Below are positions 1 to 64,000 of a stretch of 64,000 bases of DNA, in pieces; within the stretch, counting starts at the first letter, position 1; each line of letters begins with the position of its first letter. The translations under genes were made by a program, and so were the position numbers. The stretch lies in NCBI RefSeq assembly GCF_014193515.1, contig NZ_BLXX01000001.1:1-64000 (forward strand). Reading direction: 5' to 3'. The DNA comes from Geomonas silvestris (GTDB taxonomy: Bacteria; Desulfobacterota; Desulfuromonadia; Geobacterales; Geobacteraceae). The notes under the pieces are model-generated. The model worked only from the letters and a program-made list of their open reading frames with translations, did not search any database and was not told where the DNA came from.

Positions 1-2
1 TG

Positions 3-107
3 GCGTTTAGGAACGTCTCCAAGACTTGGTGCAGAGCGATCCCGGGGTGGAGGCTAGCCCTAAACCAGTTCTCGATCATTTACGAAGGTAGAATGCCCGT
101 TATGTAG
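3..107 (+). mobile_element. 3' end of an IS256-family (mutator-type) transposase, cut by the window edge
   Basis: One frame is open from the window edge to a TAG at 105-107. Its last residues read WRLALNQFSIIYEGRMPVM, preceded by FRNVSKTW. This resembles the C-terminal end of mutator/IS256 transposases, which typically finish with a W-x-x-A-x-N-Q-x-x-I-x-F/Y-E-G-R-L pattern. The following bases to about 145 contain TTTACACAAAAT and TTTACACCCCC, which look like an IS256-type right terminal repeat. The catalytic DDE residues would lie outside the window, so it cannot be told whether the element is intact. Family assignment rests on about 35 residues. Confidence 0.55.
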
Positions 108-147
108 CCGATAGGACATTTACACAAAATCCTTTACACCCCCGAAA

Positions 148-560
148 ATATATAAGTTGGGCTCCAACTTATATAAGTTTTCAAAAAAATAGTTAAATCG
201 GCGGCCAACTTATATAACTTCGGCCCCAGTTTATATAAGTTTTCAAAAAAATATTTAAATCGAAGGCCAACTTATATAAGTTCGGCCCCAGTTTATATAA
301 GTTTTCCCAAAAAAATTTAAATCCGGGGTCAACTTATATAAATCTGGCAAAACTTATACGAGTTCCGGGCAGAGTTAAATAGTTTTGCCCCAACTTAGAT
401 GAAAAATGGCCGAACTCATATAAGTTCGGCCTGGGTTTATATATTTTTTCCAAAAAATATTTAAATCGAAGGCCAACTCATCTAAATCCGGCCGATTTTA
501 TACAGGTTTGGGATTCGTTTATATAGGATTCGGTGCAAAATATATAAAACCTGCTGAGAT
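148..560. repeat. AT-rich palindromic tandem repeat block, unit about 62 bp
   Basis: The stretch repeats a unit of roughly 62 bp, best seen at 203-264 and 265-326, and then degenerates towards 560. Each unit has two copies of a palindromic core, AACTTATATAAGTT (perfect at 166-179 and 269-282) or GTTTATATAAGTT, followed by an A-rich run and TTTAAATCG. Longer inverted pairs also occur: TATAAGTTGG at 151-160 against CCAACTTATA at 164-173, and CCGAACT against AGTTCGG at 410-429. No reading frame crosses it. It lies between the transposase remnant and the GNAT gene. The function is unknown; an array of protein-binding sites or a cruciform-forming region are possibilities. Confidence 0.8.
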
Positions 561-634
561 CATCTAAATCGCTCCCGATTTCAAATCGGTCAGGCCATAT
601 CCCTTCCTCCTGCCGATCGGCACAGGCCAGAGGT

Positions 635-1240
635 TCAGTCCAGCTGCTTGATCCAATACTTCATCGGATGGTAGCGCTTCTCTCCGTCCAGTTCCTGCCA
701 GGTGAAACCCGTCACGAGGTCACCCAGAGCTGCGAAACCGGTCCTCTTCAGGAAACGCTCGATCGGAAGGTAGTCCGCTGGCCGTGCCGGATGGTCCTCG
801 GGACGCTGTACGGTAGCGCAGGCCAGGTACCGGTAGTTCCCGAAACGGCGCACCGCATCCTCTATCCGCTGCAACAGGGTAAGCCCGAGGCCGCGGTTGC
901 GGTACTCCCGGTAGAAGAGCAGTTCCCCCACGTAATAGATCTCCTCGACCCGGCAGGCGGTGGTACGGACCGGATCGACCAGTTCGGCCCCCTCGGCGGC
1001 CAGCGGGATCCCGGTGGCCGCGCCGATTACCCGCCCGGCATCTCGAACCGTCGCCACCAGCGCCTCGGGAGTCGTCGCGTACTGTTCGAGGTAGTTCAGT
1101 TCGTCGTCGAGCCTGCCGTCGTAGAGATAGGGGAATTCCCGAAAGATGGTGAGCCGCAACGCCGCCAGATCCGCAAGGACCCCGCGCACCTCTGGCCCGC
1201 TCAAAAGCGCGAGGGTGAGTCCGTCGTTTCGGTCAGGCAT
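635..1240 (-). CDS. GNAT-family N-acetyltransferase
   Basis: A 201-aa protein if it starts at the ATG at 1240; a longer frame upstream has no similarity to the family and overlaps the HIT gene. The central segment EYRNRGLGLTLLQRIEDA is a typical GNAT motif A (R-x-x-G-x-G/A), the acetyl-CoA pyrophosphate loop, preceded by a beta strand with YYVGELLFY. The protein should move an acetyl group from acetyl-CoA to an unknown amine; nothing in the sequence indicates the substrate. It lies directly after the broken HIT gene, overlapping it by 8 nt, so both were probably cotranscribed on the minus strand. Confidence 0.75.
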   Translation of the reverse strand: MPDRNDGLTLALLSGPEVRGVLADLAALRLTIFREFPYLYDGRLDDELNYLEQYATTPEALVATVRDAGRVIGAATGIPLAAEGAELVDPVRTTACRVEEIYYVGELLFYREYRNRGLGLTLLQRIEDAVRRFGNYRYLACATVQRPEDHPARPADYLPIERFLKRTGFAALGDLVTGFTWQELDGEKRYHPMKYWIKQLD

Positions 1241-1644
1241 GATCGCGTGCTTCCCCGTTTTGCAGCCCCTTTTCCCTTTTCCAGTACGGCGCCTTTTCCG
1301 GCATGATCCAGCGCACGCCGCCGCGCGGGTCGTCGGTGTCCCCGGCATAGCGCGGGATGAGTGACGGTCTGTCCGGCAGCGGCTCCATCGTTGATACCGA
1401 TGTTGAAACCGTCCGGAGCCCGCTCTGCGACGAGCAGCTCGCGAACCTGGGCGGCCAGGTCGAAGAGCGCGGCCTGCTCCTCTGGCGTCGCCTCGAAAAA
1501 GGATGCCACGTGGCGCCTGGGTACCACGAGCGCATGGCCCACCGTCACCGGAAAGGCGTCGAGAAAGGCAATGGCGTGTTCATTTTCCACCAGGACCTTG
1601 GCAGGATCCACCTGGCAGAAGAGACAATTCGGAGTGTCATTCAT
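1233..1644 (-). pseudogene. HIT-family nucleotide hydrolase, frameshifted, histidine triad deleted
   Basis: From the ATG at 1644 the frame encodes a normal HIT N-terminus: CLFCQVDPAKVLVENEHAIAFLDAFPVTVGHALVVPRRH, then GFNIGINDGAAAGQTV. HIT proteins normally continue with H-x-H-x-H, then LIPRYAGD. Here GQTV is followed after one base by LIPRYAGDTDDPRGG in another frame, which runs on with IMPEKAPYWKRE to a stop at 1233. About 17 nt are therefore missing at 1365-1370. The loss removes all three histidines including the catalytic one and shifts the frame. The lost stretch would have been a repetitive CAC-CTG sequence, so slippage or repeat-mediated deletion is plausible. A sequencing error cannot be excluded. 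Confidence 0.8.
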
Positions 1645-1731
1645 GGGATATATCCTCGTGGGCAACAAGCAGCACAGACCGCGGTTACGACAGATCGAGC
1701 GACTGATTAGCAGGGCTAGAAACGAGTTCGG

Positions 1732-2940
1732 TCAGACAAGGGCAAGAAGTGGAGTAACGGGATCGATAGCCTCCTGCTCCAGTACTCTGGTTGGGGTCAG
1801 ATCAAGAAGGGCCTGAGCCAATTCCGACAATGCCGGATAGCGCTCCGCTATGCGACGCACCTCTTGCTTTCTGAGTGCCGTCTTGGGTGGTTGGCCGTGG
1901 ATCTTGAGGAGCTCGGGAGTCATCAGGTGAGGCTGAACCCGCCGCCGAAGCGCACCCGAGAGGAAGGCGACAATCTTCAGGCCACCTTCGTCGATGTCGC
2001 CCCAGTGAAAGAAGGGAACCCTCTCCGGTATCACCTGGTCGAACCAGCGCAACACGTCAACGAGGGCCGGCGCAGGGAATCCCCCGGTAAATATCACGAT
2101 ACCGGAGTCCTTGACCTCTGCGGCATACCGGTAGAAGCTCGGATAGTTCTCAATCGTCAAAAGGTACTGTGGCTCTCTAACTAACGAAACACCAACTATC
2201 GCTTGAGGGGGAATCCCCAAAAAAGGTTCGATTCCGCCGCAGTCCAGCCTTTTATTGGGGAGCTGCAGAAAGACCGCACCGCGAAGATACAGTGGCTGTG
2301 GAAACTTGAAGAGACCCAAGCTGGCAAGAAGCTCTTTGGTACAGTAATCGCTCGGGTGATATTTTTTCCAGACCACGACAAACCGCGAGACCAACCGCTC
2401 CATCGCCTTCGAGTTGCCAAGCTCACGAGTGCTGAAGGTTCGCATGTCCAGATTGAGGTGACGCCGCGCAGCAACTGCCTCCAGCGCGGTTACCAGCAGA
2501 CTGGCCGTGGTGAGATCGCCGGGCCGCAAACCGCAGTATTTCTGGTTGACGCACCACCTGTCCAAAAGACTTTCAACCCAATCTTGGATCCACGCCTCTC
2601 GCCCACTCAACATCCCAGTCAGCACCCCTCGCGCCTCTTCGGCTTTGTGCCGAGCGAGCGGTATTCCCAGATATCGAGACAAAGAGACCGGGTCCGATAA
2701 TTCAATACGCTGGAGGATGTGGCTGTCATATCCCTTGTGCCACACCAAGCGGACGCAGCCGGCGGCCTCCGCTTCCTGAAGCCCTGCGTGGAGCGCCTCC
2801 TTGTCAGTTGGAAGCACCGCCTGGAGATACTCCTTGGCCCTTTTTGGGGTAATGGGCAAGGATATTACCCTCGATCGGCCGGGATTACCCTGCCACTGGT
2901 CAAGGAGCCTTTCCAGCAATCGGCGGCTAGATGGGTTCAT
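1732..2940 (-). CDS. jetD: Wadjet defence protein JetD, toprim-domain nuclease
   Basis: A 402-aa protein starting at the ATG at 2940, which overlaps the end of jetC by 14 nt. The C-terminal half carries toprim/topoisomerase-VI-like signatures: the acidic residue in TIENYPSF (E264) and the D-x-D-G-G core in HWGDIDEGG (D315, D317). These bind metal in JetD, the subunit that cleaves circular DNA once the SMC complex has detected it. The N-terminal half is the DUF3322-type arm. It is the last gene of the operon, and its acidic residues are intact, so it is probably active. Family knowledge gives the role; the sequence shows the motifs and the gene order. Confidence 0.88.
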   Translation of the reverse strand: MNPSSRRLLERLLDQWQGNPGRSRVISLPITPKRAKEYLQAVLPTDKEALHAGLQEAEAAGCVRLVWHKGYDSHILQRIELSDPVSLSRYLGIPLARHKAEEARGVLTGMLSGREAWIQDWVESLLDRWCVNQKYCGLRPGDLTTASLLVTALEAVAARRHLNLDMRTFSTRELGNSKAMERLVSRFVVVWKKYHPSDYCTKELLASLGLFKFPQPLYLRGAVFLQLPNKRLDCGGIEPFLGIPPQAIVGVSLVREPQYLLTIENYPSFYRYAAEVKDSGIVIFTGGFPAPALVDVLRWFDQVIPERVPFFHWGDIDEGGLKIVAFLSGALRRRVQPHLMTPELLKIHGQPPKTALRKQEVRRIAERYPALSELAQALLDLTPTRVLEQEAIDPVTPLLALV

Positions 2941-5900
2941 GAAGGAACTCCGCAGTTCCCGAAGCTTGCAGGTAAGGGTTGTCCGAACGCAGGAGGGCAC
3001 GCATGGTCGGCTTGATGAAGATCACCTCCGTCTGAACATTGCCGCCGTCCCGGGTTACCCAGACGATGGTGTCCATAACCTCGGCCATGGTCGCGTATTT
3101 TTCGTCGGGAGCAGCGATCAGCAACTGCAACTGGATCTTTTTCAAAAACTCCATGCAACTCTGGCTTGTCGCCACGCTGAGTTTGGAAAAAGCCTCGTCA
3201 AATACCGCAACGCTCATGCCACCACGCGGCTTCCCGTACTCCTCTTTGAGCCGATAGGCTGCCGCGAGTGAGGCACCTATGGCAACGTAGAAAGGAGTCT
3301 GGTTCTCGCCGCCCGAACCCTTCTGGATTCGATGCTCAAGATCGGCGGTCGGCGTTCCCTCGGTGTCGCACATCTCAACGTCGAAGACCAGGAAGTTGCG
3401 ATAGTCCTGCAACCGCTCTGCGGCCTTGGGATCCTGCAAGGCAGCGGTGATGTCCTCGAGCGCCTTGCGGTACGGGCTATCCTGATCTGCTGCCGGGTCG
3501 AAAAGCCCTCCAACCTGGGCGGTCACCGGATTATTGCAGGCTTTTGCAAATTCTATGATGTGCTTGAACTCCGGGTTCGGGCTGGGGCGGAACTTATAGA
3601 TCTCCCCATGGAAGGGGTGTTTCTCCAAGGTCCGGTTCAATTGGGTAATGGAGACCCGTACCGCCTCGAGTTTCCCGATGAGCCGCCCGACAAATTTACT
3701 TCGGAAGGTGTCTTCCGCCTCCACAAGCGCCCGCGCCGATTTTTCTCGATACTCCGCCAGTGTCGTTTCGACCAAATGCTTCTTTTTCCGGCGAATGGTT
3801 GCCGCGTACTGTTCAAATCCCTCCGGAGCGCTCTCGTCACCCTCCTCGGCCGCGTATTTCAAATAGTACCCGGTGTACCCCTGCAAAATCTTGTCACTAT
3901 TCTCTTTCTCGCTTCGTTCTGCGGTCTTGATCTCATGATCTGCTCGGGAGATCATCGCAACGTAGTCGTCGGAGTACTGTTCGCGCCATCTATCGAGAAT
4001 GTCCGCAGCTTTTACACGGTCGAGCAACGGATCGGCACGGGTCTGCAGGAGGACTTGCTGCAAGGCATCCATGCTCCTTTCAAGCCCAGCCAGCTCGTCC
4101 TCCTTTTTCCCGAAATCCCGTTCCGCCTGCCGGTGCTGTTCGTTGAGGCTCTTCAGCTCCTCTTTGAGCGACTCCGCATCTTTTTCCAGCTCAGCAATTT
4201 CATCGCGGAGTTTCTGTTCCCTCTCGTCCAAAGAAAGGGCCTTGAGTCTGGTCTGCAAGACACGCATCTGTTCCAGGTGCAGTTCACGGTCGCGAACCAG
4301 GTCTTTCAGGCAAGGGGCCCCGTCTCTGCAGTACCTGCGACGGTAATCCTCCAAAAGATCTTTGAGGGAGCGCAGTCTACCAGCCGCCTTCTCTGATTCG
4401 GCTTGGCGCCGCGCAAGGGTATCGAGGTCGCGCTGGTAGGTGGCCAGCAAGCTCTCCCGGGAGCCGCGTCCAAGGATAGGAGGCAACGGCCTCAGCTCCG
4501 AAATCGTGCCGCCGGAGCTCAGCATGCCGTCGGCGGTAGCGGCCCGGTCGAATTTTAGAAGGTCCTGTTCGGTTTCCACACACACGATGTTCCCCAGCCT
4601 CCGGTTGACGAAGGCACGGGCATGTATGTTTTCGGTACTCAGGCACTGGGCCAAGGTGCCGGGCTGGGCGGTGTTTTTCCACCTCTCGGTCTGCGTGGTG
4701 TTGACAATGTGGCAGCCCGGAAAGTCGCGCCTGCCCTCGTGGCGATACAGGTGCACAGCTTTCTTGGCCTGTTCCGGGATAACGATGAGCGCCTCACGGA
4801 TGTTACCGAGGATACTCTCGATGCTTCCGCGCCACGCCTCGTCTGCAACATCAACCAAGTCGCACAGCGGCTTCGCATCTATCCCGTGTTTCTTGAAGAA
4901 GAGAATCAAGTTGCGCGTACTGGCCTGCAGCGGTGCCTTCCCCTGCTGCAGAAGCTTGATTGCTTCGGTGATTTCCTTGAGACGGAGGTTGAGACCGCTG
5001 AGCTCGGCACAGAGGGTGTTGTAGCGATCGTCAAGCTCTGGCAGGGACGTCGTGATAGCTGAGGCCAACTCGGTGAGACAGGCGTCGACCTGGGCGGGGT
5101 TTGCAGGCCACGTCGAGGCCCCCAGCACGCCGTCTCCTGGCAGGATCTGCACCAGTTTGTCGACCACGCGCGAAAGTGGTTCCTTCAGTGCCGTCCGGCG
5201 TTGATCCTCGAATCGCTGCAACAGCAGCCGTAGCTCAGTTATCGCCGCGGTGGCGGTACGCTCGCCTGCCGATGCCTGATCGTGGTCCAGTTGCAGGCGG
5301 TCGCGTTGGATCTGAAGATCGTTATTCTTGAGATCGGCCCGTTTCTCGCCTAAAAGCTCCTGTTTTTCAGCCTGACGGGTCTCCAGTTTAGCCCGCCGCT
5401 CAGCCATCTGCTCCAATCCCTCTTCCAGGTCGGCCAAGGCGTCACGCAGCGGATTAGCCCGTTCCTCCAACTGCTCGATACGAACCGCAAGCGACAGGTA
5501 CTGTGCCAAAATCGTCTGAAGGCGGGCGTGCTCCACTTTTTCGCACAGCCCCTCAAGGCGAGTCAGTTCGATCACCCGGCTGCTAACGGACTCTGCTTTC
5601 TCAGCCATATCCCGGTAGTTTTTGAGCGCACTTTGCAGTTCTTTGATCTGCAGGTCGTCGCGGTCCAACATGTATCGTCGGATGAACTCGGTGGGATCCG
5701 AAATCCGTTCAAGCTTAAAGGCAGCCTGCAGAGCTTTGAGAACTGTGCGGTCGTTATTGGGGAGCCCCGGATGTTCGCTCAGTGTCGCGTACATGTCCTG
5801 GGTAAACTTCCCAGGTTCCTGGTGAAAACGAGTGGCGTGACAGCTTTTGGCCAACCGTTCCCTTACGCGCGCCCACGGGAGCACCACCATCGACTCCCCG

Positions 5901-6349
5901 CTTCTTTGCTCCAAGAAGAGATCCTTGTGCCCCACCAGTCCGGGGCAGATGAAATACCCTTCGATCTTCTCCGCCATATCCGCAAGGGAGGCATAAATCC
6001 CCATCCCCACGCAGGTAACCTCTCCTGTCTCCTGGTCGAGGAAATTAAGAGCGAGATAGCAATTGGCCTTCTCCCGGGGTTTGATCTTTGTGGATAGTTC
6101 AGGTTTCTTAGGGTCGGACATGACACCCAGGACGTACTCCCACAACTTGCGCGAAGACTGCTCGTTACTGCCGCGGTTAAGGACCAGAAGGTGCTTGTTG
6201 CCGCCCGTCAGAACTGTCTGGATGGCGTCGAGCAATGCCGACTTGCCGGCTCCGTTGTCCCCTATAAAAGCGGTACTCCCCACAATCGGTATCTCTACAG
6301 CTTCCAACCGAAACCACTGGATGAGGATAACTTTAGTCAGAGTCTTCAT
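2927..6349 (-). CDS. jetC: Wadjet defence protein JetC, SMC/MukB-like ATPase
   Basis: An 1140-aa SMC-type ATPase. The Walker A motif is GDNGAGKS at residues 30-37. Two long heptad-rich, Glu/Lys/Arg-rich coiled-coil stretches flank a central hinge region. The ABC signature is KGSGGEN near residue 1011, and the Walker B is VAVFDEAF near 1050. In the Wadjet complex this motor extrudes DNA loops and identifies small closed circles such as plasmids. All nucleotide-binding motifs are present, so the ATPase should work. The start overlaps the end of jetB by 17 nt, consistent with translational coupling. Confidence 0.9.
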   Translation of the reverse strand: MKTLTKVILIQWFRLEAVEIPIVGSTAFIGDNGAGKSALLDAIQTVLTGGNKHLLVLNRGSNEQSSRKLWEYVLGVMSDPKKPELSTKIKPREKANCYLALNFLDQETGEVTCVGMGIYASLADMAEKIEGYFICPGLVGHKDLFLEQRSGESMVVLPWARVRERLAKSCHATRFHQEPGKFTQDMYATLSEHPGLPNNDRTVLKALQAAFKLERISDPTEFIRRYMLDRDDLQIKELQSALKNYRDMAEKAESVSSRVIELTRLEGLCEKVEHARLQTILAQYLSLAVRIEQLEERANPLRDALADLEEGLEQMAERRAKLETRQAEKQELLGEKRADLKNNDLQIQRDRLQLDHDQASAGERTATAAITELRLLLQRFEDQRRTALKEPLSRVVDKLVQILPGDGVLGASTWPANPAQVDACLTELASAITTSLPELDDRYNTLCAELSGLNLRLKEITEAIKLLQQGKAPLQASTRNLILFFKKHGIDAKPLCDLVDVADEAWRGSIESILGNIREALIVIPEQAKKAVHLYRHEGRRDFPGCHIVNTTQTERWKNTAQPGTLAQCLSTENIHARAFVNRRLGNIVCVETEQDLLKFDRAATADGMLSSGGTISELRPLPPILGRGSRESLLATYQRDLDTLARRQAESEKAAGRLRSLKDLLEDYRRRYCRDGAPCLKDLVRDRELHLEQMRVLQTRLKALSLDEREQKLRDEIAELEKDAESLKEELKSLNEQHRQAERDFGKKEDELAGLERSMDALQQVLLQTRADPLLDRVKAADILDRWREQYSDDYVAMISRADHEIKTAERSEKENSDKILQGYTGYYLKYAAEEGDESAPEGFEQYAATIRRKKKHLVETTLAEYREKSARALVEAEDTFRSKFVGRLIGKLEAVRVSITQLNRTLEKHPFHGEIYKFRPSPNPEFKHIIEFAKACNNPVTAQVGGLFDPAADQDSPYRKALEDITAALQDPKAAERLQDYRNFLVFDVEMCDTEGTPTADLEHRIQKGSGGENQTPFYVAIGASLAAAYRLKEEYGKPRGGMSVAVFDEAFSKLSVATSQSCMEFLKKIQLQLLIAAPDEKYATMAEVMDTIVWVTRDGGNVQTEVIFIKPTMRALLRSDNPYLQASGTAEFLHEPI

Positions 6350-6965
6350 GATCCTCCTCTGTCGCTTCGGCGCGTTCTTCTACGTTCTCCGAGCCGGTTA
6401 GGTAATCCTCCAGGGCCGCGAGGAACCCGGGCGTAACGATATCCCTTATCGACGGGCGGATCCTGAAACGGATAGCCTTATCCTCGTCATGATCGATGTC
6501 CAGGAGCCCTTGGCGGGAAAAGGTGCGCAGGATCTCGCGGAGCCTGACCAGGCCCGGTCGCTTCCGGTTGCTGTGGGCCACGAAGGTGTCCACCAGCGCC
6601 TCGGAATCCGAAAACGCCTGGGAGTACTCGCCGATACGGCACTCACGAGCGGCCTGTTCGTAGATTACCCTTAGGACCAGCAGGAACATCGAGTGCTCGG
6701 TGTCCAGTCCGACAGTAAGCTGGGACTCGCGGGGCACCACCCCTACGTAGCCCGCGATGCGGTCGCAGACTAGATCGAGGTTCAAGGCATCGAAGAGATT
6801 ACGGTAGTAATCCTCGGCATCGAGAATCTGGTGGAAGTGGCGCTGGTCCCGGCTCTTGTCGCCGAAAAGAAACTGCCGTTCCAACGCAACGGCTGCCGCC
6901 CGACGCAGGTCGAAGGCGTCGAGGGTCTCGTCTTTATCCAGCATGCGTCGCAATTCGTGGAGCAC
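6333..6965 (-). CDS. jetB: Wadjet defence protein JetB, MukE-like subunit
   Basis: A 210-aa protein that begins with GTG at 6965, two bases after the jetA stop, with AGGGA upstream. It fits the DUF4194/MukE-like winged-helix accessory subunit: helical N-terminus, a middle segment with HSMFLLVLRVIYEQ, a winged-helix-like LREILRTFSRQGLLDI, and an acidic C-terminal tail. In Wadjet it bridges the kleisin JetA and the ATPase heads of JetC. The identification leans on its position between jetA and jetC as well as on the sequence. Confidence 0.82.
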   Translation of the reverse strand: MLHELRRMLDKDETLDAFDLRRAAAVALERQFLFGDKSRDQRHFHQILDAEDYYRNLFDALNLDLVCDRIAGYVGVVPRESQLTVGLDTEHSMFLLVLRVIYEQAARECRIGEYSQAFSDSEALVDTFVAHSNRKRPGLVRLREILRTFSRQGLLDIDHDEDKAIRFRIRPSIRDIVTPGFLAALEDYLTGSENVEERAEATEEDHEDSD

Positions 6966-6967
6966 TG

Positions 6968-8392
6968 TTATCCCTTACGTTCTATGATGAAATCGCTACA
7001 TTCGAGGTACGGGGTGTCGACACGCTGCCCGGTTCGGCGCACCTGGAACAGCGGAATGCCCGGCACCGGTTTCCCTTTCAGATTGCCTAGGAACGGGACG
7101 TAGGAGAAGGCAACCAGATCCTCAACGGTCTCGATCCGGAAATCCTGCGCCGCCAAAATAGTCTTCTCGCCCATCTGCCGATCGACAAATGCGGCCACCT
7201 TTGCCGGCGACATCACGCGACGCTGCAGGTAATCCTGAATCAGCCTCTTGCGCTCCATTACCTCCGGAGACAGTTCCTTGGTTTGAGACAGCTCGATGAA
7301 CTGGGGCGAGCGTCGCCGCTGCGGCCTTCGCAGACTTCGCTGCCCCAACAGCCCGGCTGACATCCATCGCGGAGGCGCGGGAAGCCTTGGCAGTTCGCCT
7401 TCAGCAAACTCCTGCGAACGCTTGCCGAGTTCTTCCAGCAGCCGAATGCCCCGATTAGTGAGGTCCGGAACGTTGCGGTCCAGGTAGCGCACCATCTGGG
7501 CGACCCGGGACTCGAGGCGCATCCGGTACAAGTCGATGGCGTCGAGACGCCGGTCCACCGAGCGGAACACCCGGGCTATGAAGTGCAGGTCGTAGATCAC
7601 CTTCTCGCGCGCCTGTCCCTCGTCGAGGTTGCGGTCCTCCTGGTAGACCTTGACCAATTGCGCCATGATGGCATCGATATGTTCGATCTGTACCAAGAGG
7701 GTAAGTACGTTGGCGCGGTGTCGAAACGGGTTGTTCTCGGCTTGAAGCGACTTGTAGTCGGAAATCAGAAGGTTTTCCACGAAGTCGTCGAAAAAGGTTG
7801 CGAGGGCAAGTCTGGGATTGTGTTGTTTGGTGATCAGATCCTGAAATCCGCGCAGGCCGGAGAAGATATTCTGCAGGTGCCGGGTAAAATCTCGTGCCGA
7901 GCGGACCACCTCGATAAAAGCGCGTGCGTTCACCTCGGGCTGGTTTGCAATCGCTTCGAGTTGCAGATGAATCGAGGCGATGGTGGAGCCGTAGTTCTTT
8001 TTCTCCGCGTGAGCAACCCCCTCCAACGCCTCCAGGAGCAGGCTTGCATGGGGTGGCATCAAAACATTGACGTGGTAGCCGTCTTCCTCTTCTTCGAGCC
8101 ACCCCGTGTCCACCAAACGCCGGTACACGTAGCGGGCAGCACTACCGGGAGCGTTCCCAAACTCCTCGTCGGTGTCTTCCTCCTCGTACACTACTTGAAG
8201 AAGCCTGCCTTTTCGCTCCAACAGTTCCTCAACCTCCCGGATCACCTGTCCGCGGCGCGGGAAGACCGCCTCGTTGGTCAGATCCTCGTCGGAGAAGTAG
8301 CGGAAGAGAAAAAGCAGTATCTCCTCAAACAGGTACCGGTTGGGTCCGGCCAACGGCTTGAATATCTCGTCAGGGAGTTTATTAAAAAGCAT
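6968..8392 (-). CDS. jetA: Wadjet defence protein JetA, MukF-like kleisin
   Basis: A 474-aa protein from the ATG at 8392; a TTG five codons upstream is also possible. It opens with MLFNKLPDEIFKPLAGPNRYLFEEILL and has a winged-helix N-terminus (RRLVDTGWLEEEEDGYHV), a long helical middle, and a C-terminal region ending in WHH-like sequence. The opening resembles the DUF5716-type JetA rather than the DUF3375 kleisin of the first-described type I systems, so the operon may be another Wadjet subtype; that is from memory of the families. JetA acts as kleisin, closing the JetC ring. It is the first gene of jetABCD, behind a sigma70-like promoter. Confidence 0.82.
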   Translation of the reverse strand: MLFNKLPDEIFKPLAGPNRYLFEEILLFLFRYFSDEDLTNEAVFPRRGQVIREVEELLERKGRLLQVVYEEEDTDEEFGNAPGSAARYVYRRLVDTGWLEEEEDGYHVNVLMPPHASLLLEALEGVAHAEKKNYGSTIASIHLQLEAIANQPEVNARAFIEVVRSARDFTRHLQNIFSGLRGFQDLITKQHNPRLALATFFDDFVENLLISDYKSLQAENNPFRHRANVLTLLVQIEHIDAIMAQLVKVYQEDRNLDEGQAREKVIYDLHFIARVFRSVDRRLDAIDLYRMRLESRVAQMVRYLDRNVPDLTNRGIRLLEELGKRSQEFAEGELPRLPAPPRWMSAGLLGQRSLRRPQRRRSPQFIELSQTKELSPEVMERKRLIQDYLQRRVMSPAKVAAFVDRQMGEKTILAAQDFRIETVEDLVAFSYVPFLGNLKGKPVPGIPLFQVRRTGQRVDTPYLECSDFIIERKG

Positions 8393-8409
8393 GGAAGTCC
8401 AAGGCAAAG

Positions 8410-8437
8410 ATTATATTGTAATTTCCAGCACATACAA
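8410..8437 (-). promoter_or_regulatory. Sigma70-type promoter of jetABCD
   Basis: Read on the minus strand, TTGTAT (8437-8432) is followed after 16 bases by TATAAT (8415-8410). The predicted transcription start at about 8403 leaves a leader of only about 10 nt before the jetA ATG. That short leader and the weak ribosome-binding site suggest low basal translation, or use of the upstream TTG start. Confidence 0.55.
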
Positions 8438-8610
8438 ACCATGACAGACTACACGAAAACGCCGGAGAGGTCAAACGCATTCAGGTAGCGCGTCAACTAG
8501 AAACCGCCTCGTCTAGAGACCCAAGGGGCGCCCTTTTATCACAACCAGAATCATTGATGTTTGCATAGGATCAGCTGATGTGCCAACATACCTTTCCTAC
8601 GAGGAAAACC

Positions 8611-9186
8611 ATGAACTACCTTTTCCACCTGTTTCTCTCGGGACCCGATCCCGAGGTTATCACCGGAAACTTCATGGGCGATTTCGTCAAGGGGAGGCTC
8701 GATGGGCTTACCCCTGCCGGGGTGCGCCGCGGGGTCGAACTGCACCGGCGCATCGACTCCTTTGCCCGCGACGACGAGAGCTTCAACCGCAGCCGGCTCC
8801 GCATCGCGCAGGGCTTCGGGCTCTACCGCGGCGTCCTGGTCGACCTCTTTTACGACCACTTCCTCGCCCTTTACTGGAGCCGCTACTCGCCGGAGCCCTT
8901 GGAGCCCTACCTCGCCCGCACCAGGAGGATTGTCGAGTCACGCCACGCCCTGTTGCCTGAGCGCCTGCGCGAGATCGTGCCGCTCATCTTCGACGACCTG
9001 CTCCCTTCCTACCGCGATCCCGAGGGAATCGGCCGGGCCTTGATGCGCATGTCGCGCCGCATCCCGCGCGAAAACCCGCTCGCTGCCGGCGGGACCGAGC
9101 TTATCCGGTTGTACGGCGAGCTCGAGGAAGACTTCCAGTGTTTCCTCCCCGCAGCGCGGCGCTTTAGCGACGATTTCCTCGCCTAG
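8611..9186 (+). CDS. acpH: Acyl carrier protein phosphodiesterase (DUF479 family)
   Basis: A 191-aa protein, almost the same length as E. coli AcpH. It begins MNYLFHLFLSG at 8611 behind GAGGAAAACC. Family hallmarks are GNFMGDFVKGR near the N-terminus, HRRIDSFARDD, and VDLFYDHFLA, whose His and Asp residues belong to an HD-like metal site. It removes the 4'-phosphopantetheine arm from acyl carrier protein. The family is widespread and its role in lipid or ACP turnover is well supported in E. coli. The gene stands alone on the plus strand beside the Wadjet island and marks the return to core chromosome. Confidence 0.85.
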   Translation: MNYLFHLFLSGPDPEVITGNFMGDFVKGRLDGLTPAGVRRGVELHRRIDSFARDDESFNRSRLRIAQGFGLYRGVLVDLFYDHFLALYWSRYSPEPLEPYLARTRRIVESRHALLPERLREIVPLIFDDLLPSYRDPEGIGRALMRMSRRIPRENPLAAGGTELIRLYGELEEDFQCFLPAARRFSDDFLA

Positions 9187-9293
9187 CCCCACCCCTCCCC
9201 TCCCCTACTATTTCTCCGCACTCATAGCGCGCTTCTTTCTGAGTTCCGCAACACAATCTTCGACAAAAATCCAGCAGCACAATCAGAAACTAA

Positions 9294-9339
9294 AGTACCA
9301 GTCGTACTAAACCGACAAGAGACAGTGTCGAAGTACGAC
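9294..9339. promoter_or_regulatory. Inverted repeats upstream of a TonB-dependent receptor
   Basis: AGTAC (9294-9298) pairs with GTACT (9304-9308), and GTCGTACT (9301-9308) pairs with AGTACGAC (9332-9339). The overlapping arms could form alternative hairpins in the leader, or operator half-sites, 36 to 80 bases before the receptor start codon. No known regulator motif was recognised. Confidence 0.35.
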
Positions 9340-9375
9340 ACGTCCCCCTGGACAACACAGAGCAGGAGTCCTCCT

Positions 9376-11457
9376 ATGAGTACAAAGACGGAATCCACTG
9401 CCAGAATTTGTGGAGCTCCATCCCTGGCAGCGGCGCTTCCAGGCCTGGTCACCGCCCTGGTGCTGAGCCTCGCCACGCCCGTTGAGGCTGCGGGAAACGC
9501 CAACATGAGCGAGTTTCTGTCCATGCCCCTGGAAGACCTGATGCAGATCGAGATCACCTCGGTCTCGAAGAAGACGCAGCGGCTTTCCGACGCGGCGGCG
9601 GCCGTCTTCGTGATCACCCAGGAAGACATCAGGCGCTCGGGGGTGACCAGCATCCCTGAGGCGCTGCGCATGGCGCCGGGGGTCCAGGTGGCGCGCATCG
9701 ACGCCAACAAGTGGGCCGTTTCCATCCGGGGACTCAACGGGCGCTTCGCCAACAAGCTCTTGGTCCTCATGGACGGGCGCAGCCTCTACTCGCCGCTTTT
9801 TGCCGGGGTGTACTGGGAGGTGCAGGACACCCCCCTGGAGGATATCGACCGCATCGAGGTGATTCGGGGGCCGGGAGCGGCGCTTTGGGGGGCCAACGCG
9901 GTGAACGGGGTGATCAACATCATCACCAAATCGGCAGAGGCAACCCAGGGGGGCATGCTGAGTGCTGGAGGCGGGACCGAGTCGCGCGACTTCGTCACCG
10001 CGCGCTACGGCTTTGGCTTCGGAAAAGACGCGCACCTCAGGTTTTTCGTGAAACACCAGGACACCGCCTCCCAGGTCTTCGGAGACGGCACAACGAGCCA
10101 CGACGCCTGGCAGATGACCCGCACCGGCTTCCGCATGGACGCCCAGCCGAACAGCAGCGACAGCCTGACGGTTTCGGGGGACTACTACGACGGCAACGCC
10201 GAGGAACGCTACACCCTGTACCATGTCCCCACCCTGCAGGCCCCCACCTTCATAAGCGAGCCAAACGCCAACTCGCAGATGCGCGGCGGCAACCTCCTGG
10301 GGCGCTGGCAGCGCACCTTAAGCGACACAAGCAACCTGTCGCTGCAGTTTTACTACGACCATTCCGAACGCAACATGATCATCCTGGGCGAGCGCCAGGA
10401 CACCGTTGATTTCGATCTGCAGCACCGGTTCACCCTCTGGGAGCGCCAGGACATCATCTGGGGGCTCGGGTTCCGCTACAGTAACGACGCCCTCGCCCAG
10501 ACCGCCACCATCTCCTTCAACCCGCCCACCCGCGGCACCGAACTCTACAGCGCCTTCGTGCACGACGAAGTAAAACTGGTGCCGGACCGGCTCTCCCTCA
10601 TCGTCGGGTCCCGCTTCGAGCACAACAGCTACACCGGTTTCGAACTGCAGCCAAACGGCAGGCTCCTTTGGACACCGGCCCCGAACCACACCTTCTGGGG
10701 AGCGGTATCCCGGGCGGTGCGCACCCCGGCACGCGGCGACAGCGACATCGTCTACCGCTACCTGGTCGACCCCACGCCCCCCCTCCCGGTCCGCTACCAG
10801 ATCGACGGAAACAAGTCGTTCAAATCGGAGACCCTGACGGCGTACGAATTGGGCTACCGGACCGAGCCTCTGCCGCACGTGGCCCTCGACGTGGCGCTAT
10901 TTTACAACGACTACCAAAAGCTCAGGGTCCTCAAGGTCGAGCCCTTTCAGTACGAGCCCTCGGCCCAGGCGCCGACCGACATCGTGCAGCCGCTATCCCT
11001 CGCGAACCTGATGCACGGGCACACCTACGGCGCGGAACTGGGCGCAGAGTGGGCCCCCATCATCTGGTGGCGCCTGCACGCGACCTACTCGTACCTGGTC
11101 TCCAAGATGTACCTGGAAAATCCCAGCATCGACGACATCAACAAGAGGGATGCCGAAGGGGGGAGTCCGCAGCACCAGTTCACGGTCCGCTCCGGGTTGG
11201 ACCTCGGCAAGGGGCTCGAGTTCGACCTCTGGCTGCGCGGGTCCGACAAGTTGAGCTACATCGACCGCACCACCATCCCCGGCTACCTGACCCTGGACGC
11301 ACGGCTCGCCTGGAGGCCGATCCCCAAACTGGAGCTCTCCGTGGTGGGGCAGAACCTCCTGCACGACCACAAGCAGGAGTTCAACCCGGAGTTCATCAAC
11401 ACCTTCCCGACCGCCGTGCAGCGCAGCGTGTACGGGAAAGCCACCTGGAAGTTCTGA
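9376..11457 (+). CDS. TonB-dependent outer-membrane receptor
   Basis: A 693-aa protein starting at ATG 9376, eleven bases after an AGGAG. An N-terminal signal peptide ends near PVEAAG. The plug domain follows with SVSKKTQRLSDAAAAVFVI, PEALRMAPGVQV, a DGRSLYSP loop and VIRGPGAALWGANAVNGVI, which are standard for TonB receptor plugs. The rest is a beta barrel ending in an aromatic residue (KATWKF), typical of outer-membrane barrels. It would import a scarce ligand using TonB energy. No adjacent tonB-exbBD or ABC genes reveal the substrate. Its plug is closely similar to the fragment in the decayed gene at 61548-62566. Confidence 0.9.
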   Translation: MSTKTESTARICGAPSLAAALPGLVTALVLSLATPVEAAGNANMSEFLSMPLEDLMQIEITSVSKKTQRLSDAAAAVFVITQEDIRRSGVTSIPEALRMAPGVQVARIDANKWAVSIRGLNGRFANKLLVLMDGRSLYSPLFAGVYWEVQDTPLEDIDRIEVIRGPGAALWGANAVNGVINIITKSAEATQGGMLSAGGGTESRDFVTARYGFGFGKDAHLRFFVKHQDTASQVFGDGTTSHDAWQMTRTGFRMDAQPNSSDSLTVSGDYYDGNAEERYTLYHVPTLQAPTFISEPNANSQMRGGNLLGRWQRTLSDTSNLSLQFYYDHSERNMIILGERQDTVDFDLQHRFTLWERQDIIWGLGFRYSNDALAQTATISFNPPTRGTELYSAFVHDEVKLVPDRLSLIVGSRFEHNSYTGFELQPNGRLLWTPAPNHTFWGAVSRAVRTPARGDSDIVYRYLVDPTPPLPVRYQIDGNKSFKSETLTAYELGYRTEPLPHVALDVALFYNDYQKLRVLKVEPFQYEPSAQAPTDIVQPLSLANLMHGHTYGAELGAEWAPIIWWRLHATYSYLVSKMYLENPSIDDINKRDAEGGSPQHQFTVRSGLDLGKGLEFDLWLRGSDKLSYIDRTTIPGYLTLDARLAWRPIPKLELSVVGQNLLHDHKQEFNPEFINTFPTAVQRSVYGKATWKF

Positions 11458-11563
11458 GGAAGAAAGATGGGTGAAGCTAACATCAGTAGTGATGTGGCGC
11501 CCTCCCCCTCACCCTGTCCCGCAAGGGGAGAGGGGACCCTACGGTCCAAGATGGTTGGACACT

Positions 11564-11600
11564 AAAAAGGCCCGAAGGAAAATACCTTCGGGCCTTTTTG
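11564..11600. terminator. Bidirectional rho-independent terminator between the receptor and tatA
   Basis: AAAAAGGCCCGAAGG, a short AAAATA loop and CCTTCGGGCCTTTTT form a perfect stem flanked by A and T runs on both sides. It can end transcription of the receptor gene from the left and of the fdhD-tatA unit from the right. Confidence 0.85.
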
Positions 11601-11619
11601 CGCTCGTATAGAAACAAGC

Positions 11620-11793
11620 TTACGCCTTGGGCGCCTCGTTCACCTGCACCACGTCGTCGGTGGTGGAGGCTTTCTTGAAGTTCCTGATGCTGCTCCCCAG
11701 GGCCTGGCCCAGCTGCGGGAGTTTGGAGGGGCCCACCACCACCAGGGCGATGACCAGCACGATAATCATTTCAGGCATGCCAAAACCGAACAT
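11620..11793 (-). CDS. tatA: Twin-arginine translocase subunit TatA
   Basis: A 57-aa protein beginning MFGFGMPEMIIVLVIALVVV at 11793 behind AAAGGAG. One N-terminal membrane helix is followed by the FGPxxLPxLG-like hinge VVGPSKLPQLGQALG, an amphipathic helix and a charged tail, the classical TatA/E plan but short. TatA forms the pore that exports folded, cofactor-loaded proteins across the cytoplasmic membrane. It lies 24 nt downstream of fdhD-mobA, and the neighbouring formate dehydrogenase FdnG carries a Tat signal (SRRKFLQGG), so this copy may serve that enzyme. No tatBC genes are in the window. Confidence 0.9.
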   Translation of the reverse strand: MFGFGMPEMIIVLVIALVVVGPSKLPQLGQALGSSIRNFKKASTTDDVVQVNEAPKA

Positions 11794-11817
11794 TCTTTCT
11801 TCTCCTTTTACGTAAGC

Positions 11818-13236
11818 TTAAGCCTCTGCGTGAGTCTTGGTCTGCGCCGCGTCGACCGGGCACGGGGCCTCGCCGGACTGGGCTTTGGTGGCGTTTCTCA
11901 GGTCGTAGTACTCCTGAGGGGTGTTGATGTTGCTGAACGAATCGAAAGCGGGGTCGAAGCGGGCCACCTCGTCGGCGGCGATCTCGCGCACCCTCAGTTT
12001 GGGGAGGATGGAAACGATGCGGCGCTGGCCGTTCTCCAGGCACTCTTCCATGACCGGGAGGCACCCCTTGCGGTACAGGGCGTGTAGCGGCTCGAAGCCG
12101 TAGTTACTCTTGGGGAGCACCAGGTCGCACCCCATGCCGCGGTTCGCGATGTGCCGAATCAACCAGGGATCGAGGTGCGGCATGTCGCAGGCCACGGTGA
12201 AAACGGCGGGGTTCCCCGCCTGCGCGAGCCCGGCGTGGATGCCGGCCAAGGCCCCCATCCCCTGGTAGATGTCGGCCACCTTGCGGCAGGGAAGGAAGTC
12301 GTACTGCTCCGGGGTGTTGGTCACCAGGATGACCTCGGGGAAGATCTCGGTGAGTTCACGGTAGATGCTCTCGATGAAGCGCCCACCCTTGTGCGGCAGG
12401 AGCGCCTTGTTGCTCCCCATGCGACTGGAGGCGCCGCCCGCGAGGATCACGCCGGTCACCCCGGCGATCTTCCCTTTCTCGGTCGGGACGCAGATCCCGG
12501 CGGGGTGCGAGTAGACCTTGAAGCGGTCGCTTTTCACGTAGCCTATCAGGGTGATGCCGGCCTTCTCGGCCATCTGCACGGCCATGTCGGTGGGGGAGGT
12601 ACGCGAGGCGATCACCTCAATCCCGAGAAGCGACGCCTTCCCTACCAGTTCGGTGGAGACGCGGCCGGAGGTGACCAGGATCTTGCCGGAGAGCTCGATC
12701 CCCTTCAAAAGCGCCTCGCCCGCGATGCGGTCGATGGTGTTGTGGCGGCCGATGTCCTCGGCGTGCAGGATGAGGGTTTTCGAGTCGTCGCCGATGCCGG
12801 CGGAGTGCATCCCGCCGTGGGCGCGGTACCCTTCGGCGCGCCGGGCGAGTTCGTCCATGAGGGCGAAGATGGTGGCCGGATCGTGGACGCCGGGCGCACG
12901 GTTTTTCTGCTCCACCGTGGGGAGGTTGAAGCTGATCCCGGTGCCACAGCCGGAGGTGAGCACCGGCTTCAATTTTTCCGGGAGCTCGCCCCGTATGGTG
13001 ACGCTGGCCGCGCCGTAGTCGCTGCAGATGGAGAGCGCTAAAAAGTCGTTAACGGAAGATACGAATCCCTGCAGCCTTAAAAACCCGGCCACCAGGAAGC
13101 GGAGGTCGTGCGGAGAGGCGATGAGGGTTGCCATCTCGCGCCCGTTCACGTGCAAGGTGAGCGGGTACTCCTGGACCAGTTCCCCCGCCTCCGATTCGAA
13201 TACACCCTTGTTGAAATGGTAGATCGTTGTTGCCAC
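11818..13236 (-). CDS. fdhD-mobA: FdhD-MobA fusion: formate dehydrogenase sulfurtransferase joined to molybdenum cofactor guanylyltransferase
   Basis: A 472-aa protein with two domains. Residues 1 to about 250 match FdhD: EYPLTLHVNGREMATLIASPHD, the cysteine loop SGCGTGIS, and HAEDIGRHNTIDR. FdhD passes sulfur from a cysteine desulfurase to the molybdenum/tungsten cofactor of formate dehydrogenase. Residues from about 255 match MobA: GVILAGGASSRMGSNKALL is the GTP-binding loop, followed by FTVACDMPHLDP. MobA adds GMP to molybdopterin to give the guanine dinucleotide cofactor. The FdhD loop has one cysteine where E. coli has CxxC. Both activities serve FdnG, encoded just upstream. Confidence 0.9.
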   Translation of the reverse strand: MATTIYHFNKGVFESEAGELVQEYPLTLHVNGREMATLIASPHDLRFLVAGFLRLQGFVSSVNDFLALSICSDYGAASVTIRGELPEKLKPVLTSGCGTGISFNLPTVEQKNRAPGVHDPATIFALMDELARRAEGYRAHGGMHSAGIGDDSKTLILHAEDIGRHNTIDRIAGEALLKGIELSGKILVTSGRVSTELVGKASLLGIEVIASRTSPTDMAVQMAEKAGITLIGYVKSDRFKVYSHPAGICVPTEKGKIAGVTGVILAGGASSRMGSNKALLPHKGGRFIESIYRELTEIFPEVILVTNTPEQYDFLPCRKVADIYQGMGALAGIHAGLAQAGNPAVFTVACDMPHLDPWLIRHIANRGMGCDLVLPKSNYGFEPLHALYRKGCLPVMEECLENGQRRIVSILPKLRVREIAADEVARFDPAFDSFSNINTPQEYYDLRNATKAQSGEAPCPVDAAQTKTHAEA

Positions 13237-13317
13237 AACTACTCCTCACTTCGTTGGTTTGTGAATCTTTTAGCCGCCCGTACCGTGCGGTCCGGACTTT
13301 TCCGTAACCGGGAAAAT

Positions 13318-13387
13318 GGGGGCTGCGCGGAATCGAACCGCGGCCTCTTTAAGATCCAAGCGCTCTGCCGACTGAGCTACCCGCCCC
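13318..13387 (-). tRNA. Degenerate tRNA-Lys(CTT)-like element
   Basis: Read on the minus strand it begins GGGGCGGGTAGCTCAG, has a normal D arm (GCTC/GAGC), a loop ATCTTAA with anticodon CTT, and a T arm CGCGG-TTCGATT-CCGCG. The 3' half of the anticodon stem is damaged: CTTGG faces AGAGG. Adding CCA after the anticodon loop would restore a perfect CTTGG/CCAAG stem and a normal variable loop. The acceptor stem has one mismatch and no CCA is encoded at the proper place. At 70 nt it is shorter than usual. It is more likely a tRNA pseudogene than a working tRNA. It begins directly after the fdnGHI terminator. Confidence 0.55.
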
Positions 13388-13416
13388 ATAAAAAGGGCGA
13401 ACCGAGGTTCGCCCCG
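13388..13416 (-). terminator. Terminator of the fdnGHI operon
   Basis: On the minus strand GGGCGAACC, a two-base CT-type turn and GGTTCGCCC form a perfect 9-bp stem followed by TTTTT. It lies about 65 nt after the fdnI stop. Confidence 0.8.
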
Positions 13417-13478
13417 AATTGCAACGGAAAGAGATACTGCGACCGGGACAGCCGCGAGGGCTGCCCCGGCCTTGTTAC

Positions 13479-14687
13479 TTAGGCTTCGTTCCCCACATGG
13501 CCGTGGCCATTCTCGGTCTTGTGGAAGTGGTCCGGCAGCGAGTAGTCCACGGTCTCCGGATGGTGCTCGAAGATCGGGAAGTACTTCGCGATCAAGACGA
13601 AGAACAGGATGTGTGCTGCGATGATGCCGATGGTGACGATGCTCTCCAGGAAAGAGGGGTAGTACGAGGTTCCCGGAGCCTCCATCCCGAACATCGAGAC
13701 GTTGAAGCGGTTCACCACCACGCCGAAGATGACCATCCAGGCGGCGGTGGCCCTCAGGCGCCCGTTTTCACGCACCTTCTTCTGGGCCAGCATGAGGACC
13801 GGCAGCACCAGGGCGACGATCTCCAGCACGAACAGAGCGGTCAGCCCCGGACGATCCCACAGTGCGCCCTCGGAGAGTGCGAACAGCGAGAAGAGGCGCA
13901 GCGCCAGGTAGAAGCTGAGCACGCAGGGGAGGATCTTTGCCAGGGTCTCCAGCAGTTCGCCCTCGTCAGGCTGCCCCATGTACTTGTGGCTCATGGTTGC
14001 TTCCACCGTGATGATGGACATACCGGCGCACATGGCGGAAACCCAGAAAAGCAGCGGCAAGAGCGGGTTGTACCAGAGCGGGTGCAGCTTGTCGACGGCG
14101 ATCAGGAAGAAGGTGCCGAGCGACGACTGGTGCAGGGTGGAGATGGAAGCGGCCAGAACGACCAGCGGCATCTCGATGGTACGCAAAAGACGCAGCGGAA
14201 CGTGGTAGCCGAACTTCTCGCACACCGGCGACAGGAACTCCAAAAAAAGCACCGTGGTGTACGCCATGATGCACATGGAAACCTCGAACATCGGGGAGTG
14301 CGGGTTCCAGTACACCATGGTGTGCCAGCCGCGCTGCGGCTGACCCAGGTCGAGCAAGAGACCGACGCAGACCAGGGAGTAACCGAGGAAACCGGTTACG
14401 ATGGCCGGACGGACCAGCGGCTCCAGCTTCTTGATGTGGAAGCAGTGCACGATTGCCCCGAGGGTGAACGCCCCGGCCGCGAGCGGTACCGCGGTCACGA
14501 CGTCGAAGGAGATCCAGAGCCCCCAGGGGAAGGTATCGTTCAGGTTGGTGGTGACACCAAGCCCGAAGATGAAACGGATGGCCGAGGCAACAGCCGCAGC
14601 GCCAACCAGGAAAATAAGGAACTTCACGAAGGAGTGATAGCCCTTCACTTCATCAACTACAACCTGGGTAATCTTGGCAGCGGTCAT
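13479..14687 (-). CDS. NrfD/HybB-type membrane subunit of formate dehydrogenase
   Basis: A 402-aa polytopic membrane protein with about ten hydrophobic helices. The segments WGLWISFDVVTAVPLAAGAF and HQSSLGTFF are typical of the NrfD/HybB/PsrC family, which anchors Fe-S electron-transfer subunits and exchanges electrons with quinones without heme. It replaces the heme-b FdnI found in E. coli. It follows the Fe-S subunit by 3 nt, so it completes an fdnG-fdnH-membrane-subunit operon. Formate oxidation on the outer face would feed the menaquinone pool through this protein. Confidence 0.85.
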   Translation of the reverse strand: MTAAKITQVVVDEVKGYHSFVKFLIFLVGAAAVASAIRFIFGLGVTTNLNDTFPWGLWISFDVVTAVPLAAGAFTLGAIVHCFHIKKLEPLVRPAIVTGFLGYSLVCVGLLLDLGQPQRGWHTMVYWNPHSPMFEVSMCIMAYTTVLFLEFLSPVCEKFGYHVPLRLLRTIEMPLVVLAASISTLHQSSLGTFFLIAVDKLHPLWYNPLLPLLFWVSAMCAGMSIITVEATMSHKYMGQPDEGELLETLAKILPCVLSFYLALRLFSLFALSEGALWDRPGLTALFVLEIVALVLPVLMLAQKKVRENGRLRATAAWMVIFGVVVNRFNVSMFGMEAPGTSYYPSFLESIVTIGIIAAHILFFVLIAKYFPIFEHHPETVDYSLPDHFHKTENGHGHVGNEA

Positions 14688-14690
14688 CAG

Positions 14691-15527
14691 CTATCCCTCC
14701 TTCGGCGCAGAGCCGGATTTTCTCATCTCTTCTTCCTTGGCGATGCGCTCTTTGCGGTGGTTGAACCAGGAGAGCAGGGACAGCGAGCTGCCCACCGTGA
14801 GGAAGATACCCGGGACCAGCCTGAGGGCCTGCCAGGTATAAGACGGAAGCGGACGCTTGGTGACGTGCTTGAAGCCCAGTTCGTCGAAGGGGAGCGCGGT
14901 CAGGTAGATGACGGAGGTACCGCCCGCCTCTTCGGCGCCGTAGAGCTTCTTCAGGTACTTCTCGGGACGTGCGGCGATGCGCTTCTCCGCTTCCTTGATC
15001 ATCTCCTCACGCGGACCGTAGGTGATGGCGGAAACGCAGGTGGTGGCGCAGGCCGGCTTCTTCCCTTCTTTAATGCGGGAGTAGCAGCCGGTGCACTTGC
15101 GGACCAAGGGGAACGCCTTGCTCCACTCGTACTTGGGCACGCCGAACGGGCAGGCGACCATGCAGAAACGGCAGCCGATGCAGCGCTTGGCGTCGTAGGT
15201 GACCGGGCCTTCCTTGGTCTTCACGAAGGCGCCTACCGGGCAGACCGATGCGCAGGCCGGCTCGTTGCAGTGCATGCACATCTCTTTGTAGAAGGCGAAC
15301 TCGTTCTGTCCGTTCTTCTCGTAGTCGCGGAACTTGATGCGGGTAAAGGTGTACTCCGACATCAAGGGGGGGTTCTGGTAGCCCTCACCGGTGAAGAACT
15401 TGGTCTTCTCGGCGTCCAGCTGGTTCCACTGCTTGCAGGCAACCTGGCAGCCGCGGCAGCCGGTGCACTTGGTCATATCGATCAAGAACGCCTTGTTCTT
15501 GCCGAAGTCTTTGTTTTCGCTGCTCAT
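14691..15527 (-). CDS. fdnH: Formate dehydrogenase Fe-S subunit (beta)
   Basis: A 278-aa protein with four 4Fe-4S clusters, seen as CTGCRGCQVACKQW, CMHCNEPACASVCP, CIGCRFCMVACP and CTGCYSRIKEGKKPACATTC. A single C-terminal membrane helix (FLTVGSSLSLLSWF region) anchors it. It carries electrons from the molybdenum/tungsten site of FdnG to the membrane subunit. The start codon overlaps the fdnG stop by 4 nt (ATGA), which indicates translational coupling. It has no signal peptide, so it is probably exported together with FdnG by the Tat system. Confidence 0.9.
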   Translation of the reverse strand: MSSENKDFGKNKAFLIDMTKCTGCRGCQVACKQWNQLDAEKTKFFTGEGYQNPPLMSEYTFTRIKFRDYEKNGQNEFAFYKEMCMHCNEPACASVCPVGAFVKTKEGPVTYDAKRCIGCRFCMVACPFGVPKYEWSKAFPLVRKCTGCYSRIKEGKKPACATTCVSAITYGPREEMIKEAEKRIAARPEKYLKKLYGAEEAGGTSVIYLTALPFDELGFKHVTKRPLPSYTWQALRLVPGIFLTVGSSLSLLSWFNHRKERIAKEEEMRKSGSAPKEG

Positions 15528-18500
15528 GCGCGTTTACCCCCTTTCTCGATGTTGCAGAGGAATGCCTTGAACTCGGGGATGCTCGTGTTTGCGCAGCCAA
15601 CCGACGGCGTCAGTACGTTACCGGAATCCCCGGTTGCCGCACCGGCGTAGCCGAAGTGCCAGGGGAGACCGACCTGTTCGATCTGTTTGCCCTGTACGTT
15701 GAAGGGCTTGAGGCGCGAGGTCACCAGTGCCACGCACTCGATGGAGCCGCGCTGCGAGGTTACCTTCACCATGTCGCCGTTCTTGATCCCTTTGGCGCGG
15801 CCCAAGGTCTCGGAGATCTCGACGAACATGTCGGGAACGAGCTCGGTGAGCCAGGGGAGCGAACGGGTCATGGCGCCGGCCTGCCAGTGCTCGGTCATAC
15901 GGTAGGTGGTACCGACGAACGGGAACTTGGCTGCGTCGGGCACGATGTCTTTCGGTACCTTGACGGCCGGGTTGTTCTGAACCTTGGAGAGCAGGTTGGT
16001 CGCCGGGCTCTCGATCGGCTCGTAGTGCTCGGGGAACGGACCGTCCTTCATGTCCAGTGCGTAGAGACGGCCGAAGCCCTCCGGCACCATGATGAAGGGG
16101 TTTTTCCCTTCCTTGGCGTCGTTCATCGGCGGCCAGGGACCGTCGGGCACGTCGCCTTTCCATTTTTTCTCGAGCCCGTCCCAGGCGATGACGGCGCGTT
16201 TCGGGTTGAACGGGGTACCGTCCGGGGTCACCGAGGCGCGGTTGTAGATGATGCGGCGGTTGACCGGCCAGCACCAGGACCATTTCGGGAACATGCCCAG
16301 GCCGTTGGGGAGGTCGGTCTTGTCGCGACGTGCCATCATGTTGCCGTCCTTGGTGTAGGAACCGCAGTAGATCCAGCAGCCGGACACGGTGGAGCCGTCA
16401 TCCTGCAGGTACTTGAACATCGGGACCTGGTCGCCCGCCTTGAACTCGAGCGTCTTGTCCTTGTCGACGATGGTCATGTCCTTGGTGAAGTAGCCGTTGA
16501 TCTCCTTGGCCACCATGTGCACTTCCGGCTCCTCGCCGTGGCCGTAGTTCCAGGCAAGCTTGGTGATCGGCTCCGGGAAGGCCCCACCCTTGGCGTAGAG
16601 TTCCTTCATCTTTTTAGCGAACTTGTCGATGATCCACATGTCGCTCTTCGCGTTGCCCACCGGCTCCACGGCCTTGTAGCGCCACTGCGCCCAGCGGCCG
16701 GAGTTGGAGATGGAACCTTCCTTCTCGACCGAGGAGGCTGCCGGCAGCATGAAGACCTCGGTCTGGATGTCTTTGGGGTTGACGCCCGGGCGCTTCCAGA
16801 AGATCGAGGTTTCGGTCTCCCAGAGGTCGACGGTGACGAGCCACTTGAGTTTCCCGAGCGCGTCGCGGGTCTTCAGGGAGTCGGGGCCGCCCACAGCGGG
16901 GTTCTGGCCCATGCAGACGAGACCTTCCAGTTTGCCGCCGCCCATGTTCTCCATGAGTTTCATGAAGGAGTAGTTGCCGCTACGCTTGGGAAGGTAGTCG
17001 TAGCAGAAGCCGTTTTCGGCGGTGGCGTTGTCGCCGTACCAGGCTTTCAAAAGCGACACGGTGTACTTCGGGGTGTTGCCCCACCAGTTGGCGCTCTTCG
17101 CGTCCTTGGTCTTCGGGGTCCACTTCTCGAGGTAGGCCTTGAGGTCGACGTTGTCGAACTCCGGCGACTTCAGGTAGCCCGGCAGCAGGTGGAACAAGAG
17201 ACCGTAGTCGGAGGAACCCTGTACGTTGCTCTCGCCCCTGAGGGCGTTCACGCCGCCGCCGGCGATGCCGATGTTGCCCAGGAGCATCTGCAGCATTGCG
17301 GTGGCACGGACGTTCTGGGTGCCGTGGGTGGACTGGGTGATCCCCATCGCATAGAGGATGGTGCCGGCCTTGTCGGCGCGCCCGGTGGAGCAGAACGCCT
17401 TGGCGACCGCCAGGTAGTCTTCCTTCTTGGTGCCGGTGATGGAGCAGACCTTGTCCACGTCGTAACGGGAGTAATGCTTCTTGAGCTGCTGGTACACGCA
17501 GCGCGGGTCCTTCAGCGACTTGTCGCGCTTGGGGTTGCCGGCGGCGTCGGAGGCGTAGGCCCAGGCCTTCGGGTCGTAGCTCTTCTCCTGGTCGTCGAAG
17601 GCGCAGAACATACCCTCTTCGAAGTCGAACTTCTCGTTGACGATGAAGGAGGCGTTGGTGTACTCGCGCACGTACTCTTCGTGGATCAGGTTGTTCTGGA
17701 TCGCGTAGTTGATCATCCCGCCCAGGAAGGCGATGTCGGTGCCGGGACGGATCTGCGCGTAGTAATCGGCTTTGGATGCGGTTCTGGTGTAACGGGGATC
17801 GACGGCGATCAGCTTGCCGCCTTGATCCATGGCCGCCTCGATCCACTTCATGGAGATCGGGTGGTTTTCTGCAGGGTTGCAACCGATTGCCAGGATGGCA
17901 TCGGCGTTTTTCAGGTCAATCCAGTGGTTGGTCATTGCCCCACGACCGAACGAAGCCGCCAGACCGGCGACTGTAGCGGAGTGTCATATTCGGGCTTGGT
18001 GTTCGAGGTTGGCAACGCCCATGGCGCGCCCGAACTTGGACCAGAGGTAGCACTCCTCGTTGTCCAGACCGGCGCCGCCCAGGAAAGCCATCCCCTCGGT
18101 ACGGTTTACCACGTACTCCTTGTTGTCCTTCTTGTTGACCTCTTTGGCCTTGAAGGTCTTGTCGCGGGTCTCTTTCATGCGCTGTGCGATCTTGTCCATC
18201 GCCCAGTCCCACGACTTCTCTTCGAACTTGTCGCTGCCCGGTGCGCGGTACATCACCTTCTGCAGACGACGCTCGTTGTTGGCCACCTGGAACAGCGCGC
18301 TCCCCTTGGAGCACAGGGCCCCCTGGTTGATCGGGTGTTCGGTGTCCCCTTCGATGTTCACCACCTTGCCGTTCTTGGTGGAGACGACCAGGCCGCAGCC
18401 CACCGCGCAGAACGGACAGATGGTGGTGGAGCTTTTCAGCCCCTTGGTGCGCATCTCTGACGAGTCGGCACTTGCCTCCGCCTTCCCGCCGGTCAGAGCC

Positions 18501-18553
18501 AGCGCCGCAGCAGCCGCCCCTCCCTGCAAAAACTTCCTTCGTGAAACAGCCAT
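15524..18553 (-). CDS. fdnG: Selenocysteine-containing formate dehydrogenase catalytic subunit
   Basis: A 1009-codon gene read through an in-frame TGA at 17984-17986 (codon 190). The start at 18553 follows GAAAGGGAG and gives a Tat signal peptide, MAVSRRKFLQGG. Residues after it hold the cluster motif CPFCAVGCGL with a later CSKG. The UGA sits in HQARI-U-HSATVAGLAASFG, the invariant active-site context of FdnG-type enzymes, where Sec binds the molybdenum or tungsten. The downstream frame (NHWIDLKNADAILAIGCNPAENHP) is the normal continuation. The enzyme oxidises formate to CO2 in the periplasm. Ignoring Sec would split it falsely into two genes. Confidence 0.95.
17945..17983 (-). promoter_or_regulatory. 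Bacterial SECIS hairpin directing selenocysteine insertion in fdnG
   Basis: Immediately after the UGA the RNA can fold with an apical stem CGCC-GGTCT-GGCG (loop at 17961-17965). The GGUCU apical loop is the SelB recognition feature known from E. coli fdhF and fdnG. Its distance from the UGA, about 14 nt to the apical stem, is in the functional range. Confidence 0.8.
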
Positions 18554-18604
18554 GTTTTGAACTCCCTTTCCATACAAAAAAATTAGGCATCCGCCATCAC
18601 GATT

Positions 18605-18632
18605 CGGACAACGTATACAGTTGTCGTGCCAT
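18605..18632 (-). promoter_or_regulatory. Sigma54-like promoter with overlapping palindrome upstream of fdnG
   Basis: On the minus strand TGGCACGACAACTGTA (18631-18616) matches the -24/-12 consensus TGGCACG-N4-TTGCA except for GT instead of GC at -12. The GG and GT doublets have the required 10-base spacing. It overlaps an inverted repeat GACAAC (18607-18612) and GTTGTC (18620-18625). The start codon is about 50 nt downstream. An NtrC-type activator is encoded divergently next to it. Confidence 0.6.
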
Positions 18633-18654
18633 ACAAAATTTTCTTTAGCGAAAA

Positions 18655-18697
18655 AAATTGTATACGGATAAACCTCCGGAATGATAGTATTGTCCGG
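18655..18697. promoter_or_regulatory. Candidate activator-binding site upstream of fdnG
   Basis: CCGGA (18676-18680) and TCCGG (18693-18697) form an inverted repeat, and TTGTATACGG at 18658-18667 echoes the GTATACA at 18613-18619. The position, 45 to 70 nt upstream of the sigma54-like promoter, suits an enhancer for the adjacent response regulator. This is inference from spacing and symmetry only. Confidence 0.35.
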
Positions 18698-18826
18698 CTG
18701 CAAGATTAGAAAGAGACAAAATTAGCCCGGACTCACAACTGCGCAGTTTTGTCACGACCTGTAACATAATGACCTAGTCAAATTTGCCTAGGCCCAGCAA
18801 TAACGGGACAACGAGGTACCGAGACG

Positions 18827-20191
18827 ATGCCACAGGAAAAGATTCTCATCTGCGACGACGAGCAGGGAATACTGACCTACCTGAAAAAACTTCTCCAGTC
18901 GCAGGGCTACCAGGTGGAAACATTTCTGGGGGGGCGCGAGCTTTTGCGCCGCGTCGAGGAGGGTGAAACGGGAGACGCCGACCTTCTCCTGCAGGACGTG
19001 CGCATGCCGGACATGGACGGCATTTCGGTTTTAAAGAAGGTAAAGCGCCTGCGCGCCGAGCTGCCGGTTGTGATCATGACCGCCTTCGGCACCATCGACG
19101 CCGCCGTGGAAACCATCAAGCTCGGCGCCTACGACTACGTCACCAAGCCCTTCCCCAAGGAGAAGATCTTAAGCGTCATCAAAAACGCCCTGGAAAAGGA
19201 GCAGCTCATCCAGGAAAACCGGGCCCTGAAAAAGGAACTCGGCAAGCCGATCCTCCAGGAATCGATCATCTTCAGAAGCTCGGTGTTCCGGGAGACCTTC
19301 GAGCTGACCCTGCAGGTGGCGGCGAGCGAGGCGAACATCCTGGTGCTCGGGGAGTCGGGTACCGGCAAAGAGCTGATCGCGGGCGCCATCCACTACAACA
19401 GCCCGAGGAAAGAGAGGCGCTTTTTGTCCATCAACTGCGCGGCGCTCACCGAGACGCTCTTGGAGAGCCAGCTCTTCGGCCACGTGCGCGGCGCCTTCAC
19501 CGGCGCCATCTCGACCCAGAAGGGGCTCCTCGAGGAGGCCGACGGCGGGACCCTTTTCATGGACGAGATCGGCGACATGAGCCTCCCCATCCAGGCGAAG
19601 CTCTTGCGCGTGATCCAGGAGCGCGACTTCATCCCGGTCGGTGCCACCCGCCCCAAAAGCGCCAACATCCGCTTCGTGGCGGCCACCAACAAGAACCTGG
19701 AGCGCGAGGTGGCCGAGGGTCGCTTCCGCGAGGACCTCTACTACCGCCTGAACGTGATCAACATCCCGCTCCCCCCCTTGCGCGACCGCAAGGACGACAT
19801 CGAGCCCCTGGCGCTGCACTTCTTGAAGAAATACAGCGTGCGCATGAAGAAGGAGGTGACCGGCGTCACCCCGGAGGCGCTGGCGCTTTTGATCGGCTAC
19901 GACTGGCCCGGCAACATCCGCGAGCTGGAAAACGTCATGGAACGGGCGATCATCCTGGCCAGAAACGAGCAGTTGACCCCCAAGGAACTCCCCATCTGGC
20001 GCAAGCAGCCCGAGGTTCCGGCCAAGCGCGACGTGGAGCTCGTGTCGCTTGAGAACATCGAGCGCGAGCATATCGAGAGAACCCTCGCGAACACCGGCTA
20101 CCACAAGAGCCGCTCCGCCGAGATCCTGGGGATCTCGCGCAAGACCCTGGACCGCAAGATCGCCGAGTACTCGTTGCATATCCCCGCATGA
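18827..20191 (+). CDS. NtrC-family sigma54-dependent response regulator
   Basis: A 454-aa protein. Residues 1-120 are a receiver domain with CDDEQ, the phosphoacceptor in LLQDVRMPDMDG and the lysine in YVTKPF. The AAA+ domain has GESGTGKE (Walker A), GAFTGA, which contacts sigma54, and GGTLFMDEIG (Walker B). A Fis-type helix-turn-helix closes the protein (KSRSAEILGISRKTLDRKI). Its stop overlaps the start of the kinase gene by 4 nt, so the two are a pair. It is divergent from fdnGHI, whose upstream region holds a sigma54-like promoter, so it probably activates that operon. Confidence 0.93.
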   Translation: MPQEKILICDDEQGILTYLKKLLQSQGYQVETFLGGRELLRRVEEGETGDADLLLQDVRMPDMDGISVLKKVKRLRAELPVVIMTAFGTIDAAVETIKLGAYDYVTKPFPKEKILSVIKNALEKEQLIQENRALKKELGKPILQESIIFRSSVFRETFELTLQVAASEANILVLGESGTGKELIAGAIHYNSPRKERRFLSINCAALTETLLESQLFGHVRGAFTGAISTQKGLLEEADGGTLFMDEIGDMSLPIQAKLLRVIQERDFIPVGATRPKSANIRFVAATNKNLEREVAEGRFREDLYYRLNVINIPLPPLRDRKDDIEPLALHFLKKYSVRMKKEVTGVTPEALALLIGYDWPGNIRELENVMERAIILARNEQLTPKELPIWRKQPEVPAKRDVELVSLENIEREHIERTLANTGYHKSRSAEILGISRKTLDRKIAEYSLHIPA

Positions 20192-22179
20192 ACCTGCGCA
20201 AGCTCCGCTTCCCGATCAAGACCAAGCTCACCGTCGCGACCTTGATCCCGCTCGGTGTCGCCATCCTCATCTGCTGGATGGCCGGTGTCTTCATCCTGAG
20301 CGCCAAGGTGGCAACCCAGGCCCAGGAGAAGGTCCGCTACGACCTGAACGTGGCCCGGGAAGCCTACCAGAACGAACTCACCCGCCTCTACGACGTCGTC
20401 AAGTTCACCGCAGCCTTCGGCAAGACCGGCGAAACCCTCGTCTCGGGGAACCGCGAGGCGGTCGCCGACATCCTGACCCCGGTCCGCTCCAACGAGCATC
20501 TCGACCTGCTGGGGGCGGTAGACGCCTCGGGAAAGGTCATCTACCGCGCCTCCAACCCGGAGTGGGCCGGGGACGACAAGGGCCGCAACCAGTTCGTGGC
20601 GCGGGCTCTCAGGGGGGAGATCGTGAGCGGCACCACCGTACTCCCCGCCGCCGAACTGGCCCTGGAGGGGGACGCGCTCCTGCACCAGGCCAAGGTCCCG
20701 GCCCCGGTCCCGGGAGCCAAGGGGGAGCCCCCTGCCAGCGTCCCGAGCGCCGGCATGTTCCTCTTCGTGGCCGCACCGGTCCGCGACCGCGCCGGCAACG
20801 TCTTAGGTGCGCTCTACGGCGGGATCCTGCTCAACAACAGCCGCTTCTTCGTGGAAAAGATCAAATCGGTAGTCTACGAAGGGGCCCGCCTGCACGGCAA
20901 CGACATCGGCACCACGACCCTGTACCTCGGCGACCAGATGATCGCCACCACCCTCCCCCTGCACGGCCGCGAGCGGTTGGCCGACATGAAGCTGACCCGC
21001 CAGGTGAACGGCAAGGTGCTTCTGGCCAAGACGCGCTGGGTCGGGCGCAGCTACGTCGGCAACGACTGGTACTTAAGCGCCTACGAGCCGATCCTTTCGC
21101 TGCAGGGGGTCCCGATCGGCGCACTGGCCGTGGGGATGCTGGAGAGCCAGTACTCGGCGGTGAAGATCGACATGGCGGTCCTTTTGAGCTTCGTTTTGTT
21201 GGTGAGCTGCCTGGTGGGGGTTTCCATGGCGGGATTCCTCGGGAAGAAGCTCGCCCATCCGATCAAGGAGCTGGAGCTTTTGACCCGCAGGGTGGCGGCC
21301 GGCGAGCGCAACGTGCAAAGCCACATCGAGTCGCGCGACGAGATAGGCGACCTGGCCGAGCGTTTCAACGTCATGAGCCGCTCGCTCGCCGAGCGCGAGG
21401 ACAGCATCATCGAGCTGAACCGCAACCTCGAGGAAAAGGTGAAGCTGCGCACCGCCGAACTGGAGGAGAACAACCGGCTTTTGCTGCAGACCAGGGAGGA
21501 GCTTTTGCGCGTGGAGAAGCTGGCGGCCATCGGCGAGCTGGCGGCGGGGGTGGCACACGAGATCAACAACCCCATGGCGATCATCCGCGGCAACGTGGAA
21601 CTCCTGCAGATCACGGTTCCCGAGGATGCGGAGAACCGCGAGGAAGTGGACACCATCTTCCAGCAGGTAAAGCGCGTCGAGCGCATCGTCTCGAACCTGC
21701 AGAAGTTCGCCAGGAAGCAGAAACGGGAAAACGCCCCGGTGCACATAAACGAGCTCTTGCACGAGATCGTGGCGCAGATCCGGCACCAGGTGCCCCTGGA
21801 CGGGATCAAGGTGGTGGAGAACTACTCGCGGGCGGTCGAGGTGGTGGCGGGAGACGGGGACCAGTTGCGCCAGGTGTTCACGAACCTGGTGTTAAACGGC
21901 GTGCAGGCGATGCCGCAGGGGGGCGTCTTGAGCCTGAAGACGGCGCCGGTTACCGACACCGAGCTCTACGAGGTGCAGGTCGCGGACACCGGGGTGGGGA
22001 TCCAGCCCGAGAACCTAAGCCAAGTCTTCAACCCCTTCTTCACCACCAAGCCGAGCGGCACCGGCCTGGGGCTTTCGGTCTCCTACGGCATCGTGCGCGA
22101 GCACGGCGGCACCATCGACATCCAGAGCATCCCGGGCAGCGGCACCACCTTCAGCGTGGTCCTGCCGCGCGAAGCGTAG
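20188..22179 (+). CDS. Membrane sensor histidine kinase, partner of the NtrC-type regulator
   Basis: A 663-aa kinase. A membrane helix near residues 17-38 precedes a periplasmic Cache-like domain (LLGAVDASGKVIYRASNPEW, and later FVAAPVRDRAGNVLGALYGG), which usually binds a small organic ligand. A second helix near 325-350 leads to a HAMP domain, a coiled coil, a HisKA box with the phosphorylated His in GVAHEINNPM, and an ATPase with DTGVGIQPEN and GTGLGLSVSYG. The ligand is not evident; formate or a related acid is possible given the neighbouring dehydrogenase, but nothing in the sequence proves it. Confidence 0.92.
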   Translation: MNLRKLRFPIKTKLTVATLIPLGVAILICWMAGVFILSAKVATQAQEKVRYDLNVAREAYQNELTRLYDVVKFTAAFGKTGETLVSGNREAVADILTPVRSNEHLDLLGAVDASGKVIYRASNPEWAGDDKGRNQFVARALRGEIVSGTTVLPAAELALEGDALLHQAKVPAPVPGAKGEPPASVPSAGMFLFVAAPVRDRAGNVLGALYGGILLNNSRFFVEKIKSVVYEGARLHGNDIGTTTLYLGDQMIATTLPLHGRERLADMKLTRQVNGKVLLAKTRWVGRSYVGNDWYLSAYEPILSLQGVPIGALAVGMLESQYSAVKIDMAVLLSFVLLVSCLVGVSMAGFLGKKLAHPIKELELLTRRVAAGERNVQSHIESRDEIGDLAERFNVMSRSLAEREDSIIELNRNLEEKVKLRTAELEENNRLLLQTREELLRVEKLAAIGELAAGVAHEINNPMAIIRGNVELLQITVPEDAENREEVDTIFQQVKRVERIVSNLQKFARKQKRENAPVHINELLHEIVAQIRHQVPLDGIKVVENYSRAVEVVAGDGDQLRQVFTNLVLNGVQAMPQGGVLSLKTAPVTDTELYEVQVADTGVGIQPENLSQVFNPFFTTKPSGTGLGLSVSYGIVREHGGTIDIQSIPGSGTTFSVVLPREA

Positions 22180-22210
22180 GAGACTTACACACAAACGTGA
22201 GTCCTAAAAG

Positions 22211-22412
22211 CATGACCACAGAGGATCACGGAGGGAAAGGCGAGGAACACAGGGGGAGAACTAACGTCAAAAAGAGCGGCTTGGGGTTAAGACTTTAAAC
22301 CCGATGCTGTTCTTGCTTTTCCTCTGTGTGCCTCTGTGGTTAACGCCTTACCGCTTTACCCGATTTCCCCCCTGTGTTCCTCGCGGTTTCCTCTGTGTAC
22401 CTGTGGTCAAGC
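22211..22412. repeat. Inverted copies of an ACCACAGAGG-type intergenic repeat
   Basis: ACCACAGAGGATCACGGAGG followed by GAGGAACACAGGGGG begins near 22214. Its reverse complement recurs twice, as CCTCTGTGTGCCTCTGTGGT at 22320-22341 and as CCCTGTGTTCCTCGCGG through CCTGTGGT at 22371-22408. The three copies lie in a 310-nt gap after the kinase gene and resemble a dispersed intergenic repeat seen in many environmental bacteria. Confidence 0.6.
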
Positions 22413-22435
22413 TTTTTGCCTTTAGCTCACAAAAA

Positions 22436-22474
22436 AACGGGCGACCCTAAGGGTTCGCCCGTTTCATTTTCAAC
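22436..22474. terminator. Terminator between the kinase gene and the MOSC gene
   Basis: AAACGGGCGA-CCCTAAGGG-TTCGCCCGTTT forms a strong stem with A and T runs on both sides. It can serve the plus-strand kinase and the minus-strand MOSC gene. Confidence 0.75.
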
Positions 22475-22489
22475 ATGCCTAGGTGATTC

Positions 22490-22921
22490 TTACAGCAAAA
22501 CGATCTCGTCCCCCGGCCGTACCACGCCGCCGGTCAGCACCCTGGCGAAGATCCCCTCTTTGGGCATTACGCAGTCGCCGGCCTGGTAGAAGATGGCGCA
22601 GCGGGTGTGGCACTCTTTGCCGATCTGGGTCACCTCGAGAAGCGTCTCGCCCATGGTGAACCGGGTGCCGATCGGAAGGCTCACCAGGTCGACCCCTTCG
22701 GTGGTGATGTTCTCGGCGAAATCCCCCTCCCCTACCGAAAGCCCGAGCGCCTGCATCTTCGCGATGCTCTCCATGGCAAGTAGGCTCACCTGGCGGTGCC
22801 AGTCCCCGGCGTGCGCGTCCCCGACGATGCCGTGCTCCTCGCGCAGGGTTACCTCCTCGACCGGCGTTTTCCGCTCTCCCTTATTCAAACTGACGTTTAC
22901 CGCCAGCACCTTACCCTTCAT
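22490..22921 (-). CDS. MOSC-domain protein
   Basis: A 143-aa stand-alone MOSC domain: GIVGDAHAGDWHRQVSLLA is the conserved substrate-loop segment, followed by GDFAENITTEGVDL, a cysteine in IGKECHTRCAIF, and MPKEGIFARVLTGG. MOSC domains bind the molybdenum cofactor and handle its sulfur ligand. Short versions commonly sit in molybdopterin clusters, and here moaA is 75 nt upstream on the same strand. The exact reaction is not known. The ATG at 22921 directly follows an AGGTAGC-type site. Confidence 0.85.
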   Translation of the reverse strand: MKGKVLAVNVSLNKGERKTPVEEVTLREEHGIVGDAHAGDWHRQVSLLAMESIAKMQALGLSVGEGDFAENITTEGVDLVSLPIGTRFTMGETLLEVTQIGKECHTRCAIFYQAGDCVMPKEGIFARVLTGGVVRPGDEIVLL

Positions 22922-22995
22922 GCGGCTACCTCCCTCAGCGGCCTCGCGGCCGCGGTGAATGTTTCGACTAGGAATCGAAGATGGCGCGCTTAGGC

Positions 22996-23976
22996 TTAAC
23001 CGCCCACGCGCGACATGGCAAACGGCGTGGCCTCGGCTCCTTCCTCGGTCAGCTGGTGCTTTCCTGGCTTGGCGGCCACGATTGCCTGCAGTTCTTTCCT
23101 CAAAAGTGCATCGTCACCGGTAGCCAATACCGGCCGCAGGTCGACGCCGCTTCCGGCGAAGAGGCAGCTTTGGGCAACGCCCGAGGCGGTAACGCGCAGA
23201 CGGTTACAGCCGTCGCAGAAATGCCCGGTCATGGCGGTGATGATACCGAGCGAACCCGCAGCACCGGCCACCCGGAAGTTCTTGGAAGGGCCCGAACGCT
23301 CGGAGCTGGGGGCGTCTTCAATCTGGTACTGCGCGGCGATCCGTTCCCGGATTTCGGCACCCGGTACGCAGAGATCGCGCCAGTCGGCGTCGCCGCTGGT
23401 GGGCATGTACTCGATGAAACGGACCGCGTAGGGGCGCGTCAGGGTGAGCTTCACGAAGTCGAGGATCTCGTGGTCGTTGACGCCGCGCATCACCACCACG
23501 TTGATCTTGTGTGGCGGAAACCCGACCCGCTCGGCCTCCTCGATCCCTTCGAGAACCTGGGCAAGCCCGGCACCGCGGGTAATTTTACTGAAGGTTTCAG
23601 CCTGCAACGAGTCGAGGCTGATGTTGAGCCGCTGCACGCCGGCATCGCGCAGTCCCTGCGCCATCTGCTTCAAAAGCAGTCCGTTCGTGGTCAGCACCAG
23701 TTCTTTTAGACCGTCCAGCGCAGCAAGCTGCTCGAGGAAGGTGAGGATACCCTTGCGCACCAGGGGCTCGCCACCGGTCACCCTGATCTTCTCGATCCCG
23801 GCCGAAACGGCTTCACGGGCGATCCTCAGCAGGTCCTCGTAGCTTAAGACCTCGCAGTGCGAAAGTTTCTCCACGCCGCCTTCGGGCATGCAGTAGCTGC
23901 AGCGCATGTTGCAGCGGTCGGTGACGGAGAGCCTGAGGTAGTTTATCCGTCTGCCGTAGGTATCGATGAGTCCCAT
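22996..23976 (-). CDS. moaA: GTP 3',8-cyclase MoaA
   Basis: A 326-aa radical-SAM enzyme that makes the first intermediate of molybdopterin from GTP. It has the SAM-cluster motif CNMRCSYC, the GGEPLVRKG segment, the second cluster cysteines in FCDGCNRLR with a later SQSCLF-type cysteine, and the C-terminal Gly-Gly (SRVGG) inserted into the active site. The start at 23976 gives the conserved opening MGLIDTYGR. ATGs at 23982 and 24021 are in frame, and the latter has a weak ribosome-binding site, so an N-terminal extension of 15 residues is possible. It is divergent from moeA. Confidence 0.93.
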   Translation of the reverse strand: MGLIDTYGRRINYLRLSVTDRCNMRCSYCMPEGGVEKLSHCEVLSYEDLLRIAREAVSAGIEKIRVTGGEPLVRKGILTFLEQLAALDGLKELVLTTNGLLLKQMAQGLRDAGVQRLNISLDSLQAETFSKITRGAGLAQVLEGIEEAERVGFPPHKINVVVMRGVNDHEILDFVKLTLTRPYAVRFIEYMPTSGDADWRDLCVPGAEIRERIAAQYQIEDAPSSERSGPSKNFRVAGAAGSLGIITAMTGHFCDGCNRLRVTASGVAQSCLFAGSGVDLRPVLATGDDALLRKELQAIVAAKPGKHQLTEEGAEATPFAMSRVGG

Positions 23977-24298
23977 ACACATCCATCCCGCCCCAGCCGT
24001 TTCAGTGACTGGTGCTTTCATTTCACAAACCTGGCGCAAGAAAAGCTTGCCAGCCTGACCCAAAAAGATACTCTGTTTGCCAAAATGATACAACCCACTG
24101 TTTGCAGGGATCCAGGAAGTTCAGCAGCACGCTAATCTAACTGATTTCGTTGTCTTTCCTATACATTCAGCCGACCATGGAGCGACAAGTTTAAGCCGAA
24201 ATAATTTTCTATTTGAAGGCAAATATGCTATGGCTTTCCAGGTAGAGTCATAGTTGTTGGCCATCCTGCCGCTTTTAAACAAGGACCTCAAGCTTACG
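23977..24298. other. Divergent promoter region between moaA and moeA
   Basis: A 320-nt AT-richer gap between divergent molybdopterin genes. It should contain both promoters. No riboswitch fold, ModE-type palindrome or clear -35/-10 pair could be identified with confidence, and the short reading frames inside have no coding character. Confidence 0.5.
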
Positions 24299-25504
24299 AT
24301 GGCAACGTTGGAAGAAGCCACCACTATCATCCTCGACAGGATCGGCACGACCGGGTGTGAACGGGTTCCGCTCCTCGATGCACTGGGCCGGACCCTGGCC
24401 GAGGACCTGGCCGCACCCTACGATCTGCCGGGTTGCGACACCTCTGCCATGGACGGTTTTGCGGTGCGCAGCGCCGAGGCATCCCCTGGAGTCCGCCTTG
24501 CGGTCCGCGCGTTCATTCCCGCAGGGACTACGGCGCCGGCGCCGCTTGAGCCCAACTCGGCGGCCCGCATCATGACCGGAGCCCCGATCCCACCGGGAGC
24601 CGACACGGTGGTGCCTTTCGAGGAGGTCAGGGAGGAGGCCGACACGGTAATCCTCCCCAGTCCCGTCACCGGAGAGAGCCACATCCGCCTCCGGGGTGCC
24701 GAGATTGCCAGCGGCGCAACCATTCTGCGCCGCGGCACGGAGATCGGGGTCCACCAGGTGAGCCTGCTCGCCTCCTGCTCGCACGCGGTCGTTCCGGTGT
24801 ACCGCAGACCGCGGGTGGCCATCCTGTGCACCGGCGACGAACTGGTCGAACTGGGCACGGCACCGGGAGCGGGCCAGGTCGTCAACAGTAACGCCTTCGC
24901 CCTCGCCGCCGCGGTAAAAGAGGCGGGCGCACTCCCCGAAATCCTCGACATCGCGCGCGATTCCCGCGAAAAACACCTGGCTCTCCTGGCCCAGGGGCTG
25001 AAGGCCGATGTGCTGATCACCTCGGCCGGCGTTTGCGGCGGCGACCGAGACTTGGTGCGCGGCGCGCTAAGCGAGTTGGGCGTCGAGCCGCTCTTTTGGA
25101 AGGTGGCCATCAGGCCGGGCGGCCCGAGCGCCTGCGGCGTCAAAGGGAACACCCCGGTTTTCTCCCTGCCGGGCACCCCCTCGGCCACCCTGATCGGTTT
25201 CGAACTGCTGGTGCGGCCGGTACTGCTCAAGATGCTGGGGCGCCAAACGTTCTTCCGGCGCAGGATAGCTGCCACCTTGGAGGTGCCGCTGCGCAACAGA
25301 CCGGGCGCCCTCGGGGTAGTCGCGGTTCAGGCACGCTTTAGCGCAGGAAAGCTGATCATCGAAAAGGCCCGCTCACGCAGCGGCCGCAACGAACCATTCA
25401 CCCCGAACGCACTCGCGCTCTTGCCTAAGGAGCGCAGTGACTTTGCACCGGGGGATCAGGTGGAGGCGCTGCTCCTCGCCCCGTCCCTCGCCATGGAGGA
25501 ATAA
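24299..25504 (+). CDS. moeA: Molybdopterin molybdenumtransferase MoeA
   Basis: A 401-aa protein from ATG 24299, with AAGGA thirteen bases upstream. MoeA inserts molybdate into adenylated molybdopterin. Diagnostic segments are LPGCDTSAMDGFAV near the N-terminus, IMTGAPIPPGADTVV, CTGDELVELG, ITSAGVCGGDRD and FSLPGTPSATLIGFE. Domains follow the usual order with the MoaB-like fold in the second half. It heads a plus-strand run moeA-moaC-mog with gaps of 4 and 55 nt. Confidence 0.95.
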   Translation: MATLEEATTIILDRIGTTGCERVPLLDALGRTLAEDLAAPYDLPGCDTSAMDGFAVRSAEASPGVRLAVRAFIPAGTTAPAPLEPNSAARIMTGAPIPPGADTVVPFEEVREEADTVILPSPVTGESHIRLRGAEIASGATILRRGTEIGVHQVSLLASCSHAVVPVYRRPRVAILCTGDELVELGTAPGAGQVVNSNAFALAAAVKEAGALPEILDIARDSREKHLALLAQGLKADVLITSAGVCGGDRDLVRGALSELGVEPLFWKVAIRPGGPSACGVKGNTPVFSLPGTPSATLIGFELLVRPVLLKMLGRQTFFRRRIAATLEVPLRNRPGALGVVAVQARFSAGKLIIEKARSRSGRNEPFTPNALALLPKERSDFAPGDQVEALLLAPSLAMEE

Positions 25505-25508
25505 CCCG

Positions 25509-25988
25509 ATGTCTTTTAACCACTTCGACGCCAGCGGCAACGCGATCATGGTGGATGTGAGCCAGAAAGCGCCGACCATGCGTACCGCGATAGCCGGCGC
25601 GGTCTTGACCCTTAAACCGGAAACGGTACTCGCCATCGTGGAAGGGAAGGTCGCCAAGGGGGACGTCCTCGGCGTGGCGCGCCTGGCCGGCATCGCCGGC
25701 GCCAAAAGGACCCCCGACCTGATCCCCCTCTCCCACCCGCTGGCCTTGCATCACGTCGCCGTCGATTTCGAGGTCGATGCGGCTCAAGGTCGTATCGAGG
25801 TCCGCGCCACCGTGCGCGCCTTCGAGCGCACCGGCGTCGAGATGGAAGCGATGACCGCCGCCGCGGTCGCGGCGCTCACCGTGTACGACATGTGCAAGGG
25901 GAGCGACAAGGGGATCGTCATCTCCGACATCGCACTCATCTTCAAGGAAGGCGGCAAGAGCGGCACCTTCCAGCGCACCGCCCCGTAA
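25509..25988 (+). CDS. moaC: Cyclic pyranopterin monophosphate synthase MoaC
   Basis: A 159-aa protein of normal length, starting four bases after the moeA stop. It contains the signatures MVDVSQKAPTMRTAIA, KRTPDLIPLSHPL, GVEMEAMTAAAVAALTVYDMCK and the catalytic lysine region KGSDKGIVI. It converts the MoaA product to cyclic pyranopterin monophosphate. Together with MoaA encoded on the other side of moeA it supplies the first two steps of the pathway. Confidence 0.95.
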   Translation: MSFNHFDASGNAIMVDVSQKAPTMRTAIAGAVLTLKPETVLAIVEGKVAKGDVLGVARLAGIAGAKRTPDLIPLSHPLALHHVAVDFEVDAAQGRIEVRATVRAFERTGVEMEAMTAAAVAALTVYDMCKGSDKGIVISDIALIFKEGGKSGTFQRTAP

Positions 25989-26043
25989 CCGTGCAGCGGC
26001 ACAGGTGCCGTTTCCGGGTGCCTGCCCCGCAGAGGAGAATTCG

Positions 26044-26538
26044 ATGAAAGCCGCAATTTTAACGCTGAGCGACCGCTGTTCCACCGGAGAGCGTGCCGAC
26101 GGAAGCGGCCCGGCGCTCAAGACCTGGCTGGAAGAGCGCGGGGTGCAGGTCACCCACACCGAGGTGATTCCCGACGAGGGCGCACTCATCTCCCAGCGCC
26201 TCGCCGAATGGGCCGACTCCGGCCAGTACGACCTGGTCCTCACCACCGGAGGCACCGGCGTTTCGCCGCGCGACGTCACACCGGAGGCGACCGAACGCGT
26301 GGTGGACCGGCTGCTTCCTGGCTTTGGCGAGGTGATGCGCATGGAGAGCCTGAAGAAGACCCCTAACGCCATGATCTCCCGCGCCGTCGCCGGCATCCGC
26401 AAACAGACCCTGATCGTGAACCTCCCCGGCAGCCCCAAGGGGGCCACCGAGTGCATCTCCTTCGTCTGGCCGGCTATCCCTCATGCCGTCGCCAAGATGC
26501 AGGGAGATCCCGAGGAATGCGGCACCCCGGCCGGATGA
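26044..26538 (+). CDS. mog: Molybdopterin adenylyltransferase (MogA/MoaB family)
   Basis: A 164-aa protein from ATG 26044 behind GAGGAGAATTCG. The family motifs are LTLSDRCSTGERADGSGP near the start, LVLTTGGTGVSPRDVTPEA, which binds the pterin phosphate, and NLPGSPKGATECI near the end. It adenylates molybdopterin before MoeA loads the metal. MogA and MoaB cannot be separated with certainty by eye. It ends the moeA-moaC-mog run. Confidence 0.93.
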   Translation: MKAAILTLSDRCSTGERADGSGPALKTWLEERGVQVTHTEVIPDEGALISQRLAEWADSGQYDLVLTTGGTGVSPRDVTPEATERVVDRLLPGFGEVMRMESLKKTPNAMISRAVAGIRKQTLIVNLPGSPKGATECISFVWPAIPHAVAKMQGDPEECGTPAG

Positions 26539-26548
26539 GCGTTTTCTA

Positions 26549-26577
26549 TTGACCTGCCCCCTCAGCTGGGATATAAA
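26549..26577 (+). promoter_or_regulatory. Sigma70 promoter of pta
   Basis: TTGACC (26549-26554) and TATAAA (26572-26577) are separated by exactly 17 bases. The pta start codon is about 31 nt beyond the predicted transcription start and has AAGGGAGGA before it. Confidence 0.7.
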
Positions 26578-26614
26578 CCTAACACAGTTTTAAGTCAGAA
26601 AAGGGAGGATATTC

Positions 26615-27616
26615 ATGCCGCTGGTGAAGCTAATTAAAGAAAAGGCGCGCACTCACCTGAAAACGATCGTGCTGCCGGAGAGCTACGACGAGAGGATGCT
26701 CTTCGCCGCACAGAACATTGTCGAACAGGGTTTGGCTAAAATCGTACACCTGGGCAACCCGGAGAAACTTCAGGCCGAGGCGGCGGGGAAAGGGATCAAC
26801 CTGACCGGCGTCGAGATCCTCGAGCCGGCTAACGCGCCCAAGCTGAGCCGTTACGTCGAGCTCCTGGTGGAGCTGCGCAAATCCAAGGGACTCACCCCGC
26901 AGGCGGCGCGGGAACTCCTGATCGCTCCCGACAACCTCTATTTCGCCGGCATGATGGTCCGCGAAGGGGACGCTGACGGCGAGGTGGCAGGTGCCACCGG
27001 GACTACCGGCGACGTACTCCGTGCCGCCTTCCAGACCGTGGGCCCCGCCCCCGGCATCAAGACGGTCTCCTCCTTCTTCCTCATGGCGACCAAGACCCCC
27101 ACCTTCGGCCAGGAAGGGGTCATCCTCTTTGCCGACTGCGCGGTGAACCCGAACCCTGACGCGCAGGCGCTGGCCGAGATCGCCATCGCTACGGCGCGCA
27201 ACTGCAAGGCGTTCCTCGACGTCCCGGCCCGGGTGGCCATGCTCTCCTTCTCCACCAAGGGGAGCGCGAAGCATCCGGACGCCGACAAGGTCCTCAAGGC
27301 ACTCGAGATCGCCCGGTCGATGGATCCCCAGCTGAGCATCGACGGCGAACTGCAGGCCGACGCCGCCATCATTCCGGCCGTGGGCGAGAAGAAGGCCCCC
27401 GGCTCCAACGTGGCCGGCCGCGCCAACGTACTGGTCTTCCCGACGCTCGACGCCGGAAACATCGCCTACAAGCTCGTGGAGCGGATCGCCGGCGCCAAGG
27501 CCATCGGCCCGGTCATCCAGGGTCTCGCCAAGCCCGTCAACGACCTCTCGCGCGGCTGCTCGATCCAGGACATCATCGACGTCACCGCCATCACCGCCGT
27601 GCAGGCGCAAGGCTAG
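26615..27616 (+). CDS. pta: Phosphate acetyltransferase
   Basis: A 333-aa short-form Pta without the regulatory N-terminal domains of E. coli. Signatures include TIVLPESYDERML, VAGATGTTGDVLRAA, a VSSFFLMATKTP segment, and VLVFPTLDAGNIAYKLVER. It interconverts acetyl-CoA and acetyl phosphate, and with acetate kinase lets the cell activate or excrete acetate. It is followed by a perfect 10-bp hairpin at 27667-27698. ackA lies just beyond it but on the opposite strand. Confidence 0.95.
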   Translation: MPLVKLIKEKARTHLKTIVLPESYDERMLFAAQNIVEQGLAKIVHLGNPEKLQAEAAGKGINLTGVEILEPANAPKLSRYVELLVELRKSKGLTPQAARELLIAPDNLYFAGMMVREGDADGEVAGATGTTGDVLRAAFQTVGPAPGIKTVSSFFLMATKTPTFGQEGVILFADCAVNPNPDAQALAEIAIATARNCKAFLDVPARVAMLSFSTKGSAKHPDADKVLKALEIARSMDPQLSIDGELQADAAIIPAVGEKKAPGSNVAGRANVLVFPTLDAGNIAYKLVERIAGAKAIGPVIQGLAKPVNDLSRGCSIQDIIDVTAITAVQAQG

Positions 27617-27666
27617 AAGACTTCCTGGCCGCAAAAGGCAAAAAAAGGAAAATCCCTGCAACCCAT

Positions 27667-27698
27667 TTCGGCCTCCTTCGTTAACGATGGAGGCCGAA
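27667..27698 (+). terminator. Hairpin downstream of pta
   Basis: TTCGGCCTCC (27667-27676) and GGAGGCCGAA (27689-27698) pair perfectly around a 12-base loop. No T run follows, so it may stabilise the mRNA end or act as a weak terminator. Confidence 0.5.
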
Positions 27699-27774
27699 CT
27701 ATTAACAGAAGGCCCCCTTCCCCCCTGGCGGGAGAGGTGCTACCTTGGGTTTGCACCCGCCATCGCTCTGACGC

Positions 27775-27809
27775 AAAAAAGGCCGGCAGTTTCCCTGTCG
27801 GCCTTATTC
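27775..27809. terminator. Terminator between pta and ackA
   Basis: AAAAAAGGCCGGCAG, a TTTC loop and CCTGTCGGCCTT form a stem with an A run on the left, which reads as a T run on the minus strand. It therefore ends ackA transcription and probably also read-through from pta. Confidence 0.7.
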
Positions 27810-27857
27810 ATGTATGAGCTCTTAGTTTACAGCTTCCGATGCCGGTGTGAATCCCGC

Positions 27858-29123
27858 CTATTTCCTCACGAAATCCGGTTTGGAAAAACTGTATTCGAAA
27901 TGCATGTGGTCGGTGTAACTCCCGTCCAAAATCGCCGCCACGTCCTCGGTGAAGACCAGCTCCTCGTCGGTCGGGATCACGTAGACCTTGACCGGAGAGT
28001 CGTCGGTGGTGATCAGGCTTTCGCGCTTGCGGGTCATCGCTGCGGCGTTACGCTCGCGGTCCAGGTGAATGCCGAGATGCTCGAGCCCCTCGATGGCCTT
28101 GGCCCGGATCGGAGCCCCCATCTCCCCCACCCCGGCGGTGAAGATGACCGCATCCAGACGCCCGACCACGGCCAGGTAGGTGCCGATGTATTTCTTCAGG
28201 CGGTACCCCTCGATGTCCAAGGCCAGGGAGCAGAGCTTGTCGCCCCCCTGGGCGTGCTCGATGACGTCGCGGCGGTCGGTGAAGCGGCCGGTAATGCCGA
28301 AGACGCCGCTCTTCTTGTTGAGGATGCCGTCGATCTCCTTGGCCGAGAGGTTGTCCTTCTGCATCATGAAGGCCGGGATGGCGGGATCGATGTCGCCGCA
28401 GCGGGTCCCCATCATGGCCCCTTCCAGCGGGGTGAGCCCCATGCTGGTATCAACGGAGACCCCATTTTTGATGGCGCAGTGGGAGACGCCGTTGCCGATG
28501 TGCATGGTGATCAGGTTGCACTCCCGCGCCGGTTTCCCCAAAATGGCGGCGGCACGCTTGGAAACGTAGAGATGGGAAGTGCCGTGGAAACCGTAGCGGC
28601 GGACACCGTACTTCTCGTACCACTCGAAGGGAAGCGGGTACAGGTAGGCATGTTCGGGCATCGTCTGATGGAACGCCGTATCGAAAATTGCAACCTGCGG
28701 AACCCCCGGCAACACGGCCATGGCACCTTCGATGCCGGCGATGTTGGGCGGATTGTGGAGAGGGGCGAGGTGCTGGACCTCGGTCACTGCCTCGAGCACG
28801 TCCTCGTTGATGAGTACCGACTTGGTGAAACGCTCACCGCCATGCACCACGCGGTGACCGACTGCGGCAATCTGCTTTATGTCCTTCAAGACCCCGTACT
28901 CGGGCGAGGTGAGGGTCCGCAAAATGAGATCGACAGCGGTTTTGTGGTCGGGGCAGTCGGAGTTCTCGCGGTAGGTCTCGCGCCCGGGGACCTCGTGGAG
29001 GATGAACGAGTCGCCGATCACGACACGTTCAACCATCCCCTTGGCAACAACAACCTTCTTCGACCAGTCGAACAACTGGTATTTTACCGAAGAACTTCCG
29101 CAGTTAAGCGCCAGAATATCCAT
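27858..29123 (-). CDS. ackA: Acetate kinase
   Basis: A 421-aa protein starting MDILALNCGSSSVKYQLFDW, the classical phosphate-binding N-terminus. Other motifs are GHRVVHGGERF, FDTAFHQTMPEHAYLYPLP, RRYGFHGTSH, HIGNGVS and AVIFTAGVGEM. It transfers phosphate between acetyl phosphate and ADP. It lies on the minus strand facing pta rather than in an operon with it, so the two must be expressed from separate promoters. The ATG at 29123 follows GAGGGTCGCTG, an acceptable ribosome-binding site. Confidence 0.96.
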   Translation of the reverse strand: MDILALNCGSSSVKYQLFDWSKKVVVAKGMVERVVIGDSFILHEVPGRETYRENSDCPDHKTAVDLILRTLTSPEYGVLKDIKQIAAVGHRVVHGGERFTKSVLINEDVLEAVTEVQHLAPLHNPPNIAGIEGAMAVLPGVPQVAIFDTAFHQTMPEHAYLYPLPFEWYEKYGVRRYGFHGTSHLYVSKRAAAILGKPARECNLITMHIGNGVSHCAIKNGVSVDTSMGLTPLEGAMMGTRCGDIDPAIPAFMMQKDNLSAKEIDGILNKKSGVFGITGRFTDRRDVIEHAQGGDKLCSLALDIEGYRLKKYIGTYLAVVGRLDAVIFTAGVGEMGAPIRAKAIEGLEHLGIHLDRERNAAAMTRKRESLITTDDSPVKVYVIPTDEELVFTEDVAAILDGSYTDHMHFEYSFSKPDFVRK

Positions 29124-29362
29124 CGATCAGCGACCCTCCTCGGGATTGGGTGATCGGTACAGGCATCGCGTCCAGCTTCAGTCGCGGCCGGCCGACCATC
29201 AAAATAAAACCTCTTTTTATAATAGCGTAGTATGACTTTCAGTTCAACATATTTCTGGGGCCCGCCCTCCCCGATTTGCAGCAGCATTATTGGTGGACTT
29301 TTTATCCGGGGTATGCTAGTTTTTGCCAAAAATTAGGAAACTACCTGAAGGAGGTGAATACT

Positions 29363-29533
29363 TTGGCACATACCATTTCTGACGAGTGCATCAACTGCGG
29401 CGCATGTGACGATTCCTGCCCGGTGAACGCAATCAGTGAAGCTGGCGACAAGCGTACCATCGCTGCAGACACCTGCATCGACTGCGGAGCTTGCGTCGAC
29501 ACCTGCCCGGTGTCCGCTATCAGCGCAGCCTAA
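29363..29533 (+). CDS. Small 2x[4Fe-4S] ferredoxin
   Basis: A 56-aa ferredoxin starting with TTG at 29363, supported by a strong AGGAGGTGA shortly upstream. It has two CxxCxxCxxxCP motifs, CINCGACDDSCP and CIDCGACVDTCP, in the compact clostridial-type arrangement. It would carry low-potential electrons in the cytoplasm, for example for pyruvate or 2-oxoglutarate oxidoreductases. The upstream in-frame codons are not preceded by a ribosome-binding site. A terminator follows. Confidence 0.92.
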   Translation: MAHTISDECINCGACDDSCPVNAISEAGDKRTIAADTCIDCGACVDTCPVSAISAA

Positions 29534-29558
29534 GGAACGCGTTACATGCAATACCCCT

Positions 29559-29592
29559 AAACCTGCGCGGGTTATCCCGTGCAGGTTTTTTT
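29559..29592 (+). terminator. Terminator of the ferredoxin gene
   Basis: AAACCTGCGCGGG-TTAT-CCCGTGCAGGTTTTTTT is a near-perfect stem followed by seven T residues. Confidence 0.85.
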
Positions 29593-29609
29593 GCGTCCCC
29601 AAAAAGGGA

Positions 29610-29638
29610 AAGGCCGGCAAAGCGCCGGCCTTTTTTGT
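29610..29638. terminator. Terminator of the zinc-ribbon gene
   Basis: AAGGCCGGC-AAAG-CGCCGGCCTTTTTT forms a strong stem; on the minus strand it is followed by a pyrimidine and T run. It lies 20 nt after the zinc-ribbon gene stop. Confidence 0.75.
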
Positions 29639-29656
29639 TCTCTGCACAGTGGCGAA

Positions 29657-31549
29657 CTACTTGCCGGCTACCGTCGACCCGATGACCTCGACGCCGAAGT
29701 CGGCCGCGTCCTTGGGAACGTTCGGGATGGCGACCACGAAGTTGATCCCCTTGCCCGGTTGAACGCCGAGGTTGGAGAGCGAGTCGCCGAACTGGTTACT
29801 CATGATCGATTCAATCTTGCTCATCGGAAGAGAGCTCAGCTGTTCGGACGTGATGTGGTTGCCGCAGTAGGCGGTTTTCTGCACCAAGACCGCCCCCTTC
29901 TTGTCGTAGATGTTGACCCGTACGTGGATAGAAGCGCGTGCCTTGCGGAAGGAGTTCACAGCCTCACCGGTCACCACGAACAGTTCGCCGGCTTCCTTGT
30001 TCTGGGAGAAGGAGGCCTGCTGGTTGCGGATGGTGATGCGCCCCTCCTCGGGACTCTCCATCCCGAACCATTTGGCCACGAACCCCAGGCCCACCTTGTC
30101 GAACGCGGCCGGACCGCTCTGCAAGAGGTAGAGCCCGGCGCCGCTCAGCACAACGATGACCAGTACGGAAATGGCGACCACAGAGACGGCGAGCACCGAA
30201 CGTCCCTTGCGCCGCGAGGCGATGGAAAGCGGCGGCAGCCCATCCTCCTCGAAATCGTCGGGGACCTTGGTGGGCACCGGGCCGAGATCGAACTCCTCCT
30301 CGGACGGCGCCGTCTTCTCCTTGGCTGCCGCGGCGCCGAAGAGAAAGGGGGACGACTGCCCTGCTTCCTTGGACTTGCCCGCCACGGCGGCGGCACCGGC
30401 GACGGCTGCTGCGGCAAGCCCGGCGGCAACGGCCGGAGCTGCCATGTCCGCAGCAGGCGTTGCCGGCTGAGCCGCAGTTTGGCTCGAAAAGGAGAAGTCT
30501 CCCAGCTCAAACCCATCGCTGCTGGCCGAACTGCTGGAGCCGCCCGCTCCAGGTTGTGCAGCGCCGGAGAAGGCAAAAGGTTCCGGCTCCTGATCGGCGG
30601 TCGAGGAGAAAGGAGCCGGGGCAACCTCGGGCTCCGAGGTGGTGGACGGCACCGGTTCCCGGGGCGCACTCCCCTCATCGAAGCTGAAGTCCCCGAAGTC
30701 GAACTCCTCCTTGGAAGCGGGTGCCGGCTGCGGCTGCGCCGGCTCTTCCGAGAAACTGAACTCCCCGAAGTCCAGCGCATCGTCGTGCGCCGCAGCCTGC
30801 TCGGTCACCGGTGCACTGGGAGCCTCGTCAAACGAGAATTCACCGAAATCGAGTTCCTGACCTTTAGGCGCCGGTTCCGGCTCACTCACCATAGGTTCGC
30901 TGGAGAACTCGAACTCGCCGAAGTCGAGAGCCGGGGCGGCAGTTTCGGGAACCGGCTGCGGCGCGGGTTCCTCCGAAAAAGAGAATTCGCCGAAATCGAG
31001 CTCGCCGGACGAGGGCGCCGCCGGCTCCTGGGCTTGAGCCGGCGCGTCGTCAAAAGAAAAATCCCCGTAGTCCAGACCGGTCGCACCAGCGCTGGCGGAC
31101 TCCGGTTCAGCGGGGGTAGCAGGAAGTTCGAAATCGCCGAAGGATACCTCGGAGACCTCTGCCGCAACAGCGGGCTCAGTCGAGGTTGCTGGCTCGCTCG
31201 GGAAATCGAAAGCCGCAAACTCCTCGGTCGGGACCCCCTGGGTCTCCGGCTCGTCGGCAGCAGGGGCCTCCTTTGGCAAACCGGCACCGGCCGATTCGAG
31301 TGCAGCCTCGAACCCGAAGCCGGCGGGTTCCGGCGCCGGGGCGGCTTCGTCCTCTGCCGCCCCCTGCGCTGCAACCGGAGCCCCCAAACCGGAAAGGATC
31401 GCATCGAACTCGGACTCTTCCTGCTTCACCTCAGCTCCGGCCAGAAAGACGTGACGGCATTTCGAGCAGCGCACCTTCACGCCGCCCGGCTTGAGTTTCG
31501 AGTCGTCCAGTCGGAATTTGGTGTGGCACTGGTCGCATTGAAGAATCAT
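29657..31549 (-). CDS. Zinc-ribbon membrane protein with acidic FGEF repeats and a DUF3426-like C-terminus
   Basis: A 630-aa protein. Residues 1-40 are an MJ0042-type zinc ribbon (CDQCHTKFRLDD, CSKCRHVF). A low-complexity acidic Pro/Ala/Glu region follows with about eight copies of a phrase like LDFGEFSFSEEPA. A membrane helix (SVVAISVLVIVVLSGAGLYLL) precedes a conserved extracytoplasmic C-terminal domain resembling DUF3426, ending VVAIPNVPKDAADFGVEVIGS. The N-terminus would be cytoplasmic. The function is unknown; the repeats look like a flexible multivalent binding arm. The start overlaps the hpt stop by 4 nt, so the two genes are cotranscribed. Confidence 0.85.
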   Translation of the reverse strand: MILQCDQCHTKFRLDDSKLKPGGVKVRCSKCRHVFLAGAEVKQEESEFDAILSGLGAPVAAQGAAEDEAAPAPEPAGFGFEAALESAGAGLPKEAPAADEPETQGVPTEEFAAFDFPSEPATSTEPAVAAEVSEVSFGDFELPATPAEPESASAGATGLDYGDFSFDDAPAQAQEPAAPSSGELDFGEFSFSEEPAPQPVPETAAPALDFGEFEFSSEPMVSEPEPAPKGQELDFGEFSFDEAPSAPVTEQAAAHDDALDFGEFSFSEEPAQPQPAPASKEEFDFGDFSFDEGSAPREPVPSTTSEPEVAPAPFSSTADQEPEPFAFSGAAQPGAGGSSSSASSDGFELGDFSFSSQTAAQPATPAADMAAPAVAAGLAAAAVAGAAAVAGKSKEAGQSSPFLFGAAAAKEKTAPSEEEFDLGPVPTKVPDDFEEDGLPPLSIASRRKGRSVLAVSVVAISVLVIVVLSGAGLYLLQSGPAAFDKVGLGFVAKWFGMESPEEGRITIRNQQASFSQNKEAGELFVVTGEAVNSFRKARASIHVRVNIYDKKGAVLVQKTAYCGNHITSEQLSSLPMSKIESIMSNQFGDSLSNLGVQPGKGINFVVAIPNVPKDAADFGVEVIGSTVAGK

Positions 31550-32109
31550 GCATCTCCTCCAGAGGGAGTTTGGATAATTTCATAGATAGCGGAGAGTTCG
31601 CGCATCCTCTCATCCAGGTCCAGACCGTAGCCGACCAGGAAGCCGCCGGGGCAGTCGATCCCCACGAAATCCGGGGTGATCTCGGCGAGGCGCCGCTCGT
31701 TTTTATCGATGAGGGTGCAGACCTTGAGGCTCTTGGCACCGCGTTCTTTGAGGAGATCGAGGAGGTAGGTCAGGGTGAGACCGGTGTCGACGATGTCTTC
31801 CACGACCAGGACGTGCCGGCCGGCTACGCTCTGCTCCAGGTCCTTCTTGACCCGCACGGTACCGGTAGTCTCGGTTCCGGCATAGCTGGAGAGCTTCACG
31901 AAGTCCATCTCCACCGGAACGCGCAGGGCACGTACCAGGTCGGCGGCGAAGAAAACTGCTCCATTAAGAACAACTACAACCAGAAGTCGCTCGCCGGCGT
32001 ACGCAGCACTGATTTCCTGCCCCAGTCTCTCTATTTCCGCCGCGATCCGATCCTTCGAGTACACTTCTTTGAGGTTAAAGCCCTGTTCCAACCAGTAAGC
32101 ACGTTCCAT
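31546..32109 (-). CDS. hpt: Hypoxanthine phosphoribosyltransferase
   Basis: A 187-aa purine salvage enzyme. The PRPP-binding loop is HVLVVEDIVDTGLTL, preceded by the flexible loop SSYAGTETTGTVRV and VVLNGAVFFAADL, and followed by PDFVGIDCPGGFLVGYGLDLDE. It makes IMP or GMP from hypoxanthine or guanine and PRPP. It has the normal length for bacterial Hpt and all key residues. Its stop overlaps the next gene, which encodes the zinc-ribbon membrane protein. Confidence 0.95.
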   Translation of the reverse strand: MERAYWLEQGFNLKEVYSKDRIAAEIERLGQEISAAYAGERLLVVVVLNGAVFFAADLVRALRVPVEMDFVKLSSYAGTETTGTVRVKKDLEQSVAGRHVLVVEDIVDTGLTLTYLLDLLKERGAKSLKVCTLIDKNERRLAEITPDFVGIDCPGGFLVGYGLDLDERMRELSAIYEIIQTPSGGDA

Positions 32110-32231
32110 TAATTTTCTCCCAATTTCGTATAGCAGATACCATTTGCAGTGTCAAATCATTCTGGTCTCAGTGGCATCTTTGTGCTATAAATAGCGCAAA
32201 TCAGAAGTACACGCAATAATTTAGGGGTTCA

Positions 32232-32924
32232 ATGATGAAAAACAGCCTGTACGCCGCCCTACTGACCAACCTGCTACTTGCCGCGACGGCCTTTGCCGCA
32301 CCCGAACTGACAGTAACCGAGCCCACCTACAACTTCGGCACCATCACCCAGGGAAAGAAGGTCCAGCACAACTTCGTGATACGCAACAGCGGCGACGCCC
32401 CCCTGCACATCAAAGAGGTGAACGTCGCCTGCGGCTGCACCGCAGCCAAGCCCTCGGCCTCGCAGGTCGCGCCGGGAAAGTCGGCCGAGATCCAGGTTGT
32501 CTTCGACTCGACCAGTTTCTCCGGCAAGGTGCAGAAGTCGGTCGCGGTGATAAGTAACGCCGGCAAGGCCCCCAGCTTCGTGCTCAACATGGAGGGGAAC
32601 ATCCTGGAGCCGCTGCAGTACGCCCCGCGCCAGGTGAACCTCGGCTCCCTCAGGCCCGGCGGCAGCAAGCAGGCGACGGTCAGCATCACCAACCGCGACA
32701 GCGCCGCGGTGCGTATCCTTTCGGTCACCCTCACCTCGAACACGCTGCAGCTTAAGACCAGCATGAAGAAGAGCGAACTGAAGCCCGGGGAGACCGGCAC
32801 GATCGAACTCACCTTCATCCCGCGCCCCGACGCGAGGGTGATGAGCGGCTATCTGCATATCATCACCGATTCGGCTCAGAAGAAGGAACTGACCATCCCG
32901 GTGTACGCCTCGCTCGCGAAGTAG
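32232..32924 (+). CDS. DUF1573-domain secreted protein
   Basis: A 230-aa protein with a signal peptide (LLLAATAFAAPE). The segment EPTYNFGTITQGKKVQHNFVIRNSG followed by VNVACGCTAA is the DUF1573 signature, an immunoglobulin-like ASPM/SPD-2/Hydin-related beta sandwich with paired cysteines. A second sandwich domain follows from about residue 125. Proteins of this kind are exported, and their roles are mostly unknown. The start could be 32232 or 32235 (two adjacent ATG codons). It is divergent from hpt. Confidence 0.85.
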   Translation: MMKNSLYAALLTNLLLAATAFAAPELTVTEPTYNFGTITQGKKVQHNFVIRNSGDAPLHIKEVNVACGCTAAKPSASQVAPGKSAEIQVVFDSTSFSGKVQKSVAVISNAGKAPSFVLNMEGNILEPLQYAPRQVNLGSLRPGGSKQATVSITNRDSAAVRILSVTLTSNTLQLKTSMKKSELKPGETGTIELTFIPRPDARVMSGYLHIITDSAQKKELTIPVYASLAK

Positions 32925-33052
32925 GGCCAGCACCATCACCTATCGAGGTGCGGGAACCGGTGCAAAAACAGCAAGATCGCGGCAGTCGCGGAGAAAGTTG
33001 TAATTAAATCTTGAGTTGCCGGGAAAAGTGGTGTACAAGATGTCTTTCACTA

Positions 33053-33129
33053 GGGCGGGTAGCTCAGTTGGATAGAGTACTGGCCTCCGAAGCCAGGGGT
33101 CATGGGTTCGAATCCCATCTCGCCCACCA
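33053..33129 (+). tRNA. tRNA-Arg (anticodon CCG)
   Basis: A complete cloverleaf of 77 nt with encoded CCA. The acceptor GGGCGGG pairs with CTCGCCC, the D arm is GCTC/GAGT, the anticodon arm CTGGC-CTCCGAA-GCCAG gives CCG, and the T arm is ATGGG-TTCGAAT-CCCAT. It reads the arginine codon CGG. Confidence 0.97.
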
Positions 33130-33160
33130 TCTGCTACCAGTAGCAGAGCAGAAAAACACA

Positions 33161-33212
33161 ACTCCGGACCATGAGCGCCTGTATAGGGCGACCGTGATCC
33201 GGAGTTTTTTGT
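33161..33212 (+). terminator. Terminator after tRNA-Arg
   Basis: AACTCCGGA at 33161 and TCCGGAGTT before 33205 close a long hairpin, followed by TTTTTTG. It ends tRNA transcription about 30 nt after the CCA. Confidence 0.75.
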
Positions 33213-33240
33213 TTCGGAATCGACGAAAGAGAGGTAGGAG

Positions 33241-33708
33241 ATGGCTGGGTTCTTCCCTCGTCTCGCGCTGAAAACGAGACGGGCAGTCGCCACGGTATTT
33301 TCGAGCGGGCTCACGCCGCACAAGCTCGCGCAGACGCTCTGCCTTGGTGCGGCCGTGGGAATGCTGCCACTTATCTGGGGGACGTCGCTTATTTGCGCCG
33401 GGCTCGCGACCCTCATGCGGCTGAACCAGGCCGCCATACAGGCCGTGAACTACTGCTGTTATCCTCTACAGATCGCGCTGTTTCTGCCGCTGTGCCGCTT
33501 GGGCGAACGAATCTTGCCGTACGGGCCGCCCCTCGGCCGCGAGGTGCTGGAGGCCGCGCTGCACGGCAACATCGGCACGTCGGCGACGCTCATCGTCTGG
33601 GGGACCTTCCACGGCCTCGCGGCTTGGCTGGTGACCGTCCTGCCGCTCGCACTCCTCATCCAGGCACCCCTACGCCGCGTCCTGGTGCGCCGGCAGTCCT
33701 CAGACTAG
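33241..33708 (+). CDS. DUF2062-domain membrane protein
   Basis: A 155-aa protein with the typical DUF2062 layout: SSGLTPHKLAQTLCLGAAVGMLPLIWGTSLICA in the first helix, then LNQAAIQAVNYCCYPLQI, two more hydrophobic segments, and a basic C-terminus. The family is an integral membrane domain of unknown role, often fused to glycosyltransferases. Here it stands alone. Its 3' end overlaps the convergent small zinc-binding gene by 53 nt. Confidence 0.82.
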   Translation: MAGFFPRLALKTRRAVATVFSSGLTPHKLAQTLCLGAAVGMLPLIWGTSLICAGLATLMRLNQAAIQAVNYCCYPLQIALFLPLCRLGERILPYGPPLGREVLEAALHGNIGTSATLIVWGTFHGLAAWLVTVLPLALLIQAPLRRVLVRRQSSD

Positions 33709-33853
33709 GCCCCGTCTCGTTCATCCCCTTGCCGTGATCGACCTGCACCCAAAAGCCGCAGATGAAGCATTTAAGGGAGTGAATCGCTCCGGTCTCCACC
33801 ATTATCAGATGCTTCATGATGCCGATCCTCGCTTTGCACTTCGGGCACTCCAT
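33656..33853 (-). CDS. Small zinc-knuckle protein
   Basis: A 65-aa protein starting at 33853 behind AGGAGGG with good spacing. MECPKCKARIGIMKHLIMVETGAIHSLKCFICGFWV contains two CxxC pairs about 24 residues apart, a typical small zinc-ribbon. The C-terminal third is probably unstructured and overlaps the end of the DUF2062 gene on the other strand. The role is unknown; such proteins bind DNA, RNA or partner proteins. Confidence 0.65.
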   Translation of the reverse strand: MECPKCKARIGIMKHLIMVETGAIHSLKCFICGFWVQVDHGKGMNETGPSLRTAGAPGRGVGVPG

Positions 33854-34098
33854 ACGCTCCCTCCTGGCGCTAGCCTCGTTCTCTTCCCCCACCTCTCACG
33901 GGATTAGTCCCACGACCTGACACCGAGACCGTTGACCAGGTCTAGCCCCGCGAAACCGGTCGCAGATTGCAGCACCTGCGCCCCCTCCCCTCCTGCCTGC
34001 TCGCCCACCAAGGCAACACCAAACCGGTCGGTGACGGCTGGCAAGTTCCGAACTTCCCCCCTATGAGGCACCTTTCCCGATAGCCCCACCGGAGGCGA

Positions 34099-35151
34099 CT
34101 AGACTTTGTCGGGCTCGACGTGGAACCTCAGCGTCGCTGCGGTTACCCGGCTCAGGCCTGTGTAGAGAAAGATGACCAGCCAAAGAAGCTGCAGCGCCAA
34201 AAGCGTTCCGGGGCTCCAAATAAGGGACCACCCGTTGGCAAGATCTGCAGCGGGGGACCGGTCGTCCCCGAAAAGCCAGGCCATGACGAACCCGTAGGCG
34301 ATACCCAGGATCCCCATGATCTGGTAGGCGGAGATCCGCCCAGCACCGCGGTAGTCATCGCGGAGGAGCTCCGAGACCACCCGCCAGGCCTGGGTTACCG
34401 CCAGGGTTACCAGAAAACTCGCCGCATAACTCCCCGCGAGAAAGAGGATGCAACCGGCAAGGCCCGCTCCGCAGTAGAGCACATAGGTGAGCGCCTGGAC
34501 CGGTACGACCTTCACCCCGTCGAGCTGTGAAGCATACGCAATCTTCTTGGTTTTTCCGGTGAAGGTGAGCGCGAGCGGTGCCAGCAGCCGGGCCAGTCTC
34601 GGGTGGCAGTGCGACAGTGCCTTGCCGTAGCAGCAGCCAAAGCTCAGGCAGGCGAGCCTGCCGAACCCTTCACCGAAGGCGTAGGCGATGGAGATAGCGG
34701 AGAGAGCCACAAGTGGGGGCACCCGGTCCCCCTGGTCCCCCAGCGCGAGGCGGTTCACCAGTTCCACGATCCAGGGCGCGACCAGGGTGCCGATAAAGAC
34801 CGCCCCCCCGACCGTGAAGGTGTTGGCCTTTTTCTCCACGACCTGAGCCACCAGGCGTGAGGCCGGCACACAGCAGAGCAGCAGGAGGACCACCAGAAAC
34901 ACGATGGCCCTAAGCGAGATCCCTGCCGCACCCATGAGCAACAGGGCCAGTGCCGTAGCGGCGAGATAGGCGTTGGCGGTCAGGACGCCGTACCAGGTGA
35001 GGTTGACCCCGCCCCAACTGCCGTCGCCTGCCTTGTTAAGCGGCACGGCCGCTGCGATCTGCCATCTTTCCGCCGGCAGCCTGGTGACGCCCCAGGCGAG
35101 GTAGAGGGCCGAGAAGGTGCTAAGGGTAATGAGAAAAAGGGGTTGTGCCAT
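34099..35151 (-). CDS. Divergent Lgt-family integral membrane protein
   Basis: A 350-aa protein with eight to ten membrane helices, starting at 35151 (GGAGGA nine bases upstream; ATG 35160 sits too close to it). Several segments follow the prolipoprotein diacylglyceryl transferase pattern: NLTWYGVL near the start, GEGFGRLACLSFGCCYG in place of GRxGNFxNGExYG, VPVQALTYVLY in place of HPxQLYE, and RVVSELLRDDYRG with a later SAYQ. The essential Lgt histidine of the HPxQLYE box is absent (V), and the protein is longer than Lgt, so it probably does not make lipoproteins. It ends an operon with psd and an unknown gene and may act on the same lipid. Confidence 0.65.
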   Translation of the reverse strand: MAQPLFLITLSTFSALYLAWGVTRLPAERWQIAAAVPLNKAGDGSWGGVNLTWYGVLTANAYLAATALALLLMGAAGISLRAIVFLVVLLLLCCVPASRLVAQVVEKKANTFTVGGAVFIGTLVAPWIVELVNRLALGDQGDRVPPLVALSAISIAYAFGEGFGRLACLSFGCCYGKALSHCHPRLARLLAPLALTFTGKTKKIAYASQLDGVKVVPVQALTYVLYCGAGLAGCILFLAGSYAASFLVTLAVTQAWRVVSELLRDDYRGAGRISAYQIMGILGIAYGFVMAWLFGDDRSPAADLANGWSLIWSPGTLLALQLLWLVIFLYTGLSRVTAATLRFHVEPDKV

Positions 35152-35194
35152 GTTGAACATTCCTCCGTTGGCTACCTATCTAACGTCCCACCCG

Positions 35195-36202
35195 TCAGCG
35201 TGCGCGCGCAAGCAGCGCGCGCACCCGGATGTCGGTTTCCACAAGCGGCGCACCGAACCCCAGGGAAAACCGGCTCACCGCGTCGCGGCGTTTCTGGTTG
35301 GCGACCAGGTCGCCGGCAAACTCGACCCGCCCGCGCTGGAACAAGACGATGTCGGTGGAACTCCCCGGCCGGTAGAGCGATTTGGGCTGCCCCTTCTCAA
35401 GGAACATACCCGGGCGCACCGATGTGGGATCTCGGTACTCCTCACTGCTGTAGCACTGCACGATGTCGCCGATCATAAGCGCCACCACCTCCACCAGGGC
35501 CACGAGCCCCACGCCGGTGCCGCCGCGCACGTCGGTGTCGATCACGGTCACCACCCGCCGGTTTTTCGAGTAGGGAGTCGCCACGGTGACGATGGCGCTC
35601 GGGTTGCAGGAGTTGAACGCGCCGTCGATCTCGTAGATGTCGGCCACCTCGCCGGAGACCGGGCAGTGGTTGTAGTGATACTTGTCCGGGGTGAGCCGAA
35701 ACAGGGCGAAATCGCCCTCCTTAAACGCGGCAAGCCAAGGGCGCCGGTCGCCGCCCAGAAGTTCCTCAAAACTGAAGAACTTCTCCTTGATGAAGAGGCT
35801 CGAGGTCTCCCGGCAGGAGCCGACCAGCACCCGGGCATCCGCCGGAGAAACCGCCTGCCCCGGATCGTTATCCATCGGCCGGCACTCCCAGTAGCGGATC
35901 TGGCGCTCGAAGACCTTGCGCGGGGTGTCGAGCTCCTCGGGACTGGCCAGGCACTCGTCAAGGTCCACGGCAAGCTCTTTCAAAAAACGGCCGGTCGCCG
36001 AACCGAGACGACCGAAGGGGAGATCGTAGTTCAGATACCCCAAGATCTCCGTCGCCCGCGGGCTGGTGAGGAGCCGGAACAGCCCCGGGGCGTTCTCGCG
36101 CACCTGGTGGTACATGAGCCGGACCAGCCGGTCGCCGAAAAGCGGTTCGTTGCACAGGGCGCCGCTATCCCGCGCGATAAATTGGTGCTGCCTGGTCGGC
36201 AT
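35195..36202 (-). CDS. Phosphatidylserine decarboxylase-family protein
   Basis: A 335-aa protein from ATG 36202, with AAAGGAG upstream. The C-terminal part has DKYHYNHCPVSGEVADIYEI, a histidine-containing PSD motif, and YRPGSSTDIVLF at about 278-289, which matches the GS(S/T) self-cleavage site that yields the pyruvoyl cofactor. The N-terminal 110 residues are extra compared with E. coli Psd and resemble the extended PSD-like group. It would decarboxylate phosphatidylserine or a related amino-acid head group. It overlaps the upstream unknown gene by 38 nt and precedes the Lgt-like gene by 43 nt, so the three form one operon. Confidence 0.8.
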   Translation of the reverse strand: MPTRQHQFIARDSGALCNEPLFGDRLVRLMYHQVRENAPGLFRLLTSPRATEILGYLNYDLPFGRLGSATGRFLKELAVDLDECLASPEELDTPRKVFERQIRYWECRPMDNDPGQAVSPADARVLVGSCRETSSLFIKEKFFSFEELLGGDRRPWLAAFKEGDFALFRLTPDKYHYNHCPVSGEVADIYEIDGAFNSCNPSAIVTVATPYSKNRRVVTVIDTDVRGGTGVGLVALVEVVALMIGDIVQCYSSEEYRDPTSVRPGMFLEKGQPKSLYRPGSSTDIVLFQRGRVEFAGDLVANQKRRDAVSRFSLGFGAPLVETDIRVRALLARAR

Positions 36203-38639
36203 GTCCGGTTCTCCTTTGCAGATAGGCGTGGGATTTCTCCTGGTCGCGGTTCACGGTGACCAGGGCCAGGTTGAGAAGTGAGGTCAGGCGCTCAAGGTCC
36301 AGGCGCTCCGCTATCAGGTCCTCGCGCACCTGGGTGAGAAACGGTGCGGCTCCCCCGCGGGCGCAGGCTCTCAACATGCCGCGTTCCAGTTCGTCCCCCC
36401 TGGCCGCGGCGACATCGAGTGCCAGGAAATCCTCCTCGAGGAACGCCAACCCTTCAACGATATGCCGGCGCCTGAGGCCGTTACGGTAGTAGCGCTCGGC
36501 CCCTAGGTTGAATTCGTCGGCGGGCACCTTCATGGGGTCGGTCGCGTTCAGCTCCGACAGGATGCCGTGGGTCAGCTTGCCGGACGCCGAGTGCCGCTCG
36601 GGTTCGACGAGCCGCTGTTCGAGGTTGTCGATGGTCCGCTCCAGGCCGAGCATCTCGATGAGGTCTCGGGCATCGCGGCGCACCAGGGAGAGAAGCGCCA
36701 GGCGGTACTCCTGCACCTTGACCCTGAGATACCCGGGATAGCGGTGGCTGGCGCGCACCTCGCGGGTCTTCTCGATGATGCGCATCAAAAAGCGGTTCTT
36801 ACTCTCCCGGTGCACGAAGAAGGTGGGGTTTCCGATGGCGGCGGCGAAGAAGATCTGGCGCCGCTCGCTCTCCAGGGTGGGATCGTCGGGGATGTCGGCG
36901 TGGGTCAGTTTTCCCTGGGCCAGGTACTTGAATGCGAGGGCATTGACCAGCAACTGCAGATCGCAGCCGCCCCCCAGGTCGTCCAAAAGCGAATCGAACT
37001 GGCTGTAGTGGCGCCCCTCGAACCCGGAGAACCCCATGACGGCGTGCTCGCGCAGCTTGTAGAGGAGATAGAGCGACATCTGCCGGTCGAAGACCCCCAG
37101 CTCGCACAGGTCGCGCTTGAGCTTGTCCGAGTTCCCGAGCCGGCCGTTTAAGGCGGGGCTTTGCGGGGTGCTCAGGAGGCAGATCAGGTAGTCGACCAAG
37201 CGGTAGTCCGGGACGAAATCCCCCTTGAGACCGAAGAGGCCGCTCACCATCCGGTCGATCCAGGGAGGGCCGAAGGGGGTCACTGGCTGGCCGAGAACCG
37301 AGAGGCTCGCCTTTTTCTGCCAGCGCCGCCAGAGCATGCGCAGGTGGGTGTAGTCGAGTTCGTGCGGCAGGAACCCGAGGGCTCGCTCGGGATGGAAATC
37401 GGTGTACCCCAGCCGGTACGGGGAGGCGGAGAAGGTGCCGACGAAAAGCGGCAGGAAGTGCTCCGCCATCTTGATGGTGAGATCGCCCAGGTACTTCTCG
37501 TGGGCGGCGTCTAACCCGGAGTGCGGATCCCCCAGGAGCCTGCCGAGCTTGCGGCTTCCGAGACTTACGTGGGTGCCGTTGTTGGCGAGGCTTACGTTGG
37601 AGACGTTGGGGAGCACCACCAGGTTGTTAATGATGATTCCCGCTTCGCGGAGCTTGGCCACGGCGTTGAGCTGGCTTCGGGAGAGTACCTGGTGGCACAG
37701 CTGCATGTAGCGGTACTTCTCCTCGCCGCGGTCCCAGCCGGAGAGACAGGGGCTCATGAAGAGTTCACGGTAGAAGGCGTCGGCCACCTGACCGTTCAGT
37801 TCCTTCTGGCGCACCGGGGGGTGCGGCGCGAAGTAGACCAGCGCGCGCTGCCCGCTCTCCTTGAGGCCGAAACTCTCGTTCGCGTAGTGGAGTAAAAGTT
37901 GGGTGAACAAAAAACGCTTGGAGGTTTCCCGGGCCAGGGCGCGTCCCATGCCGCCTTGCCGGGTGAGCGGCACCACCTGGAAAGAGAAGGTCTCGGGGGA
38001 GGTGTTGTCGTTTAAGTAGTGACCCATCAGGCGGCGGCCGGTCGCCTCGAGCTCGTGGGGGAGCGTTTGCGAGCCCAGGAGGTCGGCGAGGGCGAGCTTG
38101 AGAAGATAGCTCACCGGTACCCGCAAAAGTCGTTCGCCGGAAGGGGCACTGACGAAGAAGCGCCCCGCATCGCCGCGCCTCCCTGCGTCAGGGTGCTTCT
38201 TGTCGGCTTGCAGATCTGCTTCCAGGACCTCGAGAGCAAAACCCGAGAGTTTGCGCAGCGGGAAGCGGACCCAGCTGTTCTCCCAGACCTGGTCCCGGTT
38301 GCCGCTTAGGTAGCCGTCCAGGTCCGCGATGAGCCGCTTGGGGGTGTCACCGGCCGCGGCGCGTTTGGCGATGTTGGCATAGTAGTCGGATTGCTCGATG
38401 GTAAGCGGGAGATCGACGTCTCCCCTGCTCCCGGCAACTACGGCCTGCAGTTCTGTTTCCGTGCCGCCGGTTGCGTCGTCGGGTGCAAAAGGGAGCCGTT
38501 CCAGGAGGGAGCGTCCGTCCCCTTCCGGGGCCAGCAGACGCGACATGATGTTCTTGAGGAAATGAGGGTGCAGTTCGGTGACGGTTGACGGTGAGTTGTC
38601 CCAGGATGCGCCAAAGAGCGGTTCCTGTTGTCGTGGCAT
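36165..38639 (-). CDS. Unrecognised 825-aa cytoplasmic protein, first gene of a psd/lgt-like operon
   Basis: The start at 38639 has a perfect AAGGAGG and gives MPRQQEPLFG; the longer frame upstream has no ribosome-binding site. No signal peptide or membrane helix is seen. The sequence is globular, mixed helix and strand, with some motif-like islands: LVYFAPHPPVRQKELNGQVADAF, LPNVSNVSLANNGTHVSLGSRKLG, LGYTDFHPERALGFLPHELDYTHLR and AIGNPTFFVHRESKNRFLMR. These conserved-looking histidines, aspartates and asparagines suggest an enzyme, but I cannot place it in a family. The tight overlap with the psd-family gene argues for a shared lipid-related job. Confidence 0.85.
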   Translation of the reverse strand: MPRQQEPLFGASWDNSPSTVTELHPHFLKNIMSRLLAPEGDGRSLLERLPFAPDDATGGTETELQAVVAGSRGDVDLPLTIEQSDYYANIAKRAAAGDTPKRLIADLDGYLSGNRDQVWENSWVRFPLRKLSGFALEVLEADLQADKKHPDAGRRGDAGRFFVSAPSGERLLRVPVSYLLKLALADLLGSQTLPHELEATGRRLMGHYLNDNTSPETFSFQVVPLTRQGGMGRALARETSKRFLFTQLLLHYANESFGLKESGQRALVYFAPHPPVRQKELNGQVADAFYRELFMSPCLSGWDRGEEKYRYMQLCHQVLSRSQLNAVAKLREAGIIINNLVVLPNVSNVSLANNGTHVSLGSRKLGRLLGDPHSGLDAAHEKYLGDLTIKMAEHFLPLFVGTFSASPYRLGYTDFHPERALGFLPHELDYTHLRMLWRRWQKKASLSVLGQPVTPFGPPWIDRMVSGLFGLKGDFVPDYRLVDYLICLLSTPQSPALNGRLGNSDKLKRDLCELGVFDRQMSLYLLYKLREHAVMGFSGFEGRHYSQFDSLLDDLGGGCDLQLLVNALAFKYLAQGKLTHADIPDDPTLESERRQIFFAAAIGNPTFFVHRESKNRFLMRIIEKTREVRASHRYPGYLRVKVQEYRLALLSLVRRDARDLIEMLGLERTIDNLEQRLVEPERHSASGKLTHGILSELNATDPMKVPADEFNLGAERYYRNGLRRRHIVEGLAFLEEDFLALDVAAARGDELERGMLRACARGGAAPFLTQVREDLIAERLDLERLTSLLNLALVTVNRDQEKSHAYLQRRTGHADQAAPIYRAG

Positions 38640-39195
38640 TGAGACCTCCTTCGCGGCCCTCGGTTGGCCCGCAGCTCCTATGTACCTGAGCAATATGGAG
38701 ATCAGGTGAACTCTGGGTAAAAGGTCGGTGACCGAGAAGAGAAGTGCATCCAGCTGACCGAGGGACGCGCGGAACCACTCACGGCAACGCGGCGGGACGG
38801 CCCTTGACACACCGTGACGCGCAGTTTTTTGGGCGAATCTTCACCTCCCCGAAATGAAACTGCAACAGTTGCCTTCTAGAATCGCCGGGAATACGTGTCA
38901 CGACGGGCGGTGGACAACGGAAGGATTTGTGTTATCTAATGATACTCAAACATCTTCGACACCAACCAGCCTCATTAAAAGTTTTCTGGGACTGGTGGGT
39001 GCCGAAGCGGACAGGAGTCGAGGCGCCCAGCCTGGTACCACAGAAAAAAATTCAAGAAAAGGACGGATAGACCGATCAGTTACCAATGGAGTCGTCTCCA
39101 CCCGGCCGCTACCGGCAGTTCCAACCTGCCGACGGGACTGAAATTGGGGACGCAGCGCTGTACTGAATTGTCTTCCCCAAAAAAGGAGAAACCTC
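38640..39195. other. Intergenic region between the lipid operon and the 135-aa gene
   Basis: About 555 nt between divergent genes. It should hold the promoter of the 825-aa gene operon and, near 38935-38960, a TTATCTAATGATACT stretch that could be the -10 region of the 135-aa gene. The short reading frames in it lack ribosome-binding sites and recognisable sequence. Nothing else was found. Confidence 0.5.
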
Positions 39196-39603
39196 ATGAG
39201 CACACGAAATCCCAGTTGGCCGACGCTCCCTAATGCACAGGTAGATGTGATCTCCCACACCATCGTTTCCGAGGACAACCTGAGAGAGATCCAGGGAGTT
39301 ACCGCGAGCGAGCAGCACGCGATGATCGATGTTGGCGACACCCTGAGCGTGGTCTTCTTCAACAACTCCTCGCTGGGGTGCGCCGGCACCGTCACCATCT
39401 GGCATAACAAGCACCAGGCTGCGGTGAAGACCTACTCCGCCAGCATCACCGGCGAGTGGCTGGACGCCGACAACCTCGTGGTCACCGACGCAGAGGAAGA
39501 AGGGTGGACGGTAAACGGTGAACTGGTAACCGGCTGCCTCGCCATGGACCTCAACGGCAGCCAGGGGATCTACAGCTGCGGGGAATTCTACCGCGGTATC
39601 TGA
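39196..39603 (+). CDS. Unrecognised small acidic protein
   Basis: A 135-aa protein with AAAAGGAG nine bases before the ATG, which strongly supports translation. It has no signal peptide. The sequence alternates beta-strand-like segments (GDTLSVVFFNNSSLG, GTVTIWHNKHQAAVKTYSASI, EEEGWTVNGELV) with glycines, which suggests a small beta sandwich or barrel. Three cysteines are present. It is acidic and rich in Asn, Thr and Ser. I recognise no family. A long hairpin follows, so it is a monocistronic unit. Confidence 0.7.
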   Translation: MSTRNPSWPTLPNAQVDVISHTIVSEDNLREIQGVTASEQHAMIDVGDTLSVVFFNNSSLGCAGTVTIWHNKHQAAVKTYSASITGEWLDADNLVVTDAEEEGWTVNGELVTGCLAMDLNGSQGIYSCGEFYRGI

Positions 39604-39630
39604 ATGCGTAGCAGCAGCCGGACGGAACCA

Positions 39631-39671
39631 GCGGAAGAAAAAGCCCCCGCGTGAGAGGGCTGTTCTTCCGC
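39631..39671 (+). terminator. Long hairpin after the 135-aa gene
   Basis: GCGGAAGAA (39631-39639) pairs with TTCTTCCGC (39663-39671), and AGCCC pairs with GGGCT inside it. The stem is about 14 bp with one bulge. No T run follows, so it may be a processing or stability element rather than a classical terminator. Confidence 0.55.
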
Positions 39672-40078
39672 TTGCCGCCCTGCCCCGCCTCCAGTCCCGA
39701 GCGCCCCGGCGCCCGGGAGCGAGCTCCTTTCCCGCAGCATAGACCCGCCCCCACAGCACAGAACTCGGATCTCAGCGTCTTACCGAGCCTTCCTCCCAAA
39801 ACCCGCCAACTCACCCTTTGGTAACCGATCCGCCACGCCCGTACTCCGTTCTCCTTTATACAGCGGTCCATTTGTTACAGTTGTGTGAACTTTCATTGAC
39901 GACTAAGGAATGACTTGCATTAAATTCCTGCTTAGCTACAGTGACTACTGTCAGTTACCCTGCCAAGCACTGTCATAGCGCTTCCGGAACCAACAAGCAG
40001 AGAGTAATCTGGCAACCTTAAAACAGTCGGCACCACGTGTGTGCAAGCCGACACAGCAACCAGGGAGGTTTGACTGAA
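39672..40078. other. Intergenic region before the helix-hairpin-helix gene
   Basis: About 400 nt with no gene. It contains TGACTACTGTCA (a partial palindrome at 39942-39953) and further TGCCA/TGTCA steps at 39961 and 39971, spaced 12 and 10 bases. The GACTACTGTCA core recurs at 40783-40793 on the other side of the gene. This could be an operator; no known regulator can be named. Confidence 0.4.
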
Positions 40079-40606
40079 ATGGAACAGACCGCAGCGGACT
40101 TACAGCAACTGAAGGGAGTAGGAAGCATCCTGGTGGAGCGCCTTAAGGAGGCAGGGCTGGACGGCTTCAGCAAGATAGCCGAAGCCGATGAACAACAGCT
40201 GAGAAAGATAAAGGGGCTCAACGCCAGAAACATCCCGTCCCTTCAGGCCCAGGCAAAAGAGCTGGCGCAAGGAGCCGGAGCGGACCGCCAGGCTGCCATC
40301 GACGCGCTGCTCGAGCGCCTCGGCGAGGTAAAGCTGCAGGTGCAGGCCCTGGCCCAGGCGACCCGGGACCGCTTCGGTGCAGAACTTACCGGCAAACACG
40401 GCAAGAAACTCACCTGCGACCTGGTTTCCATCGAAGACACCCTGGACAGGCTCAACCTATCCGGAAAAAAAGGGGGCAAGCGGGCGGGCAAGGCGCTCGA
40501 CAAGGTGCAGAAACGGGTCGGCGGACTCGCTGAGGACGCCAGCTTGAAAAAGGTGCGCAAGACCCTCAAGCGGGCCCGCAAAACGGTGCGCAAGGCGGTG
40601 AAGTAG
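40079..40606 (+). CDS. Helix-hairpin-helix protein with a lysine-rich histone-H1-like tail
   Basis: A 175-aa protein from ATG 40079 behind AGGGAGG. Residues 1-60 carry two helix-hairpin-helix motifs (LQQLKGVGSILVERLKEAG and LRKIKGLNARNIPSLQ), which bind DNA without sequence preference. A helical middle follows. The last 45 residues are strongly basic (KKGGKRAGKALDKVQKR, KKVRKTLKRARKTVRKAVK), like histone H1 or the bacterial HU-tail and AlgP proteins. It is probably a nucleoid-associated protein or DNA-repair accessory. A terminator follows at 40667. Its exact role is unknown. Confidence 0.8.
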   Translation: MEQTAADLQQLKGVGSILVERLKEAGLDGFSKIAEADEQQLRKIKGLNARNIPSLQAQAKELAQGAGADRQAAIDALLERLGEVKLQVQALAQATRDRFGAELTGKHGKKLTCDLVSIEDTLDRLNLSGKKGGKRAGKALDKVQKRVGGLAEDASLKKVRKTLKRARKTVRKAVK

Positions 40607-40666
40607 CTTCCCGGCAGGAAGCCAGACGGTTCAAAAGCATAGCGCCAGGCTCTCAGGATAGATCGG

Positions 40667-40702
40667 GCCGCCCTCCCCACCGCAGGAGAGCGGCTCTTTT
40701 AT
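40667..40702 (+). terminator. Terminator after the helix-hairpin-helix gene
   Basis: GCCGCCCTCC and GGAGAGCGGC pair with one mismatch around a short loop and are followed by TCTTTTAT. Confidence 0.6.
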
Positions 40703-41183
40703 ATGCGTGAGGGGACGCTGCAGATGTTATTTGGTTGTCGACATCTTGAGCAGGAGGGAAGTCCTTGTTCGCACTCACCAGCGACTACTGTCATAACGAA
40801 ACCGGCGCGGAGCTTTTCTGCTTCTTGCTACAAAAGTTGTTATGAATTCTGATAGATGTACCATAACTGCCAACATTGTATTTTACTAATTTTTTCGAAC
40901 AATCAGCAAAATAGTCAGTTATCCACCACCTCTTGTGTCAGCCAGGCCCCATTAAGTGACTGTGGAGATTTCCACTGCGTCTGTGGAAAACTAACAAATT
41001 CCTGTGCAATACTCTCCCCAATGTCAGTAAACTCCAAGGCTCCAGCAATCTGCACAAGAAATAATCACCGGTAACGCCAGATTTTTGGCAGCCGAAGCGA
41101 AGCCGCTGGAGCCTCCAGCTTCAACCGGCACAGCAGGCCGAAGCGCGGCCATGCGAGCGTCACGTAGGTTGGAGAGCGACGGC
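40703..41183. other. AT-rich intergenic region without genes
   Basis: About 480 nt. It holds a second copy of GACTACTGTCA (40783-40793) and an AT-rich stretch from 40840 to 41060 with no ribosome-binding sites and only short frames. Its base composition differs from its neighbours, so it may be a remnant of acquired DNA. No structured RNA was recognised. Confidence 0.4.
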
Positions 41184-41222
41184 AAAAAGGGCCTGGGAAG
41201 CTGTAGCCTCCAGGCCCTTATG
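41184..41222 (-). terminator. Terminator of pstS
   Basis: On the minus strand AAGGGCCTGGAGG-CTACAGCT-TCCCAGGCCCTTTTT forms a strong stem followed by five T residues, 20 nt after the pstS stop. Confidence 0.8.
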
Positions 41223-41242
41223 CCAACCGGGATCCTTAACCT

Positions 41243-42268
41243 CTACTTGAGGGTCTTGATGGTCTTTTCCACCATCTTCATCACGTTCTCCGGAAGCGGC
41301 GCATAGAGCATCGGTGCGGCCATCTTCTGCCCCTTGTGCAGGCTCCAGTTCAGGAACTCGACCAGCTTTTTCCCTTTGGCGGGATCCTTGGCGTGCTCGT
41401 AGACCAGAAGCCAGGTGAAGCCGACGATCGGGTAGGCGTCCTTGCCGGGCTGGTTCACCAGGGAGATGCGGTAGTCGGCCGGCATGTGCTTGACCGCGCC
41501 AGCTGCGGCAGCCGAGGTCGAGTGGATGGAGGGCTCCACGAAGTGCCCGGACTTGTTCTTGAGCGAGGCGTAGGGGAGCTTGTTTTCAAAGGCGTAGGCA
41601 AGTTCCACGTAACCCAGGGCATAGGGGGTGGTCTTCACCTGGCCGGCAACACCCTCGTTACCCTTGCCACCCAAACCGGCCGGCCACTTGACCGAAGTCC
41701 CCTTGCCGACCTTGTGCGACCACTCCTGGTTCACGCTGGAGAGGTAGTCGGTGAAGATGCTGGTGGTCCCGGACCCGTCCGAGCGGTGCACCACGATGAT
41801 CGGCTTGGCCGGCAGCTTCACACCCGGGTTGTCGTCGGCGATTTTGGGATCGTTCCACATGGTGATCTTCCCCAGGAAGATGTTGGCCACGTCCTCGGAG
41901 TTGAGCTTGAGGCCGCTGGGGATGCCCGGCAGGTTGTAGGTCACCACGACGGCGCCCATCACGGTCGGGATGTGGACCAGTTTGCCAGGGGCGGCTTTCA
42001 GCTCCTCGTCGGAGAGAAATTTGTCGGAGGCGCCGAAGTCCACGGTCTGCGCGGTGATCTGCTTGATCCCGCCGCCGGAGCCGATCGACTGGTAGTTGAA
42101 TTTGACGCCGGAATCGACCTTGGCGTACTCGCTGAACCATTTCGAGTAGAGCGGGTACGGGAACGTCGCCCCGGCACCGTTGATCAGGGTTTCGGCCGAT
42201 GCCGTACCGGCGGCGCAGAGCGATACCAGCGCCAAGGCGACCGCAACTCTTCTTAAGGATTGGAACAT
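41243..42268 (-). CDS. pstS: Phosphate-binding periplasmic protein PstS
   Basis: A 341-aa protein with a signal peptide ending AGTASA. The binding-cleft signatures are LINGAGATFPYPLYSKWFSEY, YQSIGSGGGIKQI, the DFGASD loop, and VHRSDGSGTTSIFTDYLS, which together form the phosphate site. It delivers phosphate to the PstCAB transporter. No pstC, pstA, pstB or phoU gene is adjacent; it ends at its own terminator and the upstream genes are unrelated. It is thus an orphan copy, possibly with a dedicated regulation. Confidence 0.94.
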   Translation of the reverse strand: MFQSLRRVAVALALVSLCAAGTASAETLINGAGATFPYPLYSKWFSEYAKVDSGVKFNYQSIGSGGGIKQITAQTVDFGASDKFLSDEELKAAPGKLVHIPTVMGAVVVTYNLPGIPSGLKLNSEDVANIFLGKITMWNDPKIADDNPGVKLPAKPIIVVHRSDGSGTTSIFTDYLSSVNQEWSHKVGKGTSVKWPAGLGGKGNEGVAGQVKTTPYALGYVELAYAFENKLPYASLKNKSGHFVEPSIHSTSAAAAGAVKHMPADYRISLVNQPGKDAYPIVGFTWLLVYEHAKDPAKGKKLVEFLNWSLHKGQKMAAPMLYAPLPENVMKMVEKTIKTLK

Positions 42269-42298
42269 GTTGCCCTCCTGTGGTGTTTGTTTTTCGGG

Positions 42299-42334
42299 AG
42301 TATAGGCCTCAAATTATGAAGATCCTGTTACAGC
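42299..42334 (-). promoter_or_regulatory. Possible Pho box and -10 element upstream of pstS
   Basis: On the minus strand CTGTAAC-AGGA-TCTTCAT (42333-42316) resembles two 7-bp Pho half-sites at 11-bp spacing, though several positions differ from CTGTCAT. TATACT (42304-42299) lies 11 bases downstream, the usual arrangement when PhoB replaces the -35 contact. Confidence 0.4.
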
Positions 42335-42359
42335 CGCGACAAGAAATGGTGAAACTTGC

Positions 42360-43943
42360 TCAGGAAGAGGCGGCAAACCGGGCGAGGCTCTCCACCAGTT
42401 CTCCCTCGAGGGTCGGATCCAGGTGCGGGATCTTACTCTGCCCGCCGAGCTTCCCCCGCACCTCCTTGGACCAGCGGTAGATATCATCCTCCTTGAGCAC
42501 CAGTACTGAAGGAGAGGTGATCCTCCCCTGGGACCGGAAGGTACGGTAGTCCGCGTTCTGCTCGGCAAGCGCCAGATCCAGACGCTCCGCCAGGACTCCG
42601 GGCGCCACCCCCCCCCCGTCGGAAAGCGCCAGTACCCACAGGTGCCTGCGCGGGGCAATCTGCGGCCCCACCATGAATTCGCGCACCTCGACCCCGGGCA
42701 AACGGTTCAGACGCGCCACCGCCTCCTCGACCTCTCCTTGAGTTACCTTCTCCTCGAACCGGTCCAGAAATTTATCGCGCCCGGTGAATTCGAAGAAGAG
42801 CGGGCCGCGTTCGGTGAAGCGTATGGTGTCGCCGATGTGGTAGCGCCAAAGCCCCGCGCAGGTGGAAAGGATGAGAGCGTAGCGCCGACCGGGCTCGATC
42901 CCTTCCAGCGGCACGCAGCTGCCGTCGGGCCGGGGACGCCCCCGCTCGTCCAGATCCTCGCAGGGGAGGAACTCGAAGAAAACCCCGTAGTAGGGGGTAA
43001 GCCGCATCTGGGGTTCGCCGTGCACCTGGAACCCCATGAATGCCTCTGAGGACGGCAAGAGTTCCAGGAAGTTGGGGGCGCGTTCCGGGAAGAGTTCGCT
43101 GAACTCTCGTGCGTAGGGCTTCATGCTGGTGCCGCCGTGGATCACCAGTTCCAGGTTGGGCAAGAGCCGCTCCGGGGAGTCCTGCCCCAGTTCGGCGACC
43201 CGCTTTAAGAGCAGGATGATCCAGGGGGGAACTCCGGAGATGCCGCGGATGCAGGGATCCTTCAGGAGCAGCCGGGCCAGCGCCTCCAGCTTCTCCTCCC
43301 AGGGGAGCGCAGCGGTCGTCTCGTCGGGGGCGATGAAGGGATCCAGGAAACGGGGGCGGTAGCGCAGGGTGATGGCGCTCATGTCCCCGCTCAGCACCCC
43401 GGGACCGAGTTCGTTGAGCTCGGTGCTCCCGGCCATGTAGAGAAGCCGCCCCTGAAAGAGACGGCTTTTGCGGTTTCCCTTCAGGTAGCAGGAGGTGAGA
43501 TCCAGCGCGGCCAGCCGGTTGGCGGCGAACATCTCCCGGGAGAACGGGATGAACTTGCTGGGGGCGGTGGTCCCGGAGGTCTCGCAGAAAAAGGGGATCC
43601 GGCCCGGCCAGGTGAGGTTCTCGAGGTTCAGGGTGAGGCCGCGCTCCCCTTCCCGCGCGCCGCGGCTGAAGTAGTCGCGCCAGAAGTCGTCGTAGGTCCG
43701 GATGGCGACCTTGCCCTGGTAGCGCCGGTAGGCCTGGGCAAAGGGGAGCCGGGCCAGCTCGGCGAACCCGTAGTCGGCGCCGAAACGGGTCCGGGCGCCG
43801 CGTTCAAGCAGCCAGGAGAAGATCCGGCGCTGCTCCTGCAGGGGATCCCGGGCGGCGAAGCGGGACGCCTGCAGGAGGGAGCCGCCCTTCAGCAGGGGGT
43901 CCAGGAAGGGATATGCGGCGTGGCGCAGGGAAGTCTTCATCAT
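42360..43943 (-). CDS. GH3-family acyl-adenylating enzyme
   Basis: A 527-aa protein of the GH3 family, named for plant auxin-conjugating enzymes. Motif 1 is CETSGTTAPSKFIPFS (ATP loop), motif 2 is LLPSSEAFMGFQ, followed by YYGVFFEFLP and motif 3 CAGLWRYHIGDTIRF and FTGRDKFLDRFEEKV. All adenylation motifs are present. GH3 enzymes activate a carboxylic acid with ATP and join it to an amine; the bacterial substrates are unknown. It overlaps the upstream hydrolase gene by 4 nt, so the pair is coupled. Confidence 0.88.
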   Translation of the reverse strand: MMKTSLRHAAYPFLDPLLKGGSLLQASRFAARDPLQEQRRIFSWLLERGARTRFGADYGFAELARLPFAQAYRRYQGKVAIRTYDDFWRDYFSRGAREGERGLTLNLENLTWPGRIPFFCETSGTTAPSKFIPFSREMFAANRLAALDLTSCYLKGNRKSRLFQGRLLYMAGSTELNELGPGVLSGDMSAITLRYRPRFLDPFIAPDETTAALPWEEKLEALARLLLKDPCIRGISGVPPWIILLLKRVAELGQDSPERLLPNLELVIHGGTSMKPYAREFSELFPERAPNFLELLPSSEAFMGFQVHGEPQMRLTPYYGVFFEFLPCEDLDERGRPRPDGSCVPLEGIEPGRRYALILSTCAGLWRYHIGDTIRFTERGPLFFEFTGRDKFLDRFEEKVTQGEVEEAVARLNRLPGVEVREFMVGPQIAPRRHLWVLALSDGGGVAPGVLAERLDLALAEQNADYRTFRSQGRITSPSVLVLKEDDIYRWSKEVRGKLGGQSKIPHLDPTLEGELVESLARFAASS

Positions 43944-45022
43944 ACCGCCGCAAGGAGCATCGGAGCCTGGAGCCTGTCGTACCAGACCCGGATCAGTGGG
44001 TTATAGCAGTGGTGGTGGAAGATGAGCGAGGCGTGGGCCACGGCGTCACCCGGGGTGCGGGAGCTCACCTGGCACAAAAGGCCGCGCGGGAAGAGCGCCT
44101 TCTTACGCTCCGGGTGCTGCAAAAGGTTCAAGGTCGGCGAGGTGGGCACCAGCAGGTTCTCCTCGTCCTCGGCCAAAAGAGCGAGCGCGGGTCCGGTGAA
44201 GATGGGACGCCGGCCGTCGGGGCGGACGAACTGCTTCAAGGCGAGCACCCGCTGGTAACCGCCGGTAGCAGGGGTGGTCTCGATGACCTGCATGATCTTC
44301 TTCCTGATGGAGAGGTGACGGGTGGAGAGCACCCGGTTCTGCGCCCCCGCTTCGAAAAGCGCCTGAAAACAGCGCCGGGCCCGCTCGATCTGGCGCGCCA
44401 GCAACTCCCCACCGTCGCTCCCCGCCTTAAGGATGCGGCGCAGGTTGCTCTCCAGCATGCGCACCCCGCCCTCCTTGTCCTCCTCCGGGCGGATCAGGTC
44501 GTCGGTACAAAGTACCGGGCTCGCCATAACCACACCGCGGATGCGGAAGGCCTGGGTCTCCTCGCTCTCCTGGAGAAACCTGGTCAAGAGGCCGCAGCCG
44601 AAGCTCACCCCGAAGAGGACCGGGCGCTGATCCCGGTTGTTGAGGTGCTCGATGAGGTCCCCGAGTTGGGCGAAGAACATCTCGCAGGAAAAGCCGTTCC
44701 TGGGGTAGTTGAGGTAGTAGATGCTGCCGTACTCGCGAAACAGCGAGCGCTGGAACTCCACCTGCTCGGTGGCGTCCGGCACGAAGCCCCCGACCACGAC
44801 AGTGGGAATCGACCCGCTCCCCTTCTCCTTGTAGATTTGGGCCCGGCAGCCGTGCAGGGTATCGACCCGGTCCTTGAGCTGGAACTCGCGCCTTCTTAGT
44901 TTCGGGGTGAACGGCTTGATGGACAACTGCCTCATGAAGCCGGTGGCCACCGTGGCGGCACCAAGCAGTGCGGGGTTTCCAACCAGAGTCTTTCTGACGA
45001 AGGGGAGGACCGACCTGTACAT
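43940..45022 (-). CDS. Alpha/beta hydrolase-fold protein coupled to the GH3 enzyme
   Basis: A 360-aa protein from ATG 45022 behind GAGGAGAG; the upstream ATG at 45058 lacks a site. The nucleophile elbow is VLFGVSFGCGLL, preceded by VVVGGFVPDATEQVEFQ, a typical oxyanion-hole strand, and YYLNYPRNGFSCE. The C-terminal HASLIFHHH contains the likely catalytic histidine. It could be an esterase, amidase or acyltransferase. Its coupling with the GH3 enzyme suggests that one makes and the other processes the same acyl conjugate. No close family name is offered. Confidence 0.75.
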   Translation of the reverse strand: MYRSVLPFVRKTLVGNPALLGAATVATGFMRQLSIKPFTPKLRRREFQLKDRVDTLHGCRAQIYKEKGSGSIPTVVVGGFVPDATEQVEFQRSLFREYGSIYYLNYPRNGFSCEMFFAQLGDLIEHLNNRDQRPVLFGVSFGCGLLTRFLQESEETQAFRIRGVVMASPVLCTDDLIRPEEDKEGGVRMLESNLRRILKAGSDGGELLARQIERARRCFQALFEAGAQNRVLSTRHLSIRKKIMQVIETTPATGGYQRVLALKQFVRPDGRRPIFTGPALALLAEDEENLLVPTSPTLNLLQHPERKKALFPRGLLCQVSSRTPGDAVAHASLIFHHHCYNPLIRVWYDRLQAPMLLAAV

Positions 45023-45102
45023 ATAACTCTCCTCTGTTTTTACGGCAGTATCCCTCATGAGAGTTACGGACTTGTGGCAACGGCGGCAAATTTTGGAAAA
45101 CT

Positions 45103-46824
45103 TCAGCGGCCACGAAGCGCTCGGCCAGACACAGCCTCGGCCGGCGCGCTGGCGGCCGGCGCCTCGCTATGCGCGGCACGCTTCAGGACGAAGCCGCTCA
45201 CGATCCGGTTCAGCGCGTCGGCCATCTCGTGCATCCCGGCGGCGGCAGCGGCCACTTCCTGGCTCGACTGGGTGCTCGCGTTCACGTTCTGGGTCACCTG
45301 TTGGATGTTTTCGGCTATACCACCCACCGTGGCGCTCTGCTCCTCGGCGGCAATCGCTATGTGACTCACCTCGGACAAGATGGCCTCGATGGTGGCGGCG
45401 ATGGTCGCCAGGACCTCGCCGGTCAGCACCGCCTTGGCGACCCCCAGGTCCGCCTCGGCCACACCCGAGTCCATCGCGTCGATGGCGTGCCGCGTCTCAC
45501 CCTGGATGGAGCGGATGGTCGCGGAGATCTCCTTGGTCGCCACCGAGGTCCGGGCCGCCAGGGCGCGCACTTCGTCCGCCACCACCGCAAAGCCGCGCCC
45601 GTGCTCGCCTGCCCGGGCTGCCTCGATCGCGGCATTGAGTGCCAAGAGGTTCGTTTGATCGGCGATGTCGTCGATGGTCTGGGTGATCGCCCCGATCTGT
45701 TCAGAGCACTCCCCGAGACGGGCCATGACGCCGGCCGTGTCCCGCGCCTGACGGCCGATGCCGCGCATCGCCGAAAGCGTCTGGTCCATGACCTCGCGCC
45801 CCTGGACGAGGGCCGCATTGGCTGCGCCGACGTTGTCGGCGGCGGTGCCGCAGTTGCGGGCAATCTCGCTCGCGGTCTGGTGCATCTCCTCCGAGGAACC
45901 GGCAACGGTGGTCACCTCCTGGGCGGTGAGTTCCGCCTGGCGCGCCAGGTAGTCCGAGGTCCCGTTGAGCTCGCAGGATGAGCTCGAAAGCTTTCCGGCC
46001 TGCTCGGCCAAACGGGTCAGTACCTCGTGCAGGGTATCCGCCATCCGATCCACATGCCGGGCGAGGGTCGCCAATTCGTTGCCCCCCTCGGCACCCGCGT
46101 CCAGACCGACCCGGGCGGTGAGGTCACCTTCCGCGATGGCGGAGACCCGCTCGCTGATGGCACGCAACGGACGGGTCAGGCTGCGGGAGAGGAAGATTCC
46201 TATGCCAAGGGCCGCCGCGACACCCAGGGCGAGACAGGCAAAGCTCACCCCGAGTGCGGAGCGTGCTGCCAGCAGGTTGTCGCCGTAGCGCTTGCGCGCC
46301 TGCAGCTTGTTGAGGGAAACCAGTTTGGCGATGCTCGCATCGAGCCGTTCGGTAACGTCGGCAGCCTGGCTGCGCAGGATGTTCACCGCCTCGTCGCGCC
46401 GGTCGGTGCCGGAGAGGTCGACGATCTTGTCCCTGAAAAAATCGAAGAGCTTCAGGTCCTCGTCGATCCCCTTTCTAAGCGCCAGAGCCTCCCCGGAGCG
46501 CTGTGCGGCAAAGAAGGCGTTGAGCCCCTTGGCCATGGCCTGCTCGCTCTGCAGCAGCTTTTCCAGATGCTCCTTCTGCTCTTGGGGCGACTTGTCGATC
46601 ACGATGTCGCGCAGCAGGTTGAGCGCCATCTGATACCCCTTGACCACCTCGGTGAGATCGCTCACCGGAACGAGGTTCGCGGTGTACATGAGCTCGCCGC
46701 GCCGGCTCACCTCCCAGATGCTGCCGGAACCCAAAAGCCCGCTGAGCCCCGAAAGGCAGGCTACCAGCAGAAACCCGGCGAGGATCTTTCTCCCCAACGT
46801 CAGGGACACATACCACTTTCTCAT
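45103..46824 (-). CDS. Methyl-accepting chemotaxis protein
   Basis: A 573-aa receptor from ATG 46824 (GGGGGAACGAAG upstream). Two membrane helices flank a four-helix-bundle-type sensor region ([25 protein letters not shown]). A HAMP domain follows ([25 protein letters not shown]), then a long coiled-coil signalling domain with the invariant hairpin tip [35 protein letters not shown]. It relays a ligand signal to CheA. The ligand is unknown. No che genes are adjacent, so it acts with a pathway encoded elsewhere. The gene is monocistronic. Confidence 0.93.
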
Positions 46825-46928
46825 CTTCGTTCCCCCCATCGATTTTTGGCGTCTTTTTCGGGCAACTATGCAACCTTAATGTTACGGCTGTGCTACATTT
46901 GTGTATCTTCTTGCCTTCAAAACGACAA

Positions 46929-46951
46929 TAGGGGCAGATTATCTGCCCCTA
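46929..46951. repeat. Perfect 23-bp palindrome upstream of the chemoreceptor
   Basis: TAGGGGCAGAT and ATCTGCCCCTA flank a single T. The surrounding 46825-47379 region has no gene. A second inverted pair, TCACCTGG and CCAGGTGA, lies at 46967-46993. The 23-bp element may be a terminator for a small transcript, a dispersed REP-like repeat or an operator. Confidence 0.55.
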
Positions 46952-47379
46952 CGATGTGTTTGTCGCCTCACCTGGTTCATTTAAAAGGCCAGGTGACAAG
47001 CTATTGTGTACTTTTAACAGCAATTACTTTACCAGATACAATGTTTACTATCCTATTGATTGAACATAGAACAGAATTGTTTACAGTTCTGCGACCCTGA
47101 CCAGAGCTTGAACAGCGGTGCAAACTTTGAGCATTCCAGCACTTGGCCGGGAGGGATGATCGCGCCGGACGACGTGGAGGTTTAGACAGCTAACCCGTCA
47201 GAACTGTGAGGGATTTGGTTTGCAACAGTTGTGTAACAAATGAGTTACAACCGTTGCTATGGGGTGGAGCAGTAGGTACTATAAAGATCGTTTTTTCCCG
47301 GTACCGCACGTCCCCGCGAACACGAGGATGGCGGCGCAAGACCAATCACCAACCGGCTCAGGCACAAAGGGAGCTTGGC

Positions 47380-48444
47380 ATGACGAAATCGCTCCGCGGT
47401 GCACTCGCGACAAACCATTACCAGTACTGCGCAGACCCGCGCTTTTCGCCTGGGGTACTCCAGAAGTCGAGGCTTATCAGCGCCGCCCTCCCCTGCCTTT
47501 TAGGGGTCGGCAGCCTGTACCAGGCCATCGCCTCGACGCTAGACCGGCGCCGGTTTCCAGCGCCCGGGCAACTGTTCCAGGTGGAGGGGGCGGGCATGCA
47601 CCTGCGCGCTGCAGGTGCCGGAGGCCCGACCGTGGTGCTGGAGACCGGGCTCGGCGGCATGTCCTCGGCATGGGCCTGGATCCAACCGGAAACCGCCCAG
47701 TACACCAGAGTCGTCTCCTACGACCGGGCCGGCCTGGGCTGGAGCGCCCCCGTCGCGGGAGCCAAATCGGCTCGATCGGCAGCGCGCAGGTTGCGCGGTC
47801 TCTTGTCGGCCTGCGGGGCAGCGCCTCCCTTTGTCCTGGTGGGGCACTCCATGGGTGGCTTGCTGATCCGGGTCTTCGCCCATCTCTACCCGCAGGAGGT
47901 GGCGGGCCTCGTGCTGGTAGACGCCGTGCACCCGGACCAGCACCTGCGCTCGGCGGCCATCGCGGAACACATGTCCACCGGCTTCCGTTTCCTGAAAGCG
48001 GTACCGCTGCTGGCCCGCACCGGCTACGTACGGCTCACCGGACTTTTCAACGCCTGGTCACAGGGGTTGCCCGAGCGCCAGGCCGCGGAATCGGACGCCT
48101 TTCTCGCCTCCTACGAGCATCTGAAAACCACCCGGGACGAATCGCTGGCCTGGGACACCATGTGCGGCGAGGTGCGCCAGACCAAGGCGCTCGACGCTCT
48201 CCCCTTGGCGGTGGTGACGGCGGGAAAGGATGTCCTGGCCGGCCAACCCGAGCTGCAGGCAGAGCTCGCCGGGCTCTCCACGGACAGCGTGCACTTCGTG
48301 GTGCCTGCTGCCGACCACGTGACACTGGTCACCCAGCGCGACCACGCCCACGCAGTGGTTAAGGCCATCCGCCACGTGGTGCAGCGCGCCCGGGGCAGTA
48401 ACCAACAGCGCTGCCCGAAGCGCGTCGGGCACGCCGCAGAGTGA
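47380..48444 (+). CDS. Alpha/beta hydrolase with N-terminal membrane segment
   Basis: A 354-aa protein from ATG 47380, with AAAGGGAG upstream. An N-terminal hydrophobic stretch (LISAALPCLLGVGSLYQAIAS) may anchor it. The hydrolase core has VVLETGLGGMSSAW (oxyanion strand), SYDRAGLGWS, the nucleophile elbow FVLVGHSMGGLLIRVFA, and a late PAADHVTLVTQ histidine. This is the standard Ser-Asp-His fold of esterases and related enzymes. Its substrate is unknown. It is monocistronic and followed by a strong terminator. Confidence 0.8.
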   Translation: MTKSLRGALATNHYQYCADPRFSPGVLQKSRLISAALPCLLGVGSLYQAIASTLDRRRFPAPGQLFQVEGAGMHLRAAGAGGPTVVLETGLGGMSSAWAWIQPETAQYTRVVSYDRAGLGWSAPVAGAKSARSAARRLRGLLSACGAAPPFVLVGHSMGGLLIRVFAHLYPQEVAGLVLVDAVHPDQHLRSAAIAEHMSTGFRFLKAVPLLARTGYVRLTGLFNAWSQGLPERQAAESDAFLASYEHLKTTRDESLAWDTMCGEVRQTKALDALPLAVVTAGKDVLAGQPELQAELAGLSTDSVHFVVPAADHVTLVTQRDHAHAVVKAIRHVVQRARGSNQQRCPKRVGHAAE

Positions 48445-48514
48445 TCCCCCACCATCGCTCCCGCGAGACCTCTCCCCAGCCGGAGCTTGGCCGCCCCCAA
48501 ATCGCCCAGTGGTA

Positions 48515-48552
48515 CAAAAAAATCCCGGACCACGAATGGCCCGGGATTTCCG
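48515..48552. terminator. Terminator between the hydrolase gene and cysN
   Basis: AAATCCCGG-ACCACGAATGGC-CCGGGATTT forms a strong stem flanked by A and T runs, so it can end transcription from both sides. Confidence 0.75.
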
Positions 48553-48607
48553 GTTCTGCCTCTAAGTATTGACGGTTCTGGAACCGCCGGTATCCCGCGC
48601 TTGCGCC

Positions 48608-50272
48608 CTAGATCCCGGTGCCAGTATCGGATTCAACTCGGTCCTGCGGAAGGTTGCCGCGCTTGAAGAGCAGCACGCTGATCCCCTCGAGGGTACGGTC
48701 GAACTCGAAGGCCAGGTTGTGCTCGTAGGCGAGCAGCGCCACCGCCGGCAACTGCCCCAGGTCGCGCAACCGGAAGAGCACCCGGTTACCCTTCTCCAGG
48801 TGCGCAAGGAGCGTTATCGGGGCTTCCAGGATGAAGGCGCCGTACTCCGCCGTGAGATCGACCACATTGAGGCTCGTGGCGCTCAGTTCGCTCAGGCTGA
48901 TGCGTCGGGTCCAGGTACTGCCGCTTTCCGGCTCCAGATCGGCAAGCAGTGCCTTGTGGGACTCGAGCTCCACGGCCTCGGATACCATGCCGGCCGCCAC
49001 GGTGGCGTTGGTGAAACGGTCGATGAGGATGAAGCTGCCGGTGTCGCGGTTTTCGCGGTAGGGATCAAACGGCACCGGACGGTCCAACTCCAGGCGCGCC
49101 AGCCCGATCTCGTTCAGCCCCAGGGTGGTCACCTGTTTCTGCTCCAGCGTGTTCACGTCGACCGCGTACTGCACGTCGGTCACCCGGCCGGGGGTGATGC
49201 CGGTGGCGCTCTTCACCAGGTAGAGCTGCCCGGGGCGAAGCGGTTCGTCGTGCAGCCAGACCAGGTGCGCCTCGGGGTGACGGGTGAAGAGCGGCGCCGC
49301 CTCCGGCACGGTGAGCATGTCGCCGCGACTGATGTCGATCTCGCCCTTGAGGGTGAGGGTCACCGCCTGCCCGGCCACGGCCTCGTCGAGATCGCCGTTC
49401 ATGGTGACCACCCGGTCCACCCGGCTCACCAGCCCCGAGGAGGAGACCCGGACCTCGTCACCCGGATGCACGATGCCGGCGGCGATGGTGCCGCAGAACC
49501 CGCGGAAATCGAGGTTCGGGCGGTTCACCCACTGCACCGGCATCCGGAAGGGCTGTTCCGCACGGTCGTCCTCGACCTGTACCGTCTCCAGGAAGCGCAG
49601 CAGGGTCGGCCCGGTGTACCAGGGGGTGTTGGCGCTCTTCTCGATGATGTTGTCGCCGTTTAACGCCGAGATGGGGAGCGCGGTGATGGACGAGAAGCCC
49701 AAGGGCTCGGCGAACTCGCGGTAGTCGTCCTCGATGCGCTTGAACTTCTCAGCGTCGTAGTCGATGAGGTCCATCTTGTTGATGGCCAGGACGATGTGCC
49801 GGATCCCCACCAGGGAGACCAGGAAGCTGTGCCGGCGGGTCTGGGTCAAGAGCCCCTTGCGGGCATCCACCAGGATGACGGCGACTTTGGCGGTGCTCGC
49901 ACCGGTCACCATGTTGCGGGTGTACTGCTCGTGCCCCGGGGTGTCCGCCACGATGAACTTGCGCAGGTCGGTGGAGAAGAACCGGTAGGCGACGTCGATG
50001 GTGATTCCCTGCTCGCGCTCGGCCTGCAGCCCATCCAATAGGAGTGCGTAGTCGATGGCGCCCCCCTGGGTCCCCACCTTCTTGCTGTCCGCCTCCAGGG
50101 CCGCCAGTTGGTCCTCGAAGACCATCTTGGAGTCCCACAAAAGACGCCCGATCAGGGTGCTCTTGCCGTCGTCCACGCTGCCGCAGGTGATGAATCGTAA
50201 CAGGGACTTCTCTTCCTGGCTCTTCAGGTAGGCGAGGATGTCTTTCTCGATGAGTTCGGATTGATGTGCCAT
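48608..50272 (-). CDS. cysN: Sulfate adenylyltransferase GTPase subunit
   Basis: A 554-aa protein from ATG 50272, whose first bases overlap the cysD stop (TAATG). GTPase motifs are GSVDDGKST (G1), DTPGHEQYTRN (G3) and NKMDLI (G4), followed by two EF-Tu-like beta barrels. With CysD it activates sulfate to APS, driven by GTP hydrolysis. There is no APS kinase domain at the C-terminus, which agrees with the APS-type reductase encoded upstream that does not need PAPS. Confidence 0.95.
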   Translation of the reverse strand: MAHQSELIEKDILAYLKSQEEKSLLRFITCGSVDDGKSTLIGRLLWDSKMVFEDQLAALEADSKKVGTQGGAIDYALLLDGLQAEREQGITIDVAYRFFSTDLRKFIVADTPGHEQYTRNMVTGASTAKVAVILVDARKGLLTQTRRHSFLVSLVGIRHIVLAINKMDLIDYDAEKFKRIEDDYREFAEPLGFSSITALPISALNGDNIIEKSANTPWYTGPTLLRFLETVQVEDDRAEQPFRMPVQWVNRPNLDFRGFCGTIAAGIVHPGDEVRVSSSGLVSRVDRVVTMNGDLDEAVAGQAVTLTLKGEIDISRGDMLTVPEAAPLFTRHPEAHLVWLHDEPLRPGQLYLVKSATGITPGRVTDVQYAVDVNTLEQKQVTTLGLNEIGLARLELDRPVPFDPYRENRDTGSFILIDRFTNATVAAGMVSEAVELESHKALLADLEPESGSTWTRRISLSELSATSLNVVDLTAEYGAFILEAPITLLAHLEKGNRVLFRLRDLGQLPAVALLAYEHNLAFEFDRTLEGISVLLFKRGNLPQDRVESDTGTGI

Positions 50273-51177
50273 TAGAAGTACCCTTCCTGTTTTTTCTTCT
50301 CCATGGAGCCCGCTTGGTCGTGGTCGATGAGGCGCCCCTGGCGCTCGGAGGTGCGGGTCAGGAGCATCTCCTGGATGATCTGCGGCAGCGTGTCGGCCTC
50401 GGACTCGACCGCGCCGGTGAGCGGGTAGCAACCGAGGGTGCGGAAGCGCACCGACTTGTGCTGGATCACCTCGCCCGGTTTCAGCTCCAGCCGGTCGTCG
50501 TCCACCATGATCAGCATGCCGTCGCGCTCGACCACCGGGCGCACGGCGGCGTAGTAGAGCGGCACGATGGGGATATTCTCCAGGTGGATGTACTGCCAGA
50601 TGTCGAGCTCGGTCCAGTTGGAGAGCGGGAAGACGCGGATGCTCTCGCCGGGCTTGATCCGGGTGTTGTAGAGGCTCCAGAGTTCGGGGCGCTGGTTTTT
50701 CGGGTCCCAGCGGTGGTTTGCACTCCGGAAGGAGAAGATGCGCTCCTTGGCGCGGGACTTCTCCTCGTCGCGGCGGGCGCCGCCGAAGGCCGCGTCGAAC
50801 TTGTAGCGGTCCAGGGCCTGCTTCAACCCCTCGGTCTTCATCACGTCGGTGTAGAGCGCCGAACCGTGGGTGAAGGGGGAAACGCCGCGGGCGACCCCCT
50901 CCTCGTTGACGTGCACGATGAGCTTGAAGCCCGACTCCTGCACCATCCGGTCCCGGAACTGGATCATCTCGCGGAACTTCCAGGTGGTGTCGACGTGCAA
51001 AAGCGGGAAGGGAGCCGGAGCCGGGTAGAAGGCCTTGCGCGCCAGGTGCAGCATGACCGCGGAGTCCTTGCCGATAGAGTAGAGCATTACCGGGTTGTCG
51101 AATTCGGCCACCACCTCACGGATGATGTGAATACTTTCGGCTTCGAGTTGCTGCAGGTGGGTCAGGTTACTGGTCAT
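50272..51177 (-). CDS. cysD: Sulfate adenylyltransferase catalytic subunit
   Basis: A 301-aa protein of the PP-loop family: [22 protein letters not shown] holds the ATP-binding SxGKDS loop, and [25 protein letters not shown] and [10 protein letters not shown] are CysD signatures. It forms APS and pyrophosphate from sulfate and ATP with CysN. It lies between cysH, 156 nt upstream, and cysN, with which it overlaps. No attenuator or extra gene was seen in the cysH-cysD gap. Confidence 0.96.
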
Positions 51178-51333
51178 GTCTCGATTCTCTTAGAAGGTGG
51201 AGGTTTATATCGTGCCGTTGAATAGATCAGTATACGCCGTAAGCGGGTTACTGCCAGTGGGACACCAGGTTTTGATCAGTCACGCGGCGGCGCCACGGAC
51301 GGGATACTGAAGAAGAGCAGTAACTGATGCCCG

Positions 51334-52026
51334 CTATCTTCTGTGCAGGCCGCACTCTTTGTGTTCCGGGTTTTCCCACCACCAGCGTCCCGAACGGGCG
51401 TCCTCGCCGGGCTGCACCGCGCGGGTACAGGGGGCGCAACCGATGGAGCGGTAGCCTTCCTTAAGGAGTCGGTTCTGAGGCAGCCGGCGCTCCTTGGCGA
51501 AGGCGAGCAGCTGTTCCTCGGACCAGTCAAGCAGGGGGTTCAGCTTCAATATCCCGCCGTTTACCTGGTCGATCTCGATCGCCTTCAGATCGCCGCGGGT
51601 CACGCCGTGCTCCCGGCGCATGCCGGTCACCCACCCCTTGAGATCCTTCAGCGCACGCCCCAGGGGCTCCACCTTGCGGATGTGGCAGCACTCGTGGCGG
51701 TTTTCCAGGGACTCGCGAAACGAGAAGAGCCCCTTTTCCCGCTCGAGCTTTTCCACCGCCTCGTGGCGGGGAAAGTACCAGTCGATCTTGATCCGGTAGC
51801 GCTCGGTCAGGGCGTCGGCGACCTCGTAGGTTTCTTCGTTCAGCCTCCCGGTATCCAAGGCAAAGACACCGACGTCGAGTCCCAACTCCTTAACCAGTTC
51901 GATGATGGCGACGTCTTCCAGGGAGAAGGAGCAGGCGAGTTTTACGGGCCCGCCGGCTGCGGCCACGCCGGTTTTCAGAATATCCTGAGCCGAGGCGTTT
52001 GCGGGGACTACGGGGACTACGTTCAT
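51334..52026 (-). CDS. cysH: Adenylyl-sulfate (APS) reductase, thioredoxin-dependent
   Basis: A 230-aa protein from ATG 52026 (AAAGGAT upstream). The PP-loop is ACSFSLEDVAII. The paired cysteines ECCHIRKVEPL and CAPCTRAVQPGEDARSGRWWWE provide the four ligands of the [4Fe-4S] cluster that separates APS reductases from E. coli-type PAPS reductases. The catalytic cysteine is in ECGLH at the C-terminus. It reduces APS to sulfite. It is the first gene of cysH-cysD-cysN behind a sigma70-like promoter. Confidence 0.94.
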   Translation of the reverse strand: MNVVPVVPANASAQDILKTGVAAAGGPVKLACSFSLEDVAIIELVKELGLDVGVFALDTGRLNEETYEVADALTERYRIKIDWYFPRHEAVEKLEREKGLFSFRESLENRHECCHIRKVEPLGRALKDLKGWVTGMRREHGVTRGDLKAIEIDQVNGGILKLNPLLDWSEEQLLAFAKERRLPQNRLLKEGYRSIGCAPCTRAVQPGEDARSGRWWWENPEHKECGLHRR

Positions 52027-52087
52027 TGAGAGATCCTTTCGCGTGTTCACATGCGCACCTGGTGCGCCACTTGTTCTGGGACTGACG

Positions 52088-52119
52088 TATATAATAACTC
52101 AACCTGTTTAGTCAAGAAA
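52088..52119 (-). promoter_or_regulatory. Promoter of cysHDN with a possible Rrf2-type operator
   Basis: On the minus strand TTGACT (52115-52110) and TATATA (52093-52088) are 16 bases apart. The -35 lies inside CTTGACTAAAC-AGGTTGAGTTAT, a partial inverted repeat that resembles Rrf2/IscR-type operators. Control by sulfur or Fe-S status is inferred from that resemblance and from the genes it drives. Confidence 0.5.
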
Positions 52120-52533
52120 AATATCTCTTATTGTCACAGCATTTTGCTTGTATATATTTGAGCGAAGTAAACACAGCAGCTAACGTGGGTATTCAAATCT
52201 CCTGACAATCAGGGTAAACAGGCGAATCACGGGGCGCCTGAACCTCCATGGATCGGTGCTCGCCGCAGGTTCTTGAGTGCCGCAAGCGAGGTGGCCCTGC
52301 AGACTCTCCATGCGTTTCTGATGTCTTTTCGCTGTCGAGTAGCTGACCCGGATTGAGGTTGAGACACAGAAAGTCCATCCCGGCAGCGCGGAAATGGTCA
52401 AACAAAAACAGGGTGGATTTGTATGGTGCCGTGGTGGGATTTAAGGAGGGTAATCAAAAGCGTGAACGGATGGAGTAATTCCAGGAAGCGGGCCAGCTTC
52501 GATCCGGGCAACCTGCCTTGTCCCGAGGGAATT
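52120..52533. other. Intergenic region between cysH and the methyltransferase gene
   Basis: About 410 nt between two minus-strand genes. A 70-codon frame at 52193-52405 on the minus strand has no ribosome-binding site or recognisable motif. No terminator with a T run was found. Nothing else is visible. Confidence 0.5.
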
Positions 52534-53082
52534 TCAGTGGCCCATGACTTGATAGAGAACCGCAACCGAGTGGCGGCGGTAGTAGTGACAAACGTGCCGG
52601 AACCCGTAGGGCGCCAGGAGGTCGTTCAGTTCGCCATGGCTGTAGGTCTTGATGCAGTCGGAGCATCTGTGGCCGCCTGCGCAGGTGCCCTGGCAGCACT
52701 CCAGAGACTGGTTCCGGCAGCGCACCTCGACCAGCAAATACCCCTGGGGACGCAGGTTCAACACGATGTTCTTCAGATAGCTGCTCTTCTCGCTGCCGTC
52801 GGAGATGATGTTGAGCACGTAATTGGAGATGACCAGGTCGACGCCGAGCCTGCTGGCTCCCAACTCGTCGCAGTTCAAAACACCAGCCAGTTGTCTGCGC
52901 CCGGCCATCGCCATGATCCGCTCCACCTGCGCCGGGAGGTCGGCGGCGTACACCTCGAACCCCTCCTCGGCCAGATATCGTGCGTTGCGCAAGGTGCCGG
53001 CACCGTAGTCCAGCACCGAGTGCAACCGCTGTTTCCTGAAGAACCTCAAGTATTTCGTGATACTCACCGCTGCGCTTGCCAT
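52534..53082 (-). CDS. Class I SAM-dependent methyltransferase with a cysteine-rich insertion
   Basis: A 182-aa protein. The SAM-binding motif I is HSVLDYGAGTLRNARYLAE, motif II ends in VYAADLPAQ, and motif IV is VDLVISNYVLNII. A cysteine-rich segment, SLECCQGTCAGGHRCSDC, lies near residue 130 and could bind a metal ion. This is unusual for small class I methyltransferases. The substrate is unknown. The start at 53082 has a GAGGCAGCC upstream. No neighbours suggest a pathway. Confidence 0.75.
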   Translation of the reverse strand: MASAAVSITKYLRFFRKQRLHSVLDYGAGTLRNARYLAEEGFEVYAADLPAQVERIMAMAGRRQLAGVLNCDELGASRLGVDLVISNYVLNIISDGSEKSSYLKNIVLNLRPQGYLLVEVRCRNQSLECCQGTCAGGHRCSDCIKTYSHGELNDLLAPYGFRHVCHYYRRHSVAVLYQVMGH

Positions 53083-53183
53083 GGCTGCCTCTATCGGATA
53101 TCGCCGGGTTATTATGTGTTTTATTTAATGCTAACTCTTTTCTCCTGACGCTGTCGATAGCGGAACACCGTCCCGGCAGCGGG

Positions 53184-54191
53184 TCAGCAGCACCGCCGAC
53201 GGCTGCAGAGAAGCGCGGCGGCGGCCAATCCGCCTCCGATCAGTGCGGCGCCCCACCACTTGCGCTCCGCCATCCAGACCTCGCAGCTGGCGGGATGGGC
53301 GCTGGAGTCGAAGCTGCCATGGGCGCCAAAGGGGCCGGAGACGCTCTGCCAGAGGTTGTCGGGGCGGCCGGGATCCTCAGGTTCATCGGTCTGCTGGGAG
53401 GCATAGCCGGTCCGGGCGAGGTAATGGTCCAGCCAGCCGGCGATGAACTTGTTGCCCCACATGGCCTGTACCGTGGGAAACCCTACGTAGAGCTCGCGCC
53501 GGCGGTGCAGTGCCGCCCAGACGATGGCGTCTGCTGCGACCTCGGGCTGGAAAATGGGCGGCACCGGCTGCGGTTTCCTGGGGAGCCTCGACTTCACCCA
53601 GGCAAACTGCGGGGTGTTGAGCGCGGGGAGCTGTACCATGGTGAGGTGCACCTTGGAGCGGTCGTGGATCAGCTCGCAGCGCAGCGAATCGGTAAAGCCC
53701 CTCAGGGCGTGTTTGGCACCGCAGTATGCCGACTGGAGCGGAATGCTCCGCTCGGCCAGGGCCGACCCCACCTGGATGATCGTCCCGCGGTTACGCGGCA
53801 GCATCCGTTTCAGGGCGGCACAGGTGCCATACACGGCGCCGAGGTAGGTGACCTCGGTAACCCTCCGGTACTCCTCGTGTTGCATCTCTTTGACCGGAGA
53901 GAACACCGAGACCATGGCGTTGTTCACCCAGACCTCTATCGGGCCAAGCTCCGCCTCGACGCGCGCCGCGGCCGCCTCAACCTGCTCCGCATCCGCGACG
54001 TCCACCACGATCCCCAAAGCGCGCACCCCGGCCCCTTCGAGCCCGGCGCACGCCTGGTCCAGACGCTCCTGGTTGCGTGCCAGAAGGGCCACGCTCGCCC
54101 CCGCGCGGGCAAAGGCACGGGCGGTAGCCCGCCCTACCCCCGCCGACGCCCCCGTTACCACGACCACCTTCCCCTGCAGTCTCTCGCTCAT
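53184..54191 (-). CDS. Short-chain dehydrogenase/reductase with C-terminal membrane anchor
   Basis: A 335-aa SDR starting at ATG 54191. The cofactor loop is TGASAGVGRA, with a following RNQERL that suggests NADP(H). VNNAMVSVF, the Ser in QVGSALAER and the catalytic YCGAKHA complete the active site. A C-terminal extension of about 70 residues ends in a membrane helix (WWGAALIGGGLAAAALL). The substrate is unknown; such membrane-anchored SDRs often act on lipids or steroids. It starts 43 nt after the stop of the FAD oxidase gene and probably belongs to the same transcript. Confidence 0.82.
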   Translation of the reverse strand: MSERLQGKVVVVTGASAGVGRATARAFARAGASVALLARNQERLDQACAGLEGAGVRALGIVVDVADAEQVEAAAARVEAELGPIEVWVNNAMVSVFSPVKEMQHEEYRRVTEVTYLGAVYGTCAALKRMLPRNRGTIIQVGSALAERSIPLQSAYCGAKHALRGFTDSLRCELIHDRSKVHLTMVQLPALNTPQFAWVKSRLPRKPQPVPPIFQPEVAADAIVWAALHRRRELYVGFPTVQAMWGNKFIAGWLDHYLARTGYASQQTDEPEDPGRPDNLWQSVSGPFGAHGSFDSSAHPASCEVWMAERKWWGAALIGGGLAAAALLCSRRRCC

Positions 54192-54234
54192 GATCTCCCC
54201 CGCTGCGGGCGCCCTCCCCCGCCTGATGTAACGT

Positions 54235-57138
54235 TCACTTTCCGTCCCAGGCCAGCCGCACCAGTTCGGCACTGTGCAGCACCTGGCGGTTGGTCGCTTG
54301 GCCAATCTGCGTGCGGCAGCTGAAGCCGTCGGCGACCAGGTAGGTCTCCGGCTCAGCCTTGCGCACCGCCGGCAGGAGCGCCTCCTCGGCGATGTCCTGC
54401 GACATGCGGTACTTGTGCTTTTCGAACCCGAAGGAACCTGCCATGCCGCAGCACCCCGTCTGTGGCTCGGATACCTGGAGCCCCATTGTGGTGAGCAGCT
54501 TATGGGCACTCTCCCCTTTCAGGACCGCCTTTTGGTGACAGTGGCTTTGCAGGACAACATGACCCGAAAGCCTGGGCGGCTGGTGTCCCTCCCTCATGAG
54601 GAACTCGCTGAACAGGAAGCTGTGCTTGGTCACCCGCTCGCCATCCAGGTGATGCGGCATCAGGTTGGGAAGCTCCTCGCGGAACACCGCGACCTCACTC
54701 GGCTCCAAGTAGACGACCGGGACGCCGCGACGCACGAAGGGGCTCAAGAGGTCGACGCTCTTCGCGATCTGCTTTTTGGCGAAGTCGAGCATCCCGTAGT
54801 CGATGGGGGGACGCACGGCCGGTGGGCGCGGCGCCAGCACGGCCACCCGGTATCCCAGCCGCTGCAAGGACTCAAGTGCCGCATTAAGGGAGCCCGGATA
54901 AAAGCAGTCGTTAAAGACATCCGGGTACAGGACGACCGTCGGATCCTTCAGCTCGGCCGCCTGCCTGCCGGCAGCGGAGCGGGTGAACGGCTCGGCCGCG
55001 AAGCGGGGCATCTCGCGCTCTGCCGCGATCCCCCCCATGAGCTTCACCAGGTCGCGCACCCCCGGGGTCTGGAACAGGAAGTTGGCCAGACCCGGAAGCC
55101 GCGAGCCGAGGTTCCCCCATATGCCGAAGAGCCCCATGGAGTAGGCCGGCAGCGGGCGCAGGCGCCCCTCGTAGTAGTGGGACAGGAACTCGGCCTTGTA
55201 GGTCGCCATGTCCACGTTCACCGGGCACTCCTTCTTGCACCCCTTGCAGGAGAGGCAGTACTCCAGGGCCTCCAGCACCTCCTTGCTGCGCCAGCGGTCC
55301 GTCAGGAAGTCGCCGCGAAACATCTCGAAGATAAGCCGCGCCCGCCCGCGGGTGCTGTGCTTTTCCTCGCGGCTGGCCAGAAAGCTCGGGCACATGAAGG
55401 CGTCGTGGGTGCGCCGGCAGGTCCCCACCCCGACGCAGCGCAAGGAGGCCGCGGTGAAGCTTCCGGCATCGCCGGGGAAGTGGAAGTGGGTTTTTTCGGC
55501 CTGCCACGGGTTGTACTCGGTCCCCAGGCGCAGGTTCTGGTCCGGCAGGTAGGGATCGATCACCTTGCCCGGGTTCATCTTCCACTCCGGGTCCCACAGC
55601 GATTTGAACTCGCGCATGGCCTGCATCAGCTCGTCGCCGTACATCTTGTCCAGGAAGATCGCTTTGGATTGCCCGTCGCCGTGCTCCGCCGAGAAGGAGC
55701 CGCCGTAGCGCACCACCAGGTCCGAAGCCTGGTCGAGGAACCGGTTGAAGTTGTCGATCCCCTCCCGGGTCACCAGGTCGAAGGTGATGCGGCAATGGAT
55801 GCAGCCGTCCCCGAAGTGGCCGTAGAGGGCGGCGGTCAGACCGTGGGCCTCGAGCAGGTGCTTGAACTCGCGCAGGTAGCCGCCCAGTTTCTCCGGAGCA
55901 ACCGCGGCGTCCTCCCACCCCGGCCAACTCAGCGGGAGACCGGGGACGTTGGCCGTGGCGCCCAGCCCCTGCTCGCGCAGTTCCCAGATCTGCTTCTCCT
56001 CGTCCGGACTGTCGTAGAGCTTCATCGAGGGGGGATCCGGGAGCTTGCGCAACGCCTCCATGGCCCGCCGGGCCACCAGGTCGGACTCCTGGCGGTCCTT
56101 GCCGCCGAACTCGGCGATGAGCCAACCGTGGCCGGCGGGAAGCAGGCTCAAGTCCTCGAGGTGCAGCGACTTGGTCCTTATGAAGTTGACCAGGAGCGCG
56201 TCGATCCCTTCCAGGGCGACCGGCTTGAACTTGAGGACGTCCATGACGTGGTCCGCCGCGCTAAAGACGTCCGGGTAGCCGAGCAAGAGGACGCTGCGCC
56301 CCGGCGGGCTGTACACCAGGCGCAGCTTGGCCTCCAGGATGGTCACGCAGGTGGACTCGGTGCCGACCAGAGCGGCGGCGACGTTGAAGGCGTTCTCCGG
56401 CAGAAGTTCGTCCAGGTTGTACCCCGAGACCCGGCGCGGGATGCGTGGGTAGCGGGAGCGGACCAGGTCGGCGTAGCGGTCGCGGATCTGGCGCAGCCCC
56501 TGGTAGATCTCGCCGCGCCGCCCCCCCGCCTTGACGATCGCCTCCAGTTCGTCCTCGGAGGTGCGCCCCACGGTCATCCGGACGCCGTCGTAGGTGACCA
56601 CCTCGAGTTCCAGCACGTTGTCGACGGTCCGGCCGGCCATGACCGAGTGCGCGCCGCAGGAGTTGTTGCCGAGCATACCGCCGAGGGTGTTGTGGTTGTG
56701 GGTGGCGGGATCGGGGCCGAAGGTGAGCTCGTGCTCTTCGGCCTGGTTGCGCAGGTCGTCGAGGATGGTGCCCGGCTCCACCCGGGCGAACTTCTGCTGC
56801 GGGTCGATTTCGAGTACCCGGTTCAGGTATTTCGAGTGGTCGATAAGCACCGCGGCGTTGCAGGTCTGGCCGCACAGCCCGGTGCCCCCCCCGCGGGAAA
56901 CCACCAGGGCTCCGTGGCGCCTACAGATCTCCAGGGTCTTGACCACCGCCTCCTTGCTGCGCGGGAGCACCACGCCGACCGGGATCTGGCGGTAGTTGGA
57001 GGCGTCGGTGGCGTAGAGCGCCCGGCTCCCGGCATCAAAGCGGACCTCGCCGTCGACCGCCCGGCGCAGCTCCGCCTCGAGGGCGCCCGGGTTCAGCTTC
57101 TCCTGTACAAACTTCCGTTGTTCCGGGTGGTTCGACAT
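54235..57138 (-). CDS. FAD-linked oxidase with Fe-S and CCG domains (D-2-hydroxyacid dehydrogenase type)
   Basis: A 967-aa fusion. The N-terminal FAD-binding domain has RGGGTGLCGQT and GNNSCGAHSVMAGRTVDNV; the oxidase domain follows to about residue 560 with EHGDGQSK. Next come two 4Fe-4S motifs (CVGVGTCRR, CLSCKGCKKECP) and two cysteine-rich CCG-type domains with HCHQKA and GCCGMAGSFGFE. This is the YdiJ/GlcD-GlcF-like layout that oxidises D-lactate, D-2-hydroxyglutarate or glycolate and passes electrons to quinones. The gene starts 2 nt after the enolase-superfamily gene stop, and an SDR gene follows. Confidence 0.9.
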   Translation of the reverse strand: MSNHPEQRKFVQEKLNPGALEAELRRAVDGEVRFDAGSRALYATDASNYRQIPVGVVLPRSKEAVVKTLEICRRHGALVVSRGGGTGLCGQTCNAAVLIDHSKYLNRVLEIDPQQKFARVEPGTILDDLRNQAEEHELTFGPDPATHNHNTLGGMLGNNSCGAHSVMAGRTVDNVLELEVVTYDGVRMTVGRTSEDELEAIVKAGGRRGEIYQGLRQIRDRYADLVRSRYPRIPRRVSGYNLDELLPENAFNVAAALVGTESTCVTILEAKLRLVYSPPGRSVLLLGYPDVFSAADHVMDVLKFKPVALEGIDALLVNFIRTKSLHLEDLSLLPAGHGWLIAEFGGKDRQESDLVARRAMEALRKLPDPPSMKLYDSPDEEKQIWELREQGLGATANVPGLPLSWPGWEDAAVAPEKLGGYLREFKHLLEAHGLTAALYGHFGDGCIHCRITFDLVTREGIDNFNRFLDQASDLVVRYGGSFSAEHGDGQSKAIFLDKMYGDELMQAMREFKSLWDPEWKMNPGKVIDPYLPDQNLRLGTEYNPWQAEKTHFHFPGDAGSFTAASLRCVGVGTCRRTHDAFMCPSFLASREEKHSTRGRARLIFEMFRGDFLTDRWRSKEVLEALEYCLSCKGCKKECPVNVDMATYKAEFLSHYYEGRLRPLPAYSMGLFGIWGNLGSRLPGLANFLFQTPGVRDLVKLMGGIAAEREMPRFAAEPFTRSAAGRQAAELKDPTVVLYPDVFNDCFYPGSLNAALESLQRLGYRVAVLAPRPPAVRPPIDYGMLDFAKKQIAKSVDLLSPFVRRGVPVVYLEPSEVAVFREELPNLMPHHLDGERVTKHSFLFSEFLMREGHQPPRLSGHVVLQSHCHQKAVLKGESAHKLLTTMGLQVSEPQTGCCGMAGSFGFEKHKYRMSQDIAEEALLPAVRKAEPETYLVADGFSCRTQIGQATNRQVLHSAELVRLAWDGK

Positions 57139-57140
57139 GG

Positions 57141-58250
57141 TTACCTCCAGCAGAAGTTCTCGGTTTGGTAGCGGCGGGCAACCTCTTCGCGCAGGGAGAG
57201 CCCCAGCCCCGGGCGGCCCCGGTCCGGGGCGAGTTCGCCGCCTACCGGTTCGCGGGTCCCTTCAAACAGGTGCTGCTCGATCCTGACGTGGTCGTGAAAG
57301 TATTCGAGGTGCCGCGCGGATTCGACCGCACAGCAAAGGGGAAGGTGCAGCGAGGGTGCGCAGTGCGAAGAGAGCGGCAGCCGGTAAGCCGCACAGAGGG
57401 CCGCCACCTGGAGGAAACCGGTGATGCCGCAGCGGGTGGCATCGGCCTGGACCACGTCGACGGAACCGGCCTGCAACAACCGGTGGTAGTAGTCCAGCTC
57501 GAAGCCGTACTCGCCGGAGACGACCTCCATCGCAGCGGGGACCCGCTCGCGCAATAGGCACAGGCCGGCGAAATCCTGGTGCGGAACCGGCTCCTCGAAC
57601 CAGCTGACGCCGAGTACGGCGTAACGCTCGGCGAGCCCCAGCGCCTGTTTCACCGAATAGCCGCCGTTGGCGTCCACGTAGAGTTCGGTCCGCCCGCCGA
57701 TCGCCTGGCGCGCCTGGGCCACCCGCTCCGGGTCCGCCCCGGGGTCCCGCCCCACCTTCATCTTCACCCGCGGGATCCCCTGCCCCGCCCAGCCTCCCAG
57801 TTGGCGCTGCAGTTCGTCGATGCTGTACGAGGTGAAACCTCCGCTACCGTAGATCGGAATCGCAGCGCGCGCCGCACCGAGCAGGTCGAGAAGCGACACG
57901 CCCAAAAGCTTCGCCTTCAGGTCCCAAAGGGCCGTATCGAGCGCGGAGACGGCCAGCATGCCGATGCCCGAGGCGCCCAGGTTGCGCAGCGCCGCGACCA
58001 GCAGCTTCCAGCAGGCGGATGTATCGAAGGGGCTCATCCCCTCCAGCACCGGCGCGAGGCTCAGGCAAATAAGGGCTCCCGCCGCCGGAGTAGCATAGCT
58101 GTAGCCGATCCCCCGCTCGCCTGCGGAGAGGATCTGCACCACGACCAGCGTGGTCGCCTCCCAGCGAAAGGTGCCGTCGGACTCAGGCGCCTCGGCAGGG
58201 ATCCGGAAGACCCGGACTTCCACCCGTTCAACCGTTACGTGAGGTTTCAT
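57141..58250 (-). CDS. Enolase-superfamily (mandelate racemase-like) enzyme
   Basis: A 369-aa protein from ATG 58250 with AAGGTG upstream. The general base lysines are in PRVKMKVGRD (KxK), metal ligands in LYVDANGGYS (Asp), SWFEEPVP (Glu) and EVVSGEYGF (Glu), and DVVQADATRCGGIT with SSHCAPSLH gives the His region. The full set is of the mandelate racemase/sugar acid dehydratase subgroup. It probably dehydrates or racemises a hydroxy- or sugar acid, whose product may be oxidised by the adjacent FAD enzyme. That link is inferred from the 2-nt spacing. Confidence 0.85.
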   Translation of the reverse strand: MKPHVTVERVEVRVFRIPAEAPESDGTFRWEATTLVVVQILSAGERGIGYSYATPAAGALICLSLAPVLEGMSPFDTSACWKLLVAALRNLGASGIGMLAVSALDTALWDLKAKLLGVSLLDLLGAARAAIPIYGSGGFTSYSIDELQRQLGGWAGQGIPRVKMKVGRDPGADPERVAQARQAIGGRTELYVDANGGYSVKQALGLAERYAVLGVSWFEEPVPHQDFAGLCLLRERVPAAMEVVSGEYGFELDYYHRLLQAGSVDVVQADATRCGITGFLQVAALCAAYRLPLSSHCAPSLHLPLCCAVESARHLEYFHDHVRIEQHLFEGTREPVGGELAPDRGRPGLGLSLREEVARRYQTENFCWR

Positions 58251-58524
58251 CTCGCAACACCTTTTAACCCTGACGTGCTCGGCAACCGCCCACTGCCCGG
58301 CCGCCTCGGCAGCCAACCGTCCTGCAAGGAGAACGACGGGGCGGCAGCAGAGGGAACATGCACAGACTATAATTGGTAATTTTTAACCGTTAACAGTCTA
58401 GGTGGAGAGAATGGGTTGTCAACATCCCGAGACGGCAAGAGTGCACAGGGAGGTCGCGAGTGAGGGAGGGTTGTCCTGCAAAGAGGCGGGAGGGTGAACC
58501 GCCGGCGGATACCGGCGGCCCCGG

Positions 58525-60654
58525 CTAAAAACGGTAGGTGGCGCGGACCCCGGCGCTGATCCCTTCCTGAGGGATCCCGCTTACCGGGAGGTTCTCGTTG
58601 CCGCCGGGCTGCTGGTAGGCGGTATCGAAGAGGTTGCGTATCGACAGCGACAGGTCGAGCCCTTTTACAGCCAGGTCCTTGACCAGGAGGCTCAGGTTGG
58701 CGAGCAGGTAGGGAGCCACGCTGGCGCCGGGGGTGAGCGTCCCAATCCGTGAGGTGTACTGGAGTTCGCCGGAGAGTACCACCCTGCGGGCCAAGAACTC
58801 GCGCGAGAGGTGCAGCTTCGCGAGGTGGTGCGGCGAGTTGGGCGGATGCGTGGTGCTCCCCTCGAACAGCAGGGAGTTCTGGTAGGTGTAGCCAAGCCCG
58901 CCGGACCAGTCCTCGTAGCGGCCGGAGATCTCGGTCTCGACGCCGCGGCTGCGCATGGTGCCGGCGTTTCTCAGCCGGAAGAAGCCGTCCGCATCGACGT
59001 AGGTAGTGATGAGCCCCTGGTACTCGTACTGGAACCCGGTGACGGTGGCCCGCCAGGGGCCCTCAAGCTGCAGGTCGGCAACCAGTTCGTGGCTGTACAT
59101 CACCTCTTCGCGCAGATCCGGGTTGGCGCGGTACGGCTCGGCGGAATAGTAGTGCTCGTAGGCATTGGGAGCCCGGAAGGACCTCCCGAAGAGGTACTTG
59201 AGGGCCAGTTCGGAAGTCGGCAGCCAGACCACTGCAGCCTTGGGACTCAGCGAATCGAGTCCCCGGCTCAAGCGGTCGTAGCGCAGGCTCCCGGTCAAGA
59301 TCAGGGGCTGGAAGGGACGGTACTCGTCCTGGACGAACAGACCGACCTCGTCCACGGTCCGGTCGTCCCGGAACCCGCCGGAGTCACCCTGTTCGACGCG
59401 CAGCCCGCGCCGGTAGTCGATTCCCGCCGCGAGGATGTGGTTCGCCGGGAGCACCAGGTTCCCCACCACCTCGGCTCCCAGGGTCGTCGAATGGGAATGG
59501 TCGTAGCTGACCATGACGGGCCGATAGGAATAGCTGCCGGAGTAGTTGTAGCCATTCAGGTAGGCGCGCAGCTTGAGCGCTCCCGCCGGGGATTCCACGG
59601 CATGGTAGGAGATATCGCCGAAAAAACGCTCATCCTCGGTGCGCGAGATGATGTCGTTGAAGGTGGTGCCCCAGGCGCCGGTGGGGATCCCCTTCAGGTT
59701 GCGCAGGTAACCGCCCAGCAGGGAGAACTTCGCGTTGTTGTACTTCAAAAAGGCGCTGCCGCCGCGGGCGAAGTCGGCGTTGCGCGCCACGCCGTTGTTG
59801 GTGGTCGGGGTGTCGAAGGCGGGGAGGTAGAGATCGCTCCCCGGCGCGTCGTAGTAGGATCCGGAAACCAGGAGCCCCCCGCCCCCCTGGGAGACCGGCC
59901 CCCCCACGGTGGCCCGTGCTGAGAAGGCACCGGTGCTGTCGCCGGCAAGCTCGGTCTCGGTTTTCTGGACGCCAGGCGGGATCCGCGTGATCACGTTGAT
60001 GACCAGCAAGAAGGCGTTGTTGCCGTAGATCGCCTGGCTGGGGCCGCGCACGATTTCGACCCGCTCCACGAGGCGCAAGTCCAGCGGAAAATCGAAACCG
60101 ATGGGTGCCTGGTGGTAGACCTCGTCGTTCAGGCGCACCCCGTCGATCATGATGAGCACCCGGGTGTTGTAGTCGCTGGGAACGCTGAAGCCGCGGTAGC
60201 CGAGGTAGCGGTAGTTGCGGTCGTCGGTGACGTAGAGCCCGGCCACCCCCTTCAGGAGGTCGGAAAGGAGCCGGTAATCGTGGCGCCGGATCTCCTCGGC
60301 GTCCACCACCGTGACCTGTGCCGGAGCCTCGTGAGCATCCTGCTCGTAGCGCGACACGCCGTACACCTTGAGCACCTTGATCTTGAGCAGTTCGTCCAGT
60401 CCCAGTTCGCTCAGTTCGTCGACCACACCTTCGTAGGCAAAGGCGTTGGGTGCGCTAAGCAGCAGCAGAACCAGCGCGCCGCAGAAAAGGGTTCCCACCG
60501 TCCGGCACCATTGCGAGGCGAGGTACCCCGAACGGGTAAGAGGTCGGCTCCCCACCGCAGCGGCACAGGCGGCGCGCTTACCTCCCCGTGCAGCGTCCTC
60601 AAGCGGCAGCGCCGGTTGGGAAGCAGAGATTGCTGAGAGATTACTGGTGACCAT
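58525..60654 (-). CDS. TonB-dependent outer-membrane receptor paired with YfiR
   Basis: A 709-aa protein with AAGGAAAG upstream of ATG 60654. A long N-terminal extension precedes a signal sequence ending LLSAPNAFAYEG. The plug has APAQVTVVDAEEIRRHDYRLL, YRGFSVPSDYNTRVLIMIDG and VERVEIVRGPSQAIYGNNAF, and the barrel ends in RATYRF. The substrate is unknown. The gene overlaps the upstream yfiR-like gene by 14 nt; this pairing of a YfiR-type periplasmic protein and a receptor recurs at 61548-62566 in decayed form. Confidence 0.88.
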   Translation of the reverse strand: MVTSNLSAISASQPALPLEDAARGGKRAACAAAVGSRPLTRSGYLASQWCRTVGTLFCGALVLLLLSAPNAFAYEGVVDELSELGLDELLKIKVLKVYGVSRYEQDAHEAPAQVTVVDAEEIRRHDYRLLSDLLKGVAGLYVTDDRNYRYLGYRGFSVPSDYNTRVLIMIDGVRLNDEVYHQAPIGFDFPLDLRLVERVEIVRGPSQAIYGNNAFLLVINVITRIPPGVQKTETELAGDSTGAFSARATVGGPVSQGGGGLLVSGSYYDAPGSDLYLPAFDTPTTNNGVARNADFARGGSAFLKYNNAKFSLLGGYLRNLKGIPTGAWGTTFNDIISRTEDERFFGDISYHAVESPAGALKLRAYLNGYNYSGSYSYRPVMVSYDHSHSTTLGAEVVGNLVLPANHILAAGIDYRRGLRVEQGDSGGFRDDRTVDEVGLFVQDEYRPFQPLILTGSLRYDRLSRGLDSLSPKAAVVWLPTSELALKYLFGRSFRAPNAYEHYYSAEPYRANPDLREEVMYSHELVADLQLEGPWRATVTGFQYEYQGLITTYVDADGFFRLRNAGTMRSRGVETEISGRYEDWSGGLGYTYQNSLLFEGSTTHPPNSPHHLAKLHLSREFLARRVVLSGELQYTSRIGTLTPGASVAPYLLANLSLLVKDLAVKGLDLSLSIRNLFDTAYQQPGGNENLPVSGIPQEGISAGVRATYRF

Positions 60655-61228
60655 AGACTTTCCTTGCCAGCTTGAGTAGCTGAGAGCTCACTTTCAGGCG
60701 GCAGCGCTGGGTTTCGTTGAGATTTACCTCGAAAGCGATCTTGCCGTTGTCGGGATACAGCGAGAGCATCCCACCCCGACGGCAGAAATCCTCGCGATCG
60801 GAAATGGTCAGAATGGGAAGATCGCCGAGGACATCGAGGATGCCGTCGAGCCTGCCGAGTTCGGAGCGAGAGATGAAGAGGACCTGGCACTGCGCGGCTT
60901 CCTCGGGAGAGCTTACTTGGCGGAAAACGATGGGGCGCCCCTGGATGCTCCTACCGGTAAGCCCCACCAGGGTCCGGTCCAGTGGGGAGCGTCCCAGGGT
61001 GGCGATGCAGAACTCCGAGCGGCGCAGGGAACTGCCGGGCCACTCGACGAACTTGGTGAAGTTGAAGATGAAGGCTGCCTTGAGGCTGTACTCGCCGAAA
61101 GAGGTCTCGGCACCGCCACCCGTAGGGAGGAGCAGCAGGAACAGGGCCACGACGCACGGCACCAGGTTACGTACCAGGCGCTGCGCCTTAGACCTTACGG
61201 CCGCTATGTGCGAAAACGTTAGTACCAC
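60641..61228 (-). CDS. YfiR-like (DUF4154) periplasmic protein
   Basis: A 195-aa protein starting with GTG at 61228 behind GGAAGG. A signal peptide (LVPCVVALFLLLLPTGGGAE) is followed by YSLKAAFIFNFTKFVEWP, the hallmark of the DUF4154/YfiR family, then CIATLGRSP, DRTLVGLTGRSIQGRPIVFR, LFISRS, and ILTISDREDFCRRGGM. In Pseudomonas YfiR is a periplasmic inhibitor of a diguanylate cyclase. Here no cyclase is adjacent, and it precedes a TonB receptor instead, so its partner is probably different. Confidence 0.87.
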   Translation of the reverse strand: MVLTFSHIAAVRSKAQRLVRNLVPCVVALFLLLLPTGGGAETSFGEYSLKAAFIFNFTKFVEWPGSSLRRSEFCIATLGRSPLDRTLVGLTGRSIQGRPIVFRQVSSPEEAAQCQVLFISRSELGRLDGILDVLGDLPILTISDREDFCRRGGMLSLYPDNGKIAFEVNLNETQRCRLKVSSQLLKLARKVYGHQ

Positions 61229-61547
61229 ATTACCTTCCGGCTGAGGGCCTCAGTATCTCTGCTAGCCCTGCAGATGCAGAACGAGACGACCCGGGATCTT
61301 TTGGGACGGCTCTTTCCGCTCATCGTCTGATGGCGGGTTTTATCAAGCGGTATTTCTGGGGAGAACCGGCTCCGACGGAAGGTCCCCCCTGCGGACCGGA
61401 TCATATCCAAAAATTGGAGGGAGCGGGTCCTCGATAAACCTGAGATGTGAATGGATAAATCCTACAACGCGCAGCACTCCGGATAACAACGTCGGAGGCC
61501 ATTCCGCTGCAGCGTGGCTGAGGAACTGGGCACCAGGGGGCTCGGCT
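61229..61547. other. Gene-free gap between the two YfiR genes
   Basis: About 320 nt containing no supported reading frame, tRNA or clear terminator. The sequence may derive from the lost part of a receptor-type gene that once followed the second YfiR copy. No similarity to the intact copy was evident by eye. Confidence 0.4.
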
Positions 61548-62566
61548 TCAGGGACGGCCATAGATCCTGCGCGCCAGCCTGAGCAGCTGGGAGCTCGGCT
61601 TAAGGCGGGCGCGTTGCGTCTCGCGGTAGTCCATGTCGAACACGATCCTGCCGCCCTCCTGATCCAGGGAGAGCATCCCGCCGCGCCTGCTGAAGTCCTC
61701 GCGGTCGGCGACGGTAAGTATCGGCTGGTCCCGCAGCACCTCGAGGATCCCGTCCACCCTGGCAAGCTCGGAGCGGGAGAAGTAGACCACCTGGCACTGC
61801 AGCGCCTCGTCGGCCGAGTTGAAACGGCGGAAGACGATGGTGCGCCCCTGCACGCTGCGCCCGGCCAGGGCGGCCAGCGACTGGTCCACCGGGGAGCGCC
61901 CCAGGGACCCGATGCAGAATTCGCCCTTCGTTTTGAAGGCACTCTCCGGCCACTCGACGAACTTGGAGAAGTTGTAGATGAAGACCGCCTTCAGGGCGTA
62001 CTCTCCCGAGGCGGTCTCGGTTCCCGCCTGGTGCGGCAGGGTCAGCAGCAGGAAAAGCAGCGCCAGAAAAAAGGCGCGCCGGTCCCGCGTGTAGCGGACC
62101 CCCACGGTACCGTGTTCGCGGCTTCCCGCCAGCCCGGTCAGGAGCGCGCCCTTGGTGTCGTGAGCGCTTTTCGTGATGATGTTGATCACCCCGTTCACGG
62201 CATTGGCGCCCCACATGGTGCTTCCCGAACCGCGGATCACCTCGATGCGCTCGATGTTCTCCAGGAGGGTGTCCTGAACGTCCCAGAAGACGCCGCCGTA
62301 GAGGGGGGTATAGACGGTGCGCCCGTCGATCATCACCAACAGTTTGTCGGCGAACATCCCGCTGAAGCCGCGCACCGAAACCGCCCAGTCGTTGCCGTCC
62401 ACGGTGGCCACCTGCACCCCTGGGACCATACATCCGCCGCGTCGGCTGCCTGAACCGTTGCGCTAAAAAGAGAACACTGGAGGAAGAAAGACAAGAAAGC
62501 CGTCCCCGCCACCCGTCGGCATGCGGTCCGGCACGGTCTCGTCGCAAAAAAAGAGAAATTACGCAT
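61548..62566 (-). pseudogene. Decayed TonB-receptor N-terminus fused in frame to a YfiR-like domain
   Basis: From ATG 62566 (MRNFSFFATRP) a signal peptide region runs to ATVQAADAADV, where the frame shifts. In the next frame MVPGVQVATVDGNDWAVSV through VIRGSGSTMWGANAVNGVINIITKSAHDTKG is a TonB-receptor plug, close to the receptor at 9376-11457. The plug start is missing between these parts. After GTVGVRYTRD the sequence passes without a stop into RRAFFLALLFLLLTLPHQ and YALKAVFIYNFSKFVEWP, a second YfiR protein with its own signal peptide. Two deletions therefore occurred: one at the N-terminus, one removing the whole barrel. The 293-aa downstream frame (start 62429) might still be translated. 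Confidence 0.75.
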
Positions 62567-62993
62567 GTAACCTGCGGATCCTCCCCTGCTCTTCGACCTG
62601 TAAACGCCGATCACGCGTTGAGTTCTATCGGCGCGACCGATCCGTAATGACAGCGCTATCGCAAATTAACACAGTAAGGCCTGCGTGAAAACCAATTTGT
62701 GGGATTCAGACTACAGTTATCTGAGGGATCGAGCGGCAAAAAATAGGCCCTGCATGAGGCAGGGCCGGTCGGCACGTTGCAGAGCTCAGTAGAGAAGGAG
62801 TTTCCACTCCTTCTCCGCCAGGCGCGCCCGGACTTCCAAGCTCGCGGCGCTGGCGGCTCCAAAGGGATAGGTGAGCGTCCCGCTGTTTGCTGGGGGAACG
62901 GCGGCTCGATGCACATGGGGGCTGGAGATTGGGGCGTGGGTGCTGGTAGGTGTTCGAGGAGGCGGGTCGGATAGCAGGGAGTTGGTCAGGAGC
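62567..62993. other. Gene-free gap before the MFS transporter
   Basis: About 430 nt with no supported gene. Short frames (for example 62656-62916 minus) have no ribosome-binding site. A CTGCATGAGGCAGGGCC/GGCCCTGCATG-type partial inverted repeat lies near 62745-62766. Nothing else recognised. Confidence 0.4.
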
Positions 62994-64000
62994 TCAGTGG
63001 GCGGCTCCTGCCGGCCCCTTGCTGCGCACCCGCTTCAGGAAAAAAACGCCGACGATGCAGAAAAAGCTGAGAAATGAGAGGAGCCGGAAGTTTTCCACGT
63101 AGGCAAGCAGGGTCGCCTGGCGCAGCAGCTGGTTCTGCAGCGTCCCCTGCGCCAGGCGCGCCGCGTCGGCCTGGTCGTAAAAGCCCTGCAGCATCCGTTG
63201 CAGGGACTGGGTGCGCCCCTCAAAGGAGTAATCCCCGGCGCTGAGCCGCTGGGTCAGCTCGGACTGGTGCACCTGTGCAGCGCGCGAGAGCATGGTGGTC
63301 ACCATCGAGATCCCCACGCTCCCGCCGACGTTGCGCATCAGGTTGAAGATGCCGGTCGCGTTACCCATCTCCTCCCGTGGCAGGGTCCCCATGGTGACCG
63401 TGGAGAGCGGCACGAAGAGCATGCTGAGCCCCACGCCGGTCAGGATGCTGGGCCAGATGATGCTCCAGACCGAGATCTCCAGGTTGATACCGGCGAACTG
63501 CCACAACGAGAGGCCAACCAGGACGAACCCGGTTCCGATCAGCTTCCGGTTATCGACCTTCGCGGTCAGAAACCCCACCAGCGGCATGGCGAGAAAGGCG
63601 CCTAGGCCGCGCGGACTGACGGCGATGCCGCTTTGCAGGGCGGGGTACCCAATGAGGGTCTGCAAAAAGAGCGGCAGCATGGTGATGGCACTGTAGAGGG
63701 CCATCCCCACCATGAAGATGATCAGCGTCCCCACGGTGAAGTTGCGGTCAGTGAAGACGCGCAGGTTCACGATCGGCTCGGCGATCTGCAGCTGCCGGTA
63801 GATGAAGGCGAGCAGCGCGGCCCCGGAGATGGCGGCGAACCAGCCGATCCAGGGGGCGGCGAACCAGTCCACCTCCTGCCCCCGGTCCAGGATGATCTGC
63901 AGGGTCCCCAGCGAGAGCGCCATGAGGCCGAAGCCGATCGCGTCGATCTTGCCGGGCCGGGCGGCCCGCAGGTAGGGAGGGTCCTCGACGAAGAGGTTGG
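62994..64000 (-). CDS. DHA2-type MFS drug exporter (EmrB/QacA family), N-terminus outside the window
   Basis: The frame stays open from the stop at 62994 to the window edge, giving the last 335 residues. The visible part begins NLFVEDPPYLRAARPGKIDAIGFGLMALSLG and contains seven or more helices, with VSPRGLGAFLAMPLVGFLT and GNATGIFNLMRNVGGSVGIS, which is the conserved motif of the 14-helix DHA2 family. NLFVEDPPYLR is a typical segment of EmrB proteins. It would pump drugs or lipophilic compounds out with protons. Partner membrane-fusion and outer-membrane genes, if any, lie to the right. Confidence 0.88.
   Translation of the reverse strand, partial: NLFVEDPPYLRAARPGKIDAIGFGLMALSLGTLQIILDRGQEVDWFAAPWIGWFAAISGAALLAFIYRQLQIAEPIVNLRVFTDRNFTVGTLIIFMVGMALYSAITMLPLFLQTLIGYPALQSGIAVSPRGLGAFLAMPLVGFLTAKVDNRKLIGTGFVLVGLSLWQFAGINLEISVWSIIWPSILTGVGLSMLFVPLSTVTMGTLPREEMGNATGIFNLMRNVGGSVGISMVTTMLSRAAQVHQSELTQRLSAGDYSFEGRTQSLQRMLQGFYDQADAARLAQGTLQNQLLRQATLLAYVENFRLLSFLSFFCIVGVFFLKRVRSKGPAGAAH

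Follow-up and report, generated by a model that had tools for sequence, protein, structure and literature searches.

Which reaction could unite a large protein of no nameable family with two apparent phospholipid enzymes encoded directly behind it? The question is raised by the window, the stretch of 64,000 nt of Geomonas silvestris DNA analyzed here, in which three genes follow one another:

36165..38639, minus strand: U824, an 824-aa protein that we propose to be an ATP-dependent carboxylate-amine ligase in the GCS/PafA superfamily
35195..36202, minus strand: PSD2, a phosphatidylserine-decarboxylase-family proenzyme (PF02666, E 7.2e-37)
34099..35160, minus strand: LGTL, an Lgt-like membrane protein (PF01790 above cut-off at E 1.8e-9) that we propose to be a diacylglyceryl transferase using phosphatidylglycerol and an acceptor other than protein

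Within the titles and abstract openings of the open-licence literature, a collection that leaves subscription journals mostly outside, we found no prior description of this set. The fold of U824, the PHO-box-like repeats ahead of it and the phosphate-gene neighborhood are the main new information beyond the initial annotation.

A conserved three-gene module

The coordinates given for the first ORF in the initial annotation hold, with a start ATG at 38639 and a stop codon that ends at 36165. The product is 824 aa plus a stop, not 825 aa, and the ORF lies on the minus strand; the plus-strand frame of this interval is interrupted by several stops. The ribosome-binding site that had been pointed out is an AGGAGG 5 nt ahead of the ATG. 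The 19-residue Kyte-Doolittle maximum of U824 is 1.39, with no value above 1.6, so the protein has no membrane segment, as had been proposed. The U824 and PSD2 ORFs overlap by 38 nt and the LGTL ORF starts 34 nt past the PSD2 stop, which agrees with the gene order read earlier, all on the minus strand.

Relatives of U824 are encoded at 290 loci in GTDB species genomes, and 79 of them, aligned from the best 80 of these loci, are 50-76% identical to the window protein (80 rows with the window; homologue L039 was excluded for an in-frame TAG). Conservation at this scale goes beyond chance. It extends to both islands that had been singled out: H273 of the PHPPVRQ island is kept in 73 of 80 rows, and H357, N353, N354, S359 and G361 of the SLANNGTHVSLGS island in every one of the 80. 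Among viral contigs, 24 pattern-matched stretches encoded no U824 relative.

The three genes are one conserved module. A long U824 homologue, matching at least 638 of 827 positions, is present in 44 of 395 Desulfobacterota genomes, a count that omits the weak or partial hits G040, G403 and G222. All 44 genomes carry an LGTL gene (on the same contig in 43, at a median distance of 3.3 kb), and all 44 carry at least two PSD-family genes, compared with 24 of the 351 genomes without U824. In each of the 40 loci fetched from these 44 genomes, the genes for U824, PSD2 and LGTL stand together. Among the best 80 of the 290 loci, PSD2 is beside U824 in 77 and absent nearby in three (L096, L103, L105). 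LGTL is absent nearby in ten of these 80; five of the ten lie where the contig ends within 1.1 kb (L044, L047, L082, L114, L115), and the other five had 9 kb available (L040, L059, L096, L103, L105). U824 homologues thus do occur next to psd and Lgt-like genes. Synteny across distant phyla, which the initial annotation had named as support for one system, is not evident among the best 80 of the 290 loci: by record title nearly all of these come from Desulfobacterota, and the exceptions noticed were one Candidatus Brocadia and one metagenome bin of Nitrospinae.

The carriers of the module are anaerobic soil and sediment bacteria, among them the non-pathogenic Citrifermentans bremense, Trichlorobacter thiogenes and Desulfatibacillum alkenivorans. 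One genome, G154, has LGTL and no U824 hit.

A possible ligase-like fold for U824

As the initial annotation had found no family to name, so U824 has no match in Pfam, NCBIfam, PHROGs or PADLOC (Pfam and NCBIfam searched up to E 1), and a sequence search of the PDB gave nothing better than E 0.8 (NifB and a ribosomal protein). Its predicted structure (pLDDT 87.6, pTM 0.91) is more informative. Seven of the top ten Foldseek matches in the PDB belong to the GCS/PafA (glutamine-synthetase-like) ligase superfamily: glutamate-cysteine ligase of E. coli (two), Francisella and yeast, PafA (two chains), and Dop. These matches are weak, with a best E of 0.08 and none at 0.001 or better; their probabilities are 0.23-0.93 and their TM scores by target length 0.35-0.50. 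The remaining rows among the 50 matches listed have probabilities of at most 0.16, and the two MmpL chains that rank second and third by E-value have at most 0.04. Foldseek against BFVD gave nothing under E 0.001 (the top match, a Dasosvirus protein, has probability 0.77), hhalign of the U824 profile against E. coli GshA alone found nothing (probability 0.3%), and the GCS2 profile (PF04107) has no match in the Geomonas silvestris genome. Structure prediction, which the initial annotation had recommended, leads to this superfamily at low similarity and to no confident match with a characterized family.

The candidate catalytic residues of U824 are E61, E63, D76, H357, E541 and R543. In the model, strands carry E61xE63, H357 and E541xR543, a helix starts at D76, and the residues run in the GshA order E27/E29, D60, H150, E328/R330, an equivalence taken from order and secondary structure without superposition. 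They are kept in 80 of 80 rows, except that E61 and E63 are in 79 with one row gapped; E82, the proposed counterpart of GshA E67, is less well conserved, at 66 of 80. Because the candidate residues are conserved and sit on matching elements of weakly similar folds, we propose that U824 represents a new carboxylate-amine ligase family, its modeled fold being backed by weak structural matches.

The presence of PafA and Dop among these matches raises the idea that a PafA-like U824 links lipid to protein, through the amine of one and the carboxylate of the other, after LGTL and PSD2 have readied the lipid; proteins are, after all, the substrates of Lgt itself. We judge this quite improbable, as three Lgt residues are missing in LGTL (see below) and clustering of ORFs of at least 80 aa from 81 loci revealed no conserved small carrier beside the module. 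Pup is smaller than 80 aa.

An intact decarboxylase and an altered Lgt relative

PSD2 has the domain, the self-cleavage Ser (in the motif PGSS) and the catalytic Asp/His/His of the phosphatidylserine decarboxylase family. Across an alignment of 30 of 73 long loci plus the window, the equivalents of E. coli Psd D90 and S254 are present in 31 of 31 rows, while H144 and H147 have theirs in 30, the remaining row being gapped. Its score lies under all NCBIfam equivalog cut-offs listed (at best 117 of 371 bits). The housekeeping Psd of the same genome is a 219-aa protein encoded on contig 12 that reaches 274 bits against an NCBIfam equivalog cut-off of 225, and directly after its gene comes pssA, also over its own cut-off. 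This separate pair upholds the earlier view that the locus is something other than the housekeeping route to PE. It also bears on whether PSD2 could provide a second route to PE, supplying additional PE during stress or to a particular site while U824 and LGTL aid substrate supply or membrane placement. Such a role would suit a protein that retains all catalytic residues tested and an ordinary self-cleavage motif. We nevertheless regard it as unlikely: a psd-pssA pair already exists elsewhere in the genome, PE synthesis has no need of constant ligase-like and Lgt-like partners, and the phosphorus in PE puts such a product at odds with the proposed Pho control discussed below.

LGTL has both the domain and the fold of Lgt. 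Its predicted structure (pTM 0.92) has a single PDB match below E 0.001, E. coli Lgt with phosphatidylglycerol (5azb; E 6e-4, probability 1.00). We aligned LGTL from 38, then 63, of 68 loci plus the window (L094 was left out for masked bases, and L046, L054, L058 and L062 from the second alignment). The equivalents of Lgt R143, G154, R239 and E243 are invariant in the 64 rows, as is, by eye, a Y26-like Tyr. H103, N146 and E151, which are important in Lgt, are replaced by I123, C171 and C176 in the window, and the two cysteines are invariant in the 64 rows. Since LGTL lacks equivalents of those three residues, it may bind lipid without transferring it. The hhalign probability between the LGTL family and true Lgt is 3%; the aligned motifs nonetheless agree with the Pfam match. 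A true Lgt is also encoded in the Geomonas silvestris genome.

PHO-box-like repeats and a probable phosphate link

Direct repeats with an 11-bp period are the Bacillus form of the PHO box, and repeats of this kind precede the module:

38694..38732, minus strand: PHO-box-like direct repeats upstream of U824 (GTCACC-N5-TTTACC-N5-TTCACC-N5-TCCATA, 11-bp period)

A possible -10 element, TACATA, lies 9 nt further on at 38684-38679. In the window alone the repeats are weak, since the best three carry 4 mismatches and 12 of 418 control upstreams match at this level too. As a feature of the U824 family they are present, and similar repeats occur in genus relatives. Triples at 11 bp with at most 3 mismatches, in a motif form picked after a de novo scan of the upstream regions, were found in 20 of 96 U824 upstream regions and were lacking in 76; the 96 are what is left after dropping 18 of 114 that share a 30-mer. 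Spacings of 7-10 and 12-16 yielded triples in 0-3 of 96 and the reverse strand in 3. None were found in the 418 control upstreams, which precede mechanically called ORFs of at least 250 aa rather than verified genes, or in their low-G+C subset (0 of 170). Counted by clusters at 70% protein identity, the triples occur in 14 of 52, versus 0-3. The conclusion is unchanged before redundancy removal, when 109 upstream regions, some of them same-genome copies, gave 22 pairs and 23 triples. The positive controls performed poorly, with triples of at most 3 mismatches at 2 of 6 PstS and 1 of 23 PhoB-like upstreams. The E. coli PHO consensus CTGTCAT shows no excess at 11 bp in U824 upstream regions.

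The gene neighborhood points in the same direction. Pho/Pst genes lie near 7 of 40 U824 loci versus 0 of 40 control stretches, a modest difference; the control stretches are mostly contig starts and some are short (642 kb versus 686 kb in total). At a loose threshold and with no control, PhoB-like genes were found at 22, PhoR-like at 24, PstC at 9 and PstS at 4 of the best 80 of 290 loci. The window itself offers one such gene, as context only:

41243..42268, minus strand: PstS-like phosphate-binding protein (PF12849), between the U824 and GH3 genes

We infer from these sequence features that the U824 operon is probably switched on by phosphate shortage.

A zinc-dependent phospholipase C gene follows the module in 12 of 81 loci, a point in favor of the reading we prefer below. 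Together with the repeats upstream of U824, it could suggest simple phosphate salvage, in which the module breaks down phospholipid to release phosphate and makes no new lipid. We find this very improbable, as salvage has no need for a ligase and a decarboxylase, and the other 69 of 81 loci have no such phospholipase gene in flanks of up to 9 kb.

Linked genes outside the core

Three further genes lie around the module in the window:

42360..43943, minus strand: GH3-family protein related to OlsH, a linked neighbor in Geobacteraceae, outside the core module
43940..45058, minus strand: alpha/beta-hydrolase-like protein in an OlsI-like position, a linked neighbor (Pfam matches below cut-off)
33241..33708, plus strand (opposite to the module here): DUF2062 protein, a frequent module neighbor

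DUF2062 is near the module in 28 of 81 loci and on its strand in 24 of those 28. The hydrolase-like ORF overlaps the GH3 ORF by 4 nt, and the GH3 protein, at 333 bits, does not reach the NCBIfam OlsH equivalog cut-off of 620. It is possible to imagine a joint pathway in which an N-acyl amino acid produced by this OlsH/OlsI-like pair is then modified further by U824, PSD2 and LGTL. In the genus of the window, GH3 is found in 5 of 6 genomes with U824 versus 0 of 13 without; over 39 genomes searched it is found in 14 of 18 with U824 versus 2 of 21 without, and 7 of those 14 have the two genes no more than about 20 kb apart. Among the best 80 of the 290 loci, 10 also have GH3 close to U824. A shared pathway seems rather improbable to us all the same: GH3 and hydrolase are absent from all 40 U824 loci sampled over the phylum, and PHO-like triples with at most 3 mismatches precede 0 of 14 hydrolase-GH3 pairs (4 mismatches at best).

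Proposed function

Our preferred reading, to which we give an even chance, is that U824, PSD2 and LGTL form a Pho-regulon lipid-remodeling operon in Desulfobacterota that makes a diacylglycerol-based aminolipid. The data show the gene unit and its co-occurrence, the Lgt fold of LGTL, the conserved catalytic residues of PSD2 and the repeats as a family trait; what the enzymes do, on which acceptor, in what sequence and to what end product is inferred, as is the operon's response to phosphate. U824 would found a new family sharing the glutamate-cysteine-ligase/PafA fold and would activate a carboxylate with ATP and join it to an amine. PSD2 would be a working pyruvoyl decarboxylase that strips the alpha-carboxylate from an amino-acid head group. 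LGTL would bind phosphatidylglycerol as Lgt does and transfer the diacylglyceryl group to an acceptor other than prolipoprotein. The joint product would be a diacylglycerol-based aminolipid, most likely phosphorus-free, with glycerol phosphate freed from phosphatidylglycerol. The initial annotation had ventured that the locus could make or attach an unusual amino-lipid; the ligase-like fold, the intact decarboxylase and the Lgt-like fold fit that idea as a candidate function.

It is tempting to speculate on the chemistry. LGTL might apply Lgt chemistry to a small amino acid in place of a protein, moving diacylglyceryl from phosphatidylglycerol onto cysteine or another amino acid like it to give a phosphorus-free look-alike of phosphatidylserine, which PSD2 might decarboxylate to a phosphorus-free look-alike of PE, whose amine U824 might cap with an amino acid. 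In this particular form the scheme is unlikely. Should it be right, lipoprotein, PE and glutathione enzymes would have been retooled into a route to phosphorus-free diacylglycerol lipids apart from BtaA, Agt and Ols.

Comparison with known systems

Each core protein resembles a known enzyme and departs from it. U824 resembles GshA, PafA and Dop in the overall fold of its model, weakly by Foldseek, and its candidate ExE, D, H and ExR positions follow one another as they do there and on like secondary-structure elements. It differs in its size (824 aa versus about 500 in that superfamily), with about 190 more residues separating D from H and an extended C-terminal region, and sequence similarity was not detected by Pfam, NCBIfam or hhalign. 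PSD2 shares PF02666 and the catalytic residues with the long-form phosphatidylserine decarboxylase, from which it is set apart by reaching no equivalog cut-off and by its constant place beside U824. LGTL agrees with Lgt in Pfam match, fold, the four invariant equivalents and, by eye, Y26, whereas it has the three replacements and is longer (353 aa versus 291).

At the level of gene clusters, the OlsH/OlsI ornithine-lipid pathway, as outlined in PMC12493201, is echoed by the overlapping GH3 and alpha/beta-hydrolase-like pair near the module; the window GH3 protein falls short of the OlsH score and the pair lies outside the conserved core. PlcP-type phosphorus-stress lipid-remodeling clusters, described in PMC4796936, likewise place a head-group enzyme and a phospholipase C close to PHO boxes. 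Unlike those clusters, our three core genes include no BtaA, BtaB or Agt, and our phospholipase, found in just 12 of 81 loci, belongs to the zinc-dependent family of Pfam. According to PMC5193443, phosphorus-free lipids are prevalent in many anoxic waters, and the sulfate reducer studied there makes them with glycolipid and ornithine-lipid enzymes. If our proposal is correct, the operon, present in 44 of the 395 Desulfobacterota genomes sampled, would add a further route to such lipids, as well as a previously undescribed ligase family and a relative of Lgt that uses a new acceptor.

A three-gene module apart from ordinary PE synthesis

The large protein under study, U824, is followed on the minus strand by a phosphatidylserine-decarboxylase-family (PSD) gene, PSD2, and an Lgt-like membrane protein gene, LGTL:

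38639-36165, minus strand: U824, open reading frame of 824 aa
36202-35195, minus strand: PSD2, Pfam PF02666 (E 7.2e-37)
35160-34099, minus strand: LGTL, Pfam PF01790 (E 1.8e-9, above the curated cut-off)

The initial annotation had left the strand of the first frame unstated and gave it 825 aa; it is on the minus strand (38639 to 36165) and encodes 824. Coordinates and Pfam matches agree with its description of a PSD-family gene overlapped by 38 nt (the end of U824 over the start of PSD2) and an Lgt-like gene coming next. U824 was said to belong to no nameable family, and it has zero matches in Pfam, NCBIfam, PHROGs and PADLOC; a sequence search of the PDB gave nothing substantial.

The arrangement had also been judged unlike ordinary PE synthesis, a view upheld by a separate psd-pssA pair on contig 12. 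There the genome's second PSD-family gene encodes a 219-aa Psd (274 bits against an NCBIfam equivalog cut-off of 225), and pssA (137.5 bits against its own NCBIfam cut-off of 107) lies directly after it on the same strand, the frames overlapping by 4 nt; PSD2 reaches no NCBIfam equivalog cut-off. Since a true Lgt is encoded elsewhere in the genome as well, PSD2 and LGTL are extra copies, presumably doing another job.

Distribution and co-occurrence

U824 is an accessory gene, as only 6 of the 19 genomes of the genus carry it; it is present in 18 of 39 genomes when the window's own and its relatives are counted. A search through the species genomes of GTDB turned up 290 loci with a U824 relative. 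The best 80 of these are labelled Geobacteraceae, Desulfuromonadales, Syntrophales, Syntrophobacterales, Desulfobacterales and kin, with one bin each labelled Candidatus Brocadia and Nitrospinae, and have PSD2 near U824 in 77 and LGTL in 70; five of the 10 lacking LGTL lie at contig ends. The Candidatus Brocadia and Nitrospinae bins (L072 and L091) hold all three genes, with U824 57-58% identical to the window's, and may reflect transfer or misbinning. Three of the 80 loci (L096, L103 and L105) have U824 without PSD2 or LGTL in the fetched flanks, and PhoB- and PhoR-like genes nearby.

In an even draw of 395 genomes across the phylum Desulfobacterota, a U824 match occurs in 47 genomes, 44 of them with a long match, and LGTL in 45: all 44 long-U824 genomes have LGTL, which occurs alone only in G154. 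At least two PSD-family genes are present in 44/44 long-U824 genomes versus 24/351 others. The three genes stand together in 40 of 40 loci fetched from the 44. A small number of genomes, including Geomonas sp. Red32, have an in-frame TAG within U824 (L039, which is G004; G294; G361), which may mark a pseudogene, an assembly error or something otherwise unexplained.

Fold and candidate residues

The structure prediction proposed in the initial annotation, built with 80 homologues, gave a confident model of U824 (mean pLDDT 87.6, pTM 0.91), but Foldseek against the PDB returned nothing below E 0.001. One kind of protein (gamma-glutamylcysteine synthetase/PafA/Dop) nevertheless accounts for seven of the first ten matches: two entries of the E. 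coli synthetase (E 0.08 and 0.19, with TM by target of 0.47-0.50), its counterparts from Francisella and yeast, two chains of PafA, and Dop. Two MmpL chains sit among these by E-value (probability <=0.04), and the remaining rows among the matches listed have probability <=0.16.

The metal and substrate residues of E. coli GshA are E27-x-E29, D60, E67, H150 and E328-x-R330 (letters confirmed in its sequence). In the U824 model E61-x-E63 lies on strand 56-69, D76 opens helix 76-82, H357 is on strand 356-362 and E541-x-R543 on strand 539-545. D76, H357, E541 and R543 are kept in 80/80 aligned sequences and E61 and E63 in 79/80 (one gap); E82, a possible counterpart of E67, is kept in only 66/80. 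The six other residues of U824 stand in the order seen in GshA and are candidate counterparts by that order and by secondary structure; profile comparison of U824 with GshA alone gave no match.

In PSD2 the residues corresponding to D90 and S254 of E. coli Psd are present in 31/31 rows, and those corresponding to H144 and H147 in 30/31, the other being gapped there. The only PDB match of the LGTL model (pTM 0.92) under E 0.001 is phosphatidylglycerol-bound E. coli Lgt (E 6e-4, probability 1.00). In a profile alignment of only 3% probability, none of the equivalents of Lgt R143, G154, R239 and E243 varies among 64 LGTL rows, and the equivalents of H103, N146 and E151 are replaced; the tyrosine of a WYG motif, matched by eye to Lgt Y26 beyond that alignment, is also invariant in the 64. 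We infer that lipid handling is kept and that the acceptor differs.

Possible phosphate control

In the window, 2.6 kb separates U824 from a PstS-like gene upstream of it. Among the best 80 of the 290 loci, at a loose threshold without a control, PhoB-like regulators occur in 22, PhoR-like kinases in 24, PstC in 9 and PstS in 4; at stricter thresholds a Pho or Pst gene occurs at 7/40 U824 loci versus 0/40 stretches of the same genomes.

We scanned the regions upstream of U824 de novo for 7-mers repeated at 11 bp. Motifs such as TTTTCAC and CTTCACA were present in as many as 7 regions, compared with 4-5 at spacings of 9, 10, 12 and 13 and 2-3 in shuffles. A search with TTHACA, the Bacillus form of the PHO motif, followed on 96 regions left after removing those that share a 30-mer. 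Pairs at 11 bp with <=1 mismatch occur in 19/96, versus 1-6 at spacings of 7-10 and 12-16; the reverse strand gave 4, and control upstreams 6/418. Triples with <=3 mismatches occur in 20/96, versus 0-3 at other spacings; the reverse strand gave 3, the controls 0/418 and those of low G+C 0/170. By 70% protein-identity clusters they number 14/52 versus 0-3. Positive controls were poor (such triples at 2/6 PstS and 1/23 PhoB-like upstream regions), and the E. coli PHO consensus showed no excess upstream of U824. The window has GTCACC-N5-TTTACC-N5-TTCACC-N5-TCCATA, then TACATA, and relatives have similar repeats; taken alone the window's set is weak, because its best three repeats carry 4 mismatches, a level reached by 12/418 controls.

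A proposed aminolipid pathway

We give an even chance to the reading that this is a Pho-controlled operon making a diacylglycerol-based aminolipid, in which phosphatidylglycerol would donate the diacylglyceryl group, PSD2 would decarboxylate an amino acid and U824 would form an amide bond. A bolder form, in which LGTL and then PSD2 would yield phosphorus-free look-alikes of phosphatidylserine and PE and U824 would cap the amine with an amino acid, seems to us unlikely. The chemistry, the order of steps and the product are inferred. Each component falls, or seems to fall, within a known superfamily, and the proposed role, if correct, is of a known kind. What looks new is the family to which U824 belongs, along with the way the genes are combined; we found no paper describing this gene set among the open-licence papers listed.

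Neighbours and likeness to known clusters

Two features of the window lie near the module:

33241-33708, plus strand: DUF2062 protein, opposite in strand to the module
42360-45058, minus strand: GH3 gene related to OlsH, overlapping an alpha/beta-hydrolase-like gene

A DUF2062 gene is found in 28/81 loci; in 24 of these 28 it shares the strand of the module. Regulator genes lie between U824 and PSD2 in single loci; in Citrifermentans bremense (L037:11430-16883) the two are some 5.5 kb apart, with genes for a PhoB-like regulator and a PhoR-like kinase in between. Between PSD2 and LGTL, two Trichlorobacter loci (L029:2032-4461 and L055:12347-14779) carry an 810-aa PHP and GT4 glycosyltransferase, a relative of which occurs in 15/81 loci. 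At L067:12528-15765 the stretch between PSD2 and LGTL encodes CHAD and CYTH proteins with a ParA-like gene (by eye). CHAD and CYTH proteins are often polyphosphate-linked.

The GH3 gene occurs in 5/19 genomes of the genus, in 5/6 with U824 versus 0/13 without; it is absent from 40/40 U824 loci drawn across the phylum, and a PHO-like triple precedes the hydrolase-GH3 pair in 0/14. The pair's arrangement is similar to that of the planctomycete ornithine-lipid genes OlsH/OlsI (PMC12493201). A zinc-dependent phospholipase C gene follows the module in 12/81 loci. The PlcP clusters of marine bacteria bring PHO boxes, phospholipase C and a head-group enzyme together, and the module has the same kind of neighbours (PMC4796936).
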